From the NCBI GenBank assembly GCA_023150835.1, contig JAKLKB010000001.1:1-64000 (forward strand): a DNA stretch of 64,000 bases, written 5' to 3'. Under the pieces are notes generated by a model, which saw nothing but the letters and a program-made list of their open reading frames with translations, was not told the DNA's origin and did no database searches. Source of the stretch: Myxococcota bacterium. Lineage in GTDB: Bacteria > Myxococcota_C > UBA6777. Positions 1 to 64,000 of the stretch are shown here, one piece after another. Each line of letters starts with the position of its first letter. The first letter of the stretch is position 1. The translations under genes and the position numbers were made by a program.

Positions 1-190
1 TTGAAAAAGAAGGCGATGTACAAAGTGATCGACGGCTTTTTTTGAAAAAGAAGGCGATGTACAAAGTGATCGACGGCTTTTTTTGAAAAAGAAGGCGATG
101 TACAAAGTGATCGACGGCTTTTTTTGGAAAAAAAGGCGATGTACAAAGTGATCGACGGCTTTTTTTGAAAAAGAAGGCGATGTACAAAGT
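1..190. repeat. 41-bp tandem repeat array, about 4.6 copies
   Basis: Units begin at 1, 42, 83, 124 and 165, each exactly 41 bp apart. The last unit stops after about 26 bp. The unit carries an A-rich stretch, the core GGCGATGTACAAAGTGATCG, and a T-run before the next unit. One unit (124) has small substitutions. The array touches the window edge, so it may extend leftwards. In one frame every unit reads K-K-K-A-M-Y-K-V-I-D-G-F-F-stop, so it could be a tandem duplication of the 3' end of a gene lying outside the window. No gene is seen between here and 343. Confidence 0.9.
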
Positions 191-342
191 CTGCTAAGGG
201 GCGTGGGCCTTGTGTTCTCTTGTGCGGGTGGGGATACTCAAGGGCGCTGCAGCGTTTTGGATGAGGCGAACGGAATCGCCGCAAAAGCGTGCTGCGTGCG
301 TTGTTTTCACGACCAAGCCACGGCAAGGACGGGCGGAGATCC

Positions 343-2487
343 ATGAGCGACAAGAAAAAGTCACCTTCCGAACAACCGTTGGGAAATGCACAAGAAGGCT
401 CGTCGAGGGCGGATTCTTCTTTTCAATTCGATCCCTCCTTTTGGGAAGAAGAGGCTCCTGCGGCGGAGACATCTCGATCATCGCAGAAAACGCCCACTGC
501 TGGACCTTCTTCGCAAGGGATCCTGCCTGCGGATTTAGAACATCAAGGGATGGGGCCATCTCAACAAAAGCCCGAAGCCGGGCTCAAAAACTTGCTTCAC
601 TCTTACCTGCACGAAGTGGTCGAACAAAAAGAAGCGGGGATGTCTTCGGAGCAGCGGGAGATTATGAAGGTGTTGGAAAAACGCCAACCCATCACTTCTT
701 CGGATTCGACACGAAGGCACAAGATCCAGTCCATGCTGACCATCCAACCGAGCGAGGAAGGCGATCCGCGCAAACAGCCCTTGCAGATCCTTCGGAAGAA
801 TCCGTTGTTGTGGATCATCCCGACGTTGGTGATGGTTTCCGTGTTGTTGGTGTGGGCTTTGCGCAAACCCTCTGTTGAGCAGCTTTTGCAATCACGCCGT
901 TTCACGGAGGCGATGCCGCTGTTGGAGAAAGAGGGCCGTTGGAAGGCGATGGCCGATATCTACCGACGCGAAGGAAATAGCCGCAAAGCCTTGGAAGTGT
1001 ATGTGAAATTCAATGCGTGGCTTGAGGCCGCAGAGCTGTTGCTTGAACAAAAACAATACAAAAATGCCGCCGCCTTTTTTGCGAAAGCGCGGGAATGGGA
1101 CCGTGCTGCTCGTGCCTACGAACAAGCCAAGATGTACCGAGAAGCGGCGCAAGCCTTCCTCAAGATCCAAATGAAGGAAGATGCCGCCCGTTTGTTTCTG
1201 CAAGTCGGGGCCGAACGCGAAGTGGTTCCGTTGCTGTTGGATCTTGGACGCAAGAAAAAAGCCGCCGAGCTTTACGAAAATTGGGGCGATTGGAAGGCGG
1301 CAGCAGCCCTCTATCGCCAACTCAAGATGTGGGACAAGGCCGCAGAAACCGCTGAAAAAGCAAAAGATTACTTGACCGCTGCTCAACTGGCTCTGGAGCG
1401 CAAAGATTACCCAAAAGCCGCAAGTCTTTTTGCAAAAGCTGTGATCGCTCGCTGTGTGGGCGTTGCACAAAGTGCAGCACGACAGCACGAACAAGCTGCG
1501 ACCGTCTTTTTGTTGATGGCAGAACAGGACCGTAGCTACGCGATGTTGTTGCGTGCGGCTGCGGAAACCGAGCGTTTTGGGGGGATTCGCAAAGGTCAGT
1601 CCATCCTCAAAAAAGCGTTGGCCTTGGCTGAAAAATTTGAAGATGCTGCGGCATTGATACGCATTCATGGCATGATGGGTGGCGAGTCCCGCAGTTTGCG
1701 CAAACTCCAATCGTGGATCCGCGAAGCCCAAAAGGCGGGGGATTGGAGCCGCGCCTTGGAGATGGTGCAACAATCCTTGCGCATCGCCGATATCCCGATG
1801 CTTACACGCCTTGCTCTACAACGACAAGAACAATCCATCTTGCAAAAGCGTGAACAATCCCTCTCTCTCAAGGCCGTACGTACACGCTTTACACCGCTAC
1901 TCCTTCCGAAGAGTCCATCTCCTCAACACACCGCTCCTGCGGTCGCCTCGCCTACTGCGGCCAAACCCACCCCCGCCGCGCCTGCTGCAGCCAAACCCAC
2001 CCCCGCCGCGCCTACTGCGGCCAAACCCACCCCCGCCTCGCCCACTGCCGCCGAACCCGCACCCGCCCGAAAAACACGCCCCGCACAACCTTCTCAAAAA
2101 GCCTTCTTGGACGACGACTCTTCCACAAACGAACCCGCCGCCGACAAACCTCTTCCCATGCTCTACAAATTGCAGCTTGCGTTGGAAATCTACCGACCCT
2201 CGGGCGTTTCTGCCCCCAAAGAAGTGCAGCTTCAATGCACCTTGTTTCGCAAAGATATCAAAGCTCTGTTTCAGGCCGAAGGCGATGATCCCGAAGGTGT
2301 AGACTTTTGCGAACAGTATCGAGGAGATGTCCACCTCCTTCAAGCATTTGAGCGCGCTCCTGTCGGCTACACCCTCACCCAACGACTCGCGATCTCAAGC
2401 TTCCAAGGCGACCAACCGCTCGTCCTTTCGTTCCCTGTCCCCGCTCCCTACCACAGCGTCCGATGTGCTCTCTTGCCCGTCCCCTGA
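343..2487 (+). CDS. TPR-like single-pass membrane protein, unknown function
   Basis: About 714 residues. The start at 343 was chosen because GGAG lies 5 nt upstream; an upstream in-frame start at 289 lacks a good site. The order is a polar N-terminal domain (1-150), one transmembrane helix (about 156-175, rich in W/I/L/V), and then a long alpha-helical region (about 180-500). That region is made of short repeats of the type A-A-x-L-Y-x-x-x-x-x-W-x-x-A-A, which resemble tetratricopeptide or clathrin-type repeats. A linker of four roughly 10-residue KPTPAAP-type repeats (about 535-575) precedes a C-terminal domain I do not recognise (about 610-714). The topology suggests a membrane-anchored scaffold with a large domain on one side. 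No catalytic motif is visible. Confidence 0.8.
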   Translation: MSDKKKSPSEQPLGNAQEGSSRADSSFQFDPSFWEEEAPAAETSRSSQKTPTAGPSSQGILPADLEHQGMGPSQQKPEAGLKNLLHSYLHEVVEQKEAGMSSEQREIMKVLEKRQPITSSDSTRRHKIQSMLTIQPSEEGDPRKQPLQILRKNPLLWIIPTLVMVSVLLVWALRKPSVEQLLQSRRFTEAMPLLEKEGRWKAMADIYRREGNSRKALEVYVKFNAWLEAAELLLEQKQYKNAAAFFAKAREWDRAARAYEQAKMYREAAQAFLKIQMKEDAARLFLQVGAEREVVPLLLDLGRKKKAAELYENWGDWKAAAALYRQLKMWDKAAETAEKAKDYLTAAQLALERKDYPKAASLFAKAVIARCVGVAQSAARQHEQAATVFLLMAEQDRSYAMLLRAAAETERFGGIRKGQSILKKALALAEKFEDAAALIRIHGMMGGESRSLRKLQSWIREAQKAGDWSRALEMVQQSLRIADIPMLTRLALQRQEQSILQKREQSLSLKAVRTRFTPLLLPKSPSPQHTAPAVASPTAAKPTPAAPAAAKPTPAAPTAAKPTPASPTAAEPAPARKTRPAQPSQKAFLDDDSSTNEPAADKPLPMLYKLQLALEIYRPSGVSAPKEVQLQCTLFRKDIKALFQAEGDDPEGVDFCEQYRGDVHLLQAFERAPVGYTLTQRLAISSFQGDQPLVLSFPVPAPYHSVRCALLPVP
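1952..2066 (+). repeat. 30-bp in-frame tandem repeat (Pro/Ala/Lys/Thr linker)
   Basis: Four imperfect 30-bp copies encode A-A-K-P-T-P-A-[AS]-P-[AT] units. The period is a multiple of three, so changes in copy number would alter linker length without a frameshift. Confidence 0.8.
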
Positions 2488-2610
2488 TCTCTTGCTGCTC
2501 TCTTGTTGCTGGAGCTTTTCCTCGCTTGGTTTGATGGGGCGAGGTACCAAACCCCGCAAGGGACCGTTGGCCTCGGGCTTTGCGTGCAGGTTTGTTGTCG
2601 GGGATCCCGC

Positions 2611-2738
2611 GTACCAAACCCCGCAAGGGACCGTTGGCCCCTTGACCCCGTATTGGCGGGGTGAATAGGGATTTTTCAAACCAACATCTGTGCCGCTCGA
2701 AATAGCGCGAACACGGGGGGGTTTCTTTTCTTGTGGGC
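2611..2738 (-). repeat. Dispersed element family A, copy 1
   Basis: One of seven related elements of about 130 bp (others near 20116, 24884, 32776, 35051, 42439, 60602). Shared landmarks are a CCCCTTGACCCCGT block, a TTTTTCAAACC/TTTTTCACAC block, a [GC]CGCTTGAA block and GCGAACACGGGG. The inner part can pair (CCCCGT against ACGGGG). Just upstream, GTACCAAACCCCGCAAGG occurs twice (2544 and 2611, 67 bp apart). The 355-bp gap 2488-2842 holds only this element and its partial duplicate. Confidence 0.7.
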
Positions 2739-2842
2739 AGCGCTCTTGTCGCTGCCGAATCTCCGAAAATACGGGGTTTTTTCTCGATGCGTCTTTCCTG
2801 AGCTCTTGCCCCCCTCTCTTGATCTCTGCACCTGTGTTCGGA

Positions 2843-3496
2843 TCATCCGAACATTGCGTTTGTTTCGTCATCTGACGAGCGTTTGCTCAAATAACGCGTC
2901 ATCATCTCGCTGACTTCTCGCACCAACTGGCCGTGATCGACTTCGCCCTCTTTGTCCATCCCCATCTGTTCGATGATCCCGTGCATCCCGTACACGATCA
3001 CATACGCCGCGATCTCGGGAGCGGGTGGGCGGATCTCTTGGTGGCGTCTGCGCAACTCTGCGCTGACCAAGCCATGCAGCCGCTCTAACCAACCCCGCAA
3101 CTTCCCAAACTGCGCTGTCCTCGGCAATTGCTCCGAAAGCAACCGATTTAATTCAGGCTCCAATTGGCGGATCTCCAAAAGCGCCACCACGATCTCTCGT
3201 GCGACTTCTTCGACCGGAAGTTCCACCATCTCCGCAAACTTTTCCTTCACGATCGCATACTGCCGATCTGCCAACCGCTCCACAAGCGCAAAGACCAACG
3301 CTTCTTTGTTCGGATAATACTGGTACAACGAACCAATGCTCACTCCCGCACGACGAGCGATCTGGTTTGTGTTCAATTGCTCGTATCCCTCCTCGTCGAG
3401 CAACTGAGCCGTCGCCGTCAACAAAGCCTCGACGGTTTCTTGGGCGCGCCGCTGTCTCGGTTTTTTGCGGGGAACCATCTCTTGTTCGTCTGACAC
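2843..3496 (-). CDS. TetR/AcrR-family transcriptional regulator
   Basis: 217 residues, a normal TetR length. Residues 15-75 form the TetR DNA-binding domain: an Arg/Lys-rich arm, a helix ending in ALLTATAQLLDEEGYEQL, the helix-turn-helix core TNQIARRAGVSIGSLYQYYPNKEAL, and a helical ligand domain after that. It is divergent from the C39-type protein gene at 3895. The 398-bp space between them carries a perfect 16-bp palindrome (3725-3740), a natural operator candidate. The regulated target is therefore probably itself and/or the 3895 gene. The inducer is unknown. Confidence 0.9.
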   Translation of the reverse strand: MSDEQEMVPRKKPRQRRAQETVEALLTATAQLLDEEGYEQLNTNQIARRAGVSIGSLYQYYPNKEALVFALVERLADRQYAIVKEKFAEMVELPVEEVAREIVVALLEIRQLEPELNRLLSEQLPRTAQFGKLRGWLERLHGLVSAELRRRHQEIRPPAPEIAAYVIVYGMHGIIEQMGMDKEGEVDHGQLVREVSEMMTRYLSKRSSDDETNAMFG

Positions 3497-3724
3497 GTCG
3501 CTTTCCCTTCTGCTCCTTGCTTTTTGCTTGCCTCGTTTCCCTCTTCCGCTCGCGTCCTTGCTTTGCGGCTGTTTGCCATACCAAATAACGAGAAGCCGCC
3601 CGATATTCTAGCCGCTCTCTTTCCTCTGTCTAGCCCGAATCTACAAACCTTTTCTTCCCCTCTTTCCCTTTTTTTGAAAAAAAACAAAAGTTCTAAAATA
3701 CTCGCCAAGGCAACAGGTTAAGCA

Positions 3725-3740
3725 TTAGAACATGTTCTAA
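3725..3740. promoter_or_regulatory. Perfect 16-bp palindrome, candidate TetR operator
   Basis: TTAGAACATGTTCTAA is fully self-complementary and is extended imperfectly to 3722-3745 (GCAT at the left end, ATGC at the right). A half-site-like GTTCTAAAATA lies at about 3690. It sits between the divergent tetR (2843-3496) and the 3895 gene, the usual place for an operator of a TetR dimer. Binding is inferred, not shown. The rest of 3497-3894 holds no other recognised element. Confidence 0.6.
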
Positions 3741-3894
3741 AATGCCTTTTCTTTTCCGCGTGTTAGGAAACACTTTTGCGCGATCCTTCGATATCTATCG
3801 GCGATGTGAGAGCGAACCCAAACTTTGTGTTGTGTACCTGCTTCGTTTGAGAACGCACCCTTGAGCCTTCCAAACAAATCCCAAGGAGCTTTGG

Positions 3895-5844
3895 ATGTCT
3901 ACGACGATCAAAAAAAACCCGCCTGCGATTCAACCTCCACCAAACAATACGGCCCCTGATGCGCGGTTAAAAAAAGAATCGAAAAGCACTGATACTGCGT
4001 CGACTTCTGCTTTGATAACTGCGCCTGCATCAGCATCTTCCGATGCGGCACCCGTCACGCGCCCTTCGTTGAGCGGAGAATTTTCGACAGCAGAAGGGCA
4101 AAACCAAGCGGTGCGTTCTTCTCTGCTTGGCGATACAGCCCCAGCGCCCAACACCACACAAAGCGTTCGCCGCGATGTATCGGGAGGTTTGGAGGGTGCG
4201 ACCCTGTCCCCGTCGGGTGCTTCGCCGCGCACGCGAAGCGTGAGTCTTGCTTCGGCGGCTCCTTTGGCAACGGCGGCTTCTGCACCGCCTTCGGGTGATC
4301 CTGTGATCGACGCATATCGCCAAGCCTTGGGGCGCGAGCCGGATGCCGCAGGCAAGCAGTACTGGGATCAACAAGTTGGACAGCAACGCGCTCAAGGCAA
4401 AAGTGACGCAGAGATCGGGGCCTTTTTGGATCAGCGTTTTCGCCAAAGCCCGGAGTTTCAGACCCGCGAAGTGGCAAAGCAGGTGTATCGTGATGTCTTG
4501 GGGCGTGAAGGAGATGCGGACGGACTGCGTTATTGGACAGAAAAAGCAATGGAAGTCCGCAATGCAGCGAGCACCGCGCCTGCCCAGCCCACCGACCCCA
4601 CCGATCCAAATGCCGCAGTTCGCACGTTTTTGACCGAGAAATTCAAACAAAGCCCCGAATACCAACAACGCACCACAGGTTCCACGCAACCGACACAACC
4701 GACACAACCGACACAACCGACACAACCGACACAACCGACACAACCGACACAACCGACACAACCGACACAACCGACGCAGCCGACGCAACCGACACGGCCT
4801 CCCGAAGGAACGCAGTTTGCGACGGTCCACGCACCAAGCATGAAAGAAGTGTCCGAGGGCAAGGTCTTGGAAAAAGGCCAAGGCGGCCCAGCGGTCAAAG
4901 AGATGCAAGATCGGTTGACGCAGTTGGGGTTTGGCGTGCAACAGACGGGCGACTTTGGCCCTACGACCGAAGGGGTGGTCAAAGATTTTCAAAAGGCCCA
5001 TAACATCCAACAGACGGGCAAGTTCGGACCGACAACGCTCGCTGCTTTGGAAAAAGCGGAGATGGCACAAAGACCGGACTTTTCGGCACTCAAAAACAAA
5101 GTCGGTCGGGGTGATGTGTTGGGAGAAGGCAGCAAAGGCGCAGCAGTGGTCGATCTGCAACGCTTGTTGTCACAGCGCGGTTTTCCGACCGATGCAGACG
5201 GTTCGTTTGGCCCCAATACAGCGGCTTCGGTGAAGAAATTTCAAGCCGCCAACAACATCGTTCAAAACGGCCAAGTCGGACCCACAACACTCAAAGCCTT
5301 GCAAAGCACACAAGGCGGCGGTCAAGTCTTGCCGGGTGGCGTCCTCAATGTCCCCTTCTATCCGCAAACAGACAACTACACGATGCCTGATCGCACTTGC
5401 AACAGCAGCGCTTGTGCGATGGCGGCCAAGTATCTCGGTGCGAATATCTCGGGCGACGATCAGTACCTTCGCCGCGTTCTCCAATACGGCGATACCACCG
5501 ACCACAGCGCACAAACCTCCGCTCTCAACGATTACGGCATCAAGTCGAGCTTCCACTACAATCTCGACTTCAAGGATCTTGACAATGCCTTGGCGCAAGG
5601 AAAGCCCGTGGTGATCGGCATCAACCATCGCGGACCCCTTCATGCGCCGACAGGAGGCCACATGATCACCGTGATCGGAAAACAGGGCAATGATTACATC
5701 GTCCATGATCCGTATGGCAGCCTTCACGACGGATACACCGGCGCGGTCGAAAATGGCAAAGCCGCTCGTTATAGTCGGGCTGAACTCGAAGCCCGTTGGA
5801 CGGTCGATGGACCCGGAACAGGGTGGGGCCGCATCTTCCAATAG
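3895..5844 (+). CDS. DUF4214 / peptidoglycan-binding / C39-like cysteine peptidase protein
   Basis: 649 residues; AAGGAG about 8 nt before the ATG. The order is a low-complexity Ser/Ala/Pro region (1-135), two DUF4214-type helical repeats (about 141-188 with YRQALGREPDAAGKQYW, and about 196-255 with YRDVLGREGDADGLRYW), and a PTQ tripeptide repeat linker (about 264-301). Two PG_binding_1 domains follow (about 322-387 and 405-469, each with the [DS]FGP.T motif), then a C-terminal C39-like peptidase fold (about 481-649). The likely catalytic residues are Cys502 (in RTCNSSA), His589 (GGHMITVIG) and Asp605 (HDPYG). The domains suggest cleavage of a peptide bond at or near peptidoglycan. No signal peptide is seen, so the export route is unclear; a non-classical or effector-type route is possible. 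Confidence 0.85.
   Translation: MSTTIKKNPPAIQPPPNNTAPDARLKKESKSTDTASTSALITAPASASSDAAPVTRPSLSGEFSTAEGQNQAVRSSLLGDTAPAPNTTQSVRRDVSGGLEGATLSPSGASPRTRSVSLASAAPLATAASAPPSGDPVIDAYRQALGREPDAAGKQYWDQQVGQQRAQGKSDAEIGAFLDQRFRQSPEFQTREVAKQVYRDVLGREGDADGLRYWTEKAMEVRNAASTAPAQPTDPTDPNAAVRTFLTEKFKQSPEYQQRTTGSTQPTQPTQPTQPTQPTQPTQPTQPTQPTQPTQPTQPTRPPEGTQFATVHAPSMKEVSEGKVLEKGQGGPAVKEMQDRLTQLGFGVQQTGDFGPTTEGVVKDFQKAHNIQQTGKFGPTTLAALEKAEMAQRPDFSALKNKVGRGDVLGEGSKGAAVVDLQRLLSQRGFPTDADGSFGPNTAASVKKFQAANNIVQNGQVGPTTLKALQSTQGGGQVLPGGVLNVPFYPQTDNYTMPDRTCNSSACAMAAKYLGANISGDDQYLRRVLQYGDTTDHSAQTSALNDYGIKSSFHYNLDFKDLDNALAQGKPVVIGINHRGPLHAPTGGHMITVIGKQGNDYIVHDPYGSLHDGYTGAVENGKAARYSRAELEARWTVDGPGTGWGRIFQ
4684..4797 (+). repeat. 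9-bp tandem repeat encoding (Pro-Thr-Gln)n
   Basis: About twelve near-identical 9-bp units (CAACCGACA with occasional G) lie inside the 3895 gene. The last units diverge (ACGCAG). This is a flexible linker between the DUF4214 and peptidoglycan-binding domains. Confidence 0.95.
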
Positions 5845-5864
5845 ACTCGACGCTTTTGAGCTTG

Positions 5865-5977
5865 TACGATATCCGAGAGATGTGTGATCGTAGGGGCGTG
5901 CGTATTCGCCCTGCTATCGGGCAGCCACAGGGGGCTGCCCCTACATTTTTACGATAACACAAGGGGCGGATTTCGTA
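5865..5977 (+). repeat. Dispersed palindromic element family B, copy 1 (113 bp)
   Basis: Starts TACGATATCC and ends GGATTTCGTA. The outer 25 or so bases are imperfect terminal inverted repeats, one end containing TGTGTGATCG and the other CGATAACAC..GGGCGG. The interior holds a GGGCAGCC/GGCTGCCC hairpin. It is the same length and layout as copies at 7228, 23700, 46457, 50003 and 62053. No coding capacity, so it is MITE- or REP-like. Confidence 0.85.
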
Positions 5978-5995
5978 TCAATCGCATAAGTCCTG

Positions 5996-7057
5996 CTAGA
6001 CCCGCAAGAAGAAATCTTCACACATACCAAACCAGCGTTCGACGGTGTGCTTGTTGTCGTCGTTGTCGAGGATGAAGCCGTTGAAAGCGCCGTAAGGACC
6101 GCGATAACGGCTTTGGATCACGATGGCGTTGAGGTCGACTTTGCGGATGACTTCGGGTTGGAAGGTGAGATCGACTCTTCCGTAGGTGTCGCGGATCGAC
6201 CAATGACCGAGTCCATCAGCAGAAGTATAAGAAAATTGAACGGGGGGGAGCAGATGGAGCTTTCCGTCCACCCAGAGGCAATTTTCGTTGTAGGCGTGTT
6301 GGTCTTGGACTTGGTTGTTGGTGAGGTTAAAGCCGAGCAGTGTGCCATCTTGGCGATAGCCGCCGCCTGTGGCCCACTGCCATGTCATGGTGTGGGGATA
6401 GTAGCCTTTGTGGATGTCGATCAGACCGTAGGAGCGGTCTTTGGGGAAGTCGATCTGTTGCTCGCCGAGGCGCAGGGTGCCTTGGGTGGGAGTGATGCAC
6501 TTGTGCGAATAAAGCGCACGTCCTTGATCAAAAGGCAAGCAGACGACGATGGGTTCGGTGTGTTCGAGCGGTTCAAAGCAAGTGAACTGCCCCGATACAG
6601 CGGGAAGTGTGCGTGTTGCGGCGACAGCGAAGGTGATGTGGTGTGTGCCTTGGGCGAGGTGGTTGTGGAGGGTGATGCGAAAGTCCTTGGTATCGAGAGC
6701 AAAGCGCGCATCAAAGAGGGCGTTTGGAAGGGGTTGAAGCTGGCCGGGCAGGAGTTTCTTTTCGTGGAAGATGGTTTTGCCGAGAGTGCGGTCATAAACG
6801 CAGACTTGTGCGAGAGCAAGCAGTTTGGCATCGAACACAGCGAGGCTGACGTACACGCGCTCGTTGGCAAAAGCGAAGTGCTGCCATTCTTTGAGTCGAA
6901 GACGTTTAAGAGAGCGAGGCCAAAGGGAAAAGTGGACCTCGGCATCGAGGGGGTTGATCTCGACGAAGGGGGCTTTGTATGTGCCGAGCTGAAAGCGCCC
7001 ATTTTGCACAAGGGATCGAGGTGTCGGCAAAAGAGGGCGTGGTGAGTAATCGGGCAT
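5996..7057 (-). CDS. DUF2804 family protein
   Basis: 353 residues. The sequence has the hallmarks of DUF2804: an N-terminal region of short beta-strand blocks (KAPFVEINPLDAEVHFS, RLRLKEWQHFAF) and a C-terminal half with the block LIDIHKGYYPHTMTWQWATG. It ends with the conserved VERWFGMCEDFFLRV-type tail. Family members are soluble, beta-rich, and of unknown biochemical role; a link to lipid or hydroxysteroid chemistry has been suggested for related folds but is not shown here. It stands alone between a family B element and a TPR protein, so context gives no hint. Confidence 0.85.
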   Translation of the reverse strand: MPDYSPRPLLPTPRSLVQNGRFQLGTYKAPFVEINPLDAEVHFSLWPRSLKRLRLKEWQHFAFANERVYVSLAVFDAKLLALAQVCVYDRTLGKTIFHEKKLLPGQLQPLPNALFDARFALDTKDFRITLHNHLAQGTHHITFAVAATRTLPAVSGQFTCFEPLEHTEPIVVCLPFDQGRALYSHKCITPTQGTLRLGEQQIDFPKDRSYGLIDIHKGYYPHTMTWQWATGGGYRQDGTLLGFNLTNNQVQDQHAYNENCLWVDGKLHLLPPVQFSYTSADGLGHWSIRDTYGRVDLTFQPEVIRKVDLNAIVIQSRYRGPYGAFNGFILDNDDNKHTVERWFGMCEDFFLRV

Positions 7058-7119
7058 GAGTGCGGCTCCTATCGCTGTATCAGCGCTGTTTTTGAATTGA
7101 ACCGTTGCGGCTTTATCTA

Positions 7120-7287
7120 CAAGGCGGTGCTATCGCGGTGTCATACGATATCCGAGTGATATGTGATCGAAGGAGATTGCGTAGATGCCCGATTATTGGG
7201 CAACAAGGCGGTGCTATCGCGGTGTCATACGATATCCGAGTGATATGTGATCGAAGGAGATTGCGTAGATGCCCGATTATTGGGCAG
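7120..7287 (+). repeat. 84-bp direct duplication including half of a family B element
   Basis: The block starting CAAGGCGGTGCTATCGC at 7120 is repeated at 7204, an exact 84-bp period. Each block carries the left half of a family B element (from TACGATATCC to the central GCCCGATTATTGGGCA). Only the second is followed by a complete right half. Confidence 0.9.
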
Positions 7288-7340
7288 CCACAGGGGGCTG
7301 CCCCTACTTCTTTACGATCATACAACGGGCGGATCTCGTA
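7228..7340 (+). repeat. Dispersed element family B, copy 2 (113 bp, complete)
   Basis: Starts TACGATATCC at 7228 and ends GGATCTCGTA at 7340. The interior has the GCCCGATTATTGGGC palindrome and GGGCAGCC..GGCTGCCC. A truncated copy (7144-7203) lies immediately upstream as part of the 84-bp duplication. Confidence 0.85.
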
Positions 7341-7431
7341 AGTCAGTATCGCTTGATTTTTGTAACTTTGGTGCTTGAGCAGCAAGGTTCTTCGGGAGCA
7401 AAAGTTGAAGAAACTTAGTGATACTTAATTA

Positions 7432-9132
7432 TCAGCGGTTTTTTTTGAATTGTTTGGCTTCCATGGAAAGCGGATATTGCCGTTGAAGGATGCGTCGGAT
7501 GCGCTTGGCTTCGTCTGCGAGTCCTTGTTCTTGATAGGCTTCATAAGCGTTAAAGTAAGCGCGTGGTGTGATCATGTGCATGGGGTTGAGGTGAGCGAGG
7601 CGTTCAAAAGAGCGACCTGCTTCAAGGAATTTTCTTTCTTTTTTGAGAAGAGAGGCGTAGCGATACCACGCCATCAGGGCAAGGCGATCGTCGGGGGACT
7701 CGGTGTAGATGCGTTTGTAGAGAGCGCGTGCGTTGGGGAGGGCGTTGCGGGATTCGAGAGCAAGGGCGGCTTGGTAAAGTGCGTTATTGGCTTCGGGGTG
7801 TCCGGCGGTGAGTTTGTGGACGTTGAGGAATTGTTCGACGGCTTGAAAGGTTTGACCGCGTTGGAGCAGGGCTTGGGCGGTGCGCATCCCGTGGATCAAG
7901 ACAAGTGTTTTGACACGTTGCCAGAAGAGTTCTTTGGCTTGGGCGGGGGTGGGGGTGGGGATGGCTGCGAGCAAGGGCGCCCAGTTGTCGGTTTGTCCGA
8001 AGATCTGGAGTGCTTGCATCTGTGCGAGTTGGGTTTCGGGGGTGTTTGGGAGGGTTTGGATCACCAGCAACAAAGTGCGAAGGCTTTGTCCGAGGGCTTG
8101 TTTGCGTTGAAGGATGTCGGCTTGTTGGATCAGTGCGCGGGCGGTGGCTTGGGGGTTTTGCTGGAGCAGCGGAGCGGCAGAAGCAAGGATGGCCGAGAAG
8201 GGTTGTTTTTGGAAGTTGGGGTCGCGCCATCGGGCGTGTTGGGGATCTTGGCGATGGCGTTGCCAGAGGCGCATCTCGCAGCGCAAGAGATTGAGGCGTG
8301 CATGATAGAGGATCTCTGCGGTCGATGCGGGGGGTTGGGGGGAGAGCGGCGGAGGGATGTTGGGGGTGGGATCGGGCGGGGGGGAGATCGCACGACGCAA
8401 CCAAGGCAGGGCCGGCAGGCAGCCTTCTCGGACAGCCAGCGATTCTCCGCGTCGCAAGGCCGCTTCTTGGCGGTGCGGTCCGCGTGAGAAATGGTCGAGG
8501 TACAGGCCAAAACAGCGAACGACCGCCGCAAAGGCCATCGGATCTCCTTGAAGGCTGGCCTTTTGGTGGGCTTGGCGGCCGCAAAGCACCAAGACCCCTT
8601 CGATGGCGCGTTCGCTGCTTTCCCAGACAGCGGGTTGGTTGCGAAACTGTTGAAACCATGTGTCCTCTTTGTCGAGGAAGTTGACGAGGGCCGCCGTTTC
8701 AGAGAGCAGGGAGGTCCATGCTTCTTGGTGGATCAGCAGGCGGATGCGCTCTGCGCGGGCTTTTGCGGCGTCTGGATCGTTGAGGCGTTCCGCGACAATT
8801 TGATACAGGGCAAGGGCCTGTTTTTCGCGCTTTTGTTGCTCGGCTGTACGGGCTTGTTGGAGGGTGGCCGCTTGGCATCCCCACCAGACACTCCCCAAAA
8901 ACAGCCAAAGCAACGGATATAAGAGGAAGATCGAGCGTGTCGCCCCTTGGCGTCTTGAACTCCGAGAGGCCCGATTATAGGGGGATATGGATGTGTGGGC
9001 TTTGAGCGATACGGGGGGGGCGGTGTGAGTGGTGTGTGGTACGGAGGATAGGATGTGGGGGCTGAGTGGGTTGGGGTGTTTTGGCACGATGAAACTCGAT
9101 GGTGTGGGATGTTTGAGGATGATAAAGCCCAC
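7432..9132 (-). CDS. Putative TPR-containing lipoprotein
   Basis: The open frame gives 566 residues. Residues 68-86 read as a lipoprotein signal (hydrophobic LLYPLLWLFLGSVWW followed by GC), so Cys86 is the likely lipidated residue. The 66 residues before it are low-complexity Pro/His/Ser, and the GTG at 9132 has no Shine-Dalgarno site. The true start is therefore probably further in and is not resolved. A TATAAT hexamer on the minus strand (8974-8979) hints that transcription could begin inside the annotated 5' part. After the Cys the protein is alpha-helical, with TPR-like pairs such as ALALYQIVAERLNDPDAAKARAERIRLL and a C-terminal run NALPNARALYKRIYTESPDDRLALMAWYRYASLLKKERKFLEAGRSFERLAHL. 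An outer-membrane scaffold role is inferred. Confidence 0.7.
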   Translation of the reverse strand: MGFIILKHPTPSSFIVPKHPNPLSPHILSSVPHTTHTAPPVSLKAHTSISPYNRASRSSRRQGATRSIFLLYPLLWLFLGSVWWGCQAATLQQARTAEQQKREKQALALYQIVAERLNDPDAAKARAERIRLLIHQEAWTSLLSETAALVNFLDKEDTWFQQFRNQPAVWESSERAIEGVLVLCGRQAHQKASLQGDPMAFAAVVRCFGLYLDHFSRGPHRQEAALRRGESLAVREGCLPALPWLRRAISPPPDPTPNIPPPLSPQPPASTAEILYHARLNLLRCEMRLWQRHRQDPQHARWRDPNFQKQPFSAILASAAPLLQQNPQATARALIQQADILQRKQALGQSLRTLLLVIQTLPNTPETQLAQMQALQIFGQTDNWAPLLAAIPTPTPAQAKELFWQRVKTLVLIHGMRTAQALLQRGQTFQAVEQFLNVHKLTAGHPEANNALYQAALALESRNALPNARALYKRIYTESPDDRLALMAWYRYASLLKKERKFLEAGRSFERLAHLNPMHMITPRAYFNAYEAYQEQGLADEAKRIRRILQRQYPLSMEAKQFKKNR

Positions 9133-9548
9133 AAGAAAGTCGTCTTGATGGGAGAGAGGGCAGGGGGGAGAGGGGTTGATCGAGCGCGAATCCTCTGCCT
9201 ATGTCGCGTTTTGTACCCCTGCGAAGGGGAGCCGTCAGGGTGTGTGGGGTACAGGCGAGCCTGTCCAAGATAGCGAACTCTGTTTGTGGGTGCAAGAATT
9301 CTTCAGATCGCTTACGGAGAGAAGGCGATGGGCTTATTTTCCTTGTTGCGTTCTATGAAATTCGTTGACATTTCCTAGGGTGGGTGTATGAAATGACCTG
9401 AAACGGGGGAGCGGGTGAAAGAACCGTGCGGAAGCATGGCAGTCAAGGAAAGTAAAACAGCGGATTGCTCGCTTGTTTGGTGGTATCGGTCATTCTATGG
9501 GTTGCTTGATGGAGCGGCTCGGCATGGGAGCGCGGCATGGGAGCGCGG
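9133..9548 (+). promoter_or_regulatory. Upstream region of the sulfite reductase operon with candidate sigma70 promoter
   Basis: TTGACA (9365-9370) is followed after 16 nt by TATGAA (9387-9392), a good match to a housekeeping promoter. A short ACAGG-CGAG-CCTGT hairpin lies near 9251. The leader also contains a 15-bp direct repeat just before the start codon (GGCATGGGAGCGC twice), which creates two in-frame ATGs. I see no riboswitch and no gene here. Confidence 0.5.
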
Positions 9549-11207
9549 ATGTATCAGTACAATACGTTGGATCAACAGATCGTCGATGAGCGAGTGAAGC
9601 AGTTTCGAGATCAAGTCCAGCGGCGTTTGGGTGGAAAGCTGACAGAAGACGAGTTTCGTCCGCTGCGTTTAATGAATGGCCTGTATATGCAGCGGCATGC
9701 TTATATGTTGCGGGTAGCGATACCTTATGGGCTGTTGTCATCGCGGCAGTTGCGGATGTTGGCGCATATTGCGGCGCGGTATGATCGGGGGTTTGGGCAT
9801 TTTACAACGCGCCAAAATATCCAGTACAACTGGCCCGAATTGGAAGATGTGCCGGATATCCTTGCGGCTTTAGCGTCGGTGCAGATGCACGCGATCCAAA
9901 CGAGCGGAAACTGCATCCGTAACATTACGGCGGATCCGTTGGCGGGCGTCGCAGGAGACGAGATCGAAGATCCCCGTCCTTACTGCGAGTTGATGCGCCA
10001 GTATTCCACTTTTCATCCTGAGTTTTCGTATCTTCCGCGCAAGTTTAAGATCGCGATGACAGGGGCCACACATGATCGCGCAGCTGTGGCCTTTCACGAT
10101 ATCGGCGTTCGTTTGGTCAAGAACGAACAAGGGGAGATCGGATGCCAAGTGATCGTCGGTGGCGGTTTGGGCCGTACACCCGTGATCGGCGAAGTGATCC
10201 ATCCTTTCTTAGAGAAAAAGCACCTGCTGTCGTACATCGAGGCGATCGTGCGGGTGTACAACTTACATGGCAACCGCGACAACAAGTTTAAGGCGCGGAT
10301 CAAGATCTTGGTGCGTGAGTTGGGGATCGAAGAGTTTCGCCGCCAAGTCGAAGAAGAATGGGCGCATTTTCGGGATGGAGCCATGCAAGTCCCCGACGAA
10401 GAGATCGCACGCCTCAAGTCCTTTTTCCCGAATCCTCCCTATGAGAGCGATGCTGCCGAAGATCGGTCGTTTGAGGCGGAGGCTGCGGAAAACAAGGCTT
10501 TTGCGCGATGGTTGAAGTACAACGTCTCAAGCCACAAAGTTCCGGGATACAACGTTGTGTCGATCTCGTTAAAGATCCCGGGTACGCCCACAGGTGACAT
10601 CACCGATCCACAAATGCTCGCCCTTGCCGATCTGGCCGATCGATACAGCTTTGGCATGATCAGCTCGACCCATGAGCAAAACCTTGTGCTTCAGGATGTG
10701 AAAAACGCGGATCTGTTCGTTTTGTGGAAGGCGCTGGATCCGCTCAAGCTGGCGTGGCCGAATATCGGGACGCTGACGGATCAGATCTGCTGCCCGGGCC
10801 TTGATTATTGTAGCCTTGCGAACGCTTCTTCGATCCCGATCGCCGAGGCGATCGCGCAGCGTTTTGACAACCTTGATTACCTGTATGATCTGGGCGAGTT
10901 GAAGCTGAAGATGTCGGGTTGTATCAACGCCTGTGGTCATCATCATGTCGGACACATCGGCATCTTGGGGATCGATAAACGCGGAGAAGAATTTTATCAG
11001 ATCATGCTTGGCGGTAGTGCTTCGGATGATGCGTCGCTGGGGCAATGGTTGGGGCCTGCGATCGCACGCGATGAGATCGTCGATGCGGTGGGACGGCTGT
11101 TAGAGGCCTACGTCGGGTGTCGCGAAGAAGGCGAGCGCTTTTTGGATACGTATCGTCGAGTTGGACCCGAGCCGTTTAAGGAAAAAGTCTATGCAAAAGA
11201 TCATTAA
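9549..11207 (+). CDS. Nitrite/sulfite reductase (siroheme, 4Fe-4S hemoprotein)
   Basis: About 552 residues. The start at 9549 is preferred because GGGAG lies 5 nt upstream; the ATG at 9537 would add four residues. The protein reduces sulfite (or nitrite) in six-electron steps using siroheme coupled to a 4Fe-4S cluster. The cluster ligands are visible as Cys415-x5-Cys421 (CPGLDYC) and Cys458-x3-Cys462 (SGCINACGHHH). The N-terminal ferredoxin-like half carries the siroheme-contacting stretch HFTTRQNIQYNW and GNCIRNITAD. It is the first gene of a tightly packed operon, overlapping the DUF934 gene by 17 bp. The DUF934 partner points to assimilatory sulfite reduction rather than nitrite, as this pair is common in sulfate-assimilation clusters. 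Confidence 0.92.
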   Translation: MYQYNTLDQQIVDERVKQFRDQVQRRLGGKLTEDEFRPLRLMNGLYMQRHAYMLRVAIPYGLLSSRQLRMLAHIAARYDRGFGHFTTRQNIQYNWPELEDVPDILAALASVQMHAIQTSGNCIRNITADPLAGVAGDEIEDPRPYCELMRQYSTFHPEFSYLPRKFKIAMTGATHDRAAVAFHDIGVRLVKNEQGEIGCQVIVGGGLGRTPVIGEVIHPFLEKKHLLSYIEAIVRVYNLHGNRDNKFKARIKILVRELGIEEFRRQVEEEWAHFRDGAMQVPDEEIARLKSFFPNPPYESDAAEDRSFEAEAAENKAFARWLKYNVSSHKVPGYNVVSISLKIPGTPTGDITDPQMLALADLADRYSFGMISSTHEQNLVLQDVKNADLFVLWKALDPLKLAWPNIGTLTDQICCPGLDYCSLANASSIPIAEAIAQRFDNLDYLYDLGELKLKMSGCINACGHHHVGHIGILGIDKRGEEFYQIMLGGSASDDASLGQWLGPAIARDEIVDAVGRLLEAYVGCREEGERFLDTYRRVGPEPFKEKVYAKDH

Positions 11208-11688
11208 GGATCGGCAGATCGTCGAGGATCGTTGGCAGCGGGTGGGTGCGCAAGAGGCGTTGCCTGCGGGGGATGTGATCGTGCCTTGGTCGCGTTGGAA
11301 AGCCGAGCAAGAGGCGCTGTTGGCACATGAAGGCAAGGTGGCGATCTGGCTGACGGGGAAAGACAACCCGCGTGAGTTGAAAGAAGAACTGGTACGCTTC
11401 GAGATGATCGCGATCGACTTCCCCAACTTCAACGATGGTCGGGGTTATTCGATTGCGCGGATCTTGCGTGATGAACTCGGATACACGGGCGAGTTGCGAG
11501 CGCTTGGTGATGTTTTGCGAGATCAGATCTTTTATCTTGCGCGTTGCGGGTTCAACGCCTTTGAAGTGCGCAAAGACAAAGATCTCGAAGAAGCCCTTGC
11601 AGGACTCCATGATTTTCATGTGATGTATCAAGCTGCGTCTGATCATACAAAGCCGATCTATCGGCGGTTTGGAGGCATGGGGGCATGA
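11191..11688 (+). CDS. DUF934 family protein, sulfite-reduction accessory
   Basis: 165 residues from the ATG at 11191, which overlaps the reductase stop and has AAGGA 9 nt upstream. The family core is clear: a Trp/Leu-rich N-terminus (VIVPWSRWKAE), AIWLTGKDNPRELKEEL, then the conserved block IAIDFPNFNDGRGYSIARILRDELGYTGELRALGDVLRDQIFYLARCGFNAFEVR. DUF934 (COG3749) proteins nearly always sit next to sulfite reductase. They are thought to help electron delivery or enzyme assembly, but no mechanism is established. The next gene begins within its stop codon (ATGA), so translation is probably coupled. Confidence 0.9.
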   Translation: MQKIIKDRQIVEDRWQRVGAQEALPAGDVIVPWSRWKAEQEALLAHEGKVAIWLTGKDNPRELKEELVRFEMIAIDFPNFNDGRGYSIARILRDELGYTGELRALGDVLRDQIFYLARCGFNAFEVRKDKDLEEALAGLHDFHVMYQAASDHTKPIYRRFGGMGA

Positions 11689-12197
11689 AGCATGTGTATC
11701 TTGTCGGATTTCCGGGTACGGGGACGGTGGCGATCGGAAAGAAGCTTTATGAGCGTTTGGCACTGCCCTTTTTCGATCTGGATGCGCGGCTTGAAAAGGC
11801 TCACGGCTCGGACTTGATGGCGCTTTTTCGTCGCCTTGGGCGCGATGCGTTCGGACGCGCTACAAGCCAGATGCTGCGATCCCTCGCTGCCGAGCCTCCA
11901 GCAGTCGTGGCCGTCGCAGATCACGTCCCGTTGTCCGATGAAGATTGGGCTTTGATCAAACAAAGCGGACACAGCATCTATATCCAACGCCCCGCAGAGC
12001 GGCTTTTTTGGCGTCTCCGCCACGATCGTAAGCTACCGATCTTTGCGGATGTTCCGCCCGAAGAGCGCAAAGGCTTCATCGAAGCGCAACTTGTCGAGCG
12101 CGAAGGCCGTTACAAAGAGGCCGATATCGTCTTGTTTTGTTACCACGAAGAAGTCCCCGATATCGCGAAGTTGATCGCAGAAAAGCTATCGACCTAG
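11685..12197 (+). CDS. Shikimate-kinase-like protein with degenerate P-loop
   Basis: 170 residues; the ATG overlaps the upstream stop (ATGA). The fold signature of shikimate kinase is recognisable: a glycine-rich loop at 8-14 (GFPGTGT), the FFDLDARLEK motif at 30-40 (Asp-x-Asp of the substrate/Mg site), and a C-terminal R-x4-Y-x-E-A-D-x-V segment (REGRYKEADIVLF). The Walker A lysine and the following Ser/Thr are replaced by Thr-Val. That normally abolishes phosphate binding, so ordinary shikimate kinase activity is doubtful. Its fixed place as third gene of a sulfite reductase operon suggests a regulatory or structural role there. Alternatives are a diverged kinase using another loop, or a relic. 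Confidence 0.75.
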   Translation: MKHVYLVGFPGTGTVAIGKKLYERLALPFFDLDARLEKAHGSDLMALFRRLGRDAFGRATSQMLRSLAAEPPAVVAVADHVPLSDEDWALIKQSGHSIYIQRPAERLFWRLRHDRKLPIFADVPPEERKGFIEAQLVEREGRYKEADIVLFCYHEEVPDIAKLIAEKLST

Positions 12198-12337
12198 CGT
12201 GTCCCCAACGCCGCTCCAACCCTCTTTGATCTGGGCGGCGGCTCGTCGGCAGGTATCGCGTACGGGCCACACGATCACACCACGTTTTCGGATGGGATGG
12301 TGCGTATCGCTGACGGTTGTGGGGGATGGTGTTGCGC

Positions 12338-13357
12338 TCAAGAGCCTCGGTAGGTGGAGAAGCCGAAAGGGCTGATCAGCAGAGGGACATGGTAGTGTTC
12401 GTCGGTGGCGTGGATGGCGAAAGTGACGAGTACTTCGGGGTAAAAGGTGGGCGTTTGACGTGCGGCAAAATAAGTGCCTGTGTCAAAACGCATCTGATAG
12501 ACGCCTGTTTGTAGGCTACCGGGGGCGAGCAGATCGCCGATTCGGCCATCGTTGTTGGTGGTTCCGCTTGCAAGGAGCTTCCACTCGCCCGATCCGTCGC
12601 GTTTGTAGAGCTGGATGGGGAGTTGGGTCGCGGGCTTTCCGAGGTGGGTATCGAGTGCGTGTGTGGTGATCGGGCTGCGCATGGAGGCTCCTGTGGTGTG
12701 TGTGGTTTGGGGTGACGAAGGCGCTTGGAGGAGAGCGGGGGAGGGGACACGGGAGGCGTGTGGAGCGGCGTTTGGGTCTGGGGTGGTGTTTGGGTGTGGA
12801 GCGGAGGCAGAGGGCTGTGTGTGGTTTGACGTGTTTGGGGTCGGAGGGTCGAGGAGTTTGCGAAGTCGGATCGCAGTGATCTTGGCTTGTTCGGCAGCAG
12901 CGATGGGGAGTTCGATCTCAGGGGGGTTGGGGAGCCGGTGTTGGAGCAAAGCCAACATCTCTTCGGCGGTTTTGCCTGTTGCGCACACGATGAAGATGTA
13001 TCCAAAGCGCTGTTCGTAGCGGCGGTTTCCATCGGCGAGAGCTTGAAGGATGGACTCGTTGGCTTGTTGGACGGCGGATTGTTCTTGGCCGGACCATTGG
13101 TGCGTTTGTGGAAATCGTGCGCGTAGACTTTGCATATCGGAGCCGATCTTGGGGTGATGGGAAAAGGCTTCGAGGATATCGGCTCGTTCCATGGTGGCCC
13201 AGATCCGTTCGGCGGTCGCAAACACGGCGTTATCATCGGCAAATGGGCGCGATTGGAGCATGGCTTCGACCCAACGCGAAGCGCCGCAGCAGCGGGTTAG
13301 AGCGGTTCGACAACTTGCAGGATCGAGGGCATTGAGGTGTTGGGCGATCAAGGTCAT
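12338..13357 (-). CDS. Bifunctional OHCU decarboxylase / 5-hydroxyisourate hydrolase
   Basis: 339 residues. The N-terminal domain (1-165) is the 2-oxo-4-hydroxy-4-carboxy-5-ureidoimidazoline decarboxylase, with the catalytic-site motif FSHHPKIG and the RFGYIFIVCATGKTAEEML block. A Pro/Ser/Thr linker (about 170-225) follows. The C-terminal domain (about 228-339) is a transthyretin-like hydrolase, with THALDTHLGKPA, NNDGRIGDL and the diagnostic C-terminal YRGS. Together the two domains turn 5-hydroxyisourate into S-allantoin. The same domain order occurs in plant allantoin synthase. It is isolated here, 45 kb from the urate hydroxylase/allantoinase/allantoicase genes it must serve. Confidence 0.93.
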   Translation of the reverse strand: MTLIAQHLNALDPASCRTALTRCCGASRWVEAMLQSRPFADDNAVFATAERIWATMERADILEAFSHHPKIGSDMQSLRARFPQTHQWSGQEQSAVQQANESILQALADGNRRYEQRFGYIFIVCATGKTAEEMLALLQHRLPNPPEIELPIAAAEQAKITAIRLRKLLDPPTPNTSNHTQPSASAPHPNTTPDPNAAPHASRVPSPALLQAPSSPQTTHTTGASMRSPITTHALDTHLGKPATQLPIQLYKRDGSGEWKLLASGTTNNDGRIGDLLAPGSLQTGVYQMRFDTGTYFAARQTPTFYPEVLVTFAIHATDEHYHVPLLISPFGFSTYRGS

Positions 13358-13527
13358 GGCTGTGTACTCGGTGGATTGGTGGATCGGTGGAGAAGTTTGG
13401 AATTGTGGATACCGCGATCACTGCATGATTCCACTCGCGTATCTGCTCAAATCAAAGGGTCGGGGCTGTGGATCGTGCGATGAATGCGAAACGAACCGTC
13501 GTTTTGTGGAAGGGGGCTTCTTCGCGA

Positions 13528-14679
13528 TCAGGGTTGATAAACCCCTTTGAGGATGTGGCCATCGCTCGCGAGAAAGAAGAGATTGTCTTTGTCTGCAAAA
13601 TGAAGCCCCCGTAGTTCAGAGCGTTCCGGCAAAAAGCCTTCTTGGAAATCGAAGCGCTCCCACGAATTGCCTTTGTTGAGGCTGATGTAATAGTACTTCC
13701 GCGAGACGATCGCCATACGATTCGCACCGTCCGAAGAGATGGCGCGCAAGTCATCATCGTTCGAGGGCAGAGGGATTTGTTGATATCGGGTCCACGTTGC
13801 GCCGCCATCCGTTGTCCGATACACCGCTCCTTGCGTGCCCACAGCGTAACCGATCAGTTTGTCTTGCAAGAAATGAATGTCCCGAAGCGTTGGGAGGCTG
13901 CTCTCTTGTTGAAGCACTTTCCACGCCGCTCCGTTGTCTTCGGTCAAAAAGATCCCGCCCTGATCACCCACGACGAAGATCTTCGAACCCACAAGCACCA
14001 TCCCTTCGAGCTGTGCGTTTGTCATCGATGCTCCGACAGCAAGAGGGGACCATGTTTCCCCGCGATCAACGGTTCGATAAAATTGACCCGAGCGACCCGC
14101 CGCGACAGCGACCGTATCGGTGATCCATACGACCGCACGCAGACGAGCGTCTTTTTGGTCTTTTTTGCCCGTCCATACGGATGTCCACGTTCGGCCTGTA
14201 TCTTTTGAAAGCATGATCTGCCCTTGAAAAGGCGTCGCTTCTTCGCCACCTACCGCAAGCACGCGACTTTCTCGAATAGACAGATGTTTCACACTCCCCA
14301 CCAACGCAGGAGGAGCGATATCCAGCCACACCGACTTGTCTTCCGTGAGGAAGATGGACTCACCACCCACGATCTGCACCGCAGAAGTGGACACCATGTG
14401 CGACAAGGCTTTGGCATCGCCCACATTCACGCGGGTGAAAGAATAGGGATATCTTGTATTCGTTTGCTCGGCGTTTTGCTCGATGCTGGTTTCGCTTGTG
14501 GGTTCGGGGATGATCTCACCGCCTTCTGGTCGCCATGTATCGGCTTCTTTGATCACTTCTTCGTCTGGGTTTGGTCCCGGGCAAGCCGCAAAGACGGACA
14601 AAAATGGCAAGGCCGCCAACGCAGCAAAACATAGGGATGTTTGAACAAAGCGACGCCAGTTGAATTGTTGTGCAACCAT
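13528..14679 (-). CDS. YCF48/BNR-type beta-propeller lipoprotein
   Basis: 383 residues; AAGGAG is well spaced upstream of the ATG. A lipoprotein signal ends at FAAC (hydrophobic LAALPFLSVFAAC), and a short acidic/Thr spacer follows. The body is a set of BNR or YCF48-like beta-propeller blades, seen as S-x-D-x-G-x-T-W variants: KDTGRTWTSVW, TVDRGETWSPL, TEDNGAAWKVL, TTDGGATWTRY, NKGNSWERF. Related proteins bind other proteins in assembly or adhesion; no specific role can be deduced. It is probably outer-membrane or periplasm-facing. Confidence 0.8.
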   Translation of the reverse strand: MVAQQFNWRRFVQTSLCFAALAALPFLSVFAACPGPNPDEEVIKEADTWRPEGGEIIPEPTSETSIEQNAEQTNTRYPYSFTRVNVGDAKALSHMVSTSAVQIVGGESIFLTEDKSVWLDIAPPALVGSVKHLSIRESRVLAVGGEEATPFQGQIMLSKDTGRTWTSVWTGKKDQKDARLRAVVWITDTVAVAAGRSGQFYRTVDRGETWSPLAVGASMTNAQLEGMVLVGSKIFVVGDQGGIFLTEDNGAAWKVLQQESSLPTLRDIHFLQDKLIGYAVGTQGAVYRTTDGGATWTRYQQIPLPSNDDDLRAISSDGANRMAIVSRKYYYISLNKGNSWERFDFQEGFLPERSELRGLHFADKDNLFFLASDGHILKGVYQP

Positions 14680-14727
14680 GCAAAAAATTCTCCTTTTTTT
14701 ATACGCAAAACAAGCAAGAGTCTTGGC

Positions 14728-15900
14728 TTACCATCCCGAACCCATCCACGGCACACACCGCCCATGGCCATCACAACGCGTCTCTTTGGCGCATACCGAA
14801 ACACAGCGTCTGAGGCGTGCGTCAAACCGCATACAACGTATCTGCAAACAAACTTGCCCATGCACACAGCGCCCTTGCACGCACCGCTGGTTCTCAAAGC
14901 AAAGGGGTACACAGCGCTTTTGTCGGACATCATAACGCAAGCACTGCGTCCGTGGGCAACGCACCCTCAGCGGCAAACAACGCCCTTCTCCATCACAGCG
15001 CGTATGAGCAGGGCAGATCACGGTACATCGGTTTTGTTGTTTGTCGAGGTGCGAACAGTCTTGCCAACGACACAAGAGAGGCGGCGAACGTCTCAATGGA
15101 GCGATGGCAGGCGATAAAGGGCGCAATGTCGGCGGCGTAGAGGGATTTGTCGAAGTGGAGGGGTTAGTCGAAGTGGAAGGATCGGTCGAAGTGGAGGGGT
15201 TAGTCGAAGTGGAAGGATTTGTCGAAGTGGAAGGATTTGTCGAAGTGGAAGGATTTGTCGAAGTGGAAGGATTTGTCGAAGTGGAGGGATTTGTCGAAGT
15301 GGAGGGGTTGGTCGAAGTGGAGGGGTTGGTCGGAGATTCAACCGGGGTCCCAAGACGTGGGGGAGAGCGTCGGGTTGCGCCGAGACGTCGGCAACGCCCC
15401 AACGTGCAGCGAGTTCCGTTTTGGCAGTGCGAGCGACAAAGTCGCAAGGTCGGATCCCATCGCAAACATTCGGCTGGATCGCATAGAAGCGCGCCGCTTC
15501 CTTCGGTGCATCGGTCTTCTGCGCACTTAAGTGAGCAGCACTCTTGAGCTCGTGAGCATCTTTCCCCTGTGGAGCGGCACGAACCACCACAGCGGCTTTC
15601 TGTGCAATGCGCCTGACAGCACTCGCTGCCTTGTGTGCAGGGGTATCCTTCGGGGCGACAAAACGCCGTACAGATGCCTTTTCGGCACGAAAGCTCTCCG
15701 CAGCAAGGTTGGTTGGGCTTGCACGTTTTCCCTTCGGCGCGGCACAGCGGAGCGCTAGATGCGTTGTATGTTCCCATCCACGCTCCCAACAACCATATCG
15801 CAAACAGGGCGCGTAGGATCGCCTGCGCTCTCCATCTGTTCGAAGATTTTGCAACATAAGTTTTGTGGATGCGCCCCCTCCCGTCGATGTGTGCTGACAT
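14728..15900 (-). CDS. Secreted Cys-rich protein with Ser-Thr-Asn-Pro repeat linker
   Basis: About 390 residues from the ATG at 15900; a longer frame to 15972 exists. A hydrophobic segment (AILRALFAIWLLGAW) gives a signal peptide. The N-terminal part is dense in Cys pairs with Dickkopf- or toxin-like spacing (CCGELSC, GSECCQAHC, AQECCSLKC). A 5-residue S-T-N-P-S/T repeat tract follows, then three to four Cys modules of the form C-x3-[DQR]-C-x7-C-x3-C (CRWQDCSHLD, CPRTQCLRYD, CLQIRCMRFD). It is probably a disulfide-rich exported surface protein. Function is unknown. Confidence 0.75.
   Translation of the reverse strand: MSAHIDGRGRIHKTYVAKSSNRWRAQAILRALFAIWLLGAWMGTYNASSAPLCRAEGKTCKPNQPCCGELSCRKGICTAFCRPEGYPCTQGSECCQAHCTESRCGGSCRSTGERCSRAQECCSLKCAEDRCTEGSGALLCDPAECLRWDPTLRLCRSHCQNGTRCTLGRCRRLGATRRSPPRLGTPVESPTNPSTSTNPSTSTNPSTSTNPSTSTNPSTSTNPSTSTNPSTSTNPSTSTDPSTSTNPSTSTNPSTPPTLRPLSPAIAPLRRSPPLLCRWQDCSHLDKQQNRCTVICPAHTRCDGEGRCLPLRVRCPRTQCLRYDVRQKRCVPLCFENQRCVQGRCVHGQVCLQIRCMRFDARLRRCVSVCAKETRCDGHGRCVPWMGSGW
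15125..15335. repeat. 15-bp tandem repeat, about 14 copies
   Basis: The unit GTCGAAGTGGA[AG]GG[AG]TT (plus strand) is repeated head-to-tail with point differences. On the minus strand it encodes the S-T-N-P-S linker of the 14728 gene. Confidence 0.95.
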
Positions 15901-16190
15901 CGACCGCCCGCACGGAAAATCAGCACGCATCGGTCCGAAAATTTTGTGGGTTTGCGCCTTCTGCGTCTGCATACAACAGGCCCTTCTTTGTTTCTGTTCT
16001 TCCCAAAACCGCTCCTAACATATCTATTTCGCCTCGTGATGGCAAACGCTTCGTTTTGATGGAGATCAAATTCCACTCCTGCTTCTTTCCCAAGCATCGC
16101 CTCCACTCCTTGACAAAGAAATCTTGAGCGAGTACCTTCACCGACCATTGAAGTGAACGGGGATTCAGCCTTGAGGGAGTAGTCTGAGTG

Positions 16191-16847
16191 ATGAGTGGGC
16201 GACCAAGCAAAAGAGAAGATGCCAAGCGGCCATCGACGGAGGAAAAGTACTCGACGAAACAAGAGCGGATCTTGCGTGCTGCGATCGGAGTCCTTGCGGA
16301 GCGGGGGTTTCACCGAACAACGATTCACGATATCGCACAGGCTGCGGGAGTGGCGGATGGTACGATCTATTTGTATTTCAAAAACAAAGATCAATTGTTG
16401 ATCGAGTTATTCGAAGAGGTGATGGCGCGAGCGTTGCGGCTGTTTCGGGATGCGTTGCGGGAGGAACAAGAGGCCGAAGGCAAACTACGCGCCTTTTTGC
16501 ATACCCACCTACGTCTTGTCGAACATGACCCCGAAGTGGCGCAGATTATTTCTGTGGAGCTTCGCCAGTCTTCGATCTTCATCAAAGAGTATAAGAACCC
16601 GTTGTTTGGGGAGTACCTCAAGATCATCGGGGAGATCCTACAAGAAGGGATCGAAGAAGGTGTTTTTCGCTCCGATCTGCGGCCTTCTTTGATCACGCGA
16701 GCGATCTTTGGTGCGATGGACGAGATATCGCTGGCGTGGCTGTTGTCGCGTCGTGACCTTTCGCTCGAAGAGTCCGCAGAAGCGCTCTGTGAGATGATCT
16801 TGCAAGGAGTTCGACGATGCCCTGTTTCTGCACCAAGCGGTGCTTAG
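16191..16847 (+). CDS. TetR-family regulator, probably of fatty-acid/ETF genes
   Basis: 218 residues from the ATG at 16191; a GTG codon precedes it. The N-terminal TetR domain (about 20-75) contains RILRAAIGVLAERGFHRTTIHDIAQAAGVADGTIYLYFKNKDQLL. The C-terminal domain (VELRQSSIFIKEYKNPLFGEYLKIIGEILQEGIEEGVFRSDL) resembles that of Bacillus FadR/YsiA, an acyl-CoA-responsive repressor. The gene lies 75 bp upstream of etfB-etfA in the same direction, the same partnership as in the Bacillus fad-etf operon. This supports control of electron-transfer flavoprotein by fatty-acyl-CoA, though that is inferred. Confidence 0.88.
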   Translation: MSGRPSKREDAKRPSTEEKYSTKQERILRAAIGVLAERGFHRTTIHDIAQAAGVADGTIYLYFKNKDQLLIELFEEVMARALRLFRDALREEQEAEGKLRAFLHTHLRLVEHDPEVAQIISVELRQSSIFIKEYKNPLFGEYLKIIGEILQEGIEEGVFRSDLRPSLITRAIFGAMDEISLAWLLSRRDLSLEESAEALCEMILQGVRRCPVSAPSGA

Positions 16848-16922
16848 AGAGCGTCTTGCTATGTTCCGCAAATGCCAAGCGGAAACCATTCAAACTGTTG
16901 TTGAGTTAAGGAGACTTTTTCT

Positions 16923-17714
16923 ATGAAGATCCTCGTGACAACCAAACGTGTTGAACACTACGAGTCCAAGATCCGCATCAATGCCCAAGGTACAGGGATC
17001 GTGACGGACGGGTTGACTTATATGATCAATCCATTCGATGAGATCGCGCTTGAAGAAGCGGTGCGCCTCAAAGACGAACACAGCGCCGAAGTGGTGGTCG
17101 TGGCCATCGGAACAGAAGACGCGACCCAACAACTCCGTACGGGTTTGGCGATCGGGGCGGATCGCGCCATCCTCGTCAAAGCGACGCAACCGATCGATTC
17201 GGACGTTGCCGCCCGTATCCTCAAAGCAGTGGTCGATCGCGAAGAACCCAACCTTGTGTTGATGGGCAAACAAGCGATCGATGACGACGCCAACCAAACG
17301 GGACAACTTCTTGCCGAATTTCTTGGTTGGCCCCAAGCCACCTTCGCAGCCAAAACCGAATCGTTGGAATCGGAAGCCGAAAAACAAAAAGAACCTGCCA
17401 TCGACTTGGATGATGACACCGCAACGGTGGTGCGCGAGATCGACGGCGGTTTGGAAACGGTCGAGATCGATCTGCCTGCGGTGATCACGGTGGATTTGCG
17501 TCTCAATATCCCGCGCTATCCGGCACTTCCTAACATCATCAAGGCCAAGAAAAAGCCTCTCGACGAGTTGACCTTGGCGGATCTCGGCATCACCGCAGAA
17601 CCCAAAGTGACCGTCCTTGGCTACGAACCGCTGCCTGAGCGCCAAGCGGGTGTTGTGGTGGATAACGTTCAAACCTTGCTCGACAAACTCCAAAACGAAG
17701 CCAAAGTCCTCTAA
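16923..17714 (+). CDS. etfB: Electron transfer flavoprotein beta subunit
   Basis: 263 residues, standard length. EtfB carries AMP and, with EtfA, shuttles electrons from acyl-CoA and other flavin dehydrogenases to the quinone pool via ETF-QO. The ETF-beta family signature is present near residues 190-215 (VDLRLNIPRYPALPNIIKAKKKPL). The N-terminal MKILVTTKRV and NPFDEIALEEAVRLKD blocks are typical. A purine-rich Shine-Dalgarno (AAGGAG) lies 10 nt before the ATG. It forms an operon with etfA 69 bp downstream and probably with the TetR gene upstream. Confidence 0.96.
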   Translation: MKILVTTKRVEHYESKIRINAQGTGIVTDGLTYMINPFDEIALEEAVRLKDEHSAEVVVVAIGTEDATQQLRTGLAIGADRAILVKATQPIDSDVAARILKAVVDREEPNLVLMGKQAIDDDANQTGQLLAEFLGWPQATFAAKTESLESEAEKQKEPAIDLDDDTATVVREIDGGLETVEIDLPAVITVDLRLNIPRYPALPNIIKAKKKPLDELTLADLGITAEPKVTVLGYEPLPERQAGVVVDNVQTLLDKLQNEAKVL

Positions 17715-17783
17715 TCATCGCTTTTTCACGCTTTTTTCGGATCGTGGGGCGCATGAAGCCCCGTCAATACAGGAGAATCGATC

Positions 17784-18752
17784 ATGGCAAGCATTCTCGT
17801 GATCGCCGAGCAATACAAAGGCAGCCTGCGCAAAGTGACCTTCAACGCGCTTGGATTCGCCAAACAAGCCGCCAACCAGCTCGGTCTCGATCTGCACATC
17901 TTTCTCGGTGGCAGCGATATCGGCGGTCTGGCCAAAGAACTTCAAGGCTACGGAGCCAAGGCCATCCATCTCGCCGATGATTCGGACTTGGAAGTGTATC
18001 GCACCGAACCTTATACCCAAGCGATCTGCGCGCTGGCTTCGGAGATCGACGCGCAGATGATTACAGGTGCCGCGACTGTTCAAGGAAAAGATCTGTTTCC
18101 TCGGATCGCAGGGCGTTTGGGGGCAGGGATGGCGTCGGATATCGTGGAAATGCTGCCTGACGGGACGTTCAAGCGCCCTGTGTGGGCGGGTTCGGTGATC
18201 GCCCGCGTGCGTGTCGAAACGGCGCAAAAAGTGGTGAGCATCCGCGCCACCGCGTTTGAAGCTCCAAAGCAGGGCAGCGATCAGGCCAAGGTCAACAAGT
18301 TCAATATCTCTCTTGAAGAGGCCGACAAAGTCCGCGTGGAGGACATGGAAGAAACCAAGTCCGAACGCCCCGAATTGACCGAAGCTCGCGTTGTGGTGTC
18401 GGGCGGTCGTTCGATGAAAGACGAAAAAGGCGTCAAGATGATCGAGTCCTTGGCGGACACGCTCAAGGCGGCGATGGGCGCTTCGCGTGCAGCGTGTGAT
18501 GCCGGCCTTGTCCCCAACGAACTCCAAGTCGGACAGACTGGAAAGGTCGTTGCACCCGAGCTTTACTTTGCCATCGGGATCTCAGGAGCCATCCAACACC
18601 TCGCAGGGATGAAAGGCTCGAAAGTGATCGTGGCGATCAACAAAGACCCCGAAGCCCCGATCTTCCAACTCGCCGATTATGGCTTTGTTGCGGATATGTT
18701 CAAAGTGGTCCCCGAGATGATCGAAGAGATCAAAAAGCGCAAAGGTGCTTGA
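17784..18752 (+). CDS. etfA: Electron transfer flavoprotein alpha subunit
   Basis: 322 residues. EtfA binds the redox-active FAD of the ETF heterodimer. The C-terminal FAD domain shows [39 protein letters not shown] and the ETF-alpha signature [43 protein letters not shown] split across residues about 250-300. A good ribosome site (AGGAG) lies before the ATG. It ends 40 bp from a convergent gene. Confidence 0.96.
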
Positions 18753-18791
18753 TTTGATCAGGAACGCCGAATGTCGGGCCTCACGGTGGCT

Positions 18792-20057
18792 TTAATAGGC
18801 GAGTGTTTGGTCCGAATGAGGCTGGATGATCAGCGTTTTGCGTAAAGGCGGGTGGTGGGGGCGATAGAGCGAGATCGAATGAATGCCTGACGAAAATCCC
18901 CCAAGATAGGGCGTCCAGCCTCGGTAGTGATCGCCGACGAACAACCGCGCAGGTGGTGTTGCGAAGAGGCGTAGCGCACCCCCATGAGGCGGCGCAAGTA
19001 CCCCGATCTCGCGGGTTTCTTTGGTGGGCAAGATTACGATCTCTTTTTGCCAAAACATCCCGATGTATCCGTTGCGGATCGAGGCTTGATAGCGACCCGG
19101 GCGCAAGGGCAAACGCGCAACGGGGGTGGGGGCGTAAACACGGCCATCAAGCAAAAGAATTCCGGGTGGAAAACTGTGCAACGTCAAGAATCCATCGCCT
19201 TTTTGAGCGGCAAAAGGACGTACGGCTTTTTGCGCGATCGTGGGCGATTGCAACAATGGTGTGGCATCATCGCGCAAATAGAGACGTTCTCCCGAGGCAA
19301 GAAAAAGACACGGGTGGTTGGGCGGACAATACGGTCCGGGCGCACGGATCTGTTCGGTGGGCGGTTTGCCTCGTTGGTAGATCCGCAAAAAGACGCGGTG
19401 GTCTTCGTCTCGTTGAAAGCGAAAACCAAACCGGCCTCGACGATCCCCGATCACCAAGTGTTGACCCGCAGGCAACACGACCGAAAAACGCGCACGCGGG
19501 ACCTGCGGTGCCCCGATAGGGCGGAGCTTTGCCACTTCGATCACATGCGCACCCGCCGCGATCCGCAGGTAAGTCACAGGCAAACGACCCACCGAAAGAC
19601 CATCGATCCAACCTTCATAGTGTCGCGGCAGTGCAAAGCTGAAAACGCCCATCTCTGGGGGGATACGTTGTGGGACGCGTGAGGCATGGTGAAGGCTGGG
19701 TGGCGTGGTCGGTGTGATCGGCTTTGAGGCAGGTTGTGTGGAGAGCTTTGGGGTCGGTTGTGTCGTGATCTTTGAAGTAGGCTGTGTCATCGGTATTGGA
19801 GTAGGCCGTGTCATCGGTATTGGAGTAGGCCGTGTCATCGGTATTGGAGTAGGCCGTGTCATCGGTATTGGAGTGGGCCGTGTCGTGGGCGTTGGAGTGG
19901 GCCGTGTCGTGGGCGTTGGAGTGGCCGAAAGCGGCAAGGGAAAGAGAGCGAGGAGGCCAAACAAGCAAAGAGTCCGCACAAAAAAAGCAGGAAGAGGCCA
20001 AAGGTCCGAGCCTGTGGTAAGACGTGTTAAAACATGGGCAGAAGGGATGGTGTTCAA
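18792..20057 (-). CDS. Exported PEGA-like protein with Thr/Pro repeat linker
   Basis: 421 residues with a TTG start; GGAG lies about 7 nt upstream. The signal peptide (FVRTLCLFGLLALFPLPLSA) is followed by a PTPIPMTR octapeptide repeat tract (about residues 48-110). A beta-rich body follows. The C-terminal part reads like PEGA domains (GGALRLFATPPARLFVGDHYRGWTPYLGGFSSGIHSISLY), and a similar strand set lies at WIDGLSVGRLPVTYLRIAAGAHVIEVAK. PEGA domains are usually surface or periplasmic binding modules. No enzymatic motif. Confidence 0.7.
   Translation of the reverse strand: MNTIPSAHVLTRLTTGSDLWPLPAFFVRTLCLFGLLALFPLPLSATPTPTTRPTPTPTTRPTPIPMTRPTPIPMTRPTPIPMTRPTPIPMTQPTSKITTQPTPKLSTQPASKPITPTTPPSLHHASRVPQRIPPEMGVFSFALPRHYEGWIDGLSVGRLPVTYLRIAAGAHVIEVAKLRPIGAPQVPRARFSVVLPAGQHLVIGDRRGRFGFRFQRDEDHRVFLRIYQRGKPPTEQIRAPGPYCPPNHPCLFLASGERLYLRDDATPLLQSPTIAQKAVRPFAAQKGDGFLTLHSFPPGILLLDGRVYAPTPVARLPLRPGRYQASIRNGYIGMFWQKEIVILPTKETREIGVLAPPHGGALRLFATPPARLFVGDHYRGWTPYLGGFSSGIHSISLYRPHHPPLRKTLIIQPHSDQTLAY
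19775..19920. repeat. 24-bp tandem repeat, about 6 copies
   Basis: Unit GGCCGTGTCATCGGTATTGG plus four bases, encoding P-T-P-I-P-M-T-R on the minus strand within the 18792 gene. The middle copies are identical, which indicates recent expansion. Confidence 0.95.
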
Positions 20058-20115
20058 TTCGGTCTCCGTTTGATATCGTCGAAGCGTGTCTCCAAAAAAG
20101 GAGTGGCGTAGTCGC

Positions 20116-20215
20116 CAAAAAAAAGCCGTGTTCGCGCCGTTTCAAGCGGCAAAGCTGTTGTGTTGAAAAACCTGCGCTCTCTTCTCTAAACTCCTCGACC
20201 CCGCATTCGGGATGC
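20116..20215 (+). repeat. Dispersed element family A, copy 2 (diverged)
   Basis: Recognisable by AAAAAAGCCGTGTTCGCG, TTTCAAGCGGCAAAG and TGTTGAAAAACCTGCG, matching the left part of the copies at 24884 and 32776. The right part is degraded. It ends right before the archaemetzincin start. Confidence 0.6.
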
Positions 20216-20219
20216 GAAG

Positions 20220-20993
20220 ATGCCAGACATCGCTTTTTTCTTCAACTATAGCCTGCGGGCTTTTTTGTTGGGTCTTCTTTGGATGACCGCAGGGCGGTCA
20301 TTGGAACGTCCAATGCCTTCGGTGCCTTCGGTGCCTTCGGTGCCTTCGGTGCCTTCGGTGCCTTCGGTGCCTTCGATGTCTTCGATCCGTTCGGTGTCTT
20401 CGAGGTCTTCGGTGTTGGGGATCTTGGTTCCATTGGAGCCTGCACCGAGCCGATACGAGCAAGCCCTTGTGATCGGGACTTTGATCAGGCAAGGGCTATT
20501 GCGTTGGCGCTGGTTATCGTCGCGACGTTTGCCTGACGAAGTGTTTGATCGGCGGTATGGTCGTTTTCGTGCGGAGCGGATCTTGGCGGAGTTGCGGCGC
20601 TTGGGGGTGGAGTCTGCGGTGGGTGAGCGCAACGTGGTGATCATCGGCGTGACCAAGGGTGATATCTCGACCGATATTCCGGGGTTTTTGGATCATGCTG
20701 TCTTGGGGCTTTCGGAGGCGAAAGGACGTGCGATGGTGCTTTCTACGACGCGGCTTCCGAGTGCTTTGCGTGAGCAAGCTTGGGTCTCGCTGATCTTGCA
20801 TGAATGGGGGCATTGGGTGGGTCTTGGTCATTGTCCGCGTGTTGCGTGTGTGATGTTTGATCGGCTCGGGCGATCCGCTACGTTGGACTGGTCTCGCCGT
20901 TTTTGTTCGTATTGTGCGCGGCGTCTGGCTTGCGGGCAAGCGCCTTCTTTCCGAGGCTGGCCGACCTTTCGCTGCACCAAGCACACCCCTTGA
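20220..20993 (+). CDS. Archaemetzincin-type zinc metallopeptidase, exported
   Basis: 257 residues. A likely signal peptide (NYSLRAFLLGLLWMTAG) and a P-S-V tripeptide linker (about 30-55) precede the catalytic domain. The zinc site is HEWGHWVGLGHC starting at residue 194. It is followed by x4-C-x-M and then CSYC, the archaemetzincin arrangement HExxHxxGxxHC-x4-CxM-x16/17-CxxC. The extra cysteines bind a second zinc in the family. The preceding NVVIIGVTKGDI and HAVLGLSEAKGRAMVLSTTRL blocks also match family positions. Substrates of bacterial members are unknown. The secretion signal and repeat linker are unusual, since most family members are cytosolic. Confidence 0.85.
   Translation: MPDIAFFFNYSLRAFLLGLLWMTAGRSLERPMPSVPSVPSVPSVPSVPSVPSMSSIRSVSSRSSVLGILVPLEPAPSRYEQALVIGTLIRQGLLRWRWLSSRRLPDEVFDRRYGRFRAERILAELRRLGVESAVGERNVVIIGVTKGDISTDIPGFLDHAVLGLSEAKGRAMVLSTTRLPSALREQAWVSLILHEWGHWVGLGHCPRVACVMFDRLGRSATLDWSRRFCSYCARRLACGQAPSFRGWPTFRCTKHTP
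20309..20390 (+). repeat. 9-bp tandem repeat encoding (Pro-Ser-Val)n
   Basis: GTGCCTTCG units, about seven nearly identical, decaying into Ser-rich sequence. Linker of the archaemetzincin. Confidence 0.95.
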
Positions 20994-21057
20994 AATCCAT
21001 CGAAGCGCGTGCCAAGATCCAATGCCTTGTCCCCAAACGCTTTCCCTGAGACGACGC

Positions 21058-21996
21058 ATGGAACCGAGACACTCCCCCTTTTTTTTCGCCAAGAAAACTT
21101 GTTGGCGGTTGATTTGCGCCTTGTGGCTTGGTGTGAGGGTGGGAGCGCTTGGCCTCGGTGCGATGGTGTTCTTTGAGGGGCAGAGCTACGCGCAAACCCC
21201 CTCCACGCGATATCCTTCTTCTCTGTTGTCTTCCTCGGCCATCTCGCCACCATCCGTTGCATCGGCCATCTCGCCACCATCCGTTGCATCGGCCATCTCG
21301 CCACCATCCGTTGCATCGGCCATCTCGCCATCATCCGTTGCATCGGCCATCTCGCCACCATCTATTTTGCCGCCGCTCTCGTCCGTATCGATCCCAACGA
21401 TGGTCTCGTCTTCTACAGCGCAGCCTGTGGACGGGGCATCAGGAGCAGCACCGCAGCCTACCGGTGCCTCGGAATCAACGAAGCTATCGCTGCCGTCGAA
21501 AAAGGTGCTCAAGGCCGAACGGTGGGGAGGCAATGAGATCGGTGTGAGCGGTTTGGTCGGGAGTTGGGGGAATTCGCCGCAATTTGGTTTGCGTGGGGTG
21601 TTGCCGCTTTCGCGTTTTTTGGCGTTTCGCGTGGGTTGGATCTTCATGTTCCATCTCAAAGGCGAAGAATCTTACAACTTGAGCACGTTTACGTTGGATC
21701 TGATCGTGCGTTTACCCAGTCCCTATCGCGCTTTGCGTTATTATGCGGTGACGCGGTTAGATTTTTGGCCGCTGTGGAACTTCTTTAACACGAACCCTGC
21801 TGTTTCAAAGATATCCACACAGCCCACGTTTGGACTAAGCGTGCTTGCGGGGGTCGAGGGGTTTTTGTTGCCTCGCGTGTCGTGGTTTTTGGAAAGCGGC
21901 TTTTCCTCTGGGATGGTGATCGGATTTGCGCCGATACGCCGACCTTATGAAGCGTTTGGCTTTGTGATCCAATCGGGGTTTCAAACCTACTTTTGA
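21058..21996 (+). CDS. Putative outer-membrane beta-barrel protein with repeat linker
   Basis: 312 residues. The start at 21058 is chosen because it places the signal peptide (LICALWLGVRVGALGLGAMVFF ending in SYA-Q) at the N-terminus; the longer frame from 20857 overlaps the archaemetzincin gene. After the signal come about five 9-residue S-A-I-S-P-P-S-V-A repeats and a Ser/Pro spacer. The C-terminal 170 residues form alternating amphipathic strands (EIGVSGLVGSWG, FGLRGVLPLSRFLAFRVGWIF, FTLDLIVRLPSPY) and end in aromatic Phe, typical of outer-membrane barrels. Function is not identified. Confidence 0.75.
   Translation: MEPRHSPFFFAKKTCWRLICALWLGVRVGALGLGAMVFFEGQSYAQTPSTRYPSSLLSSSAISPPSVASAISPPSVASAISPPSVASAISPSSVASAISPPSILPPLSSVSIPTMVSSSTAQPVDGASGAAPQPTGASESTKLSLPSKKVLKAERWGGNEIGVSGLVGSWGNSPQFGLRGVLPLSRFLAFRVGWIFMFHLKGEESYNLSTFTLDLIVRLPSPYRALRYYAVTRLDFWPLWNFFNTNPAVSKISTQPTFGLSVLAGVEGFLLPRVSWFLESGFSSGMVIGFAPIRRPYEAFGFVIQSGFQTYF
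21232..21360 (+). repeat. 27-bp tandem repeat, about 5 copies
   Basis: TCGGCCATCTCGCCACCATC plus seven bases, encoding S-A-I-S-P-P-S-V-A within the 21058 gene. Copies are almost identical. Confidence 0.95.
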
Positions 21997-22080
21997 ACCA
22001 AACCTGTGTTTTTGCGTTAGCGCGTACTCTGCTTTGATCCTTTGTTCTTTGCTTCTGTGATACCGAAAAAGGAGTTCCCC

Positions 22081-23673
22081 GTGACCCACAAAAACGCCTT
22101 TTTGCAAGCCATTCAAAAGCGCGACTTCTTTACGGAAAACGGTGCGCTTTCGCATTCCACGACGGGTTCTTCGTTGGTGGATTATTTCGCGAAGTGCGGC
22201 ACATACCGAGATCGAAGTGAGAACGAAGTGTTTGCGGATATCTCGGCGATGTGGGCGGACTCTCCGTTGGTTGCGCTGATGATCATCTTTTATGTTCGCT
22301 TGATCACGCGCACCACGCAGGGCTTTTTTACTTCGGAGTTGGTGCAAAAAGGGCAGGGGGCTCGTGACGAGTTCCGCAAAGCCTTGCGTTGGCTTGCTAT
22401 CTCGCAACCAGAAACCTTGTACAAAAACGTGTGGTTGGTGCCTGTGGTCGGGCGCTGGAGCGATCTATGGCATGACGATCTGATCGATGTGCTCGATCGT
22501 TCCAAGGTGTATGCGTTGGTTCAACGCGGGCTTGCCGACGATACGATGCGCGGCTTGATCGCCAAATATCTCCCGCGTATCCGCAGCAAAGGAAGCGTTC
22601 ATACACCCCGCCATACGGCCCGAAACAATTGGGCGCGTGGATTTTGCAAAGTGATGGGATGGAATGATGCAGCATATCGCCTATTCAAGGCCTCTCCTGA
22701 GCATAACGCGCATCTCTTCCAACGTCAGATGAGTGCGGGTTTATGGGACGCTTTGGATTTTTCCAAGATCCCGGGACGTGCGCTGTTTCAGATGATCTCC
22801 CATCAAGGCAAGGACGCAAAGACCACGCTCGAACGCCACGATCTCAGCGAGCGCTATCTTGCATGGATCAGCCAACAGCCGACCGCAAAGTTCACGGGTT
22901 ATGTGTACGAGTTGTTCCAAGCGGCCAACAGGCGTCTCTCTATCGCACAGAAATATACCTACGATCGCCAATTCGACGGATTGATCGAGCAAGCCAAACG
23001 CGATCACGGTGGCTTTCAAGGCAACGTCTGGTGCGCCCTCGATACTTCGGGATCGATGCAAGCTGAAGCTGCGCCCGGTGTGACGGCGTTCGAGATCTGT
23101 CTTTCTTTGGGGATCTTCTTTTCCACGCTCAACGAAGGTGCATTCCATGATGTGGTGGTGATGTTTGACAGCACCTCGCGGATCAAAACTCTCAAGGGTG
23201 GTTTTTCCGATAAAGTCTCGCAACTCACCAGCGCAACCACCGCGTGGGGTTCGACCAGCTTTCAATCCGTAATCGACGAGATCGTTCGCGTTCGCCTAGA
23301 AGATCCGCAGATCCCCGTGGCAGATTTCCCGCAAACGCTGGTTGTGGTCAGCGATATGCAGTTTAACCCCGTTGATGGGGGAAATGCGCAAACTAATTAC
23401 GAAGCCGCGATGCAAAAGCTCGCAGCCGTCGGACTCCCGAAGATCCGCATTGTTTGGTGGTGGGTCACTGGACGTGGACAAGACTTCCCTTCCACCCTTG
23501 ACGACGAAGGCGTCACGATGATCGGCGGCTTTGATGGGAGCGTCTTGACTCTCTTGCTTGGTGGACAACCCAAACCTCTCAGCCTCGGGGAAAAAGAGTC
23601 CGCAAAAGCCAACGCTTTCGATCAGATGCTCCAAGCCCTCGATCAAGAAGTGTTGCGACAGCTTCGCGTGTGA
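22081..23673 (+). CDS. DUF2828 / TROVE (Ro60)-like RNA-binding protein with vWA domain
   Basis: 530 residues. The GTG start at 22081 has AAGGAG 6 nt upstream. Residues 1-300 are an all-helical HEAT-like region with the DUF2828 blocks TENGALSHSTTGSSLVDYFAKCG, KALRWLAISQPETLYKNVWLVPVVGRWSDL and MSAGLWDALDFSKIP. Residues about 316-500 form a von Willebrand A domain with an intact MIDAS (DTSGSM at 321-326) and VVVSDMQF. This architecture is the same as Ro60/TROVE proteins, ring-shaped binders of misfolded RNA and Y RNAs. Two tRNA-like genes with altered anticodon arms follow at 23864 and 24042, with one family B element between. This suggests an RNP partner role, which is inference. Confidence 0.85.
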   Translation: MTHKNAFLQAIQKRDFFTENGALSHSTTGSSLVDYFAKCGTYRDRSENEVFADISAMWADSPLVALMIIFYVRLITRTTQGFFTSELVQKGQGARDEFRKALRWLAISQPETLYKNVWLVPVVGRWSDLWHDDLIDVLDRSKVYALVQRGLADDTMRGLIAKYLPRIRSKGSVHTPRHTARNNWARGFCKVMGWNDAAYRLFKASPEHNAHLFQRQMSAGLWDALDFSKIPGRALFQMISHQGKDAKTTLERHDLSERYLAWISQQPTAKFTGYVYELFQAANRRLSIAQKYTYDRQFDGLIEQAKRDHGGFQGNVWCALDTSGSMQAEAAPGVTAFEICLSLGIFFSTLNEGAFHDVVVMFDSTSRIKTLKGGFSDKVSQLTSATTAWGSTSFQSVIDEIVRVRLEDPQIPVADFPQTLVVVSDMQFNPVDGGNAQTNYEAAMQKLAAVGLPKIRIVWWWVTGRGQDFPSTLDDEGVTMIGGFDGSVLTLLLGGQPKPLSLGEKESAKANAFDQMLQALDQEVLRQLRV

Positions 23674-23699
23674 CATCGGCACCTTTTGATGTTTTCTTG

Positions 23700-23812
23700 T
23701 ACGAGATCCGCCCATTGTGTGATCATAAAAGCGTAGGGGCAGACAGGTGTGGCTGCCCAACAATCGGGCCTCTACGCACTCTCCTACGATCACACATCAT
23801 TTGGATATCGTA
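23700..23812 (-). repeat. Dispersed element family B, copy 3 (113 bp)
   Basis: Starts TACGAGATCCGCC and ends GGATATCGTA, so it is reversed relative to copies 1, 2 and 5. It lies between the DUF2828 stop and the first tRNA-like gene. Confidence 0.85.
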
Positions 23813-23863
23813 TGATTTGCGTTTTTCGTGCGCTTCTGGCAATCTGCCGGAAGTGCGCTTCTT

Positions 23864-23974
23864 GGATGGGTCGTCTAGTGGTAGGACACCGGAAACAAGC
23901 GTGCTTTGTACAAAGCACCACAGCAACACCAAAAACTCACGCCGGTAACGGAGGTTCGATTCCTTCCCTGTCCG
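23864..23974 (+). tRNA. tRNA-like gene (Glu-type body) interrupted in the anticodon arm
   Basis: 111 nt where 71 are expected. Acceptor strands are GGATGGG (23864) and CCTGTCC (23967) with two G-T pairs. T8, the D-arm GTCTAGTGGTAGGAC, the variable TAAC and the T-arm GGAGG-TTCGATT-CCTTC are all canonical; CCA is not encoded. The anticodon stem pairs four bases (CCGG/CCGG), but about 40 extra nt separate the strands. These include a perfect palindrome (23901-23918) followed by CACAGCAA, the same block as in the next gene. The 3' side reads CTC-A-C-G as in tRNA-Glu(CTC), yet no T33 is adjacent on either side. Excising 40 nt between the two AAAC repeats (23893 and 23933) would restore length. It could be an intron-bearing tRNA, a Y-RNA-like mimic, or a disrupted gene. 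Confidence 0.75.
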
Positions 23975-24041
23975 TTTTTCAAAGAGTCGCGTTGCCTTGT
24001 TTCCGCATTCTTCGCTGTTTGCGCGGGTGTGGAAACACGAT

Positions 24042-24149
24042 GGAGAAGTAGCTCAGTTGGTAGAGCAATGATCATGTGTGTCTTGTACAAGACACCACAG
24101 CAAACCTTTTGGCATTCATGGGTCGCGGGTTCGAACCCCGCCTTCTCCA
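24042..24149 (+). tRNA. tRNA-like gene interrupted in the anticodon arm, second copy
   Basis: 108 nt where 73 are expected. The acceptor GGAGAAG/CTTCTCC is perfect (7 bp). TA at 8-9, D-arm GCTC-AGTTGGTA-GAGC, variable GGGTC and T-arm GCGGG-TTCGAAC-CCCGC are canonical. Discriminator A; CCA is not encoded. The anticodon stem pairs ATGA with TCAT, interrupted by about 35 extra nt. These contain a perfect palindrome (24078-24095) plus CACAGCAA. Counting back from the 3' stem strand gives TGG at 34-36 but C at 37 and no certain T33, so the amino acid is unresolved. It lies 67 nt after the first copy, probably in one transcript. Confidence 0.75.
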
Positions 24150-24258
24150 CATCGTTTTTTTCCCGCTGTTCTCGCCTGTATCACCACCTTTACGACACCT
24201 TCGCCCTCCCCGTGTGATCGCGCTCCCCACATCATCGCCCTTCTCTCAGGCTCGTCGA

Positions 24259-24729
24259 TCACGGCTGCTTGGGCGTGAAGACAAGATATTTGCTACCGAG
24301 AAAGTTGAACAACGAGGCATTAAAGATCCCGATAAAATTGGCGACGTAGGACAACGGCAGCCATGCCATCTGCAAAGGGCCGATGGCAAGGTGTTTTTGG
24401 GGGGTCATGCCAAGATATTCGATCAGGAGGTGCATACTGCCGATCCGAACGCCTAGACCCAAGGCGCAGATCAACACAAACGACACATAAGAGGTGCGAC
24501 GCTCGACCTTTTGTTCGCGAAATGTGATCACGCGGTTGAGTTCAAAGTTCCACGACACGGCCACCACAAAAGCTGGGATCGCCGCAAGTCGCAAGTCCAT
24601 GTGAAAAAAACGATCACATACAACCAACACCGCTGTGTCGACAAAAACGCCGCTCCCTCCGATGATTCCAAAGAGAAAAAATTGCACGATCGTTTTCCAA
24701 CGTTCAGAAATGGGGCGAATGGGGGTCAT
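24259..24729 (-). CDS. GtrA-family membrane protein
   Basis: 156 residues with four predicted transmembrane helices (VQFFLFGIIGGSGVFVDTAVLVV, LAAIPAFVVAVSWNFELNRVITF, YVSFVLICALGLGVRIGSMHLLI, PLSYVANFIGIFNASLFNFLGSKYLVF). The pattern F-x4-G-x5-D at the start and the N-F-x2-S/G-K-[YF]-x-V-F ending are typical of GtrA/PF04138. These proteins help flip or transfer lipid-linked sugars (bactoprenyl glucosyl carrier) in O-antigen or arabinogalactan work. No glycosyltransferase partner is adjacent. Confidence 0.9.
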   Translation of the reverse strand: MTPIRPISERWKTIVQFFLFGIIGGSGVFVDTAVLVVCDRFFHMDLRLAAIPAFVVAVSWNFELNRVITFREQKVERRTSYVSFVLICALGLGVRIGSMHLLIEYLGMTPQKHLAIGPLQMAWLPLSYVANFIGIFNASLFNFLGSKYLVFTPKQP

Positions 24730-25162
24730 CTTGGGTCTTGTTCCTTTCTTGAACCGTCCTTGGTGTGGGCGCGGAGTGTAGGGGCTTTTCGTGCATTTGC
24801 CAAGCCCCTCCTGTCGTGCGCCGAAGAATCGTCACTTCGGTTTGGAGTACTTGTGGATGAAAAACGTTGGAGCACTTGTGGATGAAAAACCCCGTGTTCG
24901 CGCTACCTCAAGCGACTGTGTCGTTTGTTTGAAAAACTTGCGATCACTTCGCCAACACGGGGTCAAGGGGCGATAGTCTAGGGTGGGGTCTGGGGTGAAA
25001 CCCCACGAACACGATTCAACGGCATCATGCCTATCCTGTAGAAAATACCGAAAAAACAGCCTATAGATCGTTTGGTGTGGCGATTCGTTGATGGTGTCGA
25101 GTCGACAAGACACTTTTCGCCCACGCTGTCGATCCAAACGCAACCAAAGGATGCCCCGCGTC
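24730..25162. other. Intergenic region with a 26-bp direct repeat and a family A element
   Basis: 433 bp between divergent genes. GGAGTACTTGTGGATGAAAA and GGAGCACTTGTGGATGAAAA occur 26 bp apart (24844, 24870), leading straight into family A copy 3. The remaining 150 bp before the membrane-protein gene show no recognised feature. Confidence 0.6.
24884..25010 (+). repeat. Dispersed element family A, copy 3
   Basis: Contains AAAAACCCCGTGTTCGCG, CTCAAGCGACTGTGTCG, TTTGAAAAACTTGCG and CCAACACGGGGTCAAGGGG, then GTGGGG..CCCCAC. The AACCCCGTGTT and AACACGGGG blocks form an inverted repeat about 65 bp apart. Confidence 0.8.
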
Positions 25163-28054
25163 ATGGCTGAACCGACCTCTCATCCAAAACCGAAAGAGGA
25201 TGGCGTCTTTGCGATCCTGTTCGATGTCTTCTTTAGCTTGATCTTCTTGTCTGTTATCGGTGTTCTGTTTGTTGCTTTTTGCGTGTTGCTCGGAAAATAC
25301 GAGCTTTTGATTCTTGCTTATGTGTTGCTTACGGCAGCGGTGGTGCGCCCGTTGATCTCCGAACAGCGCATGGAAAAGCTGCAAAAGATGGCCGTGATCG
25401 GCGAAGGACTCAAGATCTTTACGCATCTGGAGCGTTATTATCTACAATATCCGCCGCGTTCGATCTTTTTCTATCTGTTTTTCCCCATCACAGGGATCTT
25501 TTCATTTTTCTTTTCCAAAGAACGCGGACGCCGCGAGCTAAAAGCGCACTTTATCCTTGTGCAATGGATTCTGGTGCTGTTGCTGATCCAAGGCTTTGCG
25601 TCGTATTCGCGTTTTTATCAACACTTCCCTTGGCGTTTTGCAAGCGCATGGCTCTACATGGAGCTGCTTTCCGTCTATTTTCTCTGCAACTTTTTTGCGA
25701 TCCCTGCCGCCACGACGCCGATCCGCCTGAGTGTCACAGGCCGACGTATCCGCCTCATGCTGGTCTCTTTTTTCGCGATCGTGATCATGAGCGGCTTTTT
25801 GTGGGCCTACAAAAGCGGCGTGCGCTACGACAACTTGATCCCGATCAACATCGCGATGGATCGGCGGATGGACGCCCTCAAACAACGGGTTCAACTCAAC
25901 TATCTGCGCGCCAAACAAGGACTCCCCCCCCTCCAGCCCCGCAAGCGCAAAGGGCAACCCCAAACCGAAGAATTCTTCACGCACTTCCAAGATATCAGCG
26001 AGATGTATGTGCGCCATCTTGCGCCTCGCATCCTCGAATTTCACAAACAACACTTCTTCAATCCCACGCGAAAAGCCCACGAAGACTTTATCGATGGACT
26101 CAACAAGGAGTTCCAATCGGCCCTTCAGCGCATCTCTTCGTTTGGTGAACACGAACAGATCTTCCTCACGTTCACCCAAGAACCCGGTGATATCTGGGGC
26201 ATGATCTTGATGCCTTTTCGCGAAAACCTCTTTTATGCTTTCAAGATCGTGCGAAGCACTGCCCCGACCTTTCCGTCCACAACCCTGCCCAAAGAACAAG
26301 CCGTCGTCCATTTCTACCGTCGTTGGGAAGATCTGCCCGTGATCGAGCGCGATGGGTTCGTGCAACGGTGGGAGCGTGGGCGTTATCGCTTTGCCGCACA
26401 AAAGCGCATGGCCCGTGTGATCGTCGATTCCATGCGCGATCTCAGCCGTCGCACCGCTCCTGCCGAGCCTGAACCCACCGAAGAAGAACCCTCCATCGCC
26501 AAAAAAGACGAAGAGATCCGCCTAGAAAAGAGCAAAGAAGCCAAAGAAGAGTCCGCCTCCGCCAAAAAAGATCAAGAAGGCCAAACCCCGCAAGCCCGAG
26601 CACAAAAAGACGAACTCGCCAAACCAACGAACGAAAACATCGCAACCCCCCCCCGAACAGGTGCCAAAAAGACCGAATCACCCATCCGCCAAAACGCTGA
26701 AGATGCCGATGTCCCGCCACCTCAGTCCACAACCCCATCGCCCCCACCTCCTGCTGCGACGGCTACAGGCACGCCTACGACCACCGATCCTGCTGCTGGA
26801 AGCCCCCCCCGCCTCGCCATCTCCCCAAGACCCAAGCACCTCCGTCATTTCCCAAAACGCCCGACCGCTGGGCCGCGACGAGGGCGCCGTTTCGTTGTCC
26901 GCGATCTGCGCCAACCACGCCGCGCAAAACCACGCCCTTCTGCGGAGAAGTTCTTCCCACAACCACGTCGATTCTCCGTACTGATCGTTCCCCCAACACC
27001 AACCGCTCCCTCCGGATCGACCGAACCACCTGCGCCTCCGTCCTCTGCTGTGATACCTTCCGCTCCGCCTCAGACGGTGCCCTCACGAAAAAGCCCGACA
27101 GTCGCCAAAAAACGAACGCCTCACGTCGATCCTTCCAAGCCCGAACCCAAGAAGGCCGTCTCGCTGTCGGGACGCTCAAAAACCCGGACTCCCACCGTTT
27201 CCCCAATACACAAGGGACTTGGGCCTTTTCCTGTGATCGAAGCAGAACCGTATCAGCTACCAGACGTCCCAACTCTCCCCCACAATCCAGACGAACAAGA
27301 CCGCTTGCGTTCTCTCTTGCGCTTCATCAGCGACAGATGCGGCGAGATCCCTTTCGAGCAAAGCCGCCTTGCCGATAGCCTGCGTCTCGCTTTGAGGATT
27401 CCCAACCCATCGACATCACGGTCCTTCGCTTCCTCTTTTTTGTCGACGTACTGGGCCGATGTATGGGCTAAACCTCTCGGACTCTCCAATCTACTCAATG
27501 ATCTCCCCTCCTTTCCTGATGGGCTTCCCAAACATTTCAAAACACCGAAACCCTACCGCGAGATGCTGGCTGAAAATTGCGTATCCATGCGCCTTCGCGA
27601 GGTGGTACAGCAATTTATGCCCGACGCTGTTTCCGATCCGACCGCAATTTCCGAAAATCAACGGCCTCTTTATTACGCGAAGATCCAACAATCGATTCGG
27701 ATATTCGATTGGCTTGCGACATTTCTTCGTGAGCGGGAACGCTTTCTCAAGAACGCGCACACCCGTTTTCTTTCACAGCAACAAGAACTCCAACGTAAAC
27801 GCCGATTCTTTCAGCTTTACAACGAAACCTTGCGCCAACTACACCTCGAACGCGCTTTGAGCGCCAAGCTGCTCTTTGATCACTTTGGCGATACCCCGCC
27901 ACTTCCGCCTCTTTGGTGGGCTGATCTCTACGAGTACTTCTTGCGCTTGCTGCTTTTCCTTTTCCAACTCACGATGCCGATCCACATCCTCTTGATCCTT
28001 TATTGCCACATCCGCTTGCGCGAACCCGAAGACCAAGCCACCCGCACACCCTGA
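25163..28054 (+). CDS. Large multipass membrane protein, paralogue of the next gene
   Basis: About 963 residues from the ATG at 25163; ATGs at 25151 and 25088 are alternatives. The N-terminal 240 residues hold about six hydrophobic segments (FFSLIFLSVIGVLFVAFCVLLG, YELLILAYVLLTAAVV, SIFFYLFFPITGIFSFFF, FILVQWILVLLLIQGF, LLSVYFLCNFFAIPAA, LMLVSFFAIVIMSGFLWAY). They enclose a conserved cytosolic block MEKLQKMAVIGEGLKIFTHLERYY. A long charged then Pro/Thr/Ser-rich region follows (about 440-700). A helical C-terminal domain ends in a last transmembrane segment (YFLRLLLFLFQLTMPIHILLILY). I do not recognise the family. The next gene is a shorter paralogue lacking the Pro-rich insert. Confidence 0.8.
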   Translation: MAEPTSHPKPKEDGVFAILFDVFFSLIFLSVIGVLFVAFCVLLGKYELLILAYVLLTAAVVRPLISEQRMEKLQKMAVIGEGLKIFTHLERYYLQYPPRSIFFYLFFPITGIFSFFFSKERGRRELKAHFILVQWILVLLLIQGFASYSRFYQHFPWRFASAWLYMELLSVYFLCNFFAIPAATTPIRLSVTGRRIRLMLVSFFAIVIMSGFLWAYKSGVRYDNLIPINIAMDRRMDALKQRVQLNYLRAKQGLPPLQPRKRKGQPQTEEFFTHFQDISEMYVRHLAPRILEFHKQHFFNPTRKAHEDFIDGLNKEFQSALQRISSFGEHEQIFLTFTQEPGDIWGMILMPFRENLFYAFKIVRSTAPTFPSTTLPKEQAVVHFYRRWEDLPVIERDGFVQRWERGRYRFAAQKRMARVIVDSMRDLSRRTAPAEPEPTEEEPSIAKKDEEIRLEKSKEAKEESASAKKDQEGQTPQARAQKDELAKPTNENIATPPRTGAKKTESPIRQNAEDADVPPPQSTTPSPPPPAATATGTPTTTDPAAGSPPRLAISPRPKHLRHFPKRPTAGPRRGRRFVVRDLRQPRRAKPRPSAEKFFPQPRRFSVLIVPPTPTAPSGSTEPPAPPSSAVIPSAPPQTVPSRKSPTVAKKRTPHVDPSKPEPKKAVSLSGRSKTRTPTVSPIHKGLGPFPVIEAEPYQLPDVPTLPHNPDEQDRLRSLLRFISDRCGEIPFEQSRLADSLRLALRIPNPSTSRSFASSFLSTYWADVWAKPLGLSNLLNDLPSFPDGLPKHFKTPKPYREMLAENCVSMRLREVVQQFMPDAVSDPTAISENQRPLYYAKIQQSIRIFDWLATFLRERERFLKNAHTRFLSQQQELQRKRRFFQLYNETLRQLHLERALSAKLLFDHFGDTPPLPPLWWADLYEYFLRLLLFLFQLTMPIHILLILYCHIRLREPEDQATRTP

Positions 28055-28074
28055 AACGCCGAAAAGGGATCACC

Positions 28075-29532
28075 ATGCTTCCATCTTCCCAAACCCCCCA
28101 TCAGTCCGATGGATTCTTTCGCAGTTCTTTGGATCTACTGTTTCGCTTTGTTGTGTTGTCTACGCTGGCGATCGTCTTCGCGGCCTGTTGTGTGCTGCTC
28201 GGTAAGCCCAAGCTCCTGATCCTTGCCTATGTCCTCCTTGCTGCCGCGATGATCCGACCGATGATCTCCGAACAACGTATGGAAAAACTTCAACGTCTCG
28301 CTGTCCTCGGCGAAGGTCTCAAGATCTTCACACACATCGAGCGTTATTATCAGAAGTATCCGCAGCGAACGCTGCTGTTTTATCTGTTCTTCCCGATCAC
28401 GGGCATCTTCTCTTTCTTCTTCTCCAAAGAACGCGGTCGCCTCGAACTCAAAGCGCACTTTATTCTTGTCCAATGGATCGTCGTTTTGCTGCTCGTCCAA
28501 GCCTTCGCTTCCGCAAAAGTCCTCTTCCAACAGTTCCCTTGGCCGATCGCAGCTTCTTGGCTCTACACCGAAACGCTCTTCCTGTATTTTCTGTGCAGCT
28601 TTTTTGCGATCCCTGCGGTCACAACGCCCATCCAACTCAACACCACAGGCCGACGTATCCGCCTTGTGATCGCAACGGCACTTTCCATCGCCGTTCTTTC
28701 CGCCTTTGTCTTTGCCTACACACGCGACGCACGCTACGACAACCTGATCTCCATCCACATTGCTCTCTCACAACGCATCGACGCGCTCAAACAACGTGCT
28801 GCCCCTCAACCCCTCGCTCAAAAAAATCCCGCTTTTTCGCCAAAGCCCTCAACCTCTCCCCAACCCGCCGAGTTTTTCGACAAACTCCAACACTTCTCTG
28901 AGATGTTCCTCCAGTTCTATGGGCCCCGTATCTTGGCGTTTCATGCGCAACACTTCCGACGCCCCGATGCCAAGACCCACGCACGCTTCCACGCCCAATG
29001 CAACAAGGACTTCCAAGAACACATCAAACCACTCACCGAATTCGGCGAATACAAGCAGATCTTTCTTGTGCTTTCCCAAGAACCCGATGCCTTCTGGGGT
29101 ATGATCGTTGTCCCTTTCCGTGATCAGATCCTGTTTTCTTTTGAGATCTCTTCTTCCGACGGCCTTCGCTTTTTTCGCCGTTGGCAAGACATACCCAAGT
29201 CGATCCATCCGCCGATATCGCAGCGCTGGCGTCCAGCCCTTCTTCTCTCTTCATTCGCTCCCCCGACAAACACCGCAAGATCTCACCTCCATCCCATCCG
29301 CCACTTCTTTGTCCCCTACCATCCGACCCTTCGCGAGATCAACTTCCCCTACGCCCTCCAAAAACGTTTGCTCTACGATTCGATACCTTCCCTCCCTTCT
29401 GCCCGTCTACCCGCACAACACGACAATCCTTCCTTCGTTGCGCGCTTTCTTCTCTTGATCCTCCAATCCATCATGCCCCTTCATCTGCTCTTGCTCGCCT
29501 TCTGCCAATTCTTCCTCCGCGACGATTCTTGA
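28075..29532 (+). CDS. Multipass membrane protein, shorter paralogue
   Basis: 485 residues; AAAAGGGA lies before the ATG at 28075, 20 bp after the upstream stop. It is collinear with the N-terminal domain of the previous protein (SEQRMEKLQRLAVLGEGLKIFTHIERYYQKYP, LFYLFFPITGIFSFFFSKERGR, TTGRRIRLVIA). It ends with the same type of terminal transmembrane helix (LILQSIMPLHLLLLAFCQFFL). The two look like products of a tandem duplication in which one copy gained, or the other lost, a 400-residue Pro/Ser-rich and helical insert. An operon of two interacting subunits is plausible. Function unknown. Confidence 0.8.
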   Translation: MLPSSQTPHQSDGFFRSSLDLLFRFVVLSTLAIVFAACCVLLGKPKLLILAYVLLAAAMIRPMISEQRMEKLQRLAVLGEGLKIFTHIERYYQKYPQRTLLFYLFFPITGIFSFFFSKERGRLELKAHFILVQWIVVLLLVQAFASAKVLFQQFPWPIAASWLYTETLFLYFLCSFFAIPAVTTPIQLNTTGRRIRLVIATALSIAVLSAFVFAYTRDARYDNLISIHIALSQRIDALKQRAAPQPLAQKNPAFSPKPSTSPQPAEFFDKLQHFSEMFLQFYGPRILAFHAQHFRRPDAKTHARFHAQCNKDFQEHIKPLTEFGEYKQIFLVLSQEPDAFWGMIVVPFRDQILFSFEISSSDGLRFFRRWQDIPKSIHPPISQRWRPALLLSSFAPPTNTARSHLHPIRHFFVPYHPTLREINFPYALQKRLLYDSIPSLPSARLPAQHDNPSFVARFLLLILQSIMPLHLLLLAFCQFFLRDDS

Positions 29533-29731
29533 TCCTTCTGTTTTCCTCATCTCTACAAGTAGATTTCGGCCATTTCATCGTAAAAAATCTTTCATTCTTC
29601 AAGCGTTGCAAAAAATACCGTTGCTCTCTTCTTTCGACTCTGCTATCCACAACGAGAGGTATTGCAAAAACCAAGAAAGCATCTATCAGAATTTATACGA
29701 TACGCTCCAACAGAGCAGGGAATGGTGTTTG

Positions 29732-32700
29732 ATGTTTCGCCGAATCCGCCTCCAAATTCGTCTGATTTTTTTTAGTTTGTGTGTCGTCGCTTTGATCGTT
29801 TCCTCTTGCACTTGCGCAGGTTCCGAGCGTTGCCAAGGCGACGCAGGCAAGACCAACACGGACACCAGCGGCCTTCCTTGCGAGCAAACCTGCGACTGCA
29901 GCAATCAAAGCTACGAAGGGTACTGCATCGCTGGAAAGTGTACTTCCTTTGCGCGCCAAAGCTGCACCTTGATCGGTTCGCGTGTCCCTTGTCGCCTCGG
30001 ACTTCTCGTCGATCAAAAGAAAAACTGCGAGTGGGGCGAGCGTACCTGCAAGCCCGATTATCTGACCAATGCTTTGTGGGGAAATTGCGTCCCTTACGAG
30101 ATCGTCAAAGAAGAAGGCTCCGATCCTGCCAAAGCTGCCGAACAGTGCAGCAACGGCAAGGATGACGACTGCGACGGCCTGATCGATGCTGCGGACGACG
30201 GTTGTAAGGCGTACTGCAAACAGCCCGGCGAGCGCCGCCCCTGCTACGAAGTCCCCGTCGATCAAAAAGACGTTCTGAACCAAGGACGCTGTGCGCCCGG
30301 CCTCCAGCGCTGCAACGAAGATCGCAAGTGGGGGGCTTGTGAAGCGCAAGTCCTGCCTTCTGCCGAAACTTGCAATGGCGTGGATGACAACTGCGACGGA
30401 AACATCGACGAAGATCTGCCCAACTGCACCGCAAAGATCTGCAAAGAGGGCGAAAAGCAGGCTTGTTATACCAATGCCATCGGATGCAAACGCCAACCCG
30501 ACGGGCAATTCCAATGCACAGGTCTGTGTAAAGCGGGGGTACGCACTTGCACCAATGGTCGTTTTAGTTCTTGCGAATCTCAGATCACGCCCGCTCAAGA
30601 AGTCTGCGGGGACGGACTTGACAACAACTGCAACGGCATCCCCGACGAAGGCTGCCTTTGCCAAGAAGGCAAGACGCAAGAGTGTTATTCGGGGCCTACC
30701 GATACCAAGGGCATCGGAGCGTGTCTTGTGGGGATTCAAACGTGCCAAGATGGCCGATGGAGCGAGTGTCGCGGAGAACAAGGCCCTACACCCGAACGTT
30801 GCAACGGCCTTGATGACGACTGCAACGGCCAAGTCGACGAGGGATGCGGCACTTGCCGCAGCGGCGATGTCAAAGCCTGCGCACCCGCGACTCCCAATGA
30901 CAAACGCAACAAAGGGATCTGCCGAGACGGTTATCAGATCTGTAGTGGTGGTTCTTGGAGTGCTTGCATCGGTGAAGTGACGCCCGCATCTTCCGAGATC
31001 TGCGATGGTCTCGATAACGATTGCAACGGCAAGATCGACGACGATTGCAAAGGCTGCTTGCCGAATACAACACGCTCTTGTTATGACGACACGACTCCCG
31101 AAAGCAAACGTGGTGTCGGCACTTGTGCTGCGGGGGTGCAGCTTTGCGTGCTTGACGCACAAACCAACACTTACGCATTCGGCCCGTGTCAAGGGGCCGT
31201 CAAGCCCGCCCCGGATGACTCGCTGTGCGATGGCTTTGACAACGATTGCGATGGCCTCGTGGACGAAGATTGCCAAGAGACCTGTATCCCGGGTTATGCG
31301 CGACCTTGTTATACGGGCCCATCTGGAACCGACAAAACCCCCCCTTGCCGCGCTGGAATCCAAGTGTGTGTCCCTAACCAACAAACAGGAAAACACCTCT
31401 TTGGCCCTTGCCAAGGCGCGATCCTCCCTAGCCCTGAGATCTGTGACGGTTTGGACAACGATTGCAACGGCAAGATCGACGACAATTGCACAACGGGCTG
31501 CGTTGTTGGAACTTCTCGCTCTTGTTATACCGGCCCACAGGCGGCGCAAGGCAAAGGTACCTGCAAAGCGGGCCTCCAGTTTTGCACACGCGAACAAAGC
31601 GGAGAAGCCGCCTTTGGCCCTTGCTTCGGGGAGATCCTGCCGACTTCTACGGAGATCTGCGGCGACAACCTCGACAACAACTGCGATGGTCAAGTCGACG
31701 AAAAGTGTGCTTGTAAACTCGGAACCGCCGAAGCCTGTTATACAGGGCCTACGTTGACGCAAAACAAAGGCACCTGCAAAGACGGAATCCGTGTCTGCGC
31801 ACTCGATCCCACAACAGGAACAACGGCCTTTGGCCCTTGCCTCGGCGAAGTCAAACCCGCCGCTGCGGAGATCTGCGGCGATGGCCTCGACAACAACTGC
31901 GATGGCACCGTAGACAACGGTTGTATTTGTAAGCTCGGTGACGCCCAAGCTTGTTACACAGGCAACCCCACTACCCGTGGAAAGGGCATCTGCAAAGATG
32001 GCGTCCAAATCTGCGGAAGTGACGGCAAATTTGGAAGCTGTTTTGGAGACACCAAGCCTGCTGCCGAAATATGCGATGGTCTTGATAACGATTGCAACGG
32101 TCAGATCGACGACAATTGTACAGGTTGCGTTCTCGGAGCATCGAGGCCTTGTTATACAGGCAATTCGACTGATTTGGTTTATAAATCAGAATGTAGGTCT
32201 GGGATCCAATGGTGCGTAAAGAACACCACAACGGGAAACATTGCTTACGAAACGACTTGCAACGGTCAAGTTCTCCCTCGTTCCGAGATTTGCGATGGAA
32301 TTGATAACAACTGCAACGGCATAATCGATGAGAGTTGCACTTCCTGTGAGCCAGGATTCATTCGAAAATGCTATTCGGGTCGCTCTGTGACGGAGGATGT
32401 CGGGCAATGCAAGTCAGGATTTCAGATATGCGAAGCCAACCGTGTTTTTAGCGCGTGTTTGGGCGAAGTCGTGCCTACGCCAGAAGTCTGCAACAACAAA
32501 GACGACGATTGCGACGGAAACATCGACGAAGATAGTTGCCACCCTGGCGAGGCCTGCACGAAGATCACTTATCCAGACGGTCAAGAAGGAGGCGTTTGTT
32601 TGAAGCGTTGCACGGCAAATCCAAACATTTGCCCGATCGACGGAACTTGTCAACCCAATACTCTTTTGACGAATGGCGCAAGAACCTCTGTTTGCGGCCA

Positions 32701-32758
32701 TTGTCAGCAAGACAGCGATTGCAACGGAAAAGCGTGCATAAACAACCATTGCCAATGA
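29732..32758 (+). CDS. MopE-like lipoprotein with repeated Asp/Asn/Cys metal-binding motifs
   Basis: 1008 residues from the ATG at 29732. A lipoprotein signal ends at VSSC. The body is about fourteen modules of roughly 60-70 residues, each with the motif C-[DN]-G-[LI]-D-[ND]-[ND]-C-[ND]-G-x-[IV]-D-[DE]-x-C preceded by C-x4-G-x-x-x-C-Y-x-G and a GxCxxGxQxC stretch. This is the putative metal-binding motif family (PF11617) found in MopE of Methylococcus and in large myxobacterial surface proteins. The Asp/Asn spacing is calcium-binding-like and the Cys residues are probably disulfide-bonded. It is likely anchored at the outer membrane. A second protein of the same design follows at 33000. Confidence 0.85.
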   Translation: MFRRIRLQIRLIFFSLCVVALIVSSCTCAGSERCQGDAGKTNTDTSGLPCEQTCDCSNQSYEGYCIAGKCTSFARQSCTLIGSRVPCRLGLLVDQKKNCEWGERTCKPDYLTNALWGNCVPYEIVKEEGSDPAKAAEQCSNGKDDDCDGLIDAADDGCKAYCKQPGERRPCYEVPVDQKDVLNQGRCAPGLQRCNEDRKWGACEAQVLPSAETCNGVDDNCDGNIDEDLPNCTAKICKEGEKQACYTNAIGCKRQPDGQFQCTGLCKAGVRTCTNGRFSSCESQITPAQEVCGDGLDNNCNGIPDEGCLCQEGKTQECYSGPTDTKGIGACLVGIQTCQDGRWSECRGEQGPTPERCNGLDDDCNGQVDEGCGTCRSGDVKACAPATPNDKRNKGICRDGYQICSGGSWSACIGEVTPASSEICDGLDNDCNGKIDDDCKGCLPNTTRSCYDDTTPESKRGVGTCAAGVQLCVLDAQTNTYAFGPCQGAVKPAPDDSLCDGFDNDCDGLVDEDCQETCIPGYARPCYTGPSGTDKTPPCRAGIQVCVPNQQTGKHLFGPCQGAILPSPEICDGLDNDCNGKIDDNCTTGCVVGTSRSCYTGPQAAQGKGTCKAGLQFCTREQSGEAAFGPCFGEILPTSTEICGDNLDNNCDGQVDEKCACKLGTAEACYTGPTLTQNKGTCKDGIRVCALDPTTGTTAFGPCLGEVKPAAAEICGDGLDNNCDGTVDNGCICKLGDAQACYTGNPTTRGKGICKDGVQICGSDGKFGSCFGDTKPAAEICDGLDNDCNGQIDDNCTGCVLGASRPCYTGNSTDLVYKSECRSGIQWCVKNTTTGNIAYETTCNGQVLPRSEICDGIDNNCNGIIDESCTSCEPGFIRKCYSGRSVTEDVGQCKSGFQICEANRVFSACLGEVVPTPEVCNNKDDDCDGNIDEDSCHPGEACTKITYPDGQEGGVCLKRCTANPNICPIDGTCQPNTLLTNGARTSVCGHCQQDSDCNGKACINNHCQ

Positions 32759-32775
32759 GAACAGGCGATTTGTCA

Positions 32776-32904
32776 ACAAAAAAGCCGTGTTCGCGGCACT
32801 CCAAGCGACACAGTCGTTTGTGTGAAAATCCTGTGCTGTCTTCGCCAACACGGGGTCAAGGGGACGCAGTTCTCTTGCGGGCGTGGGGTTCCAACCCCAC
32901 AAAA
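32776..32904 (+). repeat. Dispersed element family A, copy 4
   Basis: AAAAAAGCCGTGTTCGCGG, CAAGCGACACAGTCG, TGTGAAAATCCTGTG, CCAACACGGGGTCAAGGGG and GTGGGGTTCCAACCCCAC. It sits in the space between the two MopE-like genes. Confidence 0.8.
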
Positions 32905-32999
32905 CAAAAACAACGGCGTCGCGTTAAGAAGAAAAGGGACTGCTGCCGAGAAGAAAAGGGAGCATGATGCACAGCACACAACATCAAGGAGATGAGTCG

Positions 33000-34979
<1,980 letters not shown>

Positions 34980-35050
34980 ACAACGCTGCTTTTGCTTTCT
35001 ACCGTTTCTTCTCGCTGCTCGTTCTTTTTCATTCTCCCAGAAGCTACGCC

Positions 35051-35180
35051 GTTGACAAAAAACCCCGTGCTCGCGCCCACTCAAGCGACAGAGTGGTTGG
35101 TTTGAAAAGCCTTTGCTCGTTTCGCCGATACGGGGTCAAGGGGTCTGCGACCTATGGCGGGGCGTGGGGTGAAACCCCAC
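35051..35180 (+). repeat. Dispersed element family A, copy 5
   Basis: GACAAAAAACCCCGTGCTCGCG, CTCAAGCGACAGAGTGG, TTTGAAAAGCCTTTGC, CCGATACGGGGTCAAGGGG and GTGGGGTGAAACCCCAC. It occupies much of the 337-bp gap 34980-35316. The remainder shows only the AGAGGAGG ribosome site of the next gene. Confidence 0.8.
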
Positions 35181-35316
35181 ATCACCTATCGAACCGCATC
35201 ACCAAATAAAGAGAGTCGCCTCCACCGCATCGAAACACCTACACCACCCGCCTTGACACGCAACGCACGTCCCGATATCGTCCTCCAGACACTTCACACC
35301 AGAGGAGGTTGTGGCG

Positions 35317-36189
35317 ATGGCTCATGATCGCAAAGTGATCCTTACATGCGCTCTAAACGGCGTTCTTACCGATCCCAAAAGTTTCTCGATCCCTGTAACT
35401 CCCGCACAGATGGCCCAAAGTGCGCGACAAGCCTTTGATGCGGGGGCCTCCATCATGCACGTCCACATCCGCAACCAAGACCCCGATCTTGGACACCTCC
35501 CAAGCTGGAACCCCCAAGAAGCCCAAGCGGTTTGCCACGCCATCCGTGAAGCCTGCCCGGGCGTGATCCTCAACCTCACCACAGGCGTGATCGGCGACGA
35601 TCTCAGCGGTCCCCTCGGTTGTCTCGAAGCTGTCAAACCCGAGATGGCCGCCATGAACGCAGGTTCGCTCAATTATCTGAAAGTTCGCTCTGGCGGCCAG
35701 TGGGCGTGGCCCCCGATCCTTTTTGATAATCCCATCGAAAAGATCGAGCGCTTTTTGGCGACCATGAAAAAGCACAACATCGTTCCCGAGTGCGAGTGCT
35801 TTGATGTCGGAATTGTTCGCAGCGTCGATCTCTTCCGTCAAGTCGGCTTGATCGCTTCTCCTGTCCATATCTCCTTGATCATGGGCGTCGCAAGCGGGAT
35901 GCCCGCAAAAGCCCATTGGCTGCCGCTTTTGCTCGAAGAGATCCCCAAAGATGCCCACTGGCAGGTGATCGGCATCGGGCGTCAAGAAGTCTGGAGTCTT
36001 CATCAGAAAGCGGCGGAGCTTGGCGGACACCTTCGTACGGGACTCGAAGATACCTTTTACTTGCCGAACGGTGAAAAAGCCGCTTCGAACGGCCAACTCA
36101 TCGAGGCTCTCGCACACATCGCACGCCAAGCAGGGCGCGATATCGCATCGCCCACCGAAGCTCGCGCCTTGCTTGGTCTGGGGGCGTAG
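35317..36189 (+). CDS. BKACE (DUF849) family beta-keto acid cleavage enzyme
   Basis: 290 residues. The ATG at 35317 has AGAGGAGG 8 nt upstream; the GTG at 35311 is too close. The family cleaves beta-keto acids with acetyl-CoA to acetoacetate plus a new CoA ester in a zinc-dependent TIM barrel. Visible features are the N-terminal ILTCALNGVLTDP, the zinc ligands in MHVHIR (His-x-His), the NLTTG motif and a late Glu in GLEDTFYLPNGE. The lysine-degradation enzyme Kce is the founding member, but substrate cannot be read from sequence. The next gene begins 2 bp after its stop, so the two are probably co-transcribed. Confidence 0.9.
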   Translation: MAHDRKVILTCALNGVLTDPKSFSIPVTPAQMAQSARQAFDAGASIMHVHIRNQDPDLGHLPSWNPQEAQAVCHAIREACPGVILNLTTGVIGDDLSGPLGCLEAVKPEMAAMNAGSLNYLKVRSGGQWAWPPILFDNPIEKIERFLATMKKHNIVPECECFDVGIVRSVDLFRQVGLIASPVHISLIMGVASGMPAKAHWLPLLLEEIPKDAHWQVIGIGRQEVWSLHQKAAELGGHLRTGLEDTFYLPNGEKAASNGQLIEALAHIARQAGRDIASPTEARALLGLGA

Positions 36190-36191
36190 CG

Positions 36192-38504
36192 TTGGAACTC
36201 TCCCCTTGGCAACGTGCCCTTCGCACCTTGCGTCTTTGGACACGCCCCACGCTGCATCCTTCGGCGGCGATCTTTGGGGCGATGATGCTGTTTGCCCTTG
36301 TCTATCGCCTGCGCCTGATCGCCTTGCTCTTTCGGGAAAAAGACCGCTTGTTTGGCTTTCGGCCTGAGATCTTTCCTGTGGTGGTCTTGCTCAAGGAACT
36401 CTGGCACGAACTGATCCTTGCGACTTCGCTCGCTGCTCTTGTCTGGCTGGCCTATCATGCCGAGATGCACCTCCAAGATGGACGCTTTCGCCGATGGCTA
36501 CGCCGTGGAGCGTGGGCTGGCTTTCACCTCGGCCTGTTCTTCGTCGGCTTCCTTTACACCGCACACTATATGCTCATGGTCACCATGCAAAGCGGTCTGG
36601 TCTTTGAAGTGATCATGGAAAGCTTCGCCAGTTTTTCTACCGCAGGCGTACAAAATGCGCTGCCTCATCTACGCTTTACAGAGTTCGTCTTTATTTTTCT
36701 TCCGATGATCAGCTTCTGGATCTTCTATACCCTCGCCATCCCCCTCCAACGCATCGCCCAACAGTTCGCGATCTTGCTGATCAGCGGTATTTTTTTTCTT
36801 TATCTTGCCCAACCCTACGACCCTTCCTCTTCTCGCCTTGCCAACGAGATCCGCCATAACCCCCTCTTTTTCGTCCTTTCTGATTCCTTTCAAGCCTACC
36901 GCAACAACGCACAAACGGCTCTCTCCCGTACCACCGCACCTTTGCCTGTACTGCGCTTGACTTCCCCCCAACCCGTCCTTTCTTCACCCTCCGCTCACCC
37001 TCCCTCCACACCCTCCGCTCACCTCCCCTCCACTCCATCCACGCAAACCAATGCTCCTGCTGTACGCGAATTTCCGTCGCCCTCTCTGCATCGTAAACTT
37101 GCGCAGCGGTCGATCCACCCCGTCTCCTCGACCCCTCCCCATGCTCGTGGACCGTTGTTGCCGCCCTCTCACCTGCCCATGCCCATCCCCCCCACGCTCT
37201 CGCCTCCTGCGCAACCTACGCCTTTGCCTCCCCTCGCTCTCAGTCCCGAACAGATGCGCTCCGTCGCGCACGTTGATCCCGTCTTTGTCGATCCTTCGAT
37301 CCAGCCCCAACACCATCTCCCGCCCACACGCGCAAAACGCTGGAATGTCTTGATGATGGTCATGGAAAGCACCGGCACTCGCTACATCTTTGCCAAACAA
37401 CCCAACGGCCAGCCTGTCATGCCCTTCCTTTCGGAACTAATGAAACAAAGTCGCGTCTATCGCCGCCACTTTTCGCCTTCCAACTCAAGCCCTCGTTCGT
37501 ATTTCTCGATCTTTAGCGGATTGTACCCCACACCTCAACTCAAAATGTTCTCTTTACGCAAAGACCTTGCTGTCCCTGCTTACCCAACTTTTACCCAAAA
37601 AGGATATGACCATTATCTGATCAACCCGAGCTCCCTCAACTGGTACTTTCCTTATTGGATGATGCAACACGCGGGACACAAGAACCTGATCGATTACGCA
37701 AAACTCCCCATCCCCCACAACCCAAGCCGCATCCTCGCTCGCCACGAAGTCGACACCGCAACACATTTTCTTAAACACTTCAAAACCATGAAAGAGCCTT
37801 TTTGGGCGACCTACACCAGCTTCGTCCCGCACTATCCGTACACCGATTACGGCCCACAGTATCGGCCTTTTAAGAACATTCATTCTGCGCTCGCTCGCTA
37901 CTACAACAACCTCTACCTGCTCGATCAACAATTCGCCCGCTTCTTCCAGCACCTCAAGGACACCCACAAGCTCCAGCGCACCATCCTTGTGATCACAGGC
38001 GATCACGGCGAAGCTTTTGGACAACATCGCGGAAACTATACACATTCTCGATACAGCTACAACGAAAACTTTGAAACCCCCCTGATCTTTTACCAACCGC
38101 AGCTTTTTCGCCCCGGTGTCTCCTTCCGCTACACCAGCCACGTTGATATCCTCCCCACCCTGCTCGACGCCATGGGCATCGCCTACAATCCCCGCCTCTT
38201 TCAAGGCGAATCGCTTTTCCTCTCCCAACCTCGCCGTCGTTATCTCTTTCTTTTCGGAAACGAAAACACGCTCTCTTTGGTTGGCCGCGATCACATCAAG
38301 GTCCAATACTCCCTCAAACACCAACGCTGCTGGGCCTACGATCTCAAACAAGATCCCACCGAAAAAAACGTTCTTCCTTGTGCAAGCTTTGAAGCACAAC
38401 GCCGTGCGCTCTTGCTTTGGAGCCGATACCAGCCCCAACTCCTCGATCAATACAACCAAGCCGCTGCGCAAAAACGCCCATTCTTCGGTCAATCTCACCC
38501 ATGA
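36192..38504 (+). CDS. LtaS/OpgB-like membrane sulfatase-fold transferase
   Basis: 770 residues with a TTG start 2 bp after the upstream stop. The N-terminus has about five transmembrane helices (FGAMMLFALVYRLRLIALLF, LILATSLAALVWLAYH, AGFHLGLFFVGFLYTAHYML, FVFIFLPMISFWIFYTLAI, FAILLISGIFFLYLA). A Pro-rich linker (about 260-370) and a C-terminal sulfatase/phosphoglycerol-transferase domain follow. Metal-site motifs are MVMESTGTRY, the SNSSPRSYFSIFSGLYP region (likely nucleophile Ser/Thr), and VITGDHGEAFGQH. Such enzymes transfer glycerol-phosphate or phosphoethanolamine onto envelope glycans. The Pro-rich linker is longer than normal. Pairing with a BKACE enzyme is odd and may be incidental. 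Confidence 0.85.
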   Translation: MELSPWQRALRTLRLWTRPTLHPSAAIFGAMMLFALVYRLRLIALLFREKDRLFGFRPEIFPVVVLLKELWHELILATSLAALVWLAYHAEMHLQDGRFRRWLRRGAWAGFHLGLFFVGFLYTAHYMLMVTMQSGLVFEVIMESFASFSTAGVQNALPHLRFTEFVFIFLPMISFWIFYTLAIPLQRIAQQFAILLISGIFFLYLAQPYDPSSSRLANEIRHNPLFFVLSDSFQAYRNNAQTALSRTTAPLPVLRLTSPQPVLSSPSAHPPSTPSAHLPSTPSTQTNAPAVREFPSPSLHRKLAQRSIHPVSSTPPHARGPLLPPSHLPMPIPPTLSPPAQPTPLPPLALSPEQMRSVAHVDPVFVDPSIQPQHHLPPTRAKRWNVLMMVMESTGTRYIFAKQPNGQPVMPFLSELMKQSRVYRRHFSPSNSSPRSYFSIFSGLYPTPQLKMFSLRKDLAVPAYPTFTQKGYDHYLINPSSLNWYFPYWMMQHAGHKNLIDYAKLPIPHNPSRILARHEVDTATHFLKHFKTMKEPFWATYTSFVPHYPYTDYGPQYRPFKNIHSALARYYNNLYLLDQQFARFFQHLKDTHKLQRTILVITGDHGEAFGQHRGNYTHSRYSYNENFETPLIFYQPQLFRPGVSFRYTSHVDILPTLLDAMGIAYNPRLFQGESLFLSQPRRRYLFLFGNENTLSLVGRDHIKVQYSLKHQRCWAYDLKQDPTEKNVLPCASFEAQRRALLLWSRYQPQLLDQYNQAAAQKRPFFGQSHP

Positions 38505-38591
38505 TCGACCCACCCAAAGACCACCACAGCCGAACTTGCGCGGTCGCTGTGCTGGACGGGGCGAGTTCCAAAACTTGAGGAGTGCTTGCCC

Positions 38592-38613
38592 ACAAGGGCC
38601 TTGGCTCCCTTGT
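38592..38613. terminator. Hairpin between convergent genes
   Basis: ACAAGGG and CCCTTGT pair across an 8-nt loop between the sulfatase-fold gene and the convergent kinase gene. No U-run follows on either strand, so intrinsic termination is only a possibility. Confidence 0.3.
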
Positions 38614-38641
38614 CCCCGTGTTTGGCGAAGAAAAACGGAGA

Positions 38642-41266
38642 TCAGCGAAACATCATATGCTGTGGGTGCAACAGAAAAGCCTGCAAGGATCGCTGTTTGC
38701 GTTTGGTCTCCAAAAAACAGGCGCTTCGGGGGTATCCGATCAATCCCTGCGCGGCGACTTCTGCCATCTGTTGTGCGACTCGAAAGGCTGCTTTGGCCTG
38801 TTCTGTCACGATCCGTCGCAAACGCTCCCGTTCCACAACAGATAGATCGCGAAAAGAATGCAATTTCTTGTATGCGGAGACCACTTGTTTTCCAGCGAAG
38901 GCATACCCCGCTGCCTGCAAACTCAGCACACAAGATCCCCCCGTAGGTCCGGCCTTTCGCAGCTTATCGACCGCTTCGGATGCCGTAAACTGCTGCAATG
39001 ACTCCATCAGCGTCTGGTACTGTGCCAAATACGGGTAGCGCGTCTGGATCCGAAAACGCATCACTTCTGCCAATCGCTGTTTGCCTGCATGATAAGCGGC
39101 GGATTCAGTCCATGTATTCGGCGGTTTGGGGGGGGTGTGTTCTTGTTGGGGCGGTTCGTTCGGGTGTTGCGCTGAATTCTGTTCTTGTTTGTGCGGATTG
39201 TTCGAGATTTTCGGTGTTGTGTGTTCTTGTTGATGCGGATCGTTCGGGCGTTGCGCTGGATTCTGTTCTTGTTGTGTTGAGGGTTTGGGGGCTTCTCGAC
39301 GGGGAGGGGGGGGCTGTGCTGCCCCACGTTTGGCGGGTGGCAAAAACTCCATCGCGTGACCCAACATCTGTTTGGCCCCTTGCAACGTCCCCAAAAGATC
39401 TCCTTTGCGCGAAGCCTCTTCCATCCGACGCTTGGTTTGGCTCATCTGTCTTAACTTTCCAGCGACTTTTTCCAGCGCGCTCGCCCCCATATCATCGACG
39501 CCTTGCGGCCCTGCACTGGGCTTATGCTCAGGGCGTTGCACGTTTGTCGTTGCCTTGTCGTCCTTGCCCTCGGCTTTTTGCGCCTCTTGATTTGCAGCAT
39601 CCCTCTGGGCAGCTTGTTTCGGTCCGTCGTTCGGGCGTGGTGTAGGGCTTGTGGTGTCGCTCGGTGCGCGTTGCGTCGGCCCGCCGTTCGGGCGCTTTAC
39701 GAGATTTGCGGTGTCGCTCGGTGCGCGTTGTGTCGGCCCGTCGTTCGGGCGTTTTACGAGATTCGCTGTGGGTTGTTTCGGTCCGTCGTTCGGGCGTTGT
39801 GGAGGGGATGGCAAAGGCACAGACGGTTGGTTCATGGATGGAGCAGCACGTTGGCTCAAAATAGCCGTACGGGGGGATGATTCGTTCGGTTGCCATCCAA
39901 TCCAGTCCCAGATCTCGTCCACTCCCCACAACAACAGCCCCACCCCCACAAGACACAAAAAGCCGACCACCCAAGGCCAAAGTCGCCGTTTTTTCGGAAT
40001 TTTCAGAGCGCTGTTCGATTCAATCGACAGAGGTTGGGCTTTGGGGGTTGCGGAACTCAGTTTGTGGCTACTTTTGGGAGCGTCCAAAAACGGCATGGCT
40101 TGGGCTTTTGGGCTGGCGATGCTCATCGCAGGGACACGCGGCGCAAGATCCTCCGACCGAAGCGGCGCGATCGCGGTCTCTCGAATCGCGTCTTCGTCAG
40201 ACGAATGCACCGAAGATGGCAGCCCTTCTACAGGGTACCAAAACCCCCGAACATCCGTCACCGCCAGATCTTCTTCGGCGACGTGTGTGTGAGATCCTGT
40301 GGTCGCTCCCCCAAACCGCCGATGCAACGAACGAAAGGCATCACGCAACATCTCCATCGATGCGGGCCGATCTTCGGGAGATTTTGCCAGCATCTGATCG
40401 ACCCATCTCGCCAGTTCTTCGGGAACATCCCGACACTTTTCGCGGATAGGCGGCGGCTTGACAGAAGTATGGGCGCGCAACATCTCCATAAACGAGCCTT
40501 GCTGGTTGGGCGAAGGGTAGCCAAACGGTGGTATCCCCGCCAACATCTCATACAAGATGATCCCCAACGCATACACATCACTCGCAGGCCCAATCCCCGA
40601 ACCTTGCGCTTGTTCGGGCGACATATAGATCGGCGTCCCCAAGATCCCTTGCGTCAGGTGCGGAGCCTGCGTATCGATCATCGTCTTTGCGATACCAAAG
40701 TCCAACACCTTGACAAACGCTTCATGCCCTTCACGCACCGCCAAAAAGATATTCTCAGGCTTGAGATCGCGATGCACCACCGATGCCCGATGGCACGTCG
40801 CGATCGCATCGCAAACTTGCCAACCCACATCCAACACAAACGCCAGCGGTAGCCCTCCCCGTCCCAACACAGCCGACAACGGGTGCCCACGCAGATGCTC
40901 CATCACATAAAAAAAACCAAGATCTGGATCTTGTCCAAAATCATCGTAGATCCGCACGATATGCTCGTTGCGCTGCGACAACGACATCGTCACACGCACT
41001 TCTCGATAAAAGCGCTCGATATTCTCGGGGGATTGTAGAACGTGCGCTTTGAGGATCTTGATCGCTCGCTCTCGATCGCTTTCGAGGTAGATATGCGCCG
41101 CACGATAGATCGTTCCAAATCCCCCCTCTGCGATCGGCCCCAACAGACGGTACTTATGGGCGATCAGTTTCAACGGGAAACGGCATTGCGCGCAGTAGAG
41201 CGACCCTTCTTCTGAGGGAGAATAAGGAGCCTTGCACTCGGGACATTGGGATATCTCTTGGAACAT
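38642..41266 (-). CDS. Membrane Ser/Thr protein kinase with N-terminal zinc ribbon
   Basis: 874 residues. The ATG at 41266 is preferred over the GTG at 41275 by spacing from AAAGGG. Residues 8-30 form a zinc ribbon (CPEC..CAQC). The kinase domain (about 35-300) has the glycine loop GPIAEGGFGTIYRA, AIKIL (catalytic Lys), VVHRDLKPENIF (catalytic loop), LDFGIAK and GTPIYMSPEQ. A cytosolic linker, one transmembrane helix (about 425-447), and a Pro/Asn-rich repeat region with RPNDGPTQ units follow. A helical C-terminal domain (about 590-874) lies on the other side of the membrane. This PknB-like layout fits an envelope sensor kinase. FHA and ParA proteins lie within 4 kb. Confidence 0.9.
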   Translation of the reverse strand: MFQEISQCPECKAPYSPSEEGSLYCAQCRFPLKLIAHKYRLLGPIAEGGFGTIYRAAHIYLESDRERAIKILKAHVLQSPENIERFYREVRVTMSLSQRNEHIVRIYDDFGQDPDLGFFYVMEHLRGHPLSAVLGRGGLPLAFVLDVGWQVCDAIATCHRASVVHRDLKPENIFLAVREGHEAFVKVLDFGIAKTMIDTQAPHLTQGILGTPIYMSPEQAQGSGIGPASDVYALGIILYEMLAGIPPFGYPSPNQQGSFMEMLRAHTSVKPPPIREKCRDVPEELARWVDQMLAKSPEDRPASMEMLRDAFRSLHRRFGGATTGSHTHVAEEDLAVTDVRGFWYPVEGLPSSVHSSDEDAIRETAIAPLRSEDLAPRVPAMSIASPKAQAMPFLDAPKSSHKLSSATPKAQPLSIESNSALKIPKKRRLWPWVVGFLCLVGVGLLLWGVDEIWDWIGWQPNESSPRTAILSQRAAPSMNQPSVPLPSPPQRPNDGPKQPTANLVKRPNDGPTQRAPSDTANLVKRPNGGPTQRAPSDTTSPTPRPNDGPKQAAQRDAANQEAQKAEGKDDKATTNVQRPEHKPSAGPQGVDDMGASALEKVAGKLRQMSQTKRRMEEASRKGDLLGTLQGAKQMLGHAMEFLPPAKRGAAQPPPPRREAPKPSTQQEQNPAQRPNDPHQQEHTTPKISNNPHKQEQNSAQHPNEPPQQEHTPPKPPNTWTESAAYHAGKQRLAEVMRFRIQTRYPYLAQYQTLMESLQQFTASEAVDKLRKAGPTGGSCVLSLQAAGYAFAGKQVVSAYKKLHSFRDLSVVERERLRRIVTEQAKAAFRVAQQMAEVAAQGLIGYPRSACFLETKRKQRSLQAFLLHPQHMMFR

Positions 41267-41488
41267 CCTGCTCACCCTTTATTACCGACACAGGCGGCGA
41301 AAACACGTCCTCTTTGAAGACCAGCAGACCCCCGTTGATCGCACCCCCCAAGGGCGCTATAACGAAGCGCGCTTTGGTTGACACGATCCCACACTACACG
41401 CCAAACAACAAGACCGAACGCCAAGGTCGCGTGCTATCCGCACGATGACTCCCTTGCTTCTCATCTCGCACAAGGAGATCTGTCGATT

Positions 41489-42364
41489 ATGGACCTCAAA
41501 GAGACCTTCGGCAACCTCAAGCGCATGATCCAAGGCCCTCGCGTCCCCATCGGTGACCGCCAAGCCATCGTCGTCGCCGTCGCCGCTCAAAAAGGCGGTG
41601 TCGGAAAAACCACCACCGCCGTCCATCTTGCCGCTGGCATCGCCGCCTTCCACAAACGAAAAGTCCTGCTCGTCGATATGGACGCCCAAGGCCACGTCCA
41701 GATGAGCCTGTCTTCTCTTCTCCCCACCCAACAAGGCGAATCCCTCGGTGGGCTGCTCTTACAAAAACACCGCGATATCCAAGAACTGGCCCAACCCACC
41801 GCCATCGAACATCTTTGGTCCATCCCCAGCGACCGCAGCCTCAACGAAACCGAAGCACAGATGGCCTCCCGCATCGGCAAAGAACTTTTGCTCAAACAAA
41901 GTAGCAAGATCGCTCGCTCTCACTACGACTTGATCGTGATCGATTGCCCTCCCAACATCGGAACGCTTACGCTCAACGCTCTTGTCGCCGCTGATGCTGT
42001 CCTTGTTCCCTGCGATATGAGCGTCCTCAGCCTTGATGGTGTCGCCTCCATCCTCGAAACCACACAAACCGTCCGCGAGATGTTGAACCCCAACCTCCAA
42101 TGGCTCGGCGTCGTCCGCACCCGCCTCGACCGCCGCAACGTGATGCTCAACCGCAGTATCGTCGAGAGTTTGAGACAACAATATGGCGAAAAACTCTTTG
42201 GTTCCGAGATCTGCAACGCCTCTGCTGTGGCTCGCGCCCAACTCGCCGGACAAACCATCTACAACTTCGATCCACGCTCCGCCGCCAGTCGCGCCTATCG
42301 CATCCTCACCGATGAATTCGCCCAACGCATCGGCTTGACCACATCTCCCCCAAAACGGGCTTAA
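41489..42364 (+). CDS. ParA/MinD-type ATPase
   Basis: 291 residues. The start at 41489 has AAGGAG about 11 nt upstream. The deviant Walker A KGGVGKTT at about residue 35, Walker A' LLVDMDAQGH and Walker B DLIVIDCPPNIG identify a ParA-superfamily ATPase that positions DNA or protein cargo. No ParB gene or parS site lies next to it, and it is divergent from the kinase. It is therefore probably an orphan ParA for protein or organelle positioning rather than a chromosome/plasmid partition pair. FHA and kinase neighbours suggest phosphorylation input. Confidence 0.88.
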   Translation: MDLKETFGNLKRMIQGPRVPIGDRQAIVVAVAAQKGGVGKTTTAVHLAAGIAAFHKRKVLLVDMDAQGHVQMSLSSLLPTQQGESLGGLLLQKHRDIQELAQPTAIEHLWSIPSDRSLNETEAQMASRIGKELLLKQSSKIARSHYDLIVIDCPPNIGTLTLNALVAADAVLVPCDMSVLSLDGVASILETTQTVREMLNPNLQWLGVVRTRLDRRNVMLNRSIVESLRQQYGEKLFGSEICNASAVARAQLAGQTIYNFDPRSAASRAYRILTDEFAQRIGLTTSPPKRA

Positions 42365-42369
42365 CCACG

Positions 42370-44880
42370 ATGCTCCGATCGCTTCTTTTCACGACGCGCC
42401 GATCGCTTCTTTTCACAGGATCAACACAGATCGATGCGCTTTGTGGGGCATTGCCCCACGCCCCACAAGGGAGCTTTGCCCCCTTGACCCCGTATCGGCG
42501 GCGCGGACACAGGTTTTTCACACGGACAGCTGCTCCGCTTGAATGGTCTGCGAATGCGGCTTTTTTTGTCCGCTACCTCGCTCCTTTGTGGATCAACGTT
42601 GCGCTTCTTTGCGCTTTTTTGCCGCGCCTTGCTTTTTCGCAACCTGCCCGCCAACGCACCCCGCACATCCGCTCCATGCACCTTCACGTCCAACTCTTTC
42701 CCACCAAGCACCTGATGGAAACCACCGCCGAGATCGCGTTGTACTGGCCGATCCACCAGCGTGCGCTCTCCTTGTCCTTTTCGCAGATGGCCGTCGTCTT
42801 GGCGATATCCGCCCAAGCCCCCAACGGTGCTTGGTCTCCCCTTCCCTACAACCGAGAACTCGAAACCATCACACTCTTGCGCTCTTCTCGTTCCCCCCCT
42901 TCCTCCGCGCACGCGCAGATCCGCATCCGCTATCAGATCACCTTTTACAGCCAAAAAAATCACCTCTTCCGACAAATCTTCTGCCAAATCGATCCCGGAG
43001 ATACCTACTTTTTGTATGGCTGGTATCCGAGCCTTTCGGCTTTCGCCGACCCCATACGTGGCGAATTGCTTGCAGGTGATCGCTTTCCTTATACCCTCAC
43101 CATCGACGCTCCCAAAGAAGAGCTTCCGCTCTCCACAGGTCGGCTCCTTGAACAACTCCCTCTCCCCAACGGTCGGACACGTCGGCGTTATGGAGCCTCA
43201 CCGATCAAAGAAGCTGCGTTGATGTTGGTCGCGGGCAATTACCAAGTGGTCCGAGAACGCTTACGCGGTCTTTCTGTGCGTGGCTTGCCTTGGTTCCAAG
43301 CCGATCGACTCCTCGCCAAACGTCAAGAGCGCAAGATCCCCGATACCCTTGTCAGCTTTTATCTGCGCCCCGAAGAACCCCGCGCAAAGCTCCAAGAGAT
43401 CGCACAGCTTGTCGCCAAAGGTAGCGCCTACTTTGAAGCGCTCTGGGGTGAACCGTGGGATCGCTTTGGCGACACATCCTCTGCAACGCACGCCCAACCC
43501 CCCATCGTTCGGCCCTTTGCAACGCACGCCCAACCCCCCATCGTTCGGCCTTTTGCAACGCCCGCCCGCCCACCCACAGGTCGGCCCGCTATCATGCGTT
43601 CTGAAACTCCCGTCGCTCCGCCCGCTGCGCTCCGTACCACACACATAGGCCGATGGAGGCGTTGGCGGGTCATCACTTTCGGAGGCGCGGGTGCAAGGGG
43701 CTATCCCATGACACTCTTGCTCGAACGTCGCTTGCACTTTTTGGACGGCTCGCTTGATCGACCGATGGATGCGCTGTTTACACGCCGCCAAGTCTTGCTG
43801 CACGAGATCGCTCATACTTGGTGGGGAAACGCCGTCACAGGCATCCAAGCAGGTTCGGCATGGGTCAACGAAGGGCTTGCCAACTACGCTTCCCTCAAAG
43901 CTTTAGGCTTCCTTTATGGCAAACCGACGATGTATGCGGCCCTTCGACGCCATCTTGACTCTTTCTTACAAAGCAAGTGGCCGAGCGACCTGATGGGACC
44001 GGGCGGAATGGATCAGATGATCCAGCGCACTGCCTACACCAAAGGCACCTTGGTGTTCTTTTCTCTGGAATGGATGCTCGGTGAAAAAGTCTTTTTGGAA
44101 GGGCTGCGCCTGTTTTTCCAGCTTTATCGGGGTGGATTCGCCACCGCAAAAGATCTTCGCCGCGTGCTCGAACGACACAGTGGTCGATCTCTTCGGGCCT
44201 TTTTTCAATCTTCCGTTCGAGGCGACGGCCTGCCTTGGGTTCGACTCCTGCGTTGGAAAGCCAGCGGCAAACCACCCAACCGACAGCTTACTCTTGTCGT
44301 TGAGAACCTCGGCGATGCAACGGGTTGGCTTCCTGTGCTGATCCAAGGCCGATCCCTACGCCTATTACGTGGCCTCACGATCCCCACAGGCCGCCACACA
44401 CTTCGCTTGCCTCTGCCTTTTCACCCCCGCAAAGTCCGTCTCGATCCGCATCAATCCGCCCTCCAAGGCATCCGCCCCGCCTTTTTGCTCGAACGCGCCA
44501 ATCATGCCCGAAAAGCCGAACAATGGGCGATCGCCGAACAATACTTCCAAATGCTCTTGCGCCATTTTCCCAAACACGGACACGCACACTACAGCTACGC
44601 CCTACTTCTCTCGGCACGCCACCGTACACAAGAGGCACTCCGCCACCTCCAACAAGCCGCCCGCCTCTCTCCCACCCCCCACACTCCCTCTTGGATCGGA
44701 CCTTGGGCAAGATTTCGCATCGCCCAGATCGCCGCCCAACAAGGCCGACCTGACCTCGCTCGCCGCCTCTTGCTCAAACTCCAACGCCAACGCCGCGATC
44801 CCTACCACCTCCAAGAAGAGATCCACCAGCTCTTGCGCTCCCTTTCCGAAAAAATCGCCCCACCCCGCACTCGCCCCTGA
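42370..44880 (+). CDS. M1-like (gluzincin) metallopeptidase with C-terminal TPRs
   Basis: The open frame gives 836 residues, but the first 65 or so are encoded by a family A element. A TTG at 42589 giving WINVALLCAFLPRLAFS as signal peptide may be the ancestral start. The zinc site is HEIAHTWWG (residues 478-482) with Glu501 in NEGLANY 18 residues later, the HExxH-x18-E pattern of M1 aminopeptidases. The M1 GxMEN-type exopeptidase motif is replaced by FGGAGARGYPMT. An in-frame repeat (THAQPPIVRPFA) interrupts the domain just before it. The C-terminal 130 residues are TPR-like (AEQWAIAEQYFQMLLRHFPKHGHAHYSYALLL). Confidence 0.82.
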   Translation: MLRSLLFTTRRSLLFTGSTQIDALCGALPHAPQGSFAPLTPYRRRGHRFFTRTAAPLEWSANAAFFVRYLAPLWINVALLCAFLPRLAFSQPARQRTPHIRSMHLHVQLFPTKHLMETTAEIALYWPIHQRALSLSFSQMAVVLAISAQAPNGAWSPLPYNRELETITLLRSSRSPPSSAHAQIRIRYQITFYSQKNHLFRQIFCQIDPGDTYFLYGWYPSLSAFADPIRGELLAGDRFPYTLTIDAPKEELPLSTGRLLEQLPLPNGRTRRRYGASPIKEAALMLVAGNYQVVRERLRGLSVRGLPWFQADRLLAKRQERKIPDTLVSFYLRPEEPRAKLQEIAQLVAKGSAYFEALWGEPWDRFGDTSSATHAQPPIVRPFATHAQPPIVRPFATPARPPTGRPAIMRSETPVAPPAALRTTHIGRWRRWRVITFGGAGARGYPMTLLLERRLHFLDGSLDRPMDALFTRRQVLLHEIAHTWWGNAVTGIQAGSAWVNEGLANYASLKALGFLYGKPTMYAALRRHLDSFLQSKWPSDLMGPGGMDQMIQRTAYTKGTLVFFSLEWMLGEKVFLEGLRLFFQLYRGGFATAKDLRRVLERHSGRSLRAFFQSSVRGDGLPWVRLLRWKASGKPPNRQLTLVVENLGDATGWLPVLIQGRSLRLLRGLTIPTGRHTLRLPLPFHPRKVRLDPHQSALQGIRPAFLLERANHARKAEQWAIAEQYFQMLLRHFPKHGHAHYSYALLLSARHRTQEALRHLQQAARLSPTPHTPSWIGPWARFRIAQIAAQQGRPDLARRLLLKLQRQRRDPYHLQEEIHQLLRSLSEKIAPPRTRP
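42439..42571 (-). repeat. Dispersed element family A, copy 6, overlapping a gene start
   Basis: GTGGGGCATTGCCCCAC, CCCTTGACCCCGTATCGGCG, AGGTTTTTCACACGGAC, CCGCTTGAATGG and TGCGAATGCGGCTTTTTTTG. It lies within the annotated N-terminus of the M1-like peptidase. Confidence 0.8.
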
Positions 44881-45000
44881 TCCGCCCCACCTCCCATACA
44901 AAGCCTGCTGTGCCTTGACGCAACAACGGGGGCTTGCTACTTGTGAAGCGTTAAGTTGTTCCTGCTCCTTTCACCCTTTTGACTCCACAGGACACATCTA

Positions 45001-45587
45001 TGGCCGAGATCATCGTAAAGCTCAAAGGCAACGAACTTGCGCGTAAAAAGATCACCAAGTCTCCCTTCTTCTTTGGGAGCGGGCCGAGCAACGATTTCCA
45101 GCTTGAAAATCCCGCCATCTCCAACACTCACTTTCATATCCTTTTCGACAATTTCCAGTACAAACTGGTCGATGATAGCAGCACCAACGGCACCTATCTC
45201 AACGAACAGAAAATTACCGAAAAAGTCCTTGAACCCGGTTTCAAATTCGTTGTCGGCAAATTCACCGTAGAGATCGTCGATCTGCACGACGCCCCCCAAG
45301 TCATCGAAAACGCCGCTGGGGCCGCCGCCAAAAAAGGCTCTTTTCGTAGCACAGTGCAACTTTCCGAAGGCGATCTTCAAAACGTCTTGCAAGCTGCTTT
45401 GCAAAAAAAAGACAAATCCGAATTTGCCGATCCTTCTGCCCACGCTCCCGGACAAAGCGCATCTTCTTCTGCTGCGCGTTCCAACCTCCCCGAACCAACG
45501 AGGGGAGGCGGCCCCAATATGATCCTGATCATCATCGGCGTCGTGATCGTCCTTTTGCTTGGGATCATCGTTGGAAAGATGATCTGA
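45001..45587 (+). CDS. Tail-anchored FHA-domain protein
   Basis: 195 residues. The FHA domain (1-95) shows the phosphothreonine-pocket residues in order: FFGSGPSNDFQL (Arg of the canonical GR is replaced by Ser-Gly), NPAISNTHFHI (S-x-x-H), DDSSTNGTYLN (S-T-N-G-T). A polar linker follows, and a single C-terminal transmembrane helix (MILIIIGVVIVLLLGIIVG). The protein would face the cytosol and read Thr phosphorylation made by kinases such as the one at 38642. The GS-for-GR change could weaken phosphate binding. Confidence 0.88.
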
Positions 45588-45622
45588 CGGCCAAGCCCTT
45601 GGTGTAAAATAGGGAGGTTCAT

Positions 45623-46456
45623 GTGCGCAGAACCCATCGACAAAGCGCCTTTTGGATATCGTGCCTCGTCTTTTTCGGGATATCTTGGCTTGCGTGGGGA
45701 AATCCTCCGCTTGTCGATCCGAAAAAGCCTGAAAAAAGCACACCCGCTCCCCCCGAACGCAGAGCGCCCAATCCCGCCGAAGCCATCGTCGAAAAGATGA
45801 TCCAAGCCATGGGCGGGCGCGAAGCTCTCGCCGCCATCACTTCGCTTCATGCCACCGGCAACGTCACCGCCGTCACACGCATCGGCAACCGCACCGCACG
45901 TATGCAGCTTTACTCCATGAAGCCCGCGCATCAGCGGGTCGATCAGTACTTTGGCGCACAGATCTTTTCTCTCACCACTTACCCGGGCGGCGGATGGCTG
46001 CGCCAAAACGGCGCACTGCTCAATCTCCCACGCTCCATGATCGAAGTCGCCGAAGCCGAAGCCGCACGCAACGAGATCGAACTGCGCTACGCCCAAGATG
46101 GCATCCAAGTGAGCCAAACAGGAACGCGCCGTGTCGAAGACGTGCCTTGCCATATCATTGTTTTTCTCGATAAAAAAGGGCTTCAAACCACTTATTATAT
46201 CGAAAAAAAAACCTTTCTTCTGCGAAAACGTAGTTACCTTGGCCCCCACCCCCTCGGCCAAGGACAAGTCTCGATCTCGACCCTCCAACGGGATTATCGA
46301 TGGCTAAAGTTTGGAGACAAAAAAGTGCTGATGCCCTTTGTTCTTGAAAGCTATATCGGCGGCAACAAAACCAGCACGATCCAATTCCAAAAAGTCGAGA
46401 TCAACCCCCCCCAAATCAACAAAAAAACCTTTCGACTTCCTAGCCCTACCGAATAG
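45623..46456 (+). CDS. Exported LolA/outer-membrane-lipoprotein-sorting-like protein
   Basis: 277 residues with a GTG start, GGGAGG about 7 nt upstream. The signal peptide is FWISCLVFFGISWLAWG. A Pro-rich spacer precedes a beta-rich domain of the LolA-LppX type: IVEKMIQAMGGREALAAITSLHATGNV, DGIQVSQTGTRRVEDVPCHIIVF, TYYIEKKTFLLRKR and FVLESYI. Such domains hold lipid or lipoprotein acyl chains in the periplasm. It follows the FHA gene by 35 bp and may share its transcript. Confidence 0.75.
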   Translation: MRRTHRQSAFWISCLVFFGISWLAWGNPPLVDPKKPEKSTPAPPERRAPNPAEAIVEKMIQAMGGREALAAITSLHATGNVTAVTRIGNRTARMQLYSMKPAHQRVDQYFGAQIFSLTTYPGGGWLRQNGALLNLPRSMIEVAEAEAARNEIELRYAQDGIQVSQTGTRRVEDVPCHIIVFLDKKGLQTTYYIEKKTFLLRKRSYLGPHPLGQGQVSISTLQRDYRWLKFGDKKVLMPFVLESYIGGNKTSTIQFQKVEINPPQINKKTFRLPSPTE

Positions 46457-46568
46457 TACGAAATCCGCCCGTTGTGTGATCGTGAAGAGGTCGGGGCAGC
46501 CACAGGGGCTGCCCGATAATAGGTCGCCTACGTACTATCCTTTGTGTACACACCACCCAGATATCGTA
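46457..46568 (-). repeat. Dispersed element family B, copy 4 (112 bp)
   Basis: Begins TACGAAATCCGCC and ends GATATCGTA. It carries GGGCAGCC..GGCTGCCC and TGTGTACACACC in place of the usual GATCACAC. Confidence 0.85.
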
Positions 46569-46632
46569 TAAATATGCTTCGCTCCTTTCTCTCTGCTCTA
46601 GCTTCCACCCCCCCAAACACGGACAAAAGACG

Positions 46633-49600
46633 ATGGCCAAGACCGGTGCCAATGAACCTTGCCCTTGTGGTAGCGGCAAAAAATACAAACAATGTTGCCG
46701 AAAACAAGATATCGAAAAACAACCACAAAAAGTCCGCACCCGCCTTTCTTGGGAAAGTATGCTCCTCGCTGCACCTGAAGAACAAGCCGAGATCGCCTCT
46801 TCGATCCTAAGGCGAGGGGGGTTTTCTCCCGATCAGATCCGAGGATGGCTCGGCCTTGCGCAACTTTCCCTGTCTCGTGACACCGATATCGCAAAAATGG
46901 CTTTTGAACAAGGTTGTCGAGTCGCCAAAACTCCCGAAGATTGGCGAGAACTGATCCATCTGGCGATGGAGATGGATCTGTTAGAACGCGCAGCGGAGAT
47001 CATGGAAGCCCATGTCCCACGCGAACACGATGACACCGTCAAAGAGTGGGCCACCCGCGCCTTTTTGCTCTCGCACGATCGTCAGTGGGAAGAAGCCGCC
47101 CAGCTTTGGGGAAAACAAATCGAGGCGACCCAAAAACCAGACTTTCTCTGGCGTTGGATCACTTGTCTTCGCAATACCAAACAGCTTGATCTTTTACAAG
47201 CCGCCTGCATCCGCGCAGAAGAACTCACCCAAGACCCGATCTGGCGGATCGTCTGGGCCAACGCCATCTCTCTGGCAGATCGCGAAGAAGAAGCACTCTC
47301 CATTCTTCACGAGTCCTTTATCTCTGCACTTAAAACACCCGCTGATCCGAGCAACAGCAACACCGAACGCACACAGCGCGAGATGATCTTGTTAGAAGCA
47401 GGCATCCTTTACCTGACTCGACTCGATCACACCGAGCGGACCGTGTTTTTGCGCGTCCTTCTCAAACGTAAGGTTCCCCCGCTCACTCCCTTGTTTGAAG
47501 CACGCAGCGATATCGCCGCCTTGTGTTCTGGTTGGGAAGAACTTGCACAAGAAACCACGCGCTGGAGCGCCAACGAGTCCAGCCCAAAAGCCCGATGGCT
47601 TCGACGTGTCGCCCAATACATCGTGAACCCTGCCACTCATCCACTTGATGCCTCCACCGAGATCCCTGCTTTTTGGGCTTCGTGGGGTACATCGCTTCAA
47701 AACAATCTCCTGCACGCCCTTCTCGAAAAAGACGCTCTCCCCCTCCTTGATGCCCTCTTTGCTCGCCTCCCACTCCCTCAAGAAGAGTCTCAACTCTTCC
47801 TCTGGGCCACCCTCCGCGCCAAACAAAGCGCATGGCAACCCCTCGCTCAAGCCCTCCAACCTCCCCCCATCCCCCTCACTCCCCGTCTCGCGATGCTTCA
47901 CGCCTTGGCCATCCTTCACTCCCAAGGCCCCGAAGCTGCCGCCCCCTTCTTCGACTCGATCGAAACCTCCGAGGACACCGACCTCGCTCTCTCGATCGAT
48001 CTCTGGCGCGTCGATATCGCTTGCCGACTCCACAAAGAAGACCAAGCCGCCGCCTTGTTAGACCATATCGCAACCTACACTCCCCCCGCACAACGCAGCG
48101 AACGCTATTGGGTCTGCCGCGCACACCTCGCCCACCGCCAAAAGCAACTCCCCGAGATCCTCGCCTCCCGTCAAGCCCTCTTCGCCTTGCGCCCAAACCA
48201 AGAAGACTTCTTCGTCGTCGCCCATACCCTCGCACTGCTCGAAAGAAATCACGAAGCCATCGCATGGCTACAACAACACCGACACTCCGTCCGATGGAAT
48301 CAAGACCTCTCTTGGCTCTTGGCTTGTTGCGCCGTACACGTCGAACAATGGGAACTCGCCTCTGATGCCCTCCAAACTCTCGACGAAGCTTGGATCTCCG
48401 CCCCCCCTCCCAAAAAACACCTCTGGCCCTTGCGCGCCCACATCGCCTCCAAATGCAACCGATGGCTCGATACCCTCGCTGCTTGCGAACGATGGGAGTC
48501 CGAAAAATACCCCTCCGATCTTTCCGACAATGCCCTATCCTCCGAGTCTTCCGATGCTCTCCATGATGCCCTATCCTCCGAGCCTCCCGATGCTCTCCAT
48601 GATGCCCTATCCTCCGAGCCTTCCGATGCTCTCCATGATGCCCCATCTTCCGAGTCTTCCGATGCTCTCCATGATGCCCCATCTTCCGAGTCTTCCGATG
48701 CTCTCCATGATGCCCTATCCGCCGAGCCTTCCGATCGCGTCCATGAGGCCCTATCCGCCGAGCCTTCGGGCGGCATCCATGAGGCCCTATCCGCCGAGTC
48801 TCCCGATAGCGGCCGTGATGTCCCTTCCTCCGAGGAATCGGGATCTGCCGAGTCCTTTTCCGACAGGCCCACAGATTCGGATGGAGAGATCGCCTCTTCG
48901 CCATCCCTGCAAGATGCTGAAGACCTCGCTTCTCTCCAAGAATTGCGTCGCTTGGCGGTTCAAAACCTTTTGCTCGAAGCCAAACATCCTTGGACGTTCT
49001 CGATGTTGTCGAATCGCACAAACAGCGAACATCACCCACTGATGCCGAGGGTTGAGGCGATCGACAAAGAGGCCACACAAGCTTTCCATCAACAACAAGA
49101 AACACTGTTCGAAGATATCTCTTCCGAACCCAAACCGCCCCTCCAGCCTCACGCAAGCGATCCAGAAAACGACACACTTTCTTTGTTGTTGTCGCACCCT
49201 GCTTTGCCAGCCTATCCGTTGTCGGATCTGCCGCCTTCAACCGAAACAGAGGCGCTCCATCCGCCCGAAGAACAAGTGTATGTCGAGGCATGGGGCGAAG
49301 AGGTGTGGGCTTTCTTGCCCAAAGGAACCCAACAGACCTTTGCCTCCGCCGAGCGTCTGTGGACGCTGCTGTCCCAAGAAGAAGAGGCCGATCATGCGCC
49401 GATCTTGCTGCAATGGACACGGGGCCTTGAAGCTTTACTGAACCTCCATCTGGTCGATCCGCTGGTGTTTTTTGCAGAGCGTCGCCTGAGCCTTCATGTA
49501 CAACGCGATCTGCCGAGACTTGCAGGACGCCCCCTCCAAAGCTACGACAACCACATCGGTCTCGGAAGTTTGCCTTTTCTTCTGGTAGAACAATGGAAAA

Positions 49601-49920
49601 AACCTGATCCATCGGATGAAAAAGATGAGATCGCTTACAATTACCTCGTGACTGCGGGGCAGCGCTTGTTGTGGACGGCATGGTCGCGCCACCTCAAAGA
49701 CATCCTCCCCCCCCACCAACTGCGCTTTCTCCAAGAAGAGCTTCCCTCGCTATGTGCCAAACTCGCCTATCTACGGTCTCAAGCCGCTCACGCTGCCCAC
49801 ACCACCACGCCTCTCCCCCGCCAACGCATCCAACAACTCCGTCAAGAACTCTTCCTTCGCAAAGATTCCTTGTTGATCCCTTCGCTTGCGCGCCCCCTTG
49901 CGACAACAGCCCTCCGCTAA
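46633..49920 (+). CDS. SEC-C zinc-motif protein with TPR-like repeats and long acidic repeat insert
   Basis: 1095 residues. The N-terminus has a SEC-C zinc knuckle (EPCPCGSGKKYKQCC, residues 8-22), as found at the C-terminus of SecA and in many stress proteins. The next 600 residues are TPR-like helices (ERAAEIMEAHVPREHDDTVKEWATRAFLL, LLQAACIRAEELTQDPIWRIVWANAI). Residues about 635-740 are a 15-residue S-S-E-[PS]-[SP]-D-A-L-H-D-A-[LP] repeat, followed by an unrecognised helical C-terminal domain. The start is 46633, close to the family B element that ends at 46568. It is probably a cytosolic scaffold or adaptor. No catalytic motif. Confidence 0.78.
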   Translation: MAKTGANEPCPCGSGKKYKQCCRKQDIEKQPQKVRTRLSWESMLLAAPEEQAEIASSILRRGGFSPDQIRGWLGLAQLSLSRDTDIAKMAFEQGCRVAKTPEDWRELIHLAMEMDLLERAAEIMEAHVPREHDDTVKEWATRAFLLSHDRQWEEAAQLWGKQIEATQKPDFLWRWITCLRNTKQLDLLQAACIRAEELTQDPIWRIVWANAISLADREEEALSILHESFISALKTPADPSNSNTERTQREMILLEAGILYLTRLDHTERTVFLRVLLKRKVPPLTPLFEARSDIAALCSGWEELAQETTRWSANESSPKARWLRRVAQYIVNPATHPLDASTEIPAFWASWGTSLQNNLLHALLEKDALPLLDALFARLPLPQEESQLFLWATLRAKQSAWQPLAQALQPPPIPLTPRLAMLHALAILHSQGPEAAAPFFDSIETSEDTDLALSIDLWRVDIACRLHKEDQAAALLDHIATYTPPAQRSERYWVCRAHLAHRQKQLPEILASRQALFALRPNQEDFFVVAHTLALLERNHEAIAWLQQHRHSVRWNQDLSWLLACCAVHVEQWELASDALQTLDEAWISAPPPKKHLWPLRAHIASKCNRWLDTLAACERWESEKYPSDLSDNALSSESSDALHDALSSEPPDALHDALSSEPSDALHDAPSSESSDALHDAPSSESSDALHDALSAEPSDRVHEALSAEPSGGIHEALSAESPDSGRDVPSSEESGSAESFSDRPTDSDGEIASSPSLQDAEDLASLQELRRLAVQNLLLEAKHPWTFSMLSNRTNSEHHPLMPRVEAIDKEATQAFHQQQETLFEDISSEPKPPLQPHASDPENDTLSLLLSHPALPAYPLSDLPPSTETEALHPPEEQVYVEAWGEEVWAFLPKGTQQTFASAERLWTLLSQEEEADHAPILLQWTRGLEALLNLHLVDPLVFFAERRLSLHVQRDLPRLAGRPLQSYDNHIGLGSLPFLLVEQWKKPDPSDEKDEIAYNYLVTAGQRLLWTAWSRHLKDILPPHQLRFLQEELPSLCAKLAYLRSQAAHAAHTTTPLPRQRIQQLRQELFLRKDSLLIPSLARPLATTALR
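48535..48800 (+). repeat. 45-bp tandem repeat, about 6 copies
   Basis: Unit containing TCCGATGCTCTCCATGATGC, encoding a 15-residue acidic module in the SEC-C protein. Central copies are nearly identical; edge copies are diverged. Confidence 0.93.
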
Positions 49921-50002
49921 ACGAAACACACCGAAAACCAGAAGTCGTGAGTCGCTTTGCTTGTTTTTCGACTACTTTGACCGATCTGGAAAAAGGAGGT
50001 CA

Positions 50003-50115
50003 TACGATATCCGGGTGATGTGTACACAAAGCATCATTCGTAGACGCCCGATTCTTGGGCAGCCACACTTGTCTGCCCCGACCTCTTTACGATCGCACAA
50101 CGGGCGGATTTCGTA
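50003..50115 (+). repeat. Dispersed element family B, copy 5 (113 bp)
   Basis: Starts TACGATATCC and ends GGATTTCGTA, with TGTGTACACAAAGC near the left end. It lies in the 389-bp gap 49921-50309, which otherwise holds no recognised gene or RNA. Confidence 0.85.
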
Positions 50116-50309
50116 TGGCGTCCTGCGGCTTGAATCGGTGCGAACATGGGGTTTTGTCCACAAGCCAGCCCCATCGAGCGAAAAGAAAAGAAAAACTTTA
50201 GCGCGATCACCGTCACAATGCGTACACAAAGGACAAAACGACTTCTGCCTCCCGTCCAGCCACCTCTTGCTCAAGACGAGCGACCCAATCAAAGGAAAGA
50301 GTCCTCTCC

Positions 50310-53300
50310 ATGAGATTAAAAAAGAAACAGCACCGATCGCACCCTTCTTTTTTTCTAAAGCGTATCCTCTTTTTTGGGATCTTGGTTTCTTGTAGCACAC
50401 CCTTCGCTTGCTCGAAACTGTCTCCCGAGCCCAAAACCGCCGTGCCCACAGCCAAACCCGCCGCAATGAAACGAGCGAAACGATCCGCCTCCGACGAGGA
50501 CTCCATGCACTTAGAAGCGCGGCGCTCACGACGCTCTGCCGATGGCAGCAGCTTATCCTCCGCAGATCAGCGTTCACAGCGGGCTGCTGCGGAAGAGGCT
50601 CCAAGCCCGGGCGCGATCCCCGCACCCAGTCCCGCTAGAGCGAAAAGAAGAAAAGGCGGCGCAAAAGAAAGCACCACGACCAAAACCCCCAAAAAAGACG
50701 CGCCAAAAGATCCTCAAAAAGCCCAAGTCTGGCAGCGAACCGCCAAAGGCACTGTCCTGTCCAAAGTCTCTGTAGGGGGCGGCAGCTTCCTTCAACTCAA
50801 AAAGCTCCGCGTCACCGTACAAGTCGAAGGCTTGCGCGTGCGAACGATCATGGATCATATCTACTACAATCCACACGCGCACACCCTTGAGGGGACATTC
50901 AAGTACACACTGCCAAGCGATGCGTCGGTGTCCTATTATGCGATGTTTGTGGGCAACCAACGCCCTCAAGAACCCCGCTTCTTTTCAGGAAAATTGCCTA
51001 CTCCCCAAGCCATCGCAGCGATGGATCCCCAAGCCATCGCACGCACCAGTCCCAAAGAAGACTGGGGAACCCTTCGAGAAGCTCGTCTTGTGGCAGCGGA
51101 AAAAGGCCGCGAAGTATACGAAGAGATCACGCGCCAAAACATCGATCCTGCGTTGCTCGAACAAGACGCTCCCAACACCTTTTCGGGCCGCGTCTTCCCT
51201 GTCCCTGCCAACGGCCACAACCGCGTGATCATCGCCTACGAACAAACTCTCCCACGCTTCCAAGATCAGCGCGTGTACTCCTTTGCTTTTCCTGACGAAG
51301 TGGCCGGACTGATCGACTTTTCGCTTTCCTACAACCCACAGCTTGCGCAGCTCTCTCGCCATAATCTGCGCAAGATCCGCTGTATGCAAAAACAACAAAA
51401 GCATTTCGTCCGTTGTTTGTGGGAAACCGAAAAGCCTGATCGCAACGCTGATTTCTATTTCCAACCGACCTCGACCAAAGCGGCTTGGGTTGCAGGGATC
51501 GATCCCCTCCAAGATCGTCGCTATCTTTACGCTCAACTCGCGGTCGATCTCCCCCAAAAGAGCGCAAGCAAGGGCGCTTCGCAAGCGGTCTTTTTGCTCG
51601 ATACATCGCTCTCTGAAACGCCCCAACGCTTCGGCGTAAGTGTGTCTCTCCTTGAAAAGATCTTACAAAATAACCCGCAGATCCAGCAATTCAACATCTT
51701 GTTTTTTGATGTGGGGACACGTTGGGCCAAAGCGGACGGCTGGTTAGAAAACACTGCTCAGACACGCGCCGCTGTATTCAAGAAGCTCCGCCGCATCTTG
51801 CTTGAAGGTGCGACCGATCTGAGTGCAGCCCTTGAAGCCCTTGCTTCGGCCCCTTGGCAAGAGGCCACCTCCAAACAAGCGTTGGATATCTTTTTTCTCA
51901 GCGACGGCCAACTCAACTGGGGCAACCGCGATATCCATCAGATCCTTGGCCGCTGGTCCAAACAACAGCGATGGGGTCAAACGCGCTGGTTTGCTTATAG
52001 TTTCGGCCTTGGCAACGAAGACACCACGCTCTACCAACGGCTGACGCGACAAGACGGTGCGGTCTTCACTTGTTTTGGGGAAGCCGAGATCGAGCGTTGT
52101 TCGACAGCCCATACCCATCAAGCGATGTCACTCGACAAGATCGAGATCGAAGGCATCGAAGCGACCGAGATCTTGGTGGCAGGGCGTCAAACCACCCTTT
52201 ACCCCGGGGCTTTGTTGGCTTTTGCAAGTCGCTATCAACGCGATGGCAAGGCGGTGATCACGCTCAAAGGCTCTTTTGACGGCCAACCGATCTCGCTGCC
52301 TTATACGCTCGGCGTGAAAGCACACGGTGATCTCGCTCCCCGCGCATGGGGCGAGATCGCCATCGCTCAACTCGCCGAACTGGATGATCCCAAACTGACG
52401 GATCTGATCGTGGCTTATGCGCAGCACTTTCACATCCCCAATGCCCACTGTTCGCTGTTGGTTCTTGAGACCGACAAAGAGTACAAGCAATACGGACTCG
52501 ATCAACAGCAAAAAGCCCACAAGCTCGATCAGCTGGATCTGTTCATCCGAGATCTTTTTGCCCAAAAAGGCGCACCGATCAGTATGCGTGCGCGTTGGCG
52601 TGCGATATTTCGCAAAGTCCTCCAACGCGCCAAAGCCCTCGATTCGAGCGCAGGACGCGCAGCCCTCGCCTTGCTTCAAGCCGAAGAACAAGCCCACTTT
52701 GCCTTTGAAAGCCCTGTGATGGAGCAGATCTGGACCCAAGGCGACGTACCGAAAGCCTACCTTGCCGATCGCGACAAAAGCGCCGAAAACTTCGATCCCT
52801 TCGTAACCGAAGCCAAGCGCCGACTCAAAAAATCCAAGATCGGCGGAGCGATCCGCAGCTTGTCCTGCATCGTCGAACTGCATCCGTCCAATCCACGGGC
52901 GCTTCGACTTGTCGGATATTATCTGACGGCATGGGAGCGCCCCAAAGATGCGGCGGGTGTCTTCTTGCGCGTCCTCGAACGCCGATCTTTCGAGCCACAC
53001 GCCTTTCGCGATCTTGCACGCACCATGCAAAAGCTCCGACGTTACGCCCTTGCAGCCGCCCTTTACGAAGTCCTGCTTGCTGGGAATTGGCACGAACGCT
53101 TTGGTGAGATCAAAACCATCGCACGCGAAGAATACGCTCTGCTCGCTTATGAGGCCACAAACGCCCAACGTACCAGTGCTTCCGTCAAGGCACTGCTCGA
53201 ACAACGCAAGCCCTTGCTTGGGCTTTCTGTTCCCCAAGCCAGACTGCGCGTCACGCTCACTTGGAACACCGACAACACCGATGTTGATCTCTGGATCTAC

Positions 53301-53600
53301 GAACCCAACGGAGAGACCTGCTCTTACAAAAATCGAAATACCCGCAATGGCGGGGCTTTGCTCCAAGATATCACCCGAGGCTACGGACCCGAACGCTACG
53401 AAAATCGTCAAGGTCCATCCGGTCCCTACAAGCTCCAGCTCCATTTTTATGGCCACCGCTCCAACGTCCTCGGCAACGAGACCCACGCCAGTGTCCTGAT
53501 CGTCCTCAACGCTGGAACCCCCCAACAAGAGATGTTTGAAAAAAACGTCGTCCTCAAAAAACGCGACCAACGCGTCGACGTCACCACCCTCAAACTTTGA
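50310..53600 (+). CDS. VIT / vWA / DUF2135 lipoprotein
   Basis: 1096 residues with a lipoprotein-type signal (FLKRILFFGILVSC). A Ser/Arg/Ala-rich spacer follows, then a VIT domain (about 150-330: TVQVEGLRVRTIMDHIYYNP, YTLPSDASVSYYAMFVG, NTFSGRVFPVPANGHNRVIIAYEQ). A von Willebrand A domain follows (about 425-600) with a MIDAS-like DTSLS and FLSDGQLN. A helical TPR-like part (about 840-960) precedes a C-terminal DUF2135/YfaP-type beta domain (RVTLTWNTDNTDVDLWIYEPNGE, GPSGPYKLQLHFYG). The whole resembles inter-alpha-trypsin-inhibitor-like bacterial surface proteins. It probably acts in envelope adhesion or complex assembly. Confidence 0.85.
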   Translation: MRLKKKQHRSHPSFFLKRILFFGILVSCSTPFACSKLSPEPKTAVPTAKPAAMKRAKRSASDEDSMHLEARRSRRSADGSSLSSADQRSQRAAAEEAPSPGAIPAPSPARAKRRKGGAKESTTTKTPKKDAPKDPQKAQVWQRTAKGTVLSKVSVGGGSFLQLKKLRVTVQVEGLRVRTIMDHIYYNPHAHTLEGTFKYTLPSDASVSYYAMFVGNQRPQEPRFFSGKLPTPQAIAAMDPQAIARTSPKEDWGTLREARLVAAEKGREVYEEITRQNIDPALLEQDAPNTFSGRVFPVPANGHNRVIIAYEQTLPRFQDQRVYSFAFPDEVAGLIDFSLSYNPQLAQLSRHNLRKIRCMQKQQKHFVRCLWETEKPDRNADFYFQPTSTKAAWVAGIDPLQDRRYLYAQLAVDLPQKSASKGASQAVFLLDTSLSETPQRFGVSVSLLEKILQNNPQIQQFNILFFDVGTRWAKADGWLENTAQTRAAVFKKLRRILLEGATDLSAALEALASAPWQEATSKQALDIFFLSDGQLNWGNRDIHQILGRWSKQQRWGQTRWFAYSFGLGNEDTTLYQRLTRQDGAVFTCFGEAEIERCSTAHTHQAMSLDKIEIEGIEATEILVAGRQTTLYPGALLAFASRYQRDGKAVITLKGSFDGQPISLPYTLGVKAHGDLAPRAWGEIAIAQLAELDDPKLTDLIVAYAQHFHIPNAHCSLLVLETDKEYKQYGLDQQQKAHKLDQLDLFIRDLFAQKGAPISMRARWRAIFRKVLQRAKALDSSAGRAALALLQAEEQAHFAFESPVMEQIWTQGDVPKAYLADRDKSAENFDPFVTEAKRRLKKSKIGGAIRSLSCIVELHPSNPRALRLVGYYLTAWERPKDAAGVFLRVLERRSFEPHAFRDLARTMQKLRRYALAAALYEVLLAGNWHERFGEIKTIAREEYALLAYEATNAQRTSASVKALLEQRKPLLGLSVPQARLRVTLTWNTDNTDVDLWIYEPNGETCSYKNRNTRNGGALLQDITRGYGPERYENRQGPSGPYKLQLHFYGHRSNVLGNETHASVLIVLNAGTPQQEMFEKNVVLKKRDQRVDVTTLKL

Positions 53601-53723
53601 TCCCACCGCCTTTCTTTGACCCCCCCAAAGATGATCTTGCTTGAATAGATCCGCCTCGTATCCGTCCCATAGGCGGAAGTGCGTTTGTGTACTTCCTTTC
53701 ACTCCACACGATGAGGAACCTCC

Positions 53724-54338
53724 ATGAAATCTCTTCTGTCGAACTTGTTCCGTGCTTCCGTTCTTTTTGCCGGCCTTTTGTTGCTGCCCGCCCCAAGCGA
53801 AGCCACCCCTGCGCCCTGCCCTCCCGGCTATTACAAATTGTTTGGAAAATGCCGTGCGAAGCTCTGCAAGCCCGGATGGCACCGAGGCCCCGCAGGACTC
53901 TGCGTGAAAAAAGACGCTTGTCCCCCCGGGATGTATCGCGTTGCGGGCCTTGGCAAGTGTATCAACAAGCCCTGTAAACCCGGATGGCACCGCATCAACG
54001 GTGTTTGCGTGGAAAAAGGCGCTTGCCCCCCCGGTATGTATCGTATCGGCGGCCTCGGCAAATGCCTCAACAAGCCCTGCAAACCCGGATGGCACCGCAT
54101 CAATGGCGTCTGCGTGGAAAAAGGCGCTTGCCCCCCCGGGATGTACCGTATCGGTGGTCTTGGCAAGTGTATCAACAAGCCCTGCAAACCCGGATGGCAC
54201 CGCATCAACGGCGTTTGCGTGCAAAAACTGCCTTGCCCCCCCGGGATGTATCGCGTCGGTGGTCTCGGCAAGTGCCTCAAAAAGCCTTGCTTGCCCGGCT
54301 ACCACCTCAATCCCGCTGGCGTTTGCGTCAAGAATTAG
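53724..54338 (+). CDS. Secreted Cys-rich protein of four 39-residue repeats
   Basis: 204 residues. GAGGAAC lies before the ATG. Signal peptide (LFRASVLFAGLLLLPAPSEA). The mature protein is built from units of the form C-P-P-G-M-Y-R-[IV]-[GA]-G-L-G-K-C-[IL]-[NK]-K-P-C, followed by KPGWHRINGVCV and two or three residues. Each unit has four Cys, probably two disulfides. The DNA units are also nearly identical (117-bp period), so the array expanded recently. No homologous domain is recognised. Confidence 0.8.
   Translation: MKSLLSNLFRASVLFAGLLLLPAPSEATPAPCPPGYYKLFGKCRAKLCKPGWHRGPAGLCVKKDACPPGMYRVAGLGKCINKPCKPGWHRINGVCVEKGACPPGMYRIGGLGKCLNKPCKPGWHRINGVCVEKGACPPGMYRIGGLGKCINKPCKPGWHRINGVCVQKLPCPPGMYRVGGLGKCLKKPCLPGYHLNPAGVCVKN
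53916..54290 (+). repeat. 117-bp tandem repeat, about 3.2 copies
   Basis: Units contain AACCCGGATGGCACCGCATC and encode the 39-residue modules of the 53724 gene. Adjacent units differ at only a few bases. Confidence 0.9.
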
Positions 54339-54460
54339 TATCGAGGTGATGGTTAAGAAGCGATGGGATGGGGAGGATAGAAGCTGATTCGTGCGGTGCA
54401 TCAAAAGCGCCGCCACGATGAGGCGATGGGATGGGGAAAACAGGAAGCGAGGAAACGAGA

Positions 54461-55330
54461 TCAGCGAGCCTTAAAGCCGAATGCACCAGCAAGATAATCT
54501 TGAATTCCTTGGCAAGTGGCGTTGATGGCCGTCACACCTTGCTCCACATCGCGACCAACAGGACGGCGCAGCGGGCGCTCACCCTCACGTTCCACTTCTT
54601 CAACGAGAGCCGCAACCACTTCAGAAGGATCGCCCAATCCACCGGCTTTTGCACGTTCTTCAAAAGCTCCACCGAATGCTTTGAAGATCTCTGTGGTTTG
54701 GCCGTACTCAGCGGAGATATCGCGTTGAGGGAACAACGAGTTGGTGAGGAAGGTGGTTCCGTACGCGCCCGGCTCAACGATCACGCTTTGGATGCCGAGA
54801 GGTGAAAGCTCGTAGTGTGCGCTTTCTGCGTAGCCTTCCACAGCAAACTTGCTGGCCCCATAGATCCCCATAAACGGAAAGACGATCCGCCCCAACCCCG
54901 AACTGATGTAGATCACCAGACCTTTTCCAGAAGCCCGAAAATGCGGCATCACCGCATGGTTCATCCGCATCACGCCAAACACGTTGATGTCAAAGATCTG
55001 TTGGGCTTGTTCGATGGAAAAGGCTTCATCGATCCCCCATGTACCGACACCTGCGTTGTTGATCAACACATCGATCCCACCGAGAGCTACCGCTTGCGAA
55101 ACGGCTTTTTCCACCGAGGACGGATCGGTCACATCCAGTTCCAACACATGCACGCGGCGACCCTGCTCTGCCGCCCACGAACGAAGCGCCTCTGCTTTTG
55201 CAGCGTTTTTGCCCGTCACACCGCGCATCGTTGCGTAAACGGTATGGCCTTTTTGAGCCAACGCTTTGACAACATCAAAACCAAACCCAGCACTCGCACC
55301 CGTGATCAACACACGCTTTGCGTTATTCAT
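54461..55330 (-). CDS. Short-chain dehydrogenase/reductase
   Basis: 289 residues; AGGAG is well placed before the ATG. The classical SDR layout is complete: TGASAGFG (NAD(P)-binding glycine motif, residues 10-17), LDVTD, NNAGVG, and the catalytic Ser-Tyr-Lys as ISSGLG..YGASKFAVEGYAES. The PGAYGT segment after the catalytic site matches oxidoreductases acting on retinol-, steroid- or fatty-type alcohols, but the substrate is unknown. It lies alone, with the tRNA-like cluster upstream. Confidence 0.9.
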   Translation of the reverse strand: MNNAKRVLITGASAGFGFDVVKALAQKGHTVYATMRGVTGKNAAKAEALRSWAAEQGRRVHVLELDVTDPSSVEKAVSQAVALGGIDVLINNAGVGTWGIDEAFSIEQAQQIFDINVFGVMRMNHAVMPHFRASGKGLVIYISSGLGRIVFPFMGIYGASKFAVEGYAESAHYELSPLGIQSVIVEPGAYGTTFLTNSLFPQRDISAEYGQTTEIFKAFGGAFEERAKAGGLGDPSEVVAALVEEVEREGERPLRRPVGRDVEQGVTAINATCQGIQDYLAGAFGFKAR

Positions 55331-55745
55331 CGAAAACTCCTGTGGAATGAGGCTTCGCTGCGTTACAAAAAACGCAGACCGCGTAGAGGTTTACTTAAAC
55401 ACCATCACATCACAAGTGACATCTCTGTGAAAAAGATCCCCCAAACCACGACCCACACAAACAGCAAAGCCCACACAAGCAACGAAAGCAGAAGAGAAGA
55501 AACGAAAGGAAGAGAGCGGAGGGGGAAGGCCAGCCGAGAGGCCAAGCGTCAGGGGTTTGTGGATCGTGAAGGGAGACCGAGGCATCGAACGGTTTCTTGT
55601 CTGCCGCATGGCTCTCGAAAGAGCGAACACACGGGAAGAAAAGAAAGATCGGATGCACTTTGCGACCACAACAGCCCACCACGCACCGCGTCTGCCCGCG
55701 TCTTCGGCTGGCTTACCACTCCAAGGAACCAAAAAGGAGGTTGTT
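55331..55745. other. Intergenic stretch between the SDR and the tRNA-like cluster
   Basis: About 415 bp without a convincing gene. A hairpin CTGCGTT-(6 nt)-AACGCAG lies at 55358-55377, in the SDR leader. The rest is purine-rich (AAGCAGAAGAGAAGAAACGA) and shows no conserved structure I can name. Reading on from the permuted Asn-like 5' half, no T-arm or acceptor partner is found here. Confidence 0.5.
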
Positions 55746-55821
55746 TCTGATTAACAGTCAGATGCTCTACCCACTGAGCTATGAAGGCTTACGCCTTCAC
55801 TGGGAGTCGAACCCAGGACCC
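55746..55821 (-). tRNA. Circularly permuted tRNA-Asn(GTT)-like gene
   Basis: In transcription order the 3' part comes first: variable GGGTC, T-arm CTGGG-TTCGACT-CCCAG and acceptor TGAAGGC (55821 down to 55793). A 4-nt linker GTAA follows, then the 5' part: acceptor GCCTTCA, TA, D-arm GCTC-AGTGGGTA-GAGC, A26, and a complete anticodon arm TCTGA-CTGTTAA-TCAGA (55788 down to 55746). The two acceptor strands pair over all 7 bp. Joined at the variable region, the parts give a 72-nt cloverleaf with a textbook Asn anticodon loop (C-T-GTT-A-A) and G as discriminator from the linker. No alternative 3' half follows and no alternative 5' half precedes. Confidence 0.75.
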
Positions 55822-55828
55822 TTTGAGG

Positions 55829-55904
55829 CCAGTCGCTCTGCCGCTGAGCTACGGAGGTTTTGGGCCTCCGCCGGGACTCGAACCCGGGACCCACTGAAGC
55901 AAAA
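55829..55904 (-). tRNA. Circularly permuted tRNA-like gene (possible TTG anticodon)
   Basis: 3' part first: TTTTGCT loop segment, stem strand TCAGT, variable GGGTC, T-arm CCGGG-TTCGAGT-CCCGG and acceptor CGGAGGC (55904 down to 55864). A 5-nt linker CCAAA follows, then the 5' part: acceptor ACCTCCG (6 of 7 pairs), TA, D-arm GCTC-AGCGGCA-GAGC, G26 and stem strand ACTGG (55858 down to 55829). ACTGG pairs with TCAGT (one G-T), so the break lies in the anticodon loop. Counting from the 3' strand gives TTG at 34-36 with C at 37, which is atypical. It is 7 nt upstream of the Asn-like unit. Topologically it also resembles YrlA-type Y RNAs, whose ends lie at the anticodon position. Confidence 0.7.
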
Positions 55905-55925
55905 GTCGTTGATGTTCCTCGATAT

Positions 55926-55966
55926 GCGGGACACGCAGTCCTGATTTGTGAGTCTCTGCGTGCCGC
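55926..55966 (-). other. Stable hairpin just upstream of the permuted tRNA-like genes
   Basis: CACGCAG pairs with CTGCGTG, extended by GCGG/CCGC with a 2-nt bulge, around a 17-nt loop. It begins about 20 nt upstream of the first permuted unit on the minus strand. It could be a leader structure, part of a Y-RNA-like transcript, or a transcription signal. No U-run. Confidence 0.5.
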
Positions 55967-56043
55967 CAAGATACATCCCGCGCTCCTGCGATGGCCATAG
56001 ACGCAACGAGGAGAGCGATGTTCAAAAGAATCCGGCGAAAAAC

Positions 56044-57141
56044 TTATTTGCGAAAGAGGGGGAGGATATCTTGGAAGGCGGCATCGACGGTGCGATCGAC
56101 GGGCAAGATCCGCCGAGGCATCGGCTCGAAAGGAGAAGAAACGGTCTCGACGTGTTGGGGAACATCATGGGAAACAACGGGGAGTTTCCCACGGGATGAG
56201 GAGGATGCGTGATGCGGCGGGGGTGGTGTTCGTTGTTCGTGCGATGGATGGGGTGTGGAGAAAGGGCGTTCGCTCAAGGCCGCGTGTTCGCTCAAGGCCG
56301 TGCGAAGATCGCCTTGGGACGGGTTTTTGTTTGAGGAGAAGGAAGAAGCCGCAGCTTGTTTGTGAGCAAACACAGCACGCAAGGCTTGAAGTTGATCGAA
56401 GTGTTTGACGGCAGCATCAGGATCGCAGAAAGTCGCCATCGGATCGACGTTTTGGATAGCGTTACTTTGGGGGGCGGGGGTAGGCGACTTTTTCAATTCG
56501 TGAGCGAGTTGGCGTAGGCTTGATTCGATGGTTTCTTCGCTGAGGTTTTGAAGGCGATGCGAGGCGGTGGACACAAGCGGCTGAGGGAGAGTCTCTGCAA
56601 AAGGCGGTTGTGGCGACTTGTTGTGTGCAGAAAGGGCTGCAAATTGAGCGCGTTTTTCAGGAGAAAAAGCAACCTGATCACCCGGGAAGATCGGCTTCTC
56701 TTTGGGGACGGGTTGTGTGTCGTCGTGCGAAGGTCCAAAGAAGCCGTCGATCTCCGCGCTGAGATCCCACGAAAGCGAAAGAACCTCTTTGGAAGAAACG
56801 GAAGGAGCGAAGGGACGGGGGGTTTCTTGGAGCAGATCAAGCGGCGGGATCTCTTTGGGTAGCCAAGAGAGTGAAAGCGAGTGTGGATCGTCGATCTTTT
56901 GGGGTGGAGTGTGTTTTTGAGTAAGAGTCTGATCGAGGGCCTGTTTTTGAGCAAGCGTCTGATCGAGTGCCTGTTTTTGGGCGACGGCTTGATCGAGCGC
57001 GGTTTGTAGCTGGAGGATGCGTGCTTCGGCTTGTTGGAGGCGTTGTTGTGCGCGGCGCAGTTGGGAGGTGAGTTGTTCGATATCTTGGGGGAATTCGAGG
57101 GCATTGGGGTTGGGCGTATGGAAGGCATTCATGGCATTCAT
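56044..57141 (-). CDS. Coiled-coil, low-complexity protein of unknown function
   Basis: 365 residues. Residues 18-75 form a coiled coil with heptad-like Leu/Ala/Gln (IEQLTSQLRRAQQRLQQAEARILQLQTALDQ) and two copies of QKQALDQTLA. The rest is Pro/Ser/His-rich with a few helical patches (TIESSLRQLAHELKK, AAVKHFDQLQALRAVFAHKQAAA). No signal peptide, membrane helix or known domain. The start has only a weak AAGAGAAA site. It is probably a cytosolic structural or adaptor protein. Confidence 0.65.
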   Translation of the reverse strand: MNAMNAFHTPNPNALEFPQDIEQLTSQLRRAQQRLQQAEARILQLQTALDQAVAQKQALDQTLAQKQALDQTLTQKHTPPQKIDDPHSLSLSWLPKEIPPLDLLQETPRPFAPSVSSKEVLSLSWDLSAEIDGFFGPSHDDTQPVPKEKPIFPGDQVAFSPEKRAQFAALSAHNKSPQPPFAETLPQPLVSTASHRLQNLSEETIESSLRQLAHELKKSPTPAPQSNAIQNVDPMATFCDPDAAVKHFDQLQALRAVFAHKQAAASSFSSNKNPSQGDLRTALSEHAALSERPFSTPHPSHEQRTPPPPHHASSSSRGKLPVVSHDVPQHVETVSSPFEPMPRRILPVDRTVDAAFQDILPLFRK

Positions 57142-57492
57142 GGCGTTTCTCTTTCTCTTTCTTTGTCGGTGATCGGTGTTCGATGGGTGTTGTTGTTGGG
57201 TCTGTCCAAGATATCGGCGATCTTGGGGAGTTGGAGGCCCGTTACGCAGATCTTGTGCCAGACGCTTTGATCGCTTGTCAGAAGGGAAGAAAGAAGCTAG
57301 ATTGTGCGCCGCTTGAGAGGGTCAAGCCTGAAAGAATTCGAAAGCAAACCAACACAACAAACATTTCGCCTTGCCTTTTGAGGAGATCGAGGGTTGGGGT
57401 GTCTTGCCTCGCGCAAAGACACGACCCACCGTGTCAAACAGCGCCTCCCCCATCTAGGCGATGTCGCGTCCCTCATCAAGAAAGGAGCGTTC
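57142..57492. other. Intergenic region, no gene recognised
   Basis: About 350 bp between divergent genes. A longer frame runs through it into the membrane-protein gene but has no ribosome site and a composition unlike a protein. No palindrome or promoter stands out. Confidence 0.5.
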
Positions 57493-57666
57493 GTGAGCCG
57501 CACAAAGCATCCGTTCAAAAATTGGACAACCCCCCCCGCTCTGGCAGAAGCAAATCACGGGGCCAATGCAGAAGGCCACACCACCCACTCGGCCTCCAAT
57601 ACAACCACCCCATCGGGAGATCCAGCAGGATCGCGTGGGTATCTTGTCAAAAGGAGCGAACCATGA
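57493..57666 (+). CDS. Small ORF (57 codons) translationally coupled to the next gene
   Basis: The GTG at 57493 has AAAGGAG with 5-nt spacing, the best ribosome site in the area. The product is 57 residues, hydrophilic, rich in Thr/Asn/Pro/Ala (ALAEANHGANAEGHTTHSAS). Its stop overlaps the ATG of the following gene (ATGA), and the next gene's AAAAGGAG lies inside it. This is the layout of a coupled leader gene. No homology is recognised, so it may also be a chance ORF. Confidence 0.45.
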   Translation: MSRTKHPFKNWTTPPALAEANHGANAEGHTTHSASNTTTPSGDPAGSRGYLVKRSEP

Positions 57667-58136
57667 CGAATGATGGAAGTCGACTCATTCGGTTCTTCCG
57701 CAACTTGCGGCTCGTTCTGGTGTTTGTGTTGGTGCATCTGACCTACAACCCCGAAGGGGCCTCATATTACCATTGGGCTCTGAAACCTTGGTGGGATGGG
57801 TTCTTTGGTGCTGGAAAGCTGGTCGGCCCGCACTCTCTCAAAGCCTTTGTGGGGGTTTTGTTGTTGGGGGGATGGTTTTGGTTTCTGCGCAGCACACGCC
57901 GAAAGATCGGTGGATTGGGGATCTTGCTCACCATCGCCTTCTTTGCGACCTTGGGATGGGTGTTGAATGATTATGGACTCTTCCCCAACGTGGGTTCTTG
58001 GATGTTGCAACACCTTCTGCTGCTGATCGTGAGCATCGTCTTGTCTTTGGGCGTCCTGCTCCCCGAACCCAAAGCCAAAGTCGTTGTCGCCAAGCAAGAA
58101 AAACTCCCCGCCAAACAAGGTTCCGAAACCGCCTGA
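57663..58136 (+). CDS. DUF6524-like small multipass membrane protein
   Basis: 157 residues; AAAAGGAG lies before the ATG. Four hydrophobic helices: LRLVLVFVLVHLTY, SLKAFVGVLLLGGWFWFL, GGLGILLTIAFFATLGWVL and HLLLLIVSIVLSLGVLLP. The segment TYNPEGASYYHWAL between helices 1 and 2 matches the N-P-x-G/E-x-S-Y/F-x-H-W pattern I associate with the DUF6524 family. Role unknown; it follows the small ORF. Confidence 0.75.
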   Translation: MTNDGSRLIRFFRNLRLVLVFVLVHLTYNPEGASYYHWALKPWWDGFFGAGKLVGPHSLKAFVGVLLLGGWFWFLRSTRRKIGGLGILLTIAFFATLGWVLNDYGLFPNVGSWMLQHLLLLIVSIVLSLGVLLPEPKAKVVVAKQEKLPAKQGSETA

Positions 58137-58140
58137 TGGT

Positions 58141-59178
58141 TTAGCCCGAGGTGCGTTGCCCGTAGAGGCGAAGGCGGCTGACACCGCCGTCGGGGTAGAT
58201 CTGAAGTTTGATATGGCTGAAGGGGCCGGGGGATTGGAGCTCTTGGCGGAAGAGATGTTCGTGGTGGGCTTGGAGGGGGCGTCGGGAAAGGATCTCTTGC
58301 CAAGGGGCGGCATCGTTGTGTTGGAGGTCGGTGATCTGGAGGTTGGGGGCCAAGATGCCGTGCAGGCTGAAAGACTCGGGGAAGTTGCCTTTGAAGTGGT
58401 TGGTATCGACCACAACAAAGCGGATATCTCCGATGGCTCCGAGCTTAACGATGATCCAATCAAAGCCGGGGCGTCGGCTGCGTCGAGTTTCCCACCCTTC
58501 GCCCATCACACGAGCGCGTCCGGGGGCGATCAGGTTGGACATCACCCCAAAAAACATATCGGAACACACCAAGGGCTCGCCGCCATTGCGCATCGCCGCG
58601 AGATCGACTTCGCCTGCTTCAAGAGGAAAACGCAGATCATCTTCGCTCGGCTTCCAAAGCGGCGTAGGACGGCCATAAGCGCGAAAACGTGAGACGCCAC
58701 CGTCAGGATAGATGTGCAGCTTGAGATGCGAAACAGGCTCAAGGTGTTGCGTCGCAAAGAGGTTTTGCGAACCGCGTTGCAAAGAAACAGGCGCAAGGAA
58801 GGGCTTCCACGGGAGCGCATACAACGAGGGTGGATCTTCCGAAGCATCGGGGGCAAAGCAGGCTTCGACCGATGCAAACGAGGGGTGATTGCCGAGAAAA
58901 TGGTTGGTGTCGATATCAAGGACAGAGATCACGCCCGGGACACCGAGGCGCAAGATGCACCAATCATGGCCCTCTTCGCGTTTTCGTCGGCTTTCCCACC
59001 CGTCCATCCACTTGCCGCGTTCGGTGTATTTGTCGGGGATAAAGACGCCCCGCCCGGGTTTCACAAGATTGTTCATCTCGGCAAAGAAATCATCCGAACA
59101 CAACAAAGCACGGCCACCGAGCTGCTCACAAAGAAGATCGATACCATTCGAGATACCGATACCCTGTTCTATTTTCAT
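58141..59178 (-). CDS. alc: Allantoicase
   Basis: 345 residues. The start at 59178 (MKIEQG) is chosen over the long frame to 59412, which runs into the neighbour's terminus. Allantoicase hydrolyses allantoate to ureidoglycolate and urea. The protein has the expected internal duplication: each half contains a C-S-D-[DM]-F-F-[AG]-x-M-x-N-L motif, a GWE-[ST]-R-R-x-R-x-x-[GP] block, D-T-N-H-F-x-G-N-[HF]-P, and a L-x-I-Y-P-D-G-G-V-S-R-[FL]-R end. Both halves are intact. It is the end of a minus-strand set with allantoinase 38 bp upstream and puuD beyond. Confidence 0.95.
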   Translation of the reverse strand: MKIEQGIGISNGIDLLCEQLGGRALLCSDDFFAEMNNLVKPGRGVFIPDKYTERGKWMDGWESRRKREEGHDWCILRLGVPGVISVLDIDTNHFLGNHPSFASVEACFAPDASEDPPSLYALPWKPFLAPVSLQRGSQNLFATQHLEPVSHLKLHIYPDGGVSRFRAYGRPTPLWKPSEDDLRFPLEAGEVDLAAMRNGGEPLVCSDMFFGVMSNLIAPGRARVMGEGWETRRSRRPGFDWIIVKLGAIGDIRFVVVDTNHFKGNFPESFSLHGILAPNLQITDLQHNDAAPWQEILSRRPLQAHHEHLFRQELQSPGPFSHIKLQIYPDGGVSRLRLYGQRTSG

Positions 59179-59216
59179 CGAAAACTCCGTACGACAAAGT
59201 ATCGTGATACAAAAAT

Positions 59217-60551
59217 TTAGGGGGTAGAGTGCTGCGCAAAAAGTGCTTCGCCGTGGGGATGCGCTTTCCATACGCCGCGTTGGTAAGCGAGTTGGCCTTT
59301 GAGATAAGCGGCTTGCACACGGCCTTTGAGGGGCATGCCAAGGTAAGGCGTACATTTGTGCCGACTGCCGAGGTGTTCGACGCCGACCGTAAAAGCGGTT
59401 TCGGGTTCCCACAAGATCAGATCAGCATCTTTTTGGGGGGCGAGCGAGCCTTTTTGGGGGAGTTTTACCAGCGCAGCAGGGCCTTTGGCGAGCCATCTTG
59501 CGATGTGTTCGATCCCAAAGCCGCGTTTTTGGGCTTCGGTCCACAGCAACGACAAGCTTAGATCCAACGAAGAGATCCCACCCCACGCCTCCGCAAAGCT
59601 GCCTGTATCGAGGCATTTGAGCGAAGGGGGGCAAGGCGAATGATCGCTGACCACAAAGTCGATCAAGCCGCCCCCAAGGGCTTTCCAGAGTGCTTCGCGG
59701 TTGGCGTCCTCGCGGATCGGTGGAGCGCATTTGTAAAGTGTTGCTCCGTCAGGGATCGCCTCAGCATAAAGGCAAAGATAATGCGGACAAGTCTCGACCG
59801 TCAGCGGAAGCCCTTCCTCTTTGGCAGCCGCGATCATCGGCAACGCCTCTGCGGTCGAAAGATGGACGATGTGGACGTGCGCACGCGTCGATCGGCACAG
59901 ATCGATCAAGCCAGCGATCGCTTCGAGTTCCCATGCGGGAGGGCGAGAGCGCAAAAAGCGTTGGTAAGATCGCGCCGATAGATCGGGGAGTTCGAGGGGT
60001 CTTGCGATCTCAGCATGCGCCAACAGCGGGGCATCAAAACGCTTGAGGATCTGCAAGGCTTGGCGGGTCGTCTCCCAATCAGCCGCAGGGAATTCATCGA
60101 TCCCCGAATCGCACAAAAACGCCTTACCACCGAAGGTTCCAGCTTCAAGCAACGCAGCGAGTTCGTGCAGGTGGTGGGGGATCACCCCCGCCCAAAAGCC
60201 CGTGTGTGCGTAAAGTTTGCCCTCATAACTGGCCTTTTTGGCCGAAAACGCCGCCGACGTGGTGGTGACGGGAGAGCTATTGAGCGGCATATCGATCAAC
60301 GTCGTGATGCCACCGAGCAAAGCGGCTTTTGTGGCCGTCTCAAACCCCTCCCATGTGGTGCGCCCGGGCTCGTTGATGTGGACGTGTGTGTCGACGCCAC
60401 CCGCCATGATGACGGTCTCTCCGACATCTTCGACCAGTAGGTCAGCAGGTGGTTCTTGGATCAGATCAAGGATGCGTTCACCATCCACAAGCAAGATGCC
60501 GGATTGAACGCTGTCTTGGTAGATGATGCGTTTGGAGCGTAATCCCCACAT
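59217..60551 (-). CDS. allB: Allantoinase
   Basis: 444 residues from the ATG at 60551 (GAGG 7 nt upstream). This is a cyclic amidohydrolase that opens allantoin to allantoate. The binuclear metal site is visible: GGVDTHVHINEPGRTTWEGF (His-x-His), GGKAFLCDSG (candidate bridging Lys), LLAHAE, VHIVHLS and the catalytic VVSDHSPCP. It is separated from puuD by a family A element at 60602. It lies just before allantoicase in the same direction and is probably co-transcribed with it. Confidence 0.95.
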   Translation of the reverse strand: MWGLRSKRIIYQDSVQSGILLVDGERILDLIQEPPADLLVEDVGETVIMAGGVDTHVHINEPGRTTWEGFETATKAALLGGITTLIDMPLNSSPVTTTSAAFSAKKASYEGKLYAHTGFWAGVIPHHLHELAALLEAGTFGGKAFLCDSGIDEFPAADWETTRQALQILKRFDAPLLAHAEIARPLELPDLSARSYQRFLRSRPPAWELEAIAGLIDLCRSTRAHVHIVHLSTAEALPMIAAAKEEGLPLTVETCPHYLCLYAEAIPDGATLYKCAPPIREDANREALWKALGGGLIDFVVSDHSPCPPSLKCLDTGSFAEAWGGISSLDLSLSLLWTEAQKRGFGIEHIARWLAKGPAALVKLPQKGSLAPQKDADLILWEPETAFTVGVEHLGSRHKCTPYLGMPLKGRVQAAYLKGQLAYQRGVWKAHPHGEALFAQHSTP

Positions 60552-60601
60552 AAGAAAACCTCGTGCGATTGAAGTCAAAAGGAACGGTACATCTGGACGG
60601 A

Positions 60602-60730
60602 TTTGTGGGGCTTTGCCCCACGCCCCACAAGGGACTGTCGCCCCTTGACCCCGTGAGGGGCGAACAGATCACTGGTTTTTCACCCAGACGACTCTGTCGC
60701 TTGAAATACCACGAACACGGGGGTTTTGGC
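60602..60730 (-). repeat. Dispersed element family A, copy 7
   Basis: GTGGGGCTTTGCCCCAC, CCCCTTGACCCCGTGAGGGG, CTGGTTTTTCACCCAGACG, CTCTGTCGCTTGAAA and CGAACACGGGGG. It lies between allB and puuD, within the purine cluster. Confidence 0.85.
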
Positions 60731-60793
60731 AAACTACGTCGATCCTATCGAAGAAAAAGGAGTGTAGTCGGCCTTGTTTGGAGAGAGAACGGA

Positions 60794-61999
60794 TTATTGG
60801 GGCATACCTTGTTGGATCCAAGCCCCGAGCAGAGCGCGTTCTTCGGGGGTGATCTTGGTGAGGTTGCCGAGGGGCATGTATTGGGAGTCGACGGTGCTGC
60901 TTTTGATCTTGGCGTGGACAGCGCGTGCTTGTTCGTAGCGTTCGAGCATAATGCCTTGGGGTGGGGCCAGAAAGCCCGGGAAGCTGGGCTTCGCAGCATG
61001 GCAAGAAAGGCATCGTACTTGGAGGATCGGCTGGATCTGTTGGAAGGTGACACGTGCGCCATGTGCGCCGATCGGTCGGGATGTGGCGAGAGGCTCGGCA
61101 GGACGGGGCTTGCTGACCAAGGCCAACGCAACCATCGCAACAGCGGCCACCGGCAAGATCCAGACTTTGTGTTCGCCGTTGTGCTTGAGGTTGAAATAAT
61201 GCCGAACGCCCATGCTGATCACCGAAAGCCCCGCAAGGATCGCCCAGTTCAGGTGATGCCCAAAGACCGTCGGATAATGGTTGCTGAGCATGATAAACAA
61301 GACAGGCAAGGTGAGGTAGTTGTTGTGAAGCGATCGCATCGCTCCTGCGGCCCCTTTGGAGATATCGGGAGGTTGTCCAGCGATCATCGCGTCCACCATA
61401 ATCCGCTGGTTGGGGATGATCACAAAAAAGACGTTGGCCGCCATGATGGTTCCGATGATCACACCGACGTGCATAAAGGCCGCACGAGGTTGATAGATCC
61501 GTGTCAACGCAAACGAGGCGATGGTCAACAAGATCAAGCCAAGGATCGCAAGGAACATCGGCTGTTTGTGCAAAGGGGATCTGCACATCAGGTCGTACAC
61601 CAACCATGAGGCGGTGATAAAACCGACGCTGATCGCGATGGCTTGCCAAGGTTGAAGCCCGCCGACTGTCGATTGGAGCAGGTAGATCTTGGTGTCCCAG
61701 TAGTACACCACCGTCAACAAACAAATGCCTGTGATCCAAGTAAAATAGGCTTCCCACTTGAACCAATGCAGCGTCTTGGGGAGGACTTTGGGGGCGCCAT
61801 CGTACTTGAGGACTTGGTAAAAAGCGCCACCGTGAACCGCGAAAAGTTCTCCCTTGATACCGTCTTTTGGCGTTTCAGGGGAGCGGATATTGTGATTCAG
61901 CCAGTTAAAATAAAAGGATGTCCCGATCCACGCGGCCCCCGTAATCAAGTGAAACCAGCGAAAGAACAAGTTGAACCAGTCCAGAATATAGCCTTCCAT
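60794..61999 (-). CDS. puuD: Membrane urate hydroxylase with C-terminal cytochrome c domain
   Basis: 401 residues. The start at 61999 (MEGYILDW, CGGAG upstream) is preferred; the longer frame is encoded by a family B element. PuuD oxidises urate to 5-hydroxyisourate without oxygen as direct acceptor, passing electrons through a fused cytochrome c. About eight transmembrane helices (WFHLITGAAWIGTSFYFNWLN, WQAIAISVGFITASWLVYDL, VGVIIGTIMAANVFFVIIPNQ) fill the first 300 residues, with HLI and NHN histidines near the start. The C-terminal domain has the heme motif CLSCH and a late Met (YMPLGNLT). It replaces cytosolic uricase and feeds the HIUase/OHCU fusion. Confidence 0.94.
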   Translation of the reverse strand: MEGYILDWFNLFFRWFHLITGAAWIGTSFYFNWLNHNIRSPETPKDGIKGELFAVHGGAFYQVLKYDGAPKVLPKTLHWFKWEAYFTWITGICLLTVVYYWDTKIYLLQSTVGGLQPWQAIAISVGFITASWLVYDLMCRSPLHKQPMFLAILGLILLTIASFALTRIYQPRAAFMHVGVIIGTIMAANVFFVIIPNQRIMVDAMIAGQPPDISKGAAGAMRSLHNNYLTLPVLFIMLSNHYPTVFGHHLNWAILAGLSVISMGVRHYFNLKHNGEHKVWILPVAAVAMVALALVSKPRPAEPLATSRPIGAHGARVTFQQIQPILQVRCLSCHAAKPSFPGFLAPPQGIMLERYEQARAVHAKIKSSTVDSQYMPLGNLTKITPEERALLGAWIQQGMPQ

Positions 62000-62052
62000 C
62001 GGCAGATCTCCGTGTATTGGGTGTTTGCGATGCGGTGCCTGATCTCGTTTCA

Positions 62053-62165
62053 TACGAGATCCGCCCGTTGCGTTATCGTAAAGAGGTAAGGGCAGCCCCC
62101 TGTAGCTGCCCAATAATCGGGCGTCTATGCACAGTCCTACGATCACACATCATTCGGATATCGTG
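62053..62165 (-). repeat. Dispersed element family B, copy 6 (113 bp)
   Basis: Begins TACGAGATCCGCC and ends GATATCGTG (last base differs). It lies in the space between puuD and the malate synthase gene. Confidence 0.85.
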
Positions 62166-62238
62166 TCACTCATGCGAGAAAAGACGTTCTGAAGTGATAG
62201 AGAGGATAGGTGCATCAAGGGCTTCGGAGTTTTACGGG

Positions 62239-64000
62239 TCAGGGGGATGAGGGAGCCTCGTGGTAGTGTTTGGGACAAAGAGAGCAAGCGGCAGCCCACG
62301 GATCTTCGGCGTTTCGGATCACGTCGAAGGTGAAGGGCAAGAGCAGTTCAGAAACAAATTCGACGGGTTCGGGATCGGTGACGAGTTGGCGCAACAGCTT
62401 GATCGCGATGGGATACCAACGCGCACACTCGCCTTGCCATCGGATCTGGACGCGCTTGGTGGGCGTTTGCCGACCTTCGCGCAAGAAGTCGACTTCTTCG
62501 GCAAGAAGGCGCTCAAAGGTCTGCAAAGAGACGCGCTTGTGGGCGACTTCGGCCCAGAGTTCCCAGCGGGAGCGTTCGGTGGTGGCGAGGTCATCCATCA
62601 CACGAACGAAGACGCTTTCGCCCGAAGCGTTGGTCATGGCGGCAGGAAGGGCCACACAGCCGTTGCCACGCAGCCAATCGGCGAGATATTGTAGGGCTTG
62701 AAAGATATTGTAGCGGACTTCATCGGGATGATCGTTGGCGATCACATCGGATACAGCGAGATCTGCGGCGAGGATTCCGCGAAGATAAAGCGGATCATCT
62801 TCGGAGAGGCCAGAGATATCGGGACCGTCGACGAATCGGAGCAATGGCGCTTGTTCGGTGGGGCTTGGGACGAGTGCGCAGATCAGTTCGTGGAGATCGG
62901 TGCTTTGGGGATCGCGTTGGCGGCGTCGCCATGCTTCAACGAGCGCGATGCCGATCCGCACAAAGTTGGGGTGGGCGACCCAAAAGCCGTCGAGTCCACG
63001 TTTGAGTTGAGTGACGACATCTTTGATGTAGCCGACCATGCAAACCTCGAAGGATCGGGGATCGCCGTCTTCGTAAAGGATGCCGTACATTCCGCCGATC
63101 TTGATGCCTTGGATGGGCGAGAGTTCACGGACGAGCCGATCGTGGGAGGCTTTGATGCGGTTGATCACGATGTTGGGATCGGCTTTTACAGGGATGCGGT
63201 AGTTCGGGTCATGGCGGAATAGCCGAGCGGTCGAAGCAAGGAAGTCATGCCATCCAAGTGATCCGCCTAGAAAATACGGAGCGAGCGCCTCTGCGATCTC
63301 TCGAATGCGAAAGATCGCTCGTGGATGTTCAAAGACCACAAACAAACGGATCGAGCCGATCTTGTAGGAAGGATGGAGCGTTTGGAGTTGTTCTTCGGCA
63401 CAACGGATCAGGGTCTTGAAGTAGGCGGCTTCTTCTTCGCTTTCGAGCTTGGGGACGTAAAAGACCAAGGCTTCGGGATAACGCCAGTTGTGGAAGAGTT
63501 GAAGTGCAAAGTCCACGAGATGAAGCGGCAGAGGTTGACCGTGCCAAAGGTGGTGTCCATCGGGCAATGCCAGACCCGGGATGCGTTTGATGGCTTTGGC
63601 CAAGCCAGTAGAGGCGATGGCATAGTGACGTCCCGTCGTTGGGTCGTCATAGGTCAGCGATCCATCATAACAGCCGAGAAGATGGGCATTTGCGGCGAGT
63701 AGCGTTGGCGCGAGAGGGGTCATCGAGTCTTCGTTATCCGCGCCCCAGCGGGGCATCTGGCCGCTTTCTTCGACAAGCCGAGCGATGATCGCAGGTTCGT
63801 TCGGCAGGCGTCGATGCAGCGAATTCATCGCATTGATCGCCATGCGCGGATCATCAGGGGGGCCAAACAAGGTGATGTGTTCGCCTTGCATTGAGGGAGG
63901 GACGTCGACGGTGTGGGTTGGCAGAGGTTGTAAAGAAGGCCCAACAACGATGCGCCCGTTGTGATCGGGCTTTCCGATCACCGTTTCATAAGAGGCAGAA
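62239..64000 (-). CDS. aceB: Malate synthase (A-type), 5' end at window edge
   Basis: At least 580 residues. A GTG at 63981 is an available start, but the frame stays open to the window edge, so the N-terminus may lie outside. It condenses glyoxylate with acetyl-CoA to malate. Family blocks in order: FGPPDDPRMAINAMNS, ADNEDSMTP (as in ADFEDS), WHGQPLPLHLVDFALQLFHN, VVFEHPRAIFRIREIAEAL (Mg-ligand Glu), SLGWHDFLAS (Mg-ligand Asp), GIKIGGMYG, GLDGFWVAHPNF and WLRGNGCVALP. The catalytic base region reads VRVMDDLATTERSRWELWAE. Its place upstream of the urate/allantoin genes gives it an evident job: removing glyoxylate from ureidoglycolate breakdown. Confidence 0.92.
   Translation of the reverse strand, partial: SASYETVIGKPDHNGRIVVGPSLQPLPTHTVDVPPSMQGEHITLFGPPDDPRMAINAMNSLHRRLPNEPAIIARLVEESGQMPRWGADNEDSMTPLAPTLLAANAHLLGCYDGSLTYDDPTTGRHYAIASTGLAKAIKRIPGLALPDGHHLWHGQPLPLHLVDFALQLFHNWRYPEALVFYVPKLESEEEAAYFKTLIRCAEEQLQTLHPSYKIGSIRLFVVFEHPRAIFRIREIAEALAPYFLGGSLGWHDFLASTARLFRHDPNYRIPVKADPNIVINRIKASHDRLVRELSPIQGIKIGGMYGILYEDGDPRSFEVCMVGYIKDVVTQLKRGLDGFWVAHPNFVRIGIALVEAWRRRQRDPQSTDLHELICALVPSPTEQAPLLRFVDGPDISGLSEDDPLYLRGILAADLAVSDVIANDHPDEVRYNIFQALQYLADWLRGNGCVALPAAMTNASGESVFVRVMDDLATTERSRWELWAEVAHKRVSLQTFERLLAEEVDFLREGRQTPTKRVQIRWQGECARWYPIAIKLLRQLVTDPEPVEFVSELLLPFTFDVIRNAEDPWAAACSLCPKHYHEAPSSP

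What the first reader, a model, noticed from the sequence alone, without database searches (positions are those of the whole stretch)
55746..55904. Two adjacent circularly permuted tRNA-like genes in a bacterial-type genome
On the minus strand, two tRNA 3' parts each precede a 5' part whose acceptor strand is complementary: TGAAGGC-(GTAA)-GCCTTCA over 7 bp, and CGGAGG-(linker)-CCTCCG over 6 bp. D-arms, T-arms, T8 and G18G19 are canonical. The downstream unit contains a perfect Asn anticodon arm (CTGTTAA) and breaks in the variable region; the upstream unit breaks in the anticodon loop. Adjacent ordinary tRNAs have no reason to show this complementarity, and reading the middle section as an ordinary tRNA leaves it 5 nt short in the anticodon arm. 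Permuted tRNA genes are known from some algae and archaea; I know of none established in bacteria. A tRNA-shaped, permuted layout is also that of YrlA-type Y RNAs.
Basis: partly seen in the sequence, partly recalled or inferred. Interest (0 to 1): 0.93.

Follow-up and report, generated by a model that had tools for sequence, protein, structure and literature searches.

The report
Tandem permuted tRNA-shaped Y-like RNA
This stretch of a bacterial genome carries two tRNA shapes written back half first, side by side; they are likely one small scaffold RNA of the Y-RNA type, predicted to work with a Ro60-like ring protein, rather than two tRNA genes, and the same layout turned up beside Ro60-type genes and beside an unstudied phage gene.

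Summary
On the minus strand, 55896-55746, two units each run 3' half, short linker, 5' half, with complementary acceptors (6 and 7 pairs), canonical T- and D-arms and, in unit 2, an intact Asn-type anticodon arm. A same-genus genome keeps it (10 substitutions in 282 columns, no indel). Permuted tRNA genes are the weaker reading: ordinary tRNA-Asn genes exist and no tRNA-splicing endonuclease was found (0 of 5 phylum genomes). Rfam's YrlA (Y RNA) model matches both units, but below its curated score, and it also rings on ordinary tandem tRNAs. The same module lies just upstream of a Ro60-fold gene in G004 and of a TROVE gene in G330, and downstream of DUF7873 genes in 12 of 12 fetched phage and plasmid regions (of 77 records), usually as a pair. 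Best reading: a two-module YrlA-like RNA. Expression, binding and function are inferred. No Ro60-type gene adjoins this copy; one with a Ro60-like model (DUF2828) lies 32 kb away. New variant of a known kind.

The parts
55932..55962 (-). hairpin just upstream of the RNA (CACGCAG...CTGCGTG); possibly part of the transcript
   Evidence: sequence; folds; in G001 one arm base differs, giving a G-T in place of a G-C
55914..55921 (-). 5' strand of the possible closing stem CGAGGAAC
   Evidence: pairs with 55729-55722 in the minimum-energy fold and in the stated structure
55864..55896 (-). unit 1, 3' half: CAGT strand, T-arm, acceptor 3' strand CGGAGGC
   Evidence: sequence; YrlA model 35.8 bits over 55895-55831; detector
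55859..55863 (-). unit 1 linker CCAAA closing the acceptor stem
   Evidence: sequence
55830..55858 (-). unit 1, 5' half: acceptor 5' strand ACCTCCG, D-arm, ACTG strand
   Evidence: sequence; YrlA model
55817..55829 (-). inter-module stretch GCCTCAAAGGGTC; can pair with GACTTTT upstream or form a hairpin; also the variable region of unit 2
   Evidence: folds
55793..55816 (-). unit 2, 3' half: T-arm and acceptor 3' strand TGAAGGC
   Evidence: sequence; YrlA model 32.0 bits over 55820-55764
55789..55792 (-). unit 2 linker GTAA (ATGC in G001)
   Evidence: sequence
55746..55788 (-). unit 2, 5' half: acceptor 5' strand GCCTTCA, D-arm, intact Asn-type anticodon arm (GTT at 55755-55753)
   Evidence: sequence; in-silico joined halves called tRNA-Asn(gtt) by ARAGORN
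55722..55729 (-). 3' strand of the possible closing stem GTTCCTTG
22042..23673 (+). DUF2828/DUF7788 protein, Ro60-like predicted fold; candidate protein partner (inferred, 32 kb away)
   Evidence: Pfam; model pLDDT 78.8; Foldseek top hits Ro autoantigen 1yvr E 1.2e-7 with TM 0.48, 2i91, 1yvp, Trove 9kop

Best explanation
The locus encodes two head-to-tail circularly permuted tRNA-shaped modules between two complementary flanking strands, and is most likely one small RNA of the Y-RNA (YrlA) type that is predicted to fold with both acceptor stems capped by short loops and would be bound by a Ro60-fold ring protein, rather than two tRNA genes. Shown by sequence and calls: order of the halves, acceptor complementarity, canonical T- and D-arms, the possible closing stem, conservation in a second genome without indels, and the same module beside Ro60-type genes in other genomes. 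[quoted passage not shown] The intact Asn-type anticodon arm of unit 2 could in addition present a bait to an anticodon nuclease; this is speculation. No partner is shown for this copy; the candidates are the DUF2828 protein in this window and the Ro60-like protein on contig C14.
For: Both modules match YrlA RF02553 (35.8 and 32.0 bits; G001 37.5 and 29.8). G004: a permuted module about 80 nt upstream of a Ro60-like gene, with a vWA gene and then a second Ro60-like paralog on its other side; the model of that family (pLDDT 85) has Ro60 as best solved match, 1yvp_A E 1.4e-11, TM 0.68, and Rsr 2nvo E 4.9e-11. G330: a module about 90 nt upstream of a gene with TROVE E 1.4e-14, with a CGA-CTGTTAA-TCG Asn-type hairpin in its 3' half; its YrlA score, 39.9, is also below Rfam's cut-off. 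G032: a module (45.6 bits) upstream of a vWA gene. Two-module permuted RNAs without ARAGORN tRNAs in G000:C64, G001:C306, G003:C3. G000 vs G001: 10 substitutions in 282 columns, no indel, none breaking a pair of the stated structure by eye; the wider 1508-column match, which includes this stretch, is 89%. A compact two-module copy, acceptors 7 of 7 and 6 of 7, in Microbacterium phage BAjuniper.
Against: Rfam's YrlA cut-off (69 bits) is not reached, and the model also rings on ordinary tandem tRNAs of this genome (38.9 bits, C34), so the score alone proves nothing. No Pfam TROVE match in G000, G001, G002, G003, G005 (G004 not in that call). No Ro60-type gene beside this copy; its neighbours are an SDR gene and a genus-specific coiled-coil ORF. 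The strongest Ro60-like match outside the phylum (G326) and the C14-type loci of G000, G001 and G003 have no permuted module detected in the 1.5 kb flanks. Unit 2 keeps a complete anticodon arm, and unit 1 has CCA directly after its acceptor. The free minimum-energy fold pairs the two D-arms with each other, and the stated structure is less stable (-64.4, or -70.5 with added pairs, vs -74.7 kcal/mol); fold stability is only modestly above shuffles (z -1.88). No consensus promoter. BAjuniper's copy sits in a tRNA array with no annotated Ro60.
Confidence: 0.7

Rival explanations
1. Two genuine circularly permuted tRNA genes, matured by circularisation and cleavage at the acceptor, as in some algae and one archaeon.
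For: Order of halves and acceptor pairing. In-silico joined unit 2 is called tRNA-Asn(gtt) by ARAGORN; unit 1 gives a tRNA for many junctions, but the anticodon depends on the junction chosen (62 of 73 joins called in all). Letters ACCA directly after the acceptor 3' strand in 7 of 14 first modules of DUF7873-linked RNAs (Ronaldo, D517 and RHph_Y65, where the detector found one module only, not counted), and CCA in unit 1 here. RtcB ligase in 4 of 5 phylum genomes.
Against: Ordinary-order tRNA-Asn genes exist. PF01974 splicing endonuclease in 0 of 5 genomes. No strict bulge-helix-bulge seen by eye at either junction. The sequence between the two modules of DUF7873-linked RNAs looks similar across phyla by eye, which a discarded leader or trailer need not be.
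Confidence: 0.1
2. Decayed or rearranged tRNA array: remnants of tandem duplicated tRNA genes whose outer halves were lost, without function.
For: Adjacent ordinary tRNAs, mostly of one isotype, do show acceptor complementarity (18 of 77 pairs reach 6 of 7); the middle stretch can be read as a short tRNA (30.5 bits); BAjuniper's copy lies among tRNAs.
Against: It would need the loss twice in a row; pairing kept in two genomes without indels; the same layout recurs in unrelated genomes beside Ro60-type and DUF7873 genes.
Confidence: 0.12
3. A relative of the DUF7873-linked two-module RNA whose partner is a DUF7873-type protein, not a Ro60-type one.
For: DUF7873 genes carry permuted modules 89-422 nt downstream in 12 of 12 fetched regions (of 77 records), two modules in 9 of 12 by the detector; own genome has such a locus at C64.
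Against: No DUF7873 gene near 55746 (own genome's only match is at C64); D-arm to next T-arm is 18 nt here against 87-139 nt in the 9 two-module records.
Confidence: 0.08

Closest known systems
YrlA / bacterial Y RNAs (Rfam RF02553), partner Rsr/Ro60
   Same: Permuted tRNA-like module: T-arm, acceptor stem capped by a loop, D-arm, enclosed by a stem; related modules lie beside Ro60-type genes in other genomes
   Different: Two modules in one locus, one with a complete Asn-type anticodon arm; below Rfam's cut-off; no Ro60 gene adjacent; Ro60-binding part of the model not covered by the local hits
Circularly permuted tRNA genes of algae and one archaeon (PMC3978253, passages seen)
   Same: 3' half upstream of 5' half with complementary acceptors
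   Different: Ordinary-order tRNA-Asn present, no splicing endonuclease found, no strict BHB by eye; related modules neighbour Ro60-type and DUF7873 genes
Two-module RNA downstream of DUF7873 genes in phages and bacteria (found here, no name known to me)
   Same: Two permuted tRNA-like modules in tandem
   Different: 87-139 nt between modules and a DUF7873 gene just upstream in the records fetched
Permuted (two-piece) tmRNA
   Same: tRNA-like ends permuted in the gene (recalled)
   Different: No anticodon arm in tmRNA (recalled); no tmRNA match here

Membership tests
YrlA / bacterial Y RNA | permuted tRNA-like module with capped acceptor stem, T- and D-arms | tested here: met
   Two modules
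YrlA / bacterial Y RNA | reaches Rfam RF02553 gathering score (69 bits) | tested here: not met
   35.8 and 32.0 bits; the module beside a TROVE gene in G330 also fails (39.9)
YrlA / bacterial Y RNA | Ro60-binding basal stem | tested here: inconclusive
   A closing stem is possible; local YrlA hits cover only model positions 23-85 and 27-81; whole-model hits score 35.8 (unit 1) and 36.4 (unit 2), 0 and 4.4 bits more
YrlA / bacterial Y RNA | encoded beside a Ro60 gene | tested here: not met
   Not at this copy; met for related modules in G004 and G330
YrlA / bacterial Y RNA | binds Rsr and PNPase, modified by tRNA enzymes | not testable with these tools
   Needs experiments; reported for Y RNA/YrlA in PMC8394870 (passages)
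Circularly permuted tRNA gene | 3' half precedes 5' half, acceptors complementary | tested here: met
Circularly permuted tRNA gene | bulge-helix-bulge at the junction | tested here: inconclusive
   No strict form seen by eye in unit 1 or 2; no BHB program available
Circularly permuted tRNA gene | tRNA-splicing endonuclease in the organism | tested here: not met
   PF01974 in 0 of 5 genomes, 4 archaeal controls positive
Circularly permuted tRNA gene | mature tRNA with joined halves, circular intermediate | not testable with these tools
   Needs RNA sequencing
Ro60 family (window 22042-23673 DUF2828 protein) | TROVE plus vWA fold | tested here: inconclusive
   Foldseek best matches are Ro60 structures, E 1.2e-7 but TM 0.48; no Pfam TROVE match

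The most novel reading that the evidence does not exclude
Genuine circularly permuted tRNA genes exist in bacteria and phages, often in tandem pairs, some with the CCA end encoded between the halves, and are matured by a pathway built on Ro60-like or DUF7873 proteins instead of a splicing endonuclease.
Probability: 0.08. Interest if true: 0.97.

Novelty: new variant of a known kind. Interest (0 to 1): 0.72.

Why it matters
If right, Y-RNA-type tRNA mimics are broader than the single-module YrlA model: double modules, modules with an intact anticodon arm, and partners beyond the Pfam TROVE family (DUF2828 and a large unnamed vWA family with a Ro60 fold, found also in cyanobacterial records). 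The recurrent pair of permuted modules downstream of DUF7873 in phages and actinomycete plasmids gives a ready handle: an RNA next to an unstudied gene in cultured phages, testable by RNA sequencing. It also warns that a permuted-tRNA search in bacteria may mostly return such RNAs.

Tried and rejected
Intron-split tandem tRNAs: rejected, because each 3' half pairs with the following 5' half. YrlA score as proof: rejected, because the model rings on ordinary tandem tRNAs. DNA similarity of the whole 202 nt in phages (22 records) and plasmids (89 records): none covers 80% of the query; of the 8 phage rows listed 7 lie on annotated tRNAs and one is BAjuniper, and the 8 plasmid rows listed cover only about 36-38 nt of unit 2's 5' half. 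Search with the BAjuniper copy: 19 other phage records, 16 of them on annotated tRNAs, and 6 plasmid records in a table without RNA genes; not followed further. One genome-collection scan with the DUF2828 protein gave 2 loci. DUF2828 and DUF7873 had no solved relatives by sequence. Literature: searches for two or tandem tRNA-like units with Y RNAs gave no paper holding such a phrase; no paper held DUF7873 and the four holding DUF2828 are plant papers (listing only). Chen 2014 and the Sim and Wolin review are not held, so a published two-module Y RNA may exist. PMC10085705 and PMC9569102: passages seen, nothing decisive.

Full report
WHAT IS THERE. On the minus strand, in the 713-base gap between a genus-specific coiled-coil ORF (56044-57141) and an SDR gene (54461-55330), two tRNA-like units follow each other, each as 3' half, short linker, 5' half. 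Acceptor strands pair 6 of 7 in unit 1 and 7 of 7 in unit 2; T- and D-arms are canonical; unit 2 ends in a complete Asn-type anticodon arm. Flanking strands 55921-55914 and 55729-55722 can close a stem of 8 pairs around both.

IS IT MORE THAN CHANCE. Among 142 distinct ordinary tRNAs in the loci then held, random ordered pairs reach 6 or more Watson-Crick acceptor pairs in 2.1% and 7 in 0.4%. The same order in G001, with 10 substitutions in 282 aligned columns, no indels and no broken pair of the stated structure by eye, against 89% over the 1508-column match that includes it and the upstream ORF, argues for a kept structure. With two genomes this is limited.

RELATIVES. A YrlA search over the five phylum genomes also rings on ordinary tandem tRNAs. 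Of the 30 loci returned, ARAGORN found no tRNA in 11; besides this locus they give permuted modules, read by eye, at six places: G001:C471 (ortholog), G000:C64 and G001:C306 (two modules each), G003:C3 (two), G003:C127 (one), G004:C41 (one). A detector (T-arm, acceptor pairing of at least 6 of 7, D-arm) run on all loci held found 16 distinct sequences in 684 kb of partly overlapping loci: 3 in ordinary tandem tRNAs, 1 doubtful (L149), 12 in places without ordinary tRNAs. Over 12 modules taken as independent (one, C3 unit 2, added by eye; four near-copies left out) acceptor cells pair in 81 of 84, slid controls in 28 to 39 of 84, with 2 to 4 standard pair types at 6 of 7 positions. Pairing was a criterion of selection, so 81 of 84 is partly circular; the variety of pair types is the informative part.

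LINK TO RO60. In G004 the module lies about 80 nt upstream of a gene of a large family, with a vWA gene and then a paralog of the first on the other side. The predicted fold of that family matches Ro60 as best solved structure (1yvp_A E 1.4e-11, TM 0.68; Deinococcus Rsr 2nvo E 4.9e-11). In G330 a module lies about 90 nt upstream of a TROVE gene. In G032 one lies upstream of a vWA gene. Searching that family in 386 genomes gave matches in 13; permuted modules were detected in the returned 1.5 kb flanks of 3 of them, G004, G032 and G330, and not in the others, including the strong match in G326. In our window a DUF2828 protein (22042-23673) has Ro60 structures as its best matches, at TM 0.48, but no permuted module was detected beside it.

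LINK TO DUF7873. C64, C306 and C3 lie beside DUF7873 genes. In 386 genomes, 7 matched and 6 were above cut-off; 5 of the 6 have permuted modules in the fetched flank, G335 has none. tblastn found DUF7873 in 73 phage and 4 plasmid records. I fetched 12 regions (8 of the 73 phage, all 4 plasmid): all 12 have at least one permuted module 89-422 nt downstream on the same strand, 9 of 12 two by the detector (a second one in Ronaldo is visible by eye); one further detection lies among ordinary tRNAs of NiceHouse. Reversed sequences of the same loci gave 1 detection and five sets of shuffles 2. The detector there allowed linkers up to 69 nt. In the 8 phage tables no RNA feature is listed at these places; in two (Ronaldo, D517) a small hypothetical CDS overlaps. 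The plasmid tables hold no RNA genes by design.

MECHANISM. YrlA is reported to have a basal stem held by Rsr and a tRNA-like domain that binds PNPase and is modified by tRNA enzymes (PMC8394870, passages); a decoy role against an anticodon nuclease has been suggested (PMC7790460, passages). By analogy I infer a linear RNA whose closing stem is held by a Ro60-like protein and whose two tRNA-shaped heads bind a tRNA-recognising partner. Nothing here shows transcription or binding, and no consensus promoter was found.

AGAINST PERMUTED tRNA GENES. Known permuted tRNAs are thought to depend on BHB cleavage by the splicing endonuclease (PMC3978253, passages). PF01974 was found in 0 of 5 genomes; RtcB in 4 of 5, not in G001. 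Ordinary-order tRNA-Asn genes exist. For the reading speak the joined unit 2, which ARAGORN calls tRNA-Asn, and ACCA after the first-module acceptor in 7 of 14 DUF7873-linked RNAs. I did not test whether ordinary tRNAs of the same phages encode CCA.

VERDICT. Observation confirmed; best filed as working like a YrlA-type Y RNA with two modules, not as a member of RF02553 (score and neighbour tests not met). New variant of a known kind. I cannot say that two-module Y RNAs are unpublished: key papers are not held.

Noticed in passing
window 23864-23974 and 24042-24149 (+), also G000:C193:28636-28752: tRNA-like genes (the first two Glu- and Met/Ile-like by eye, the third called Phe by ARAGORN with an intron allowed) with about 40-nt inserts in the anticodon loop, each with a palindromic hairpin around TTGTACAA followed by ACCACAGCAA; the window's two follow the DUF2828 gene directly. 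Two such lie beside DUF2828 in G001, two or three weaker ones in G003; a Flavobacteriales DUF2828 locus has a CACCTCAGCAA string downstream (L095).
   Followed up: partly
L174-L185 (phages and plasmids), G000:C64:15719-15949, G003:C3:571289-571553: RNA-like stretch with two permuted tRNA-like modules (one found in two records) just downstream of DUF7873 genes, with a similar-looking stretch between the modules across phyla by eye.
   Followed up: partly
G000:C14:14484-14700 and G003:C36 about 14925-15345 (L042, L049): Ordinary-order tRNA-like RNAs with an extended acceptor stem (GTGTACAAA ... TTTGTAAA) near a Ro60-like gene; ARAGORN calls some of them tRNAs.
   Followed up: partly
L126 4817-10427 (G004:C41): Same-strand row of two Ro60-like paralogs, a vWA protein, a ThiF-type protein and the permuted RNA.
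   Followed up: partly
L186 2991-3139 (Microbacterium phage BAjuniper): Compact two-module permuted unit inside a tRNA array, 47 of 59 identical to unit 1.
   Followed up: partly
G000:C34:14046-15573: Cluster of 12 tRNA genes, four of them Pro, several with lower scores.
   Followed up: no
G001:C471 and C484: The G001 assembly breaks near this RNA, with overlapping contig ends.
   Followed up: no
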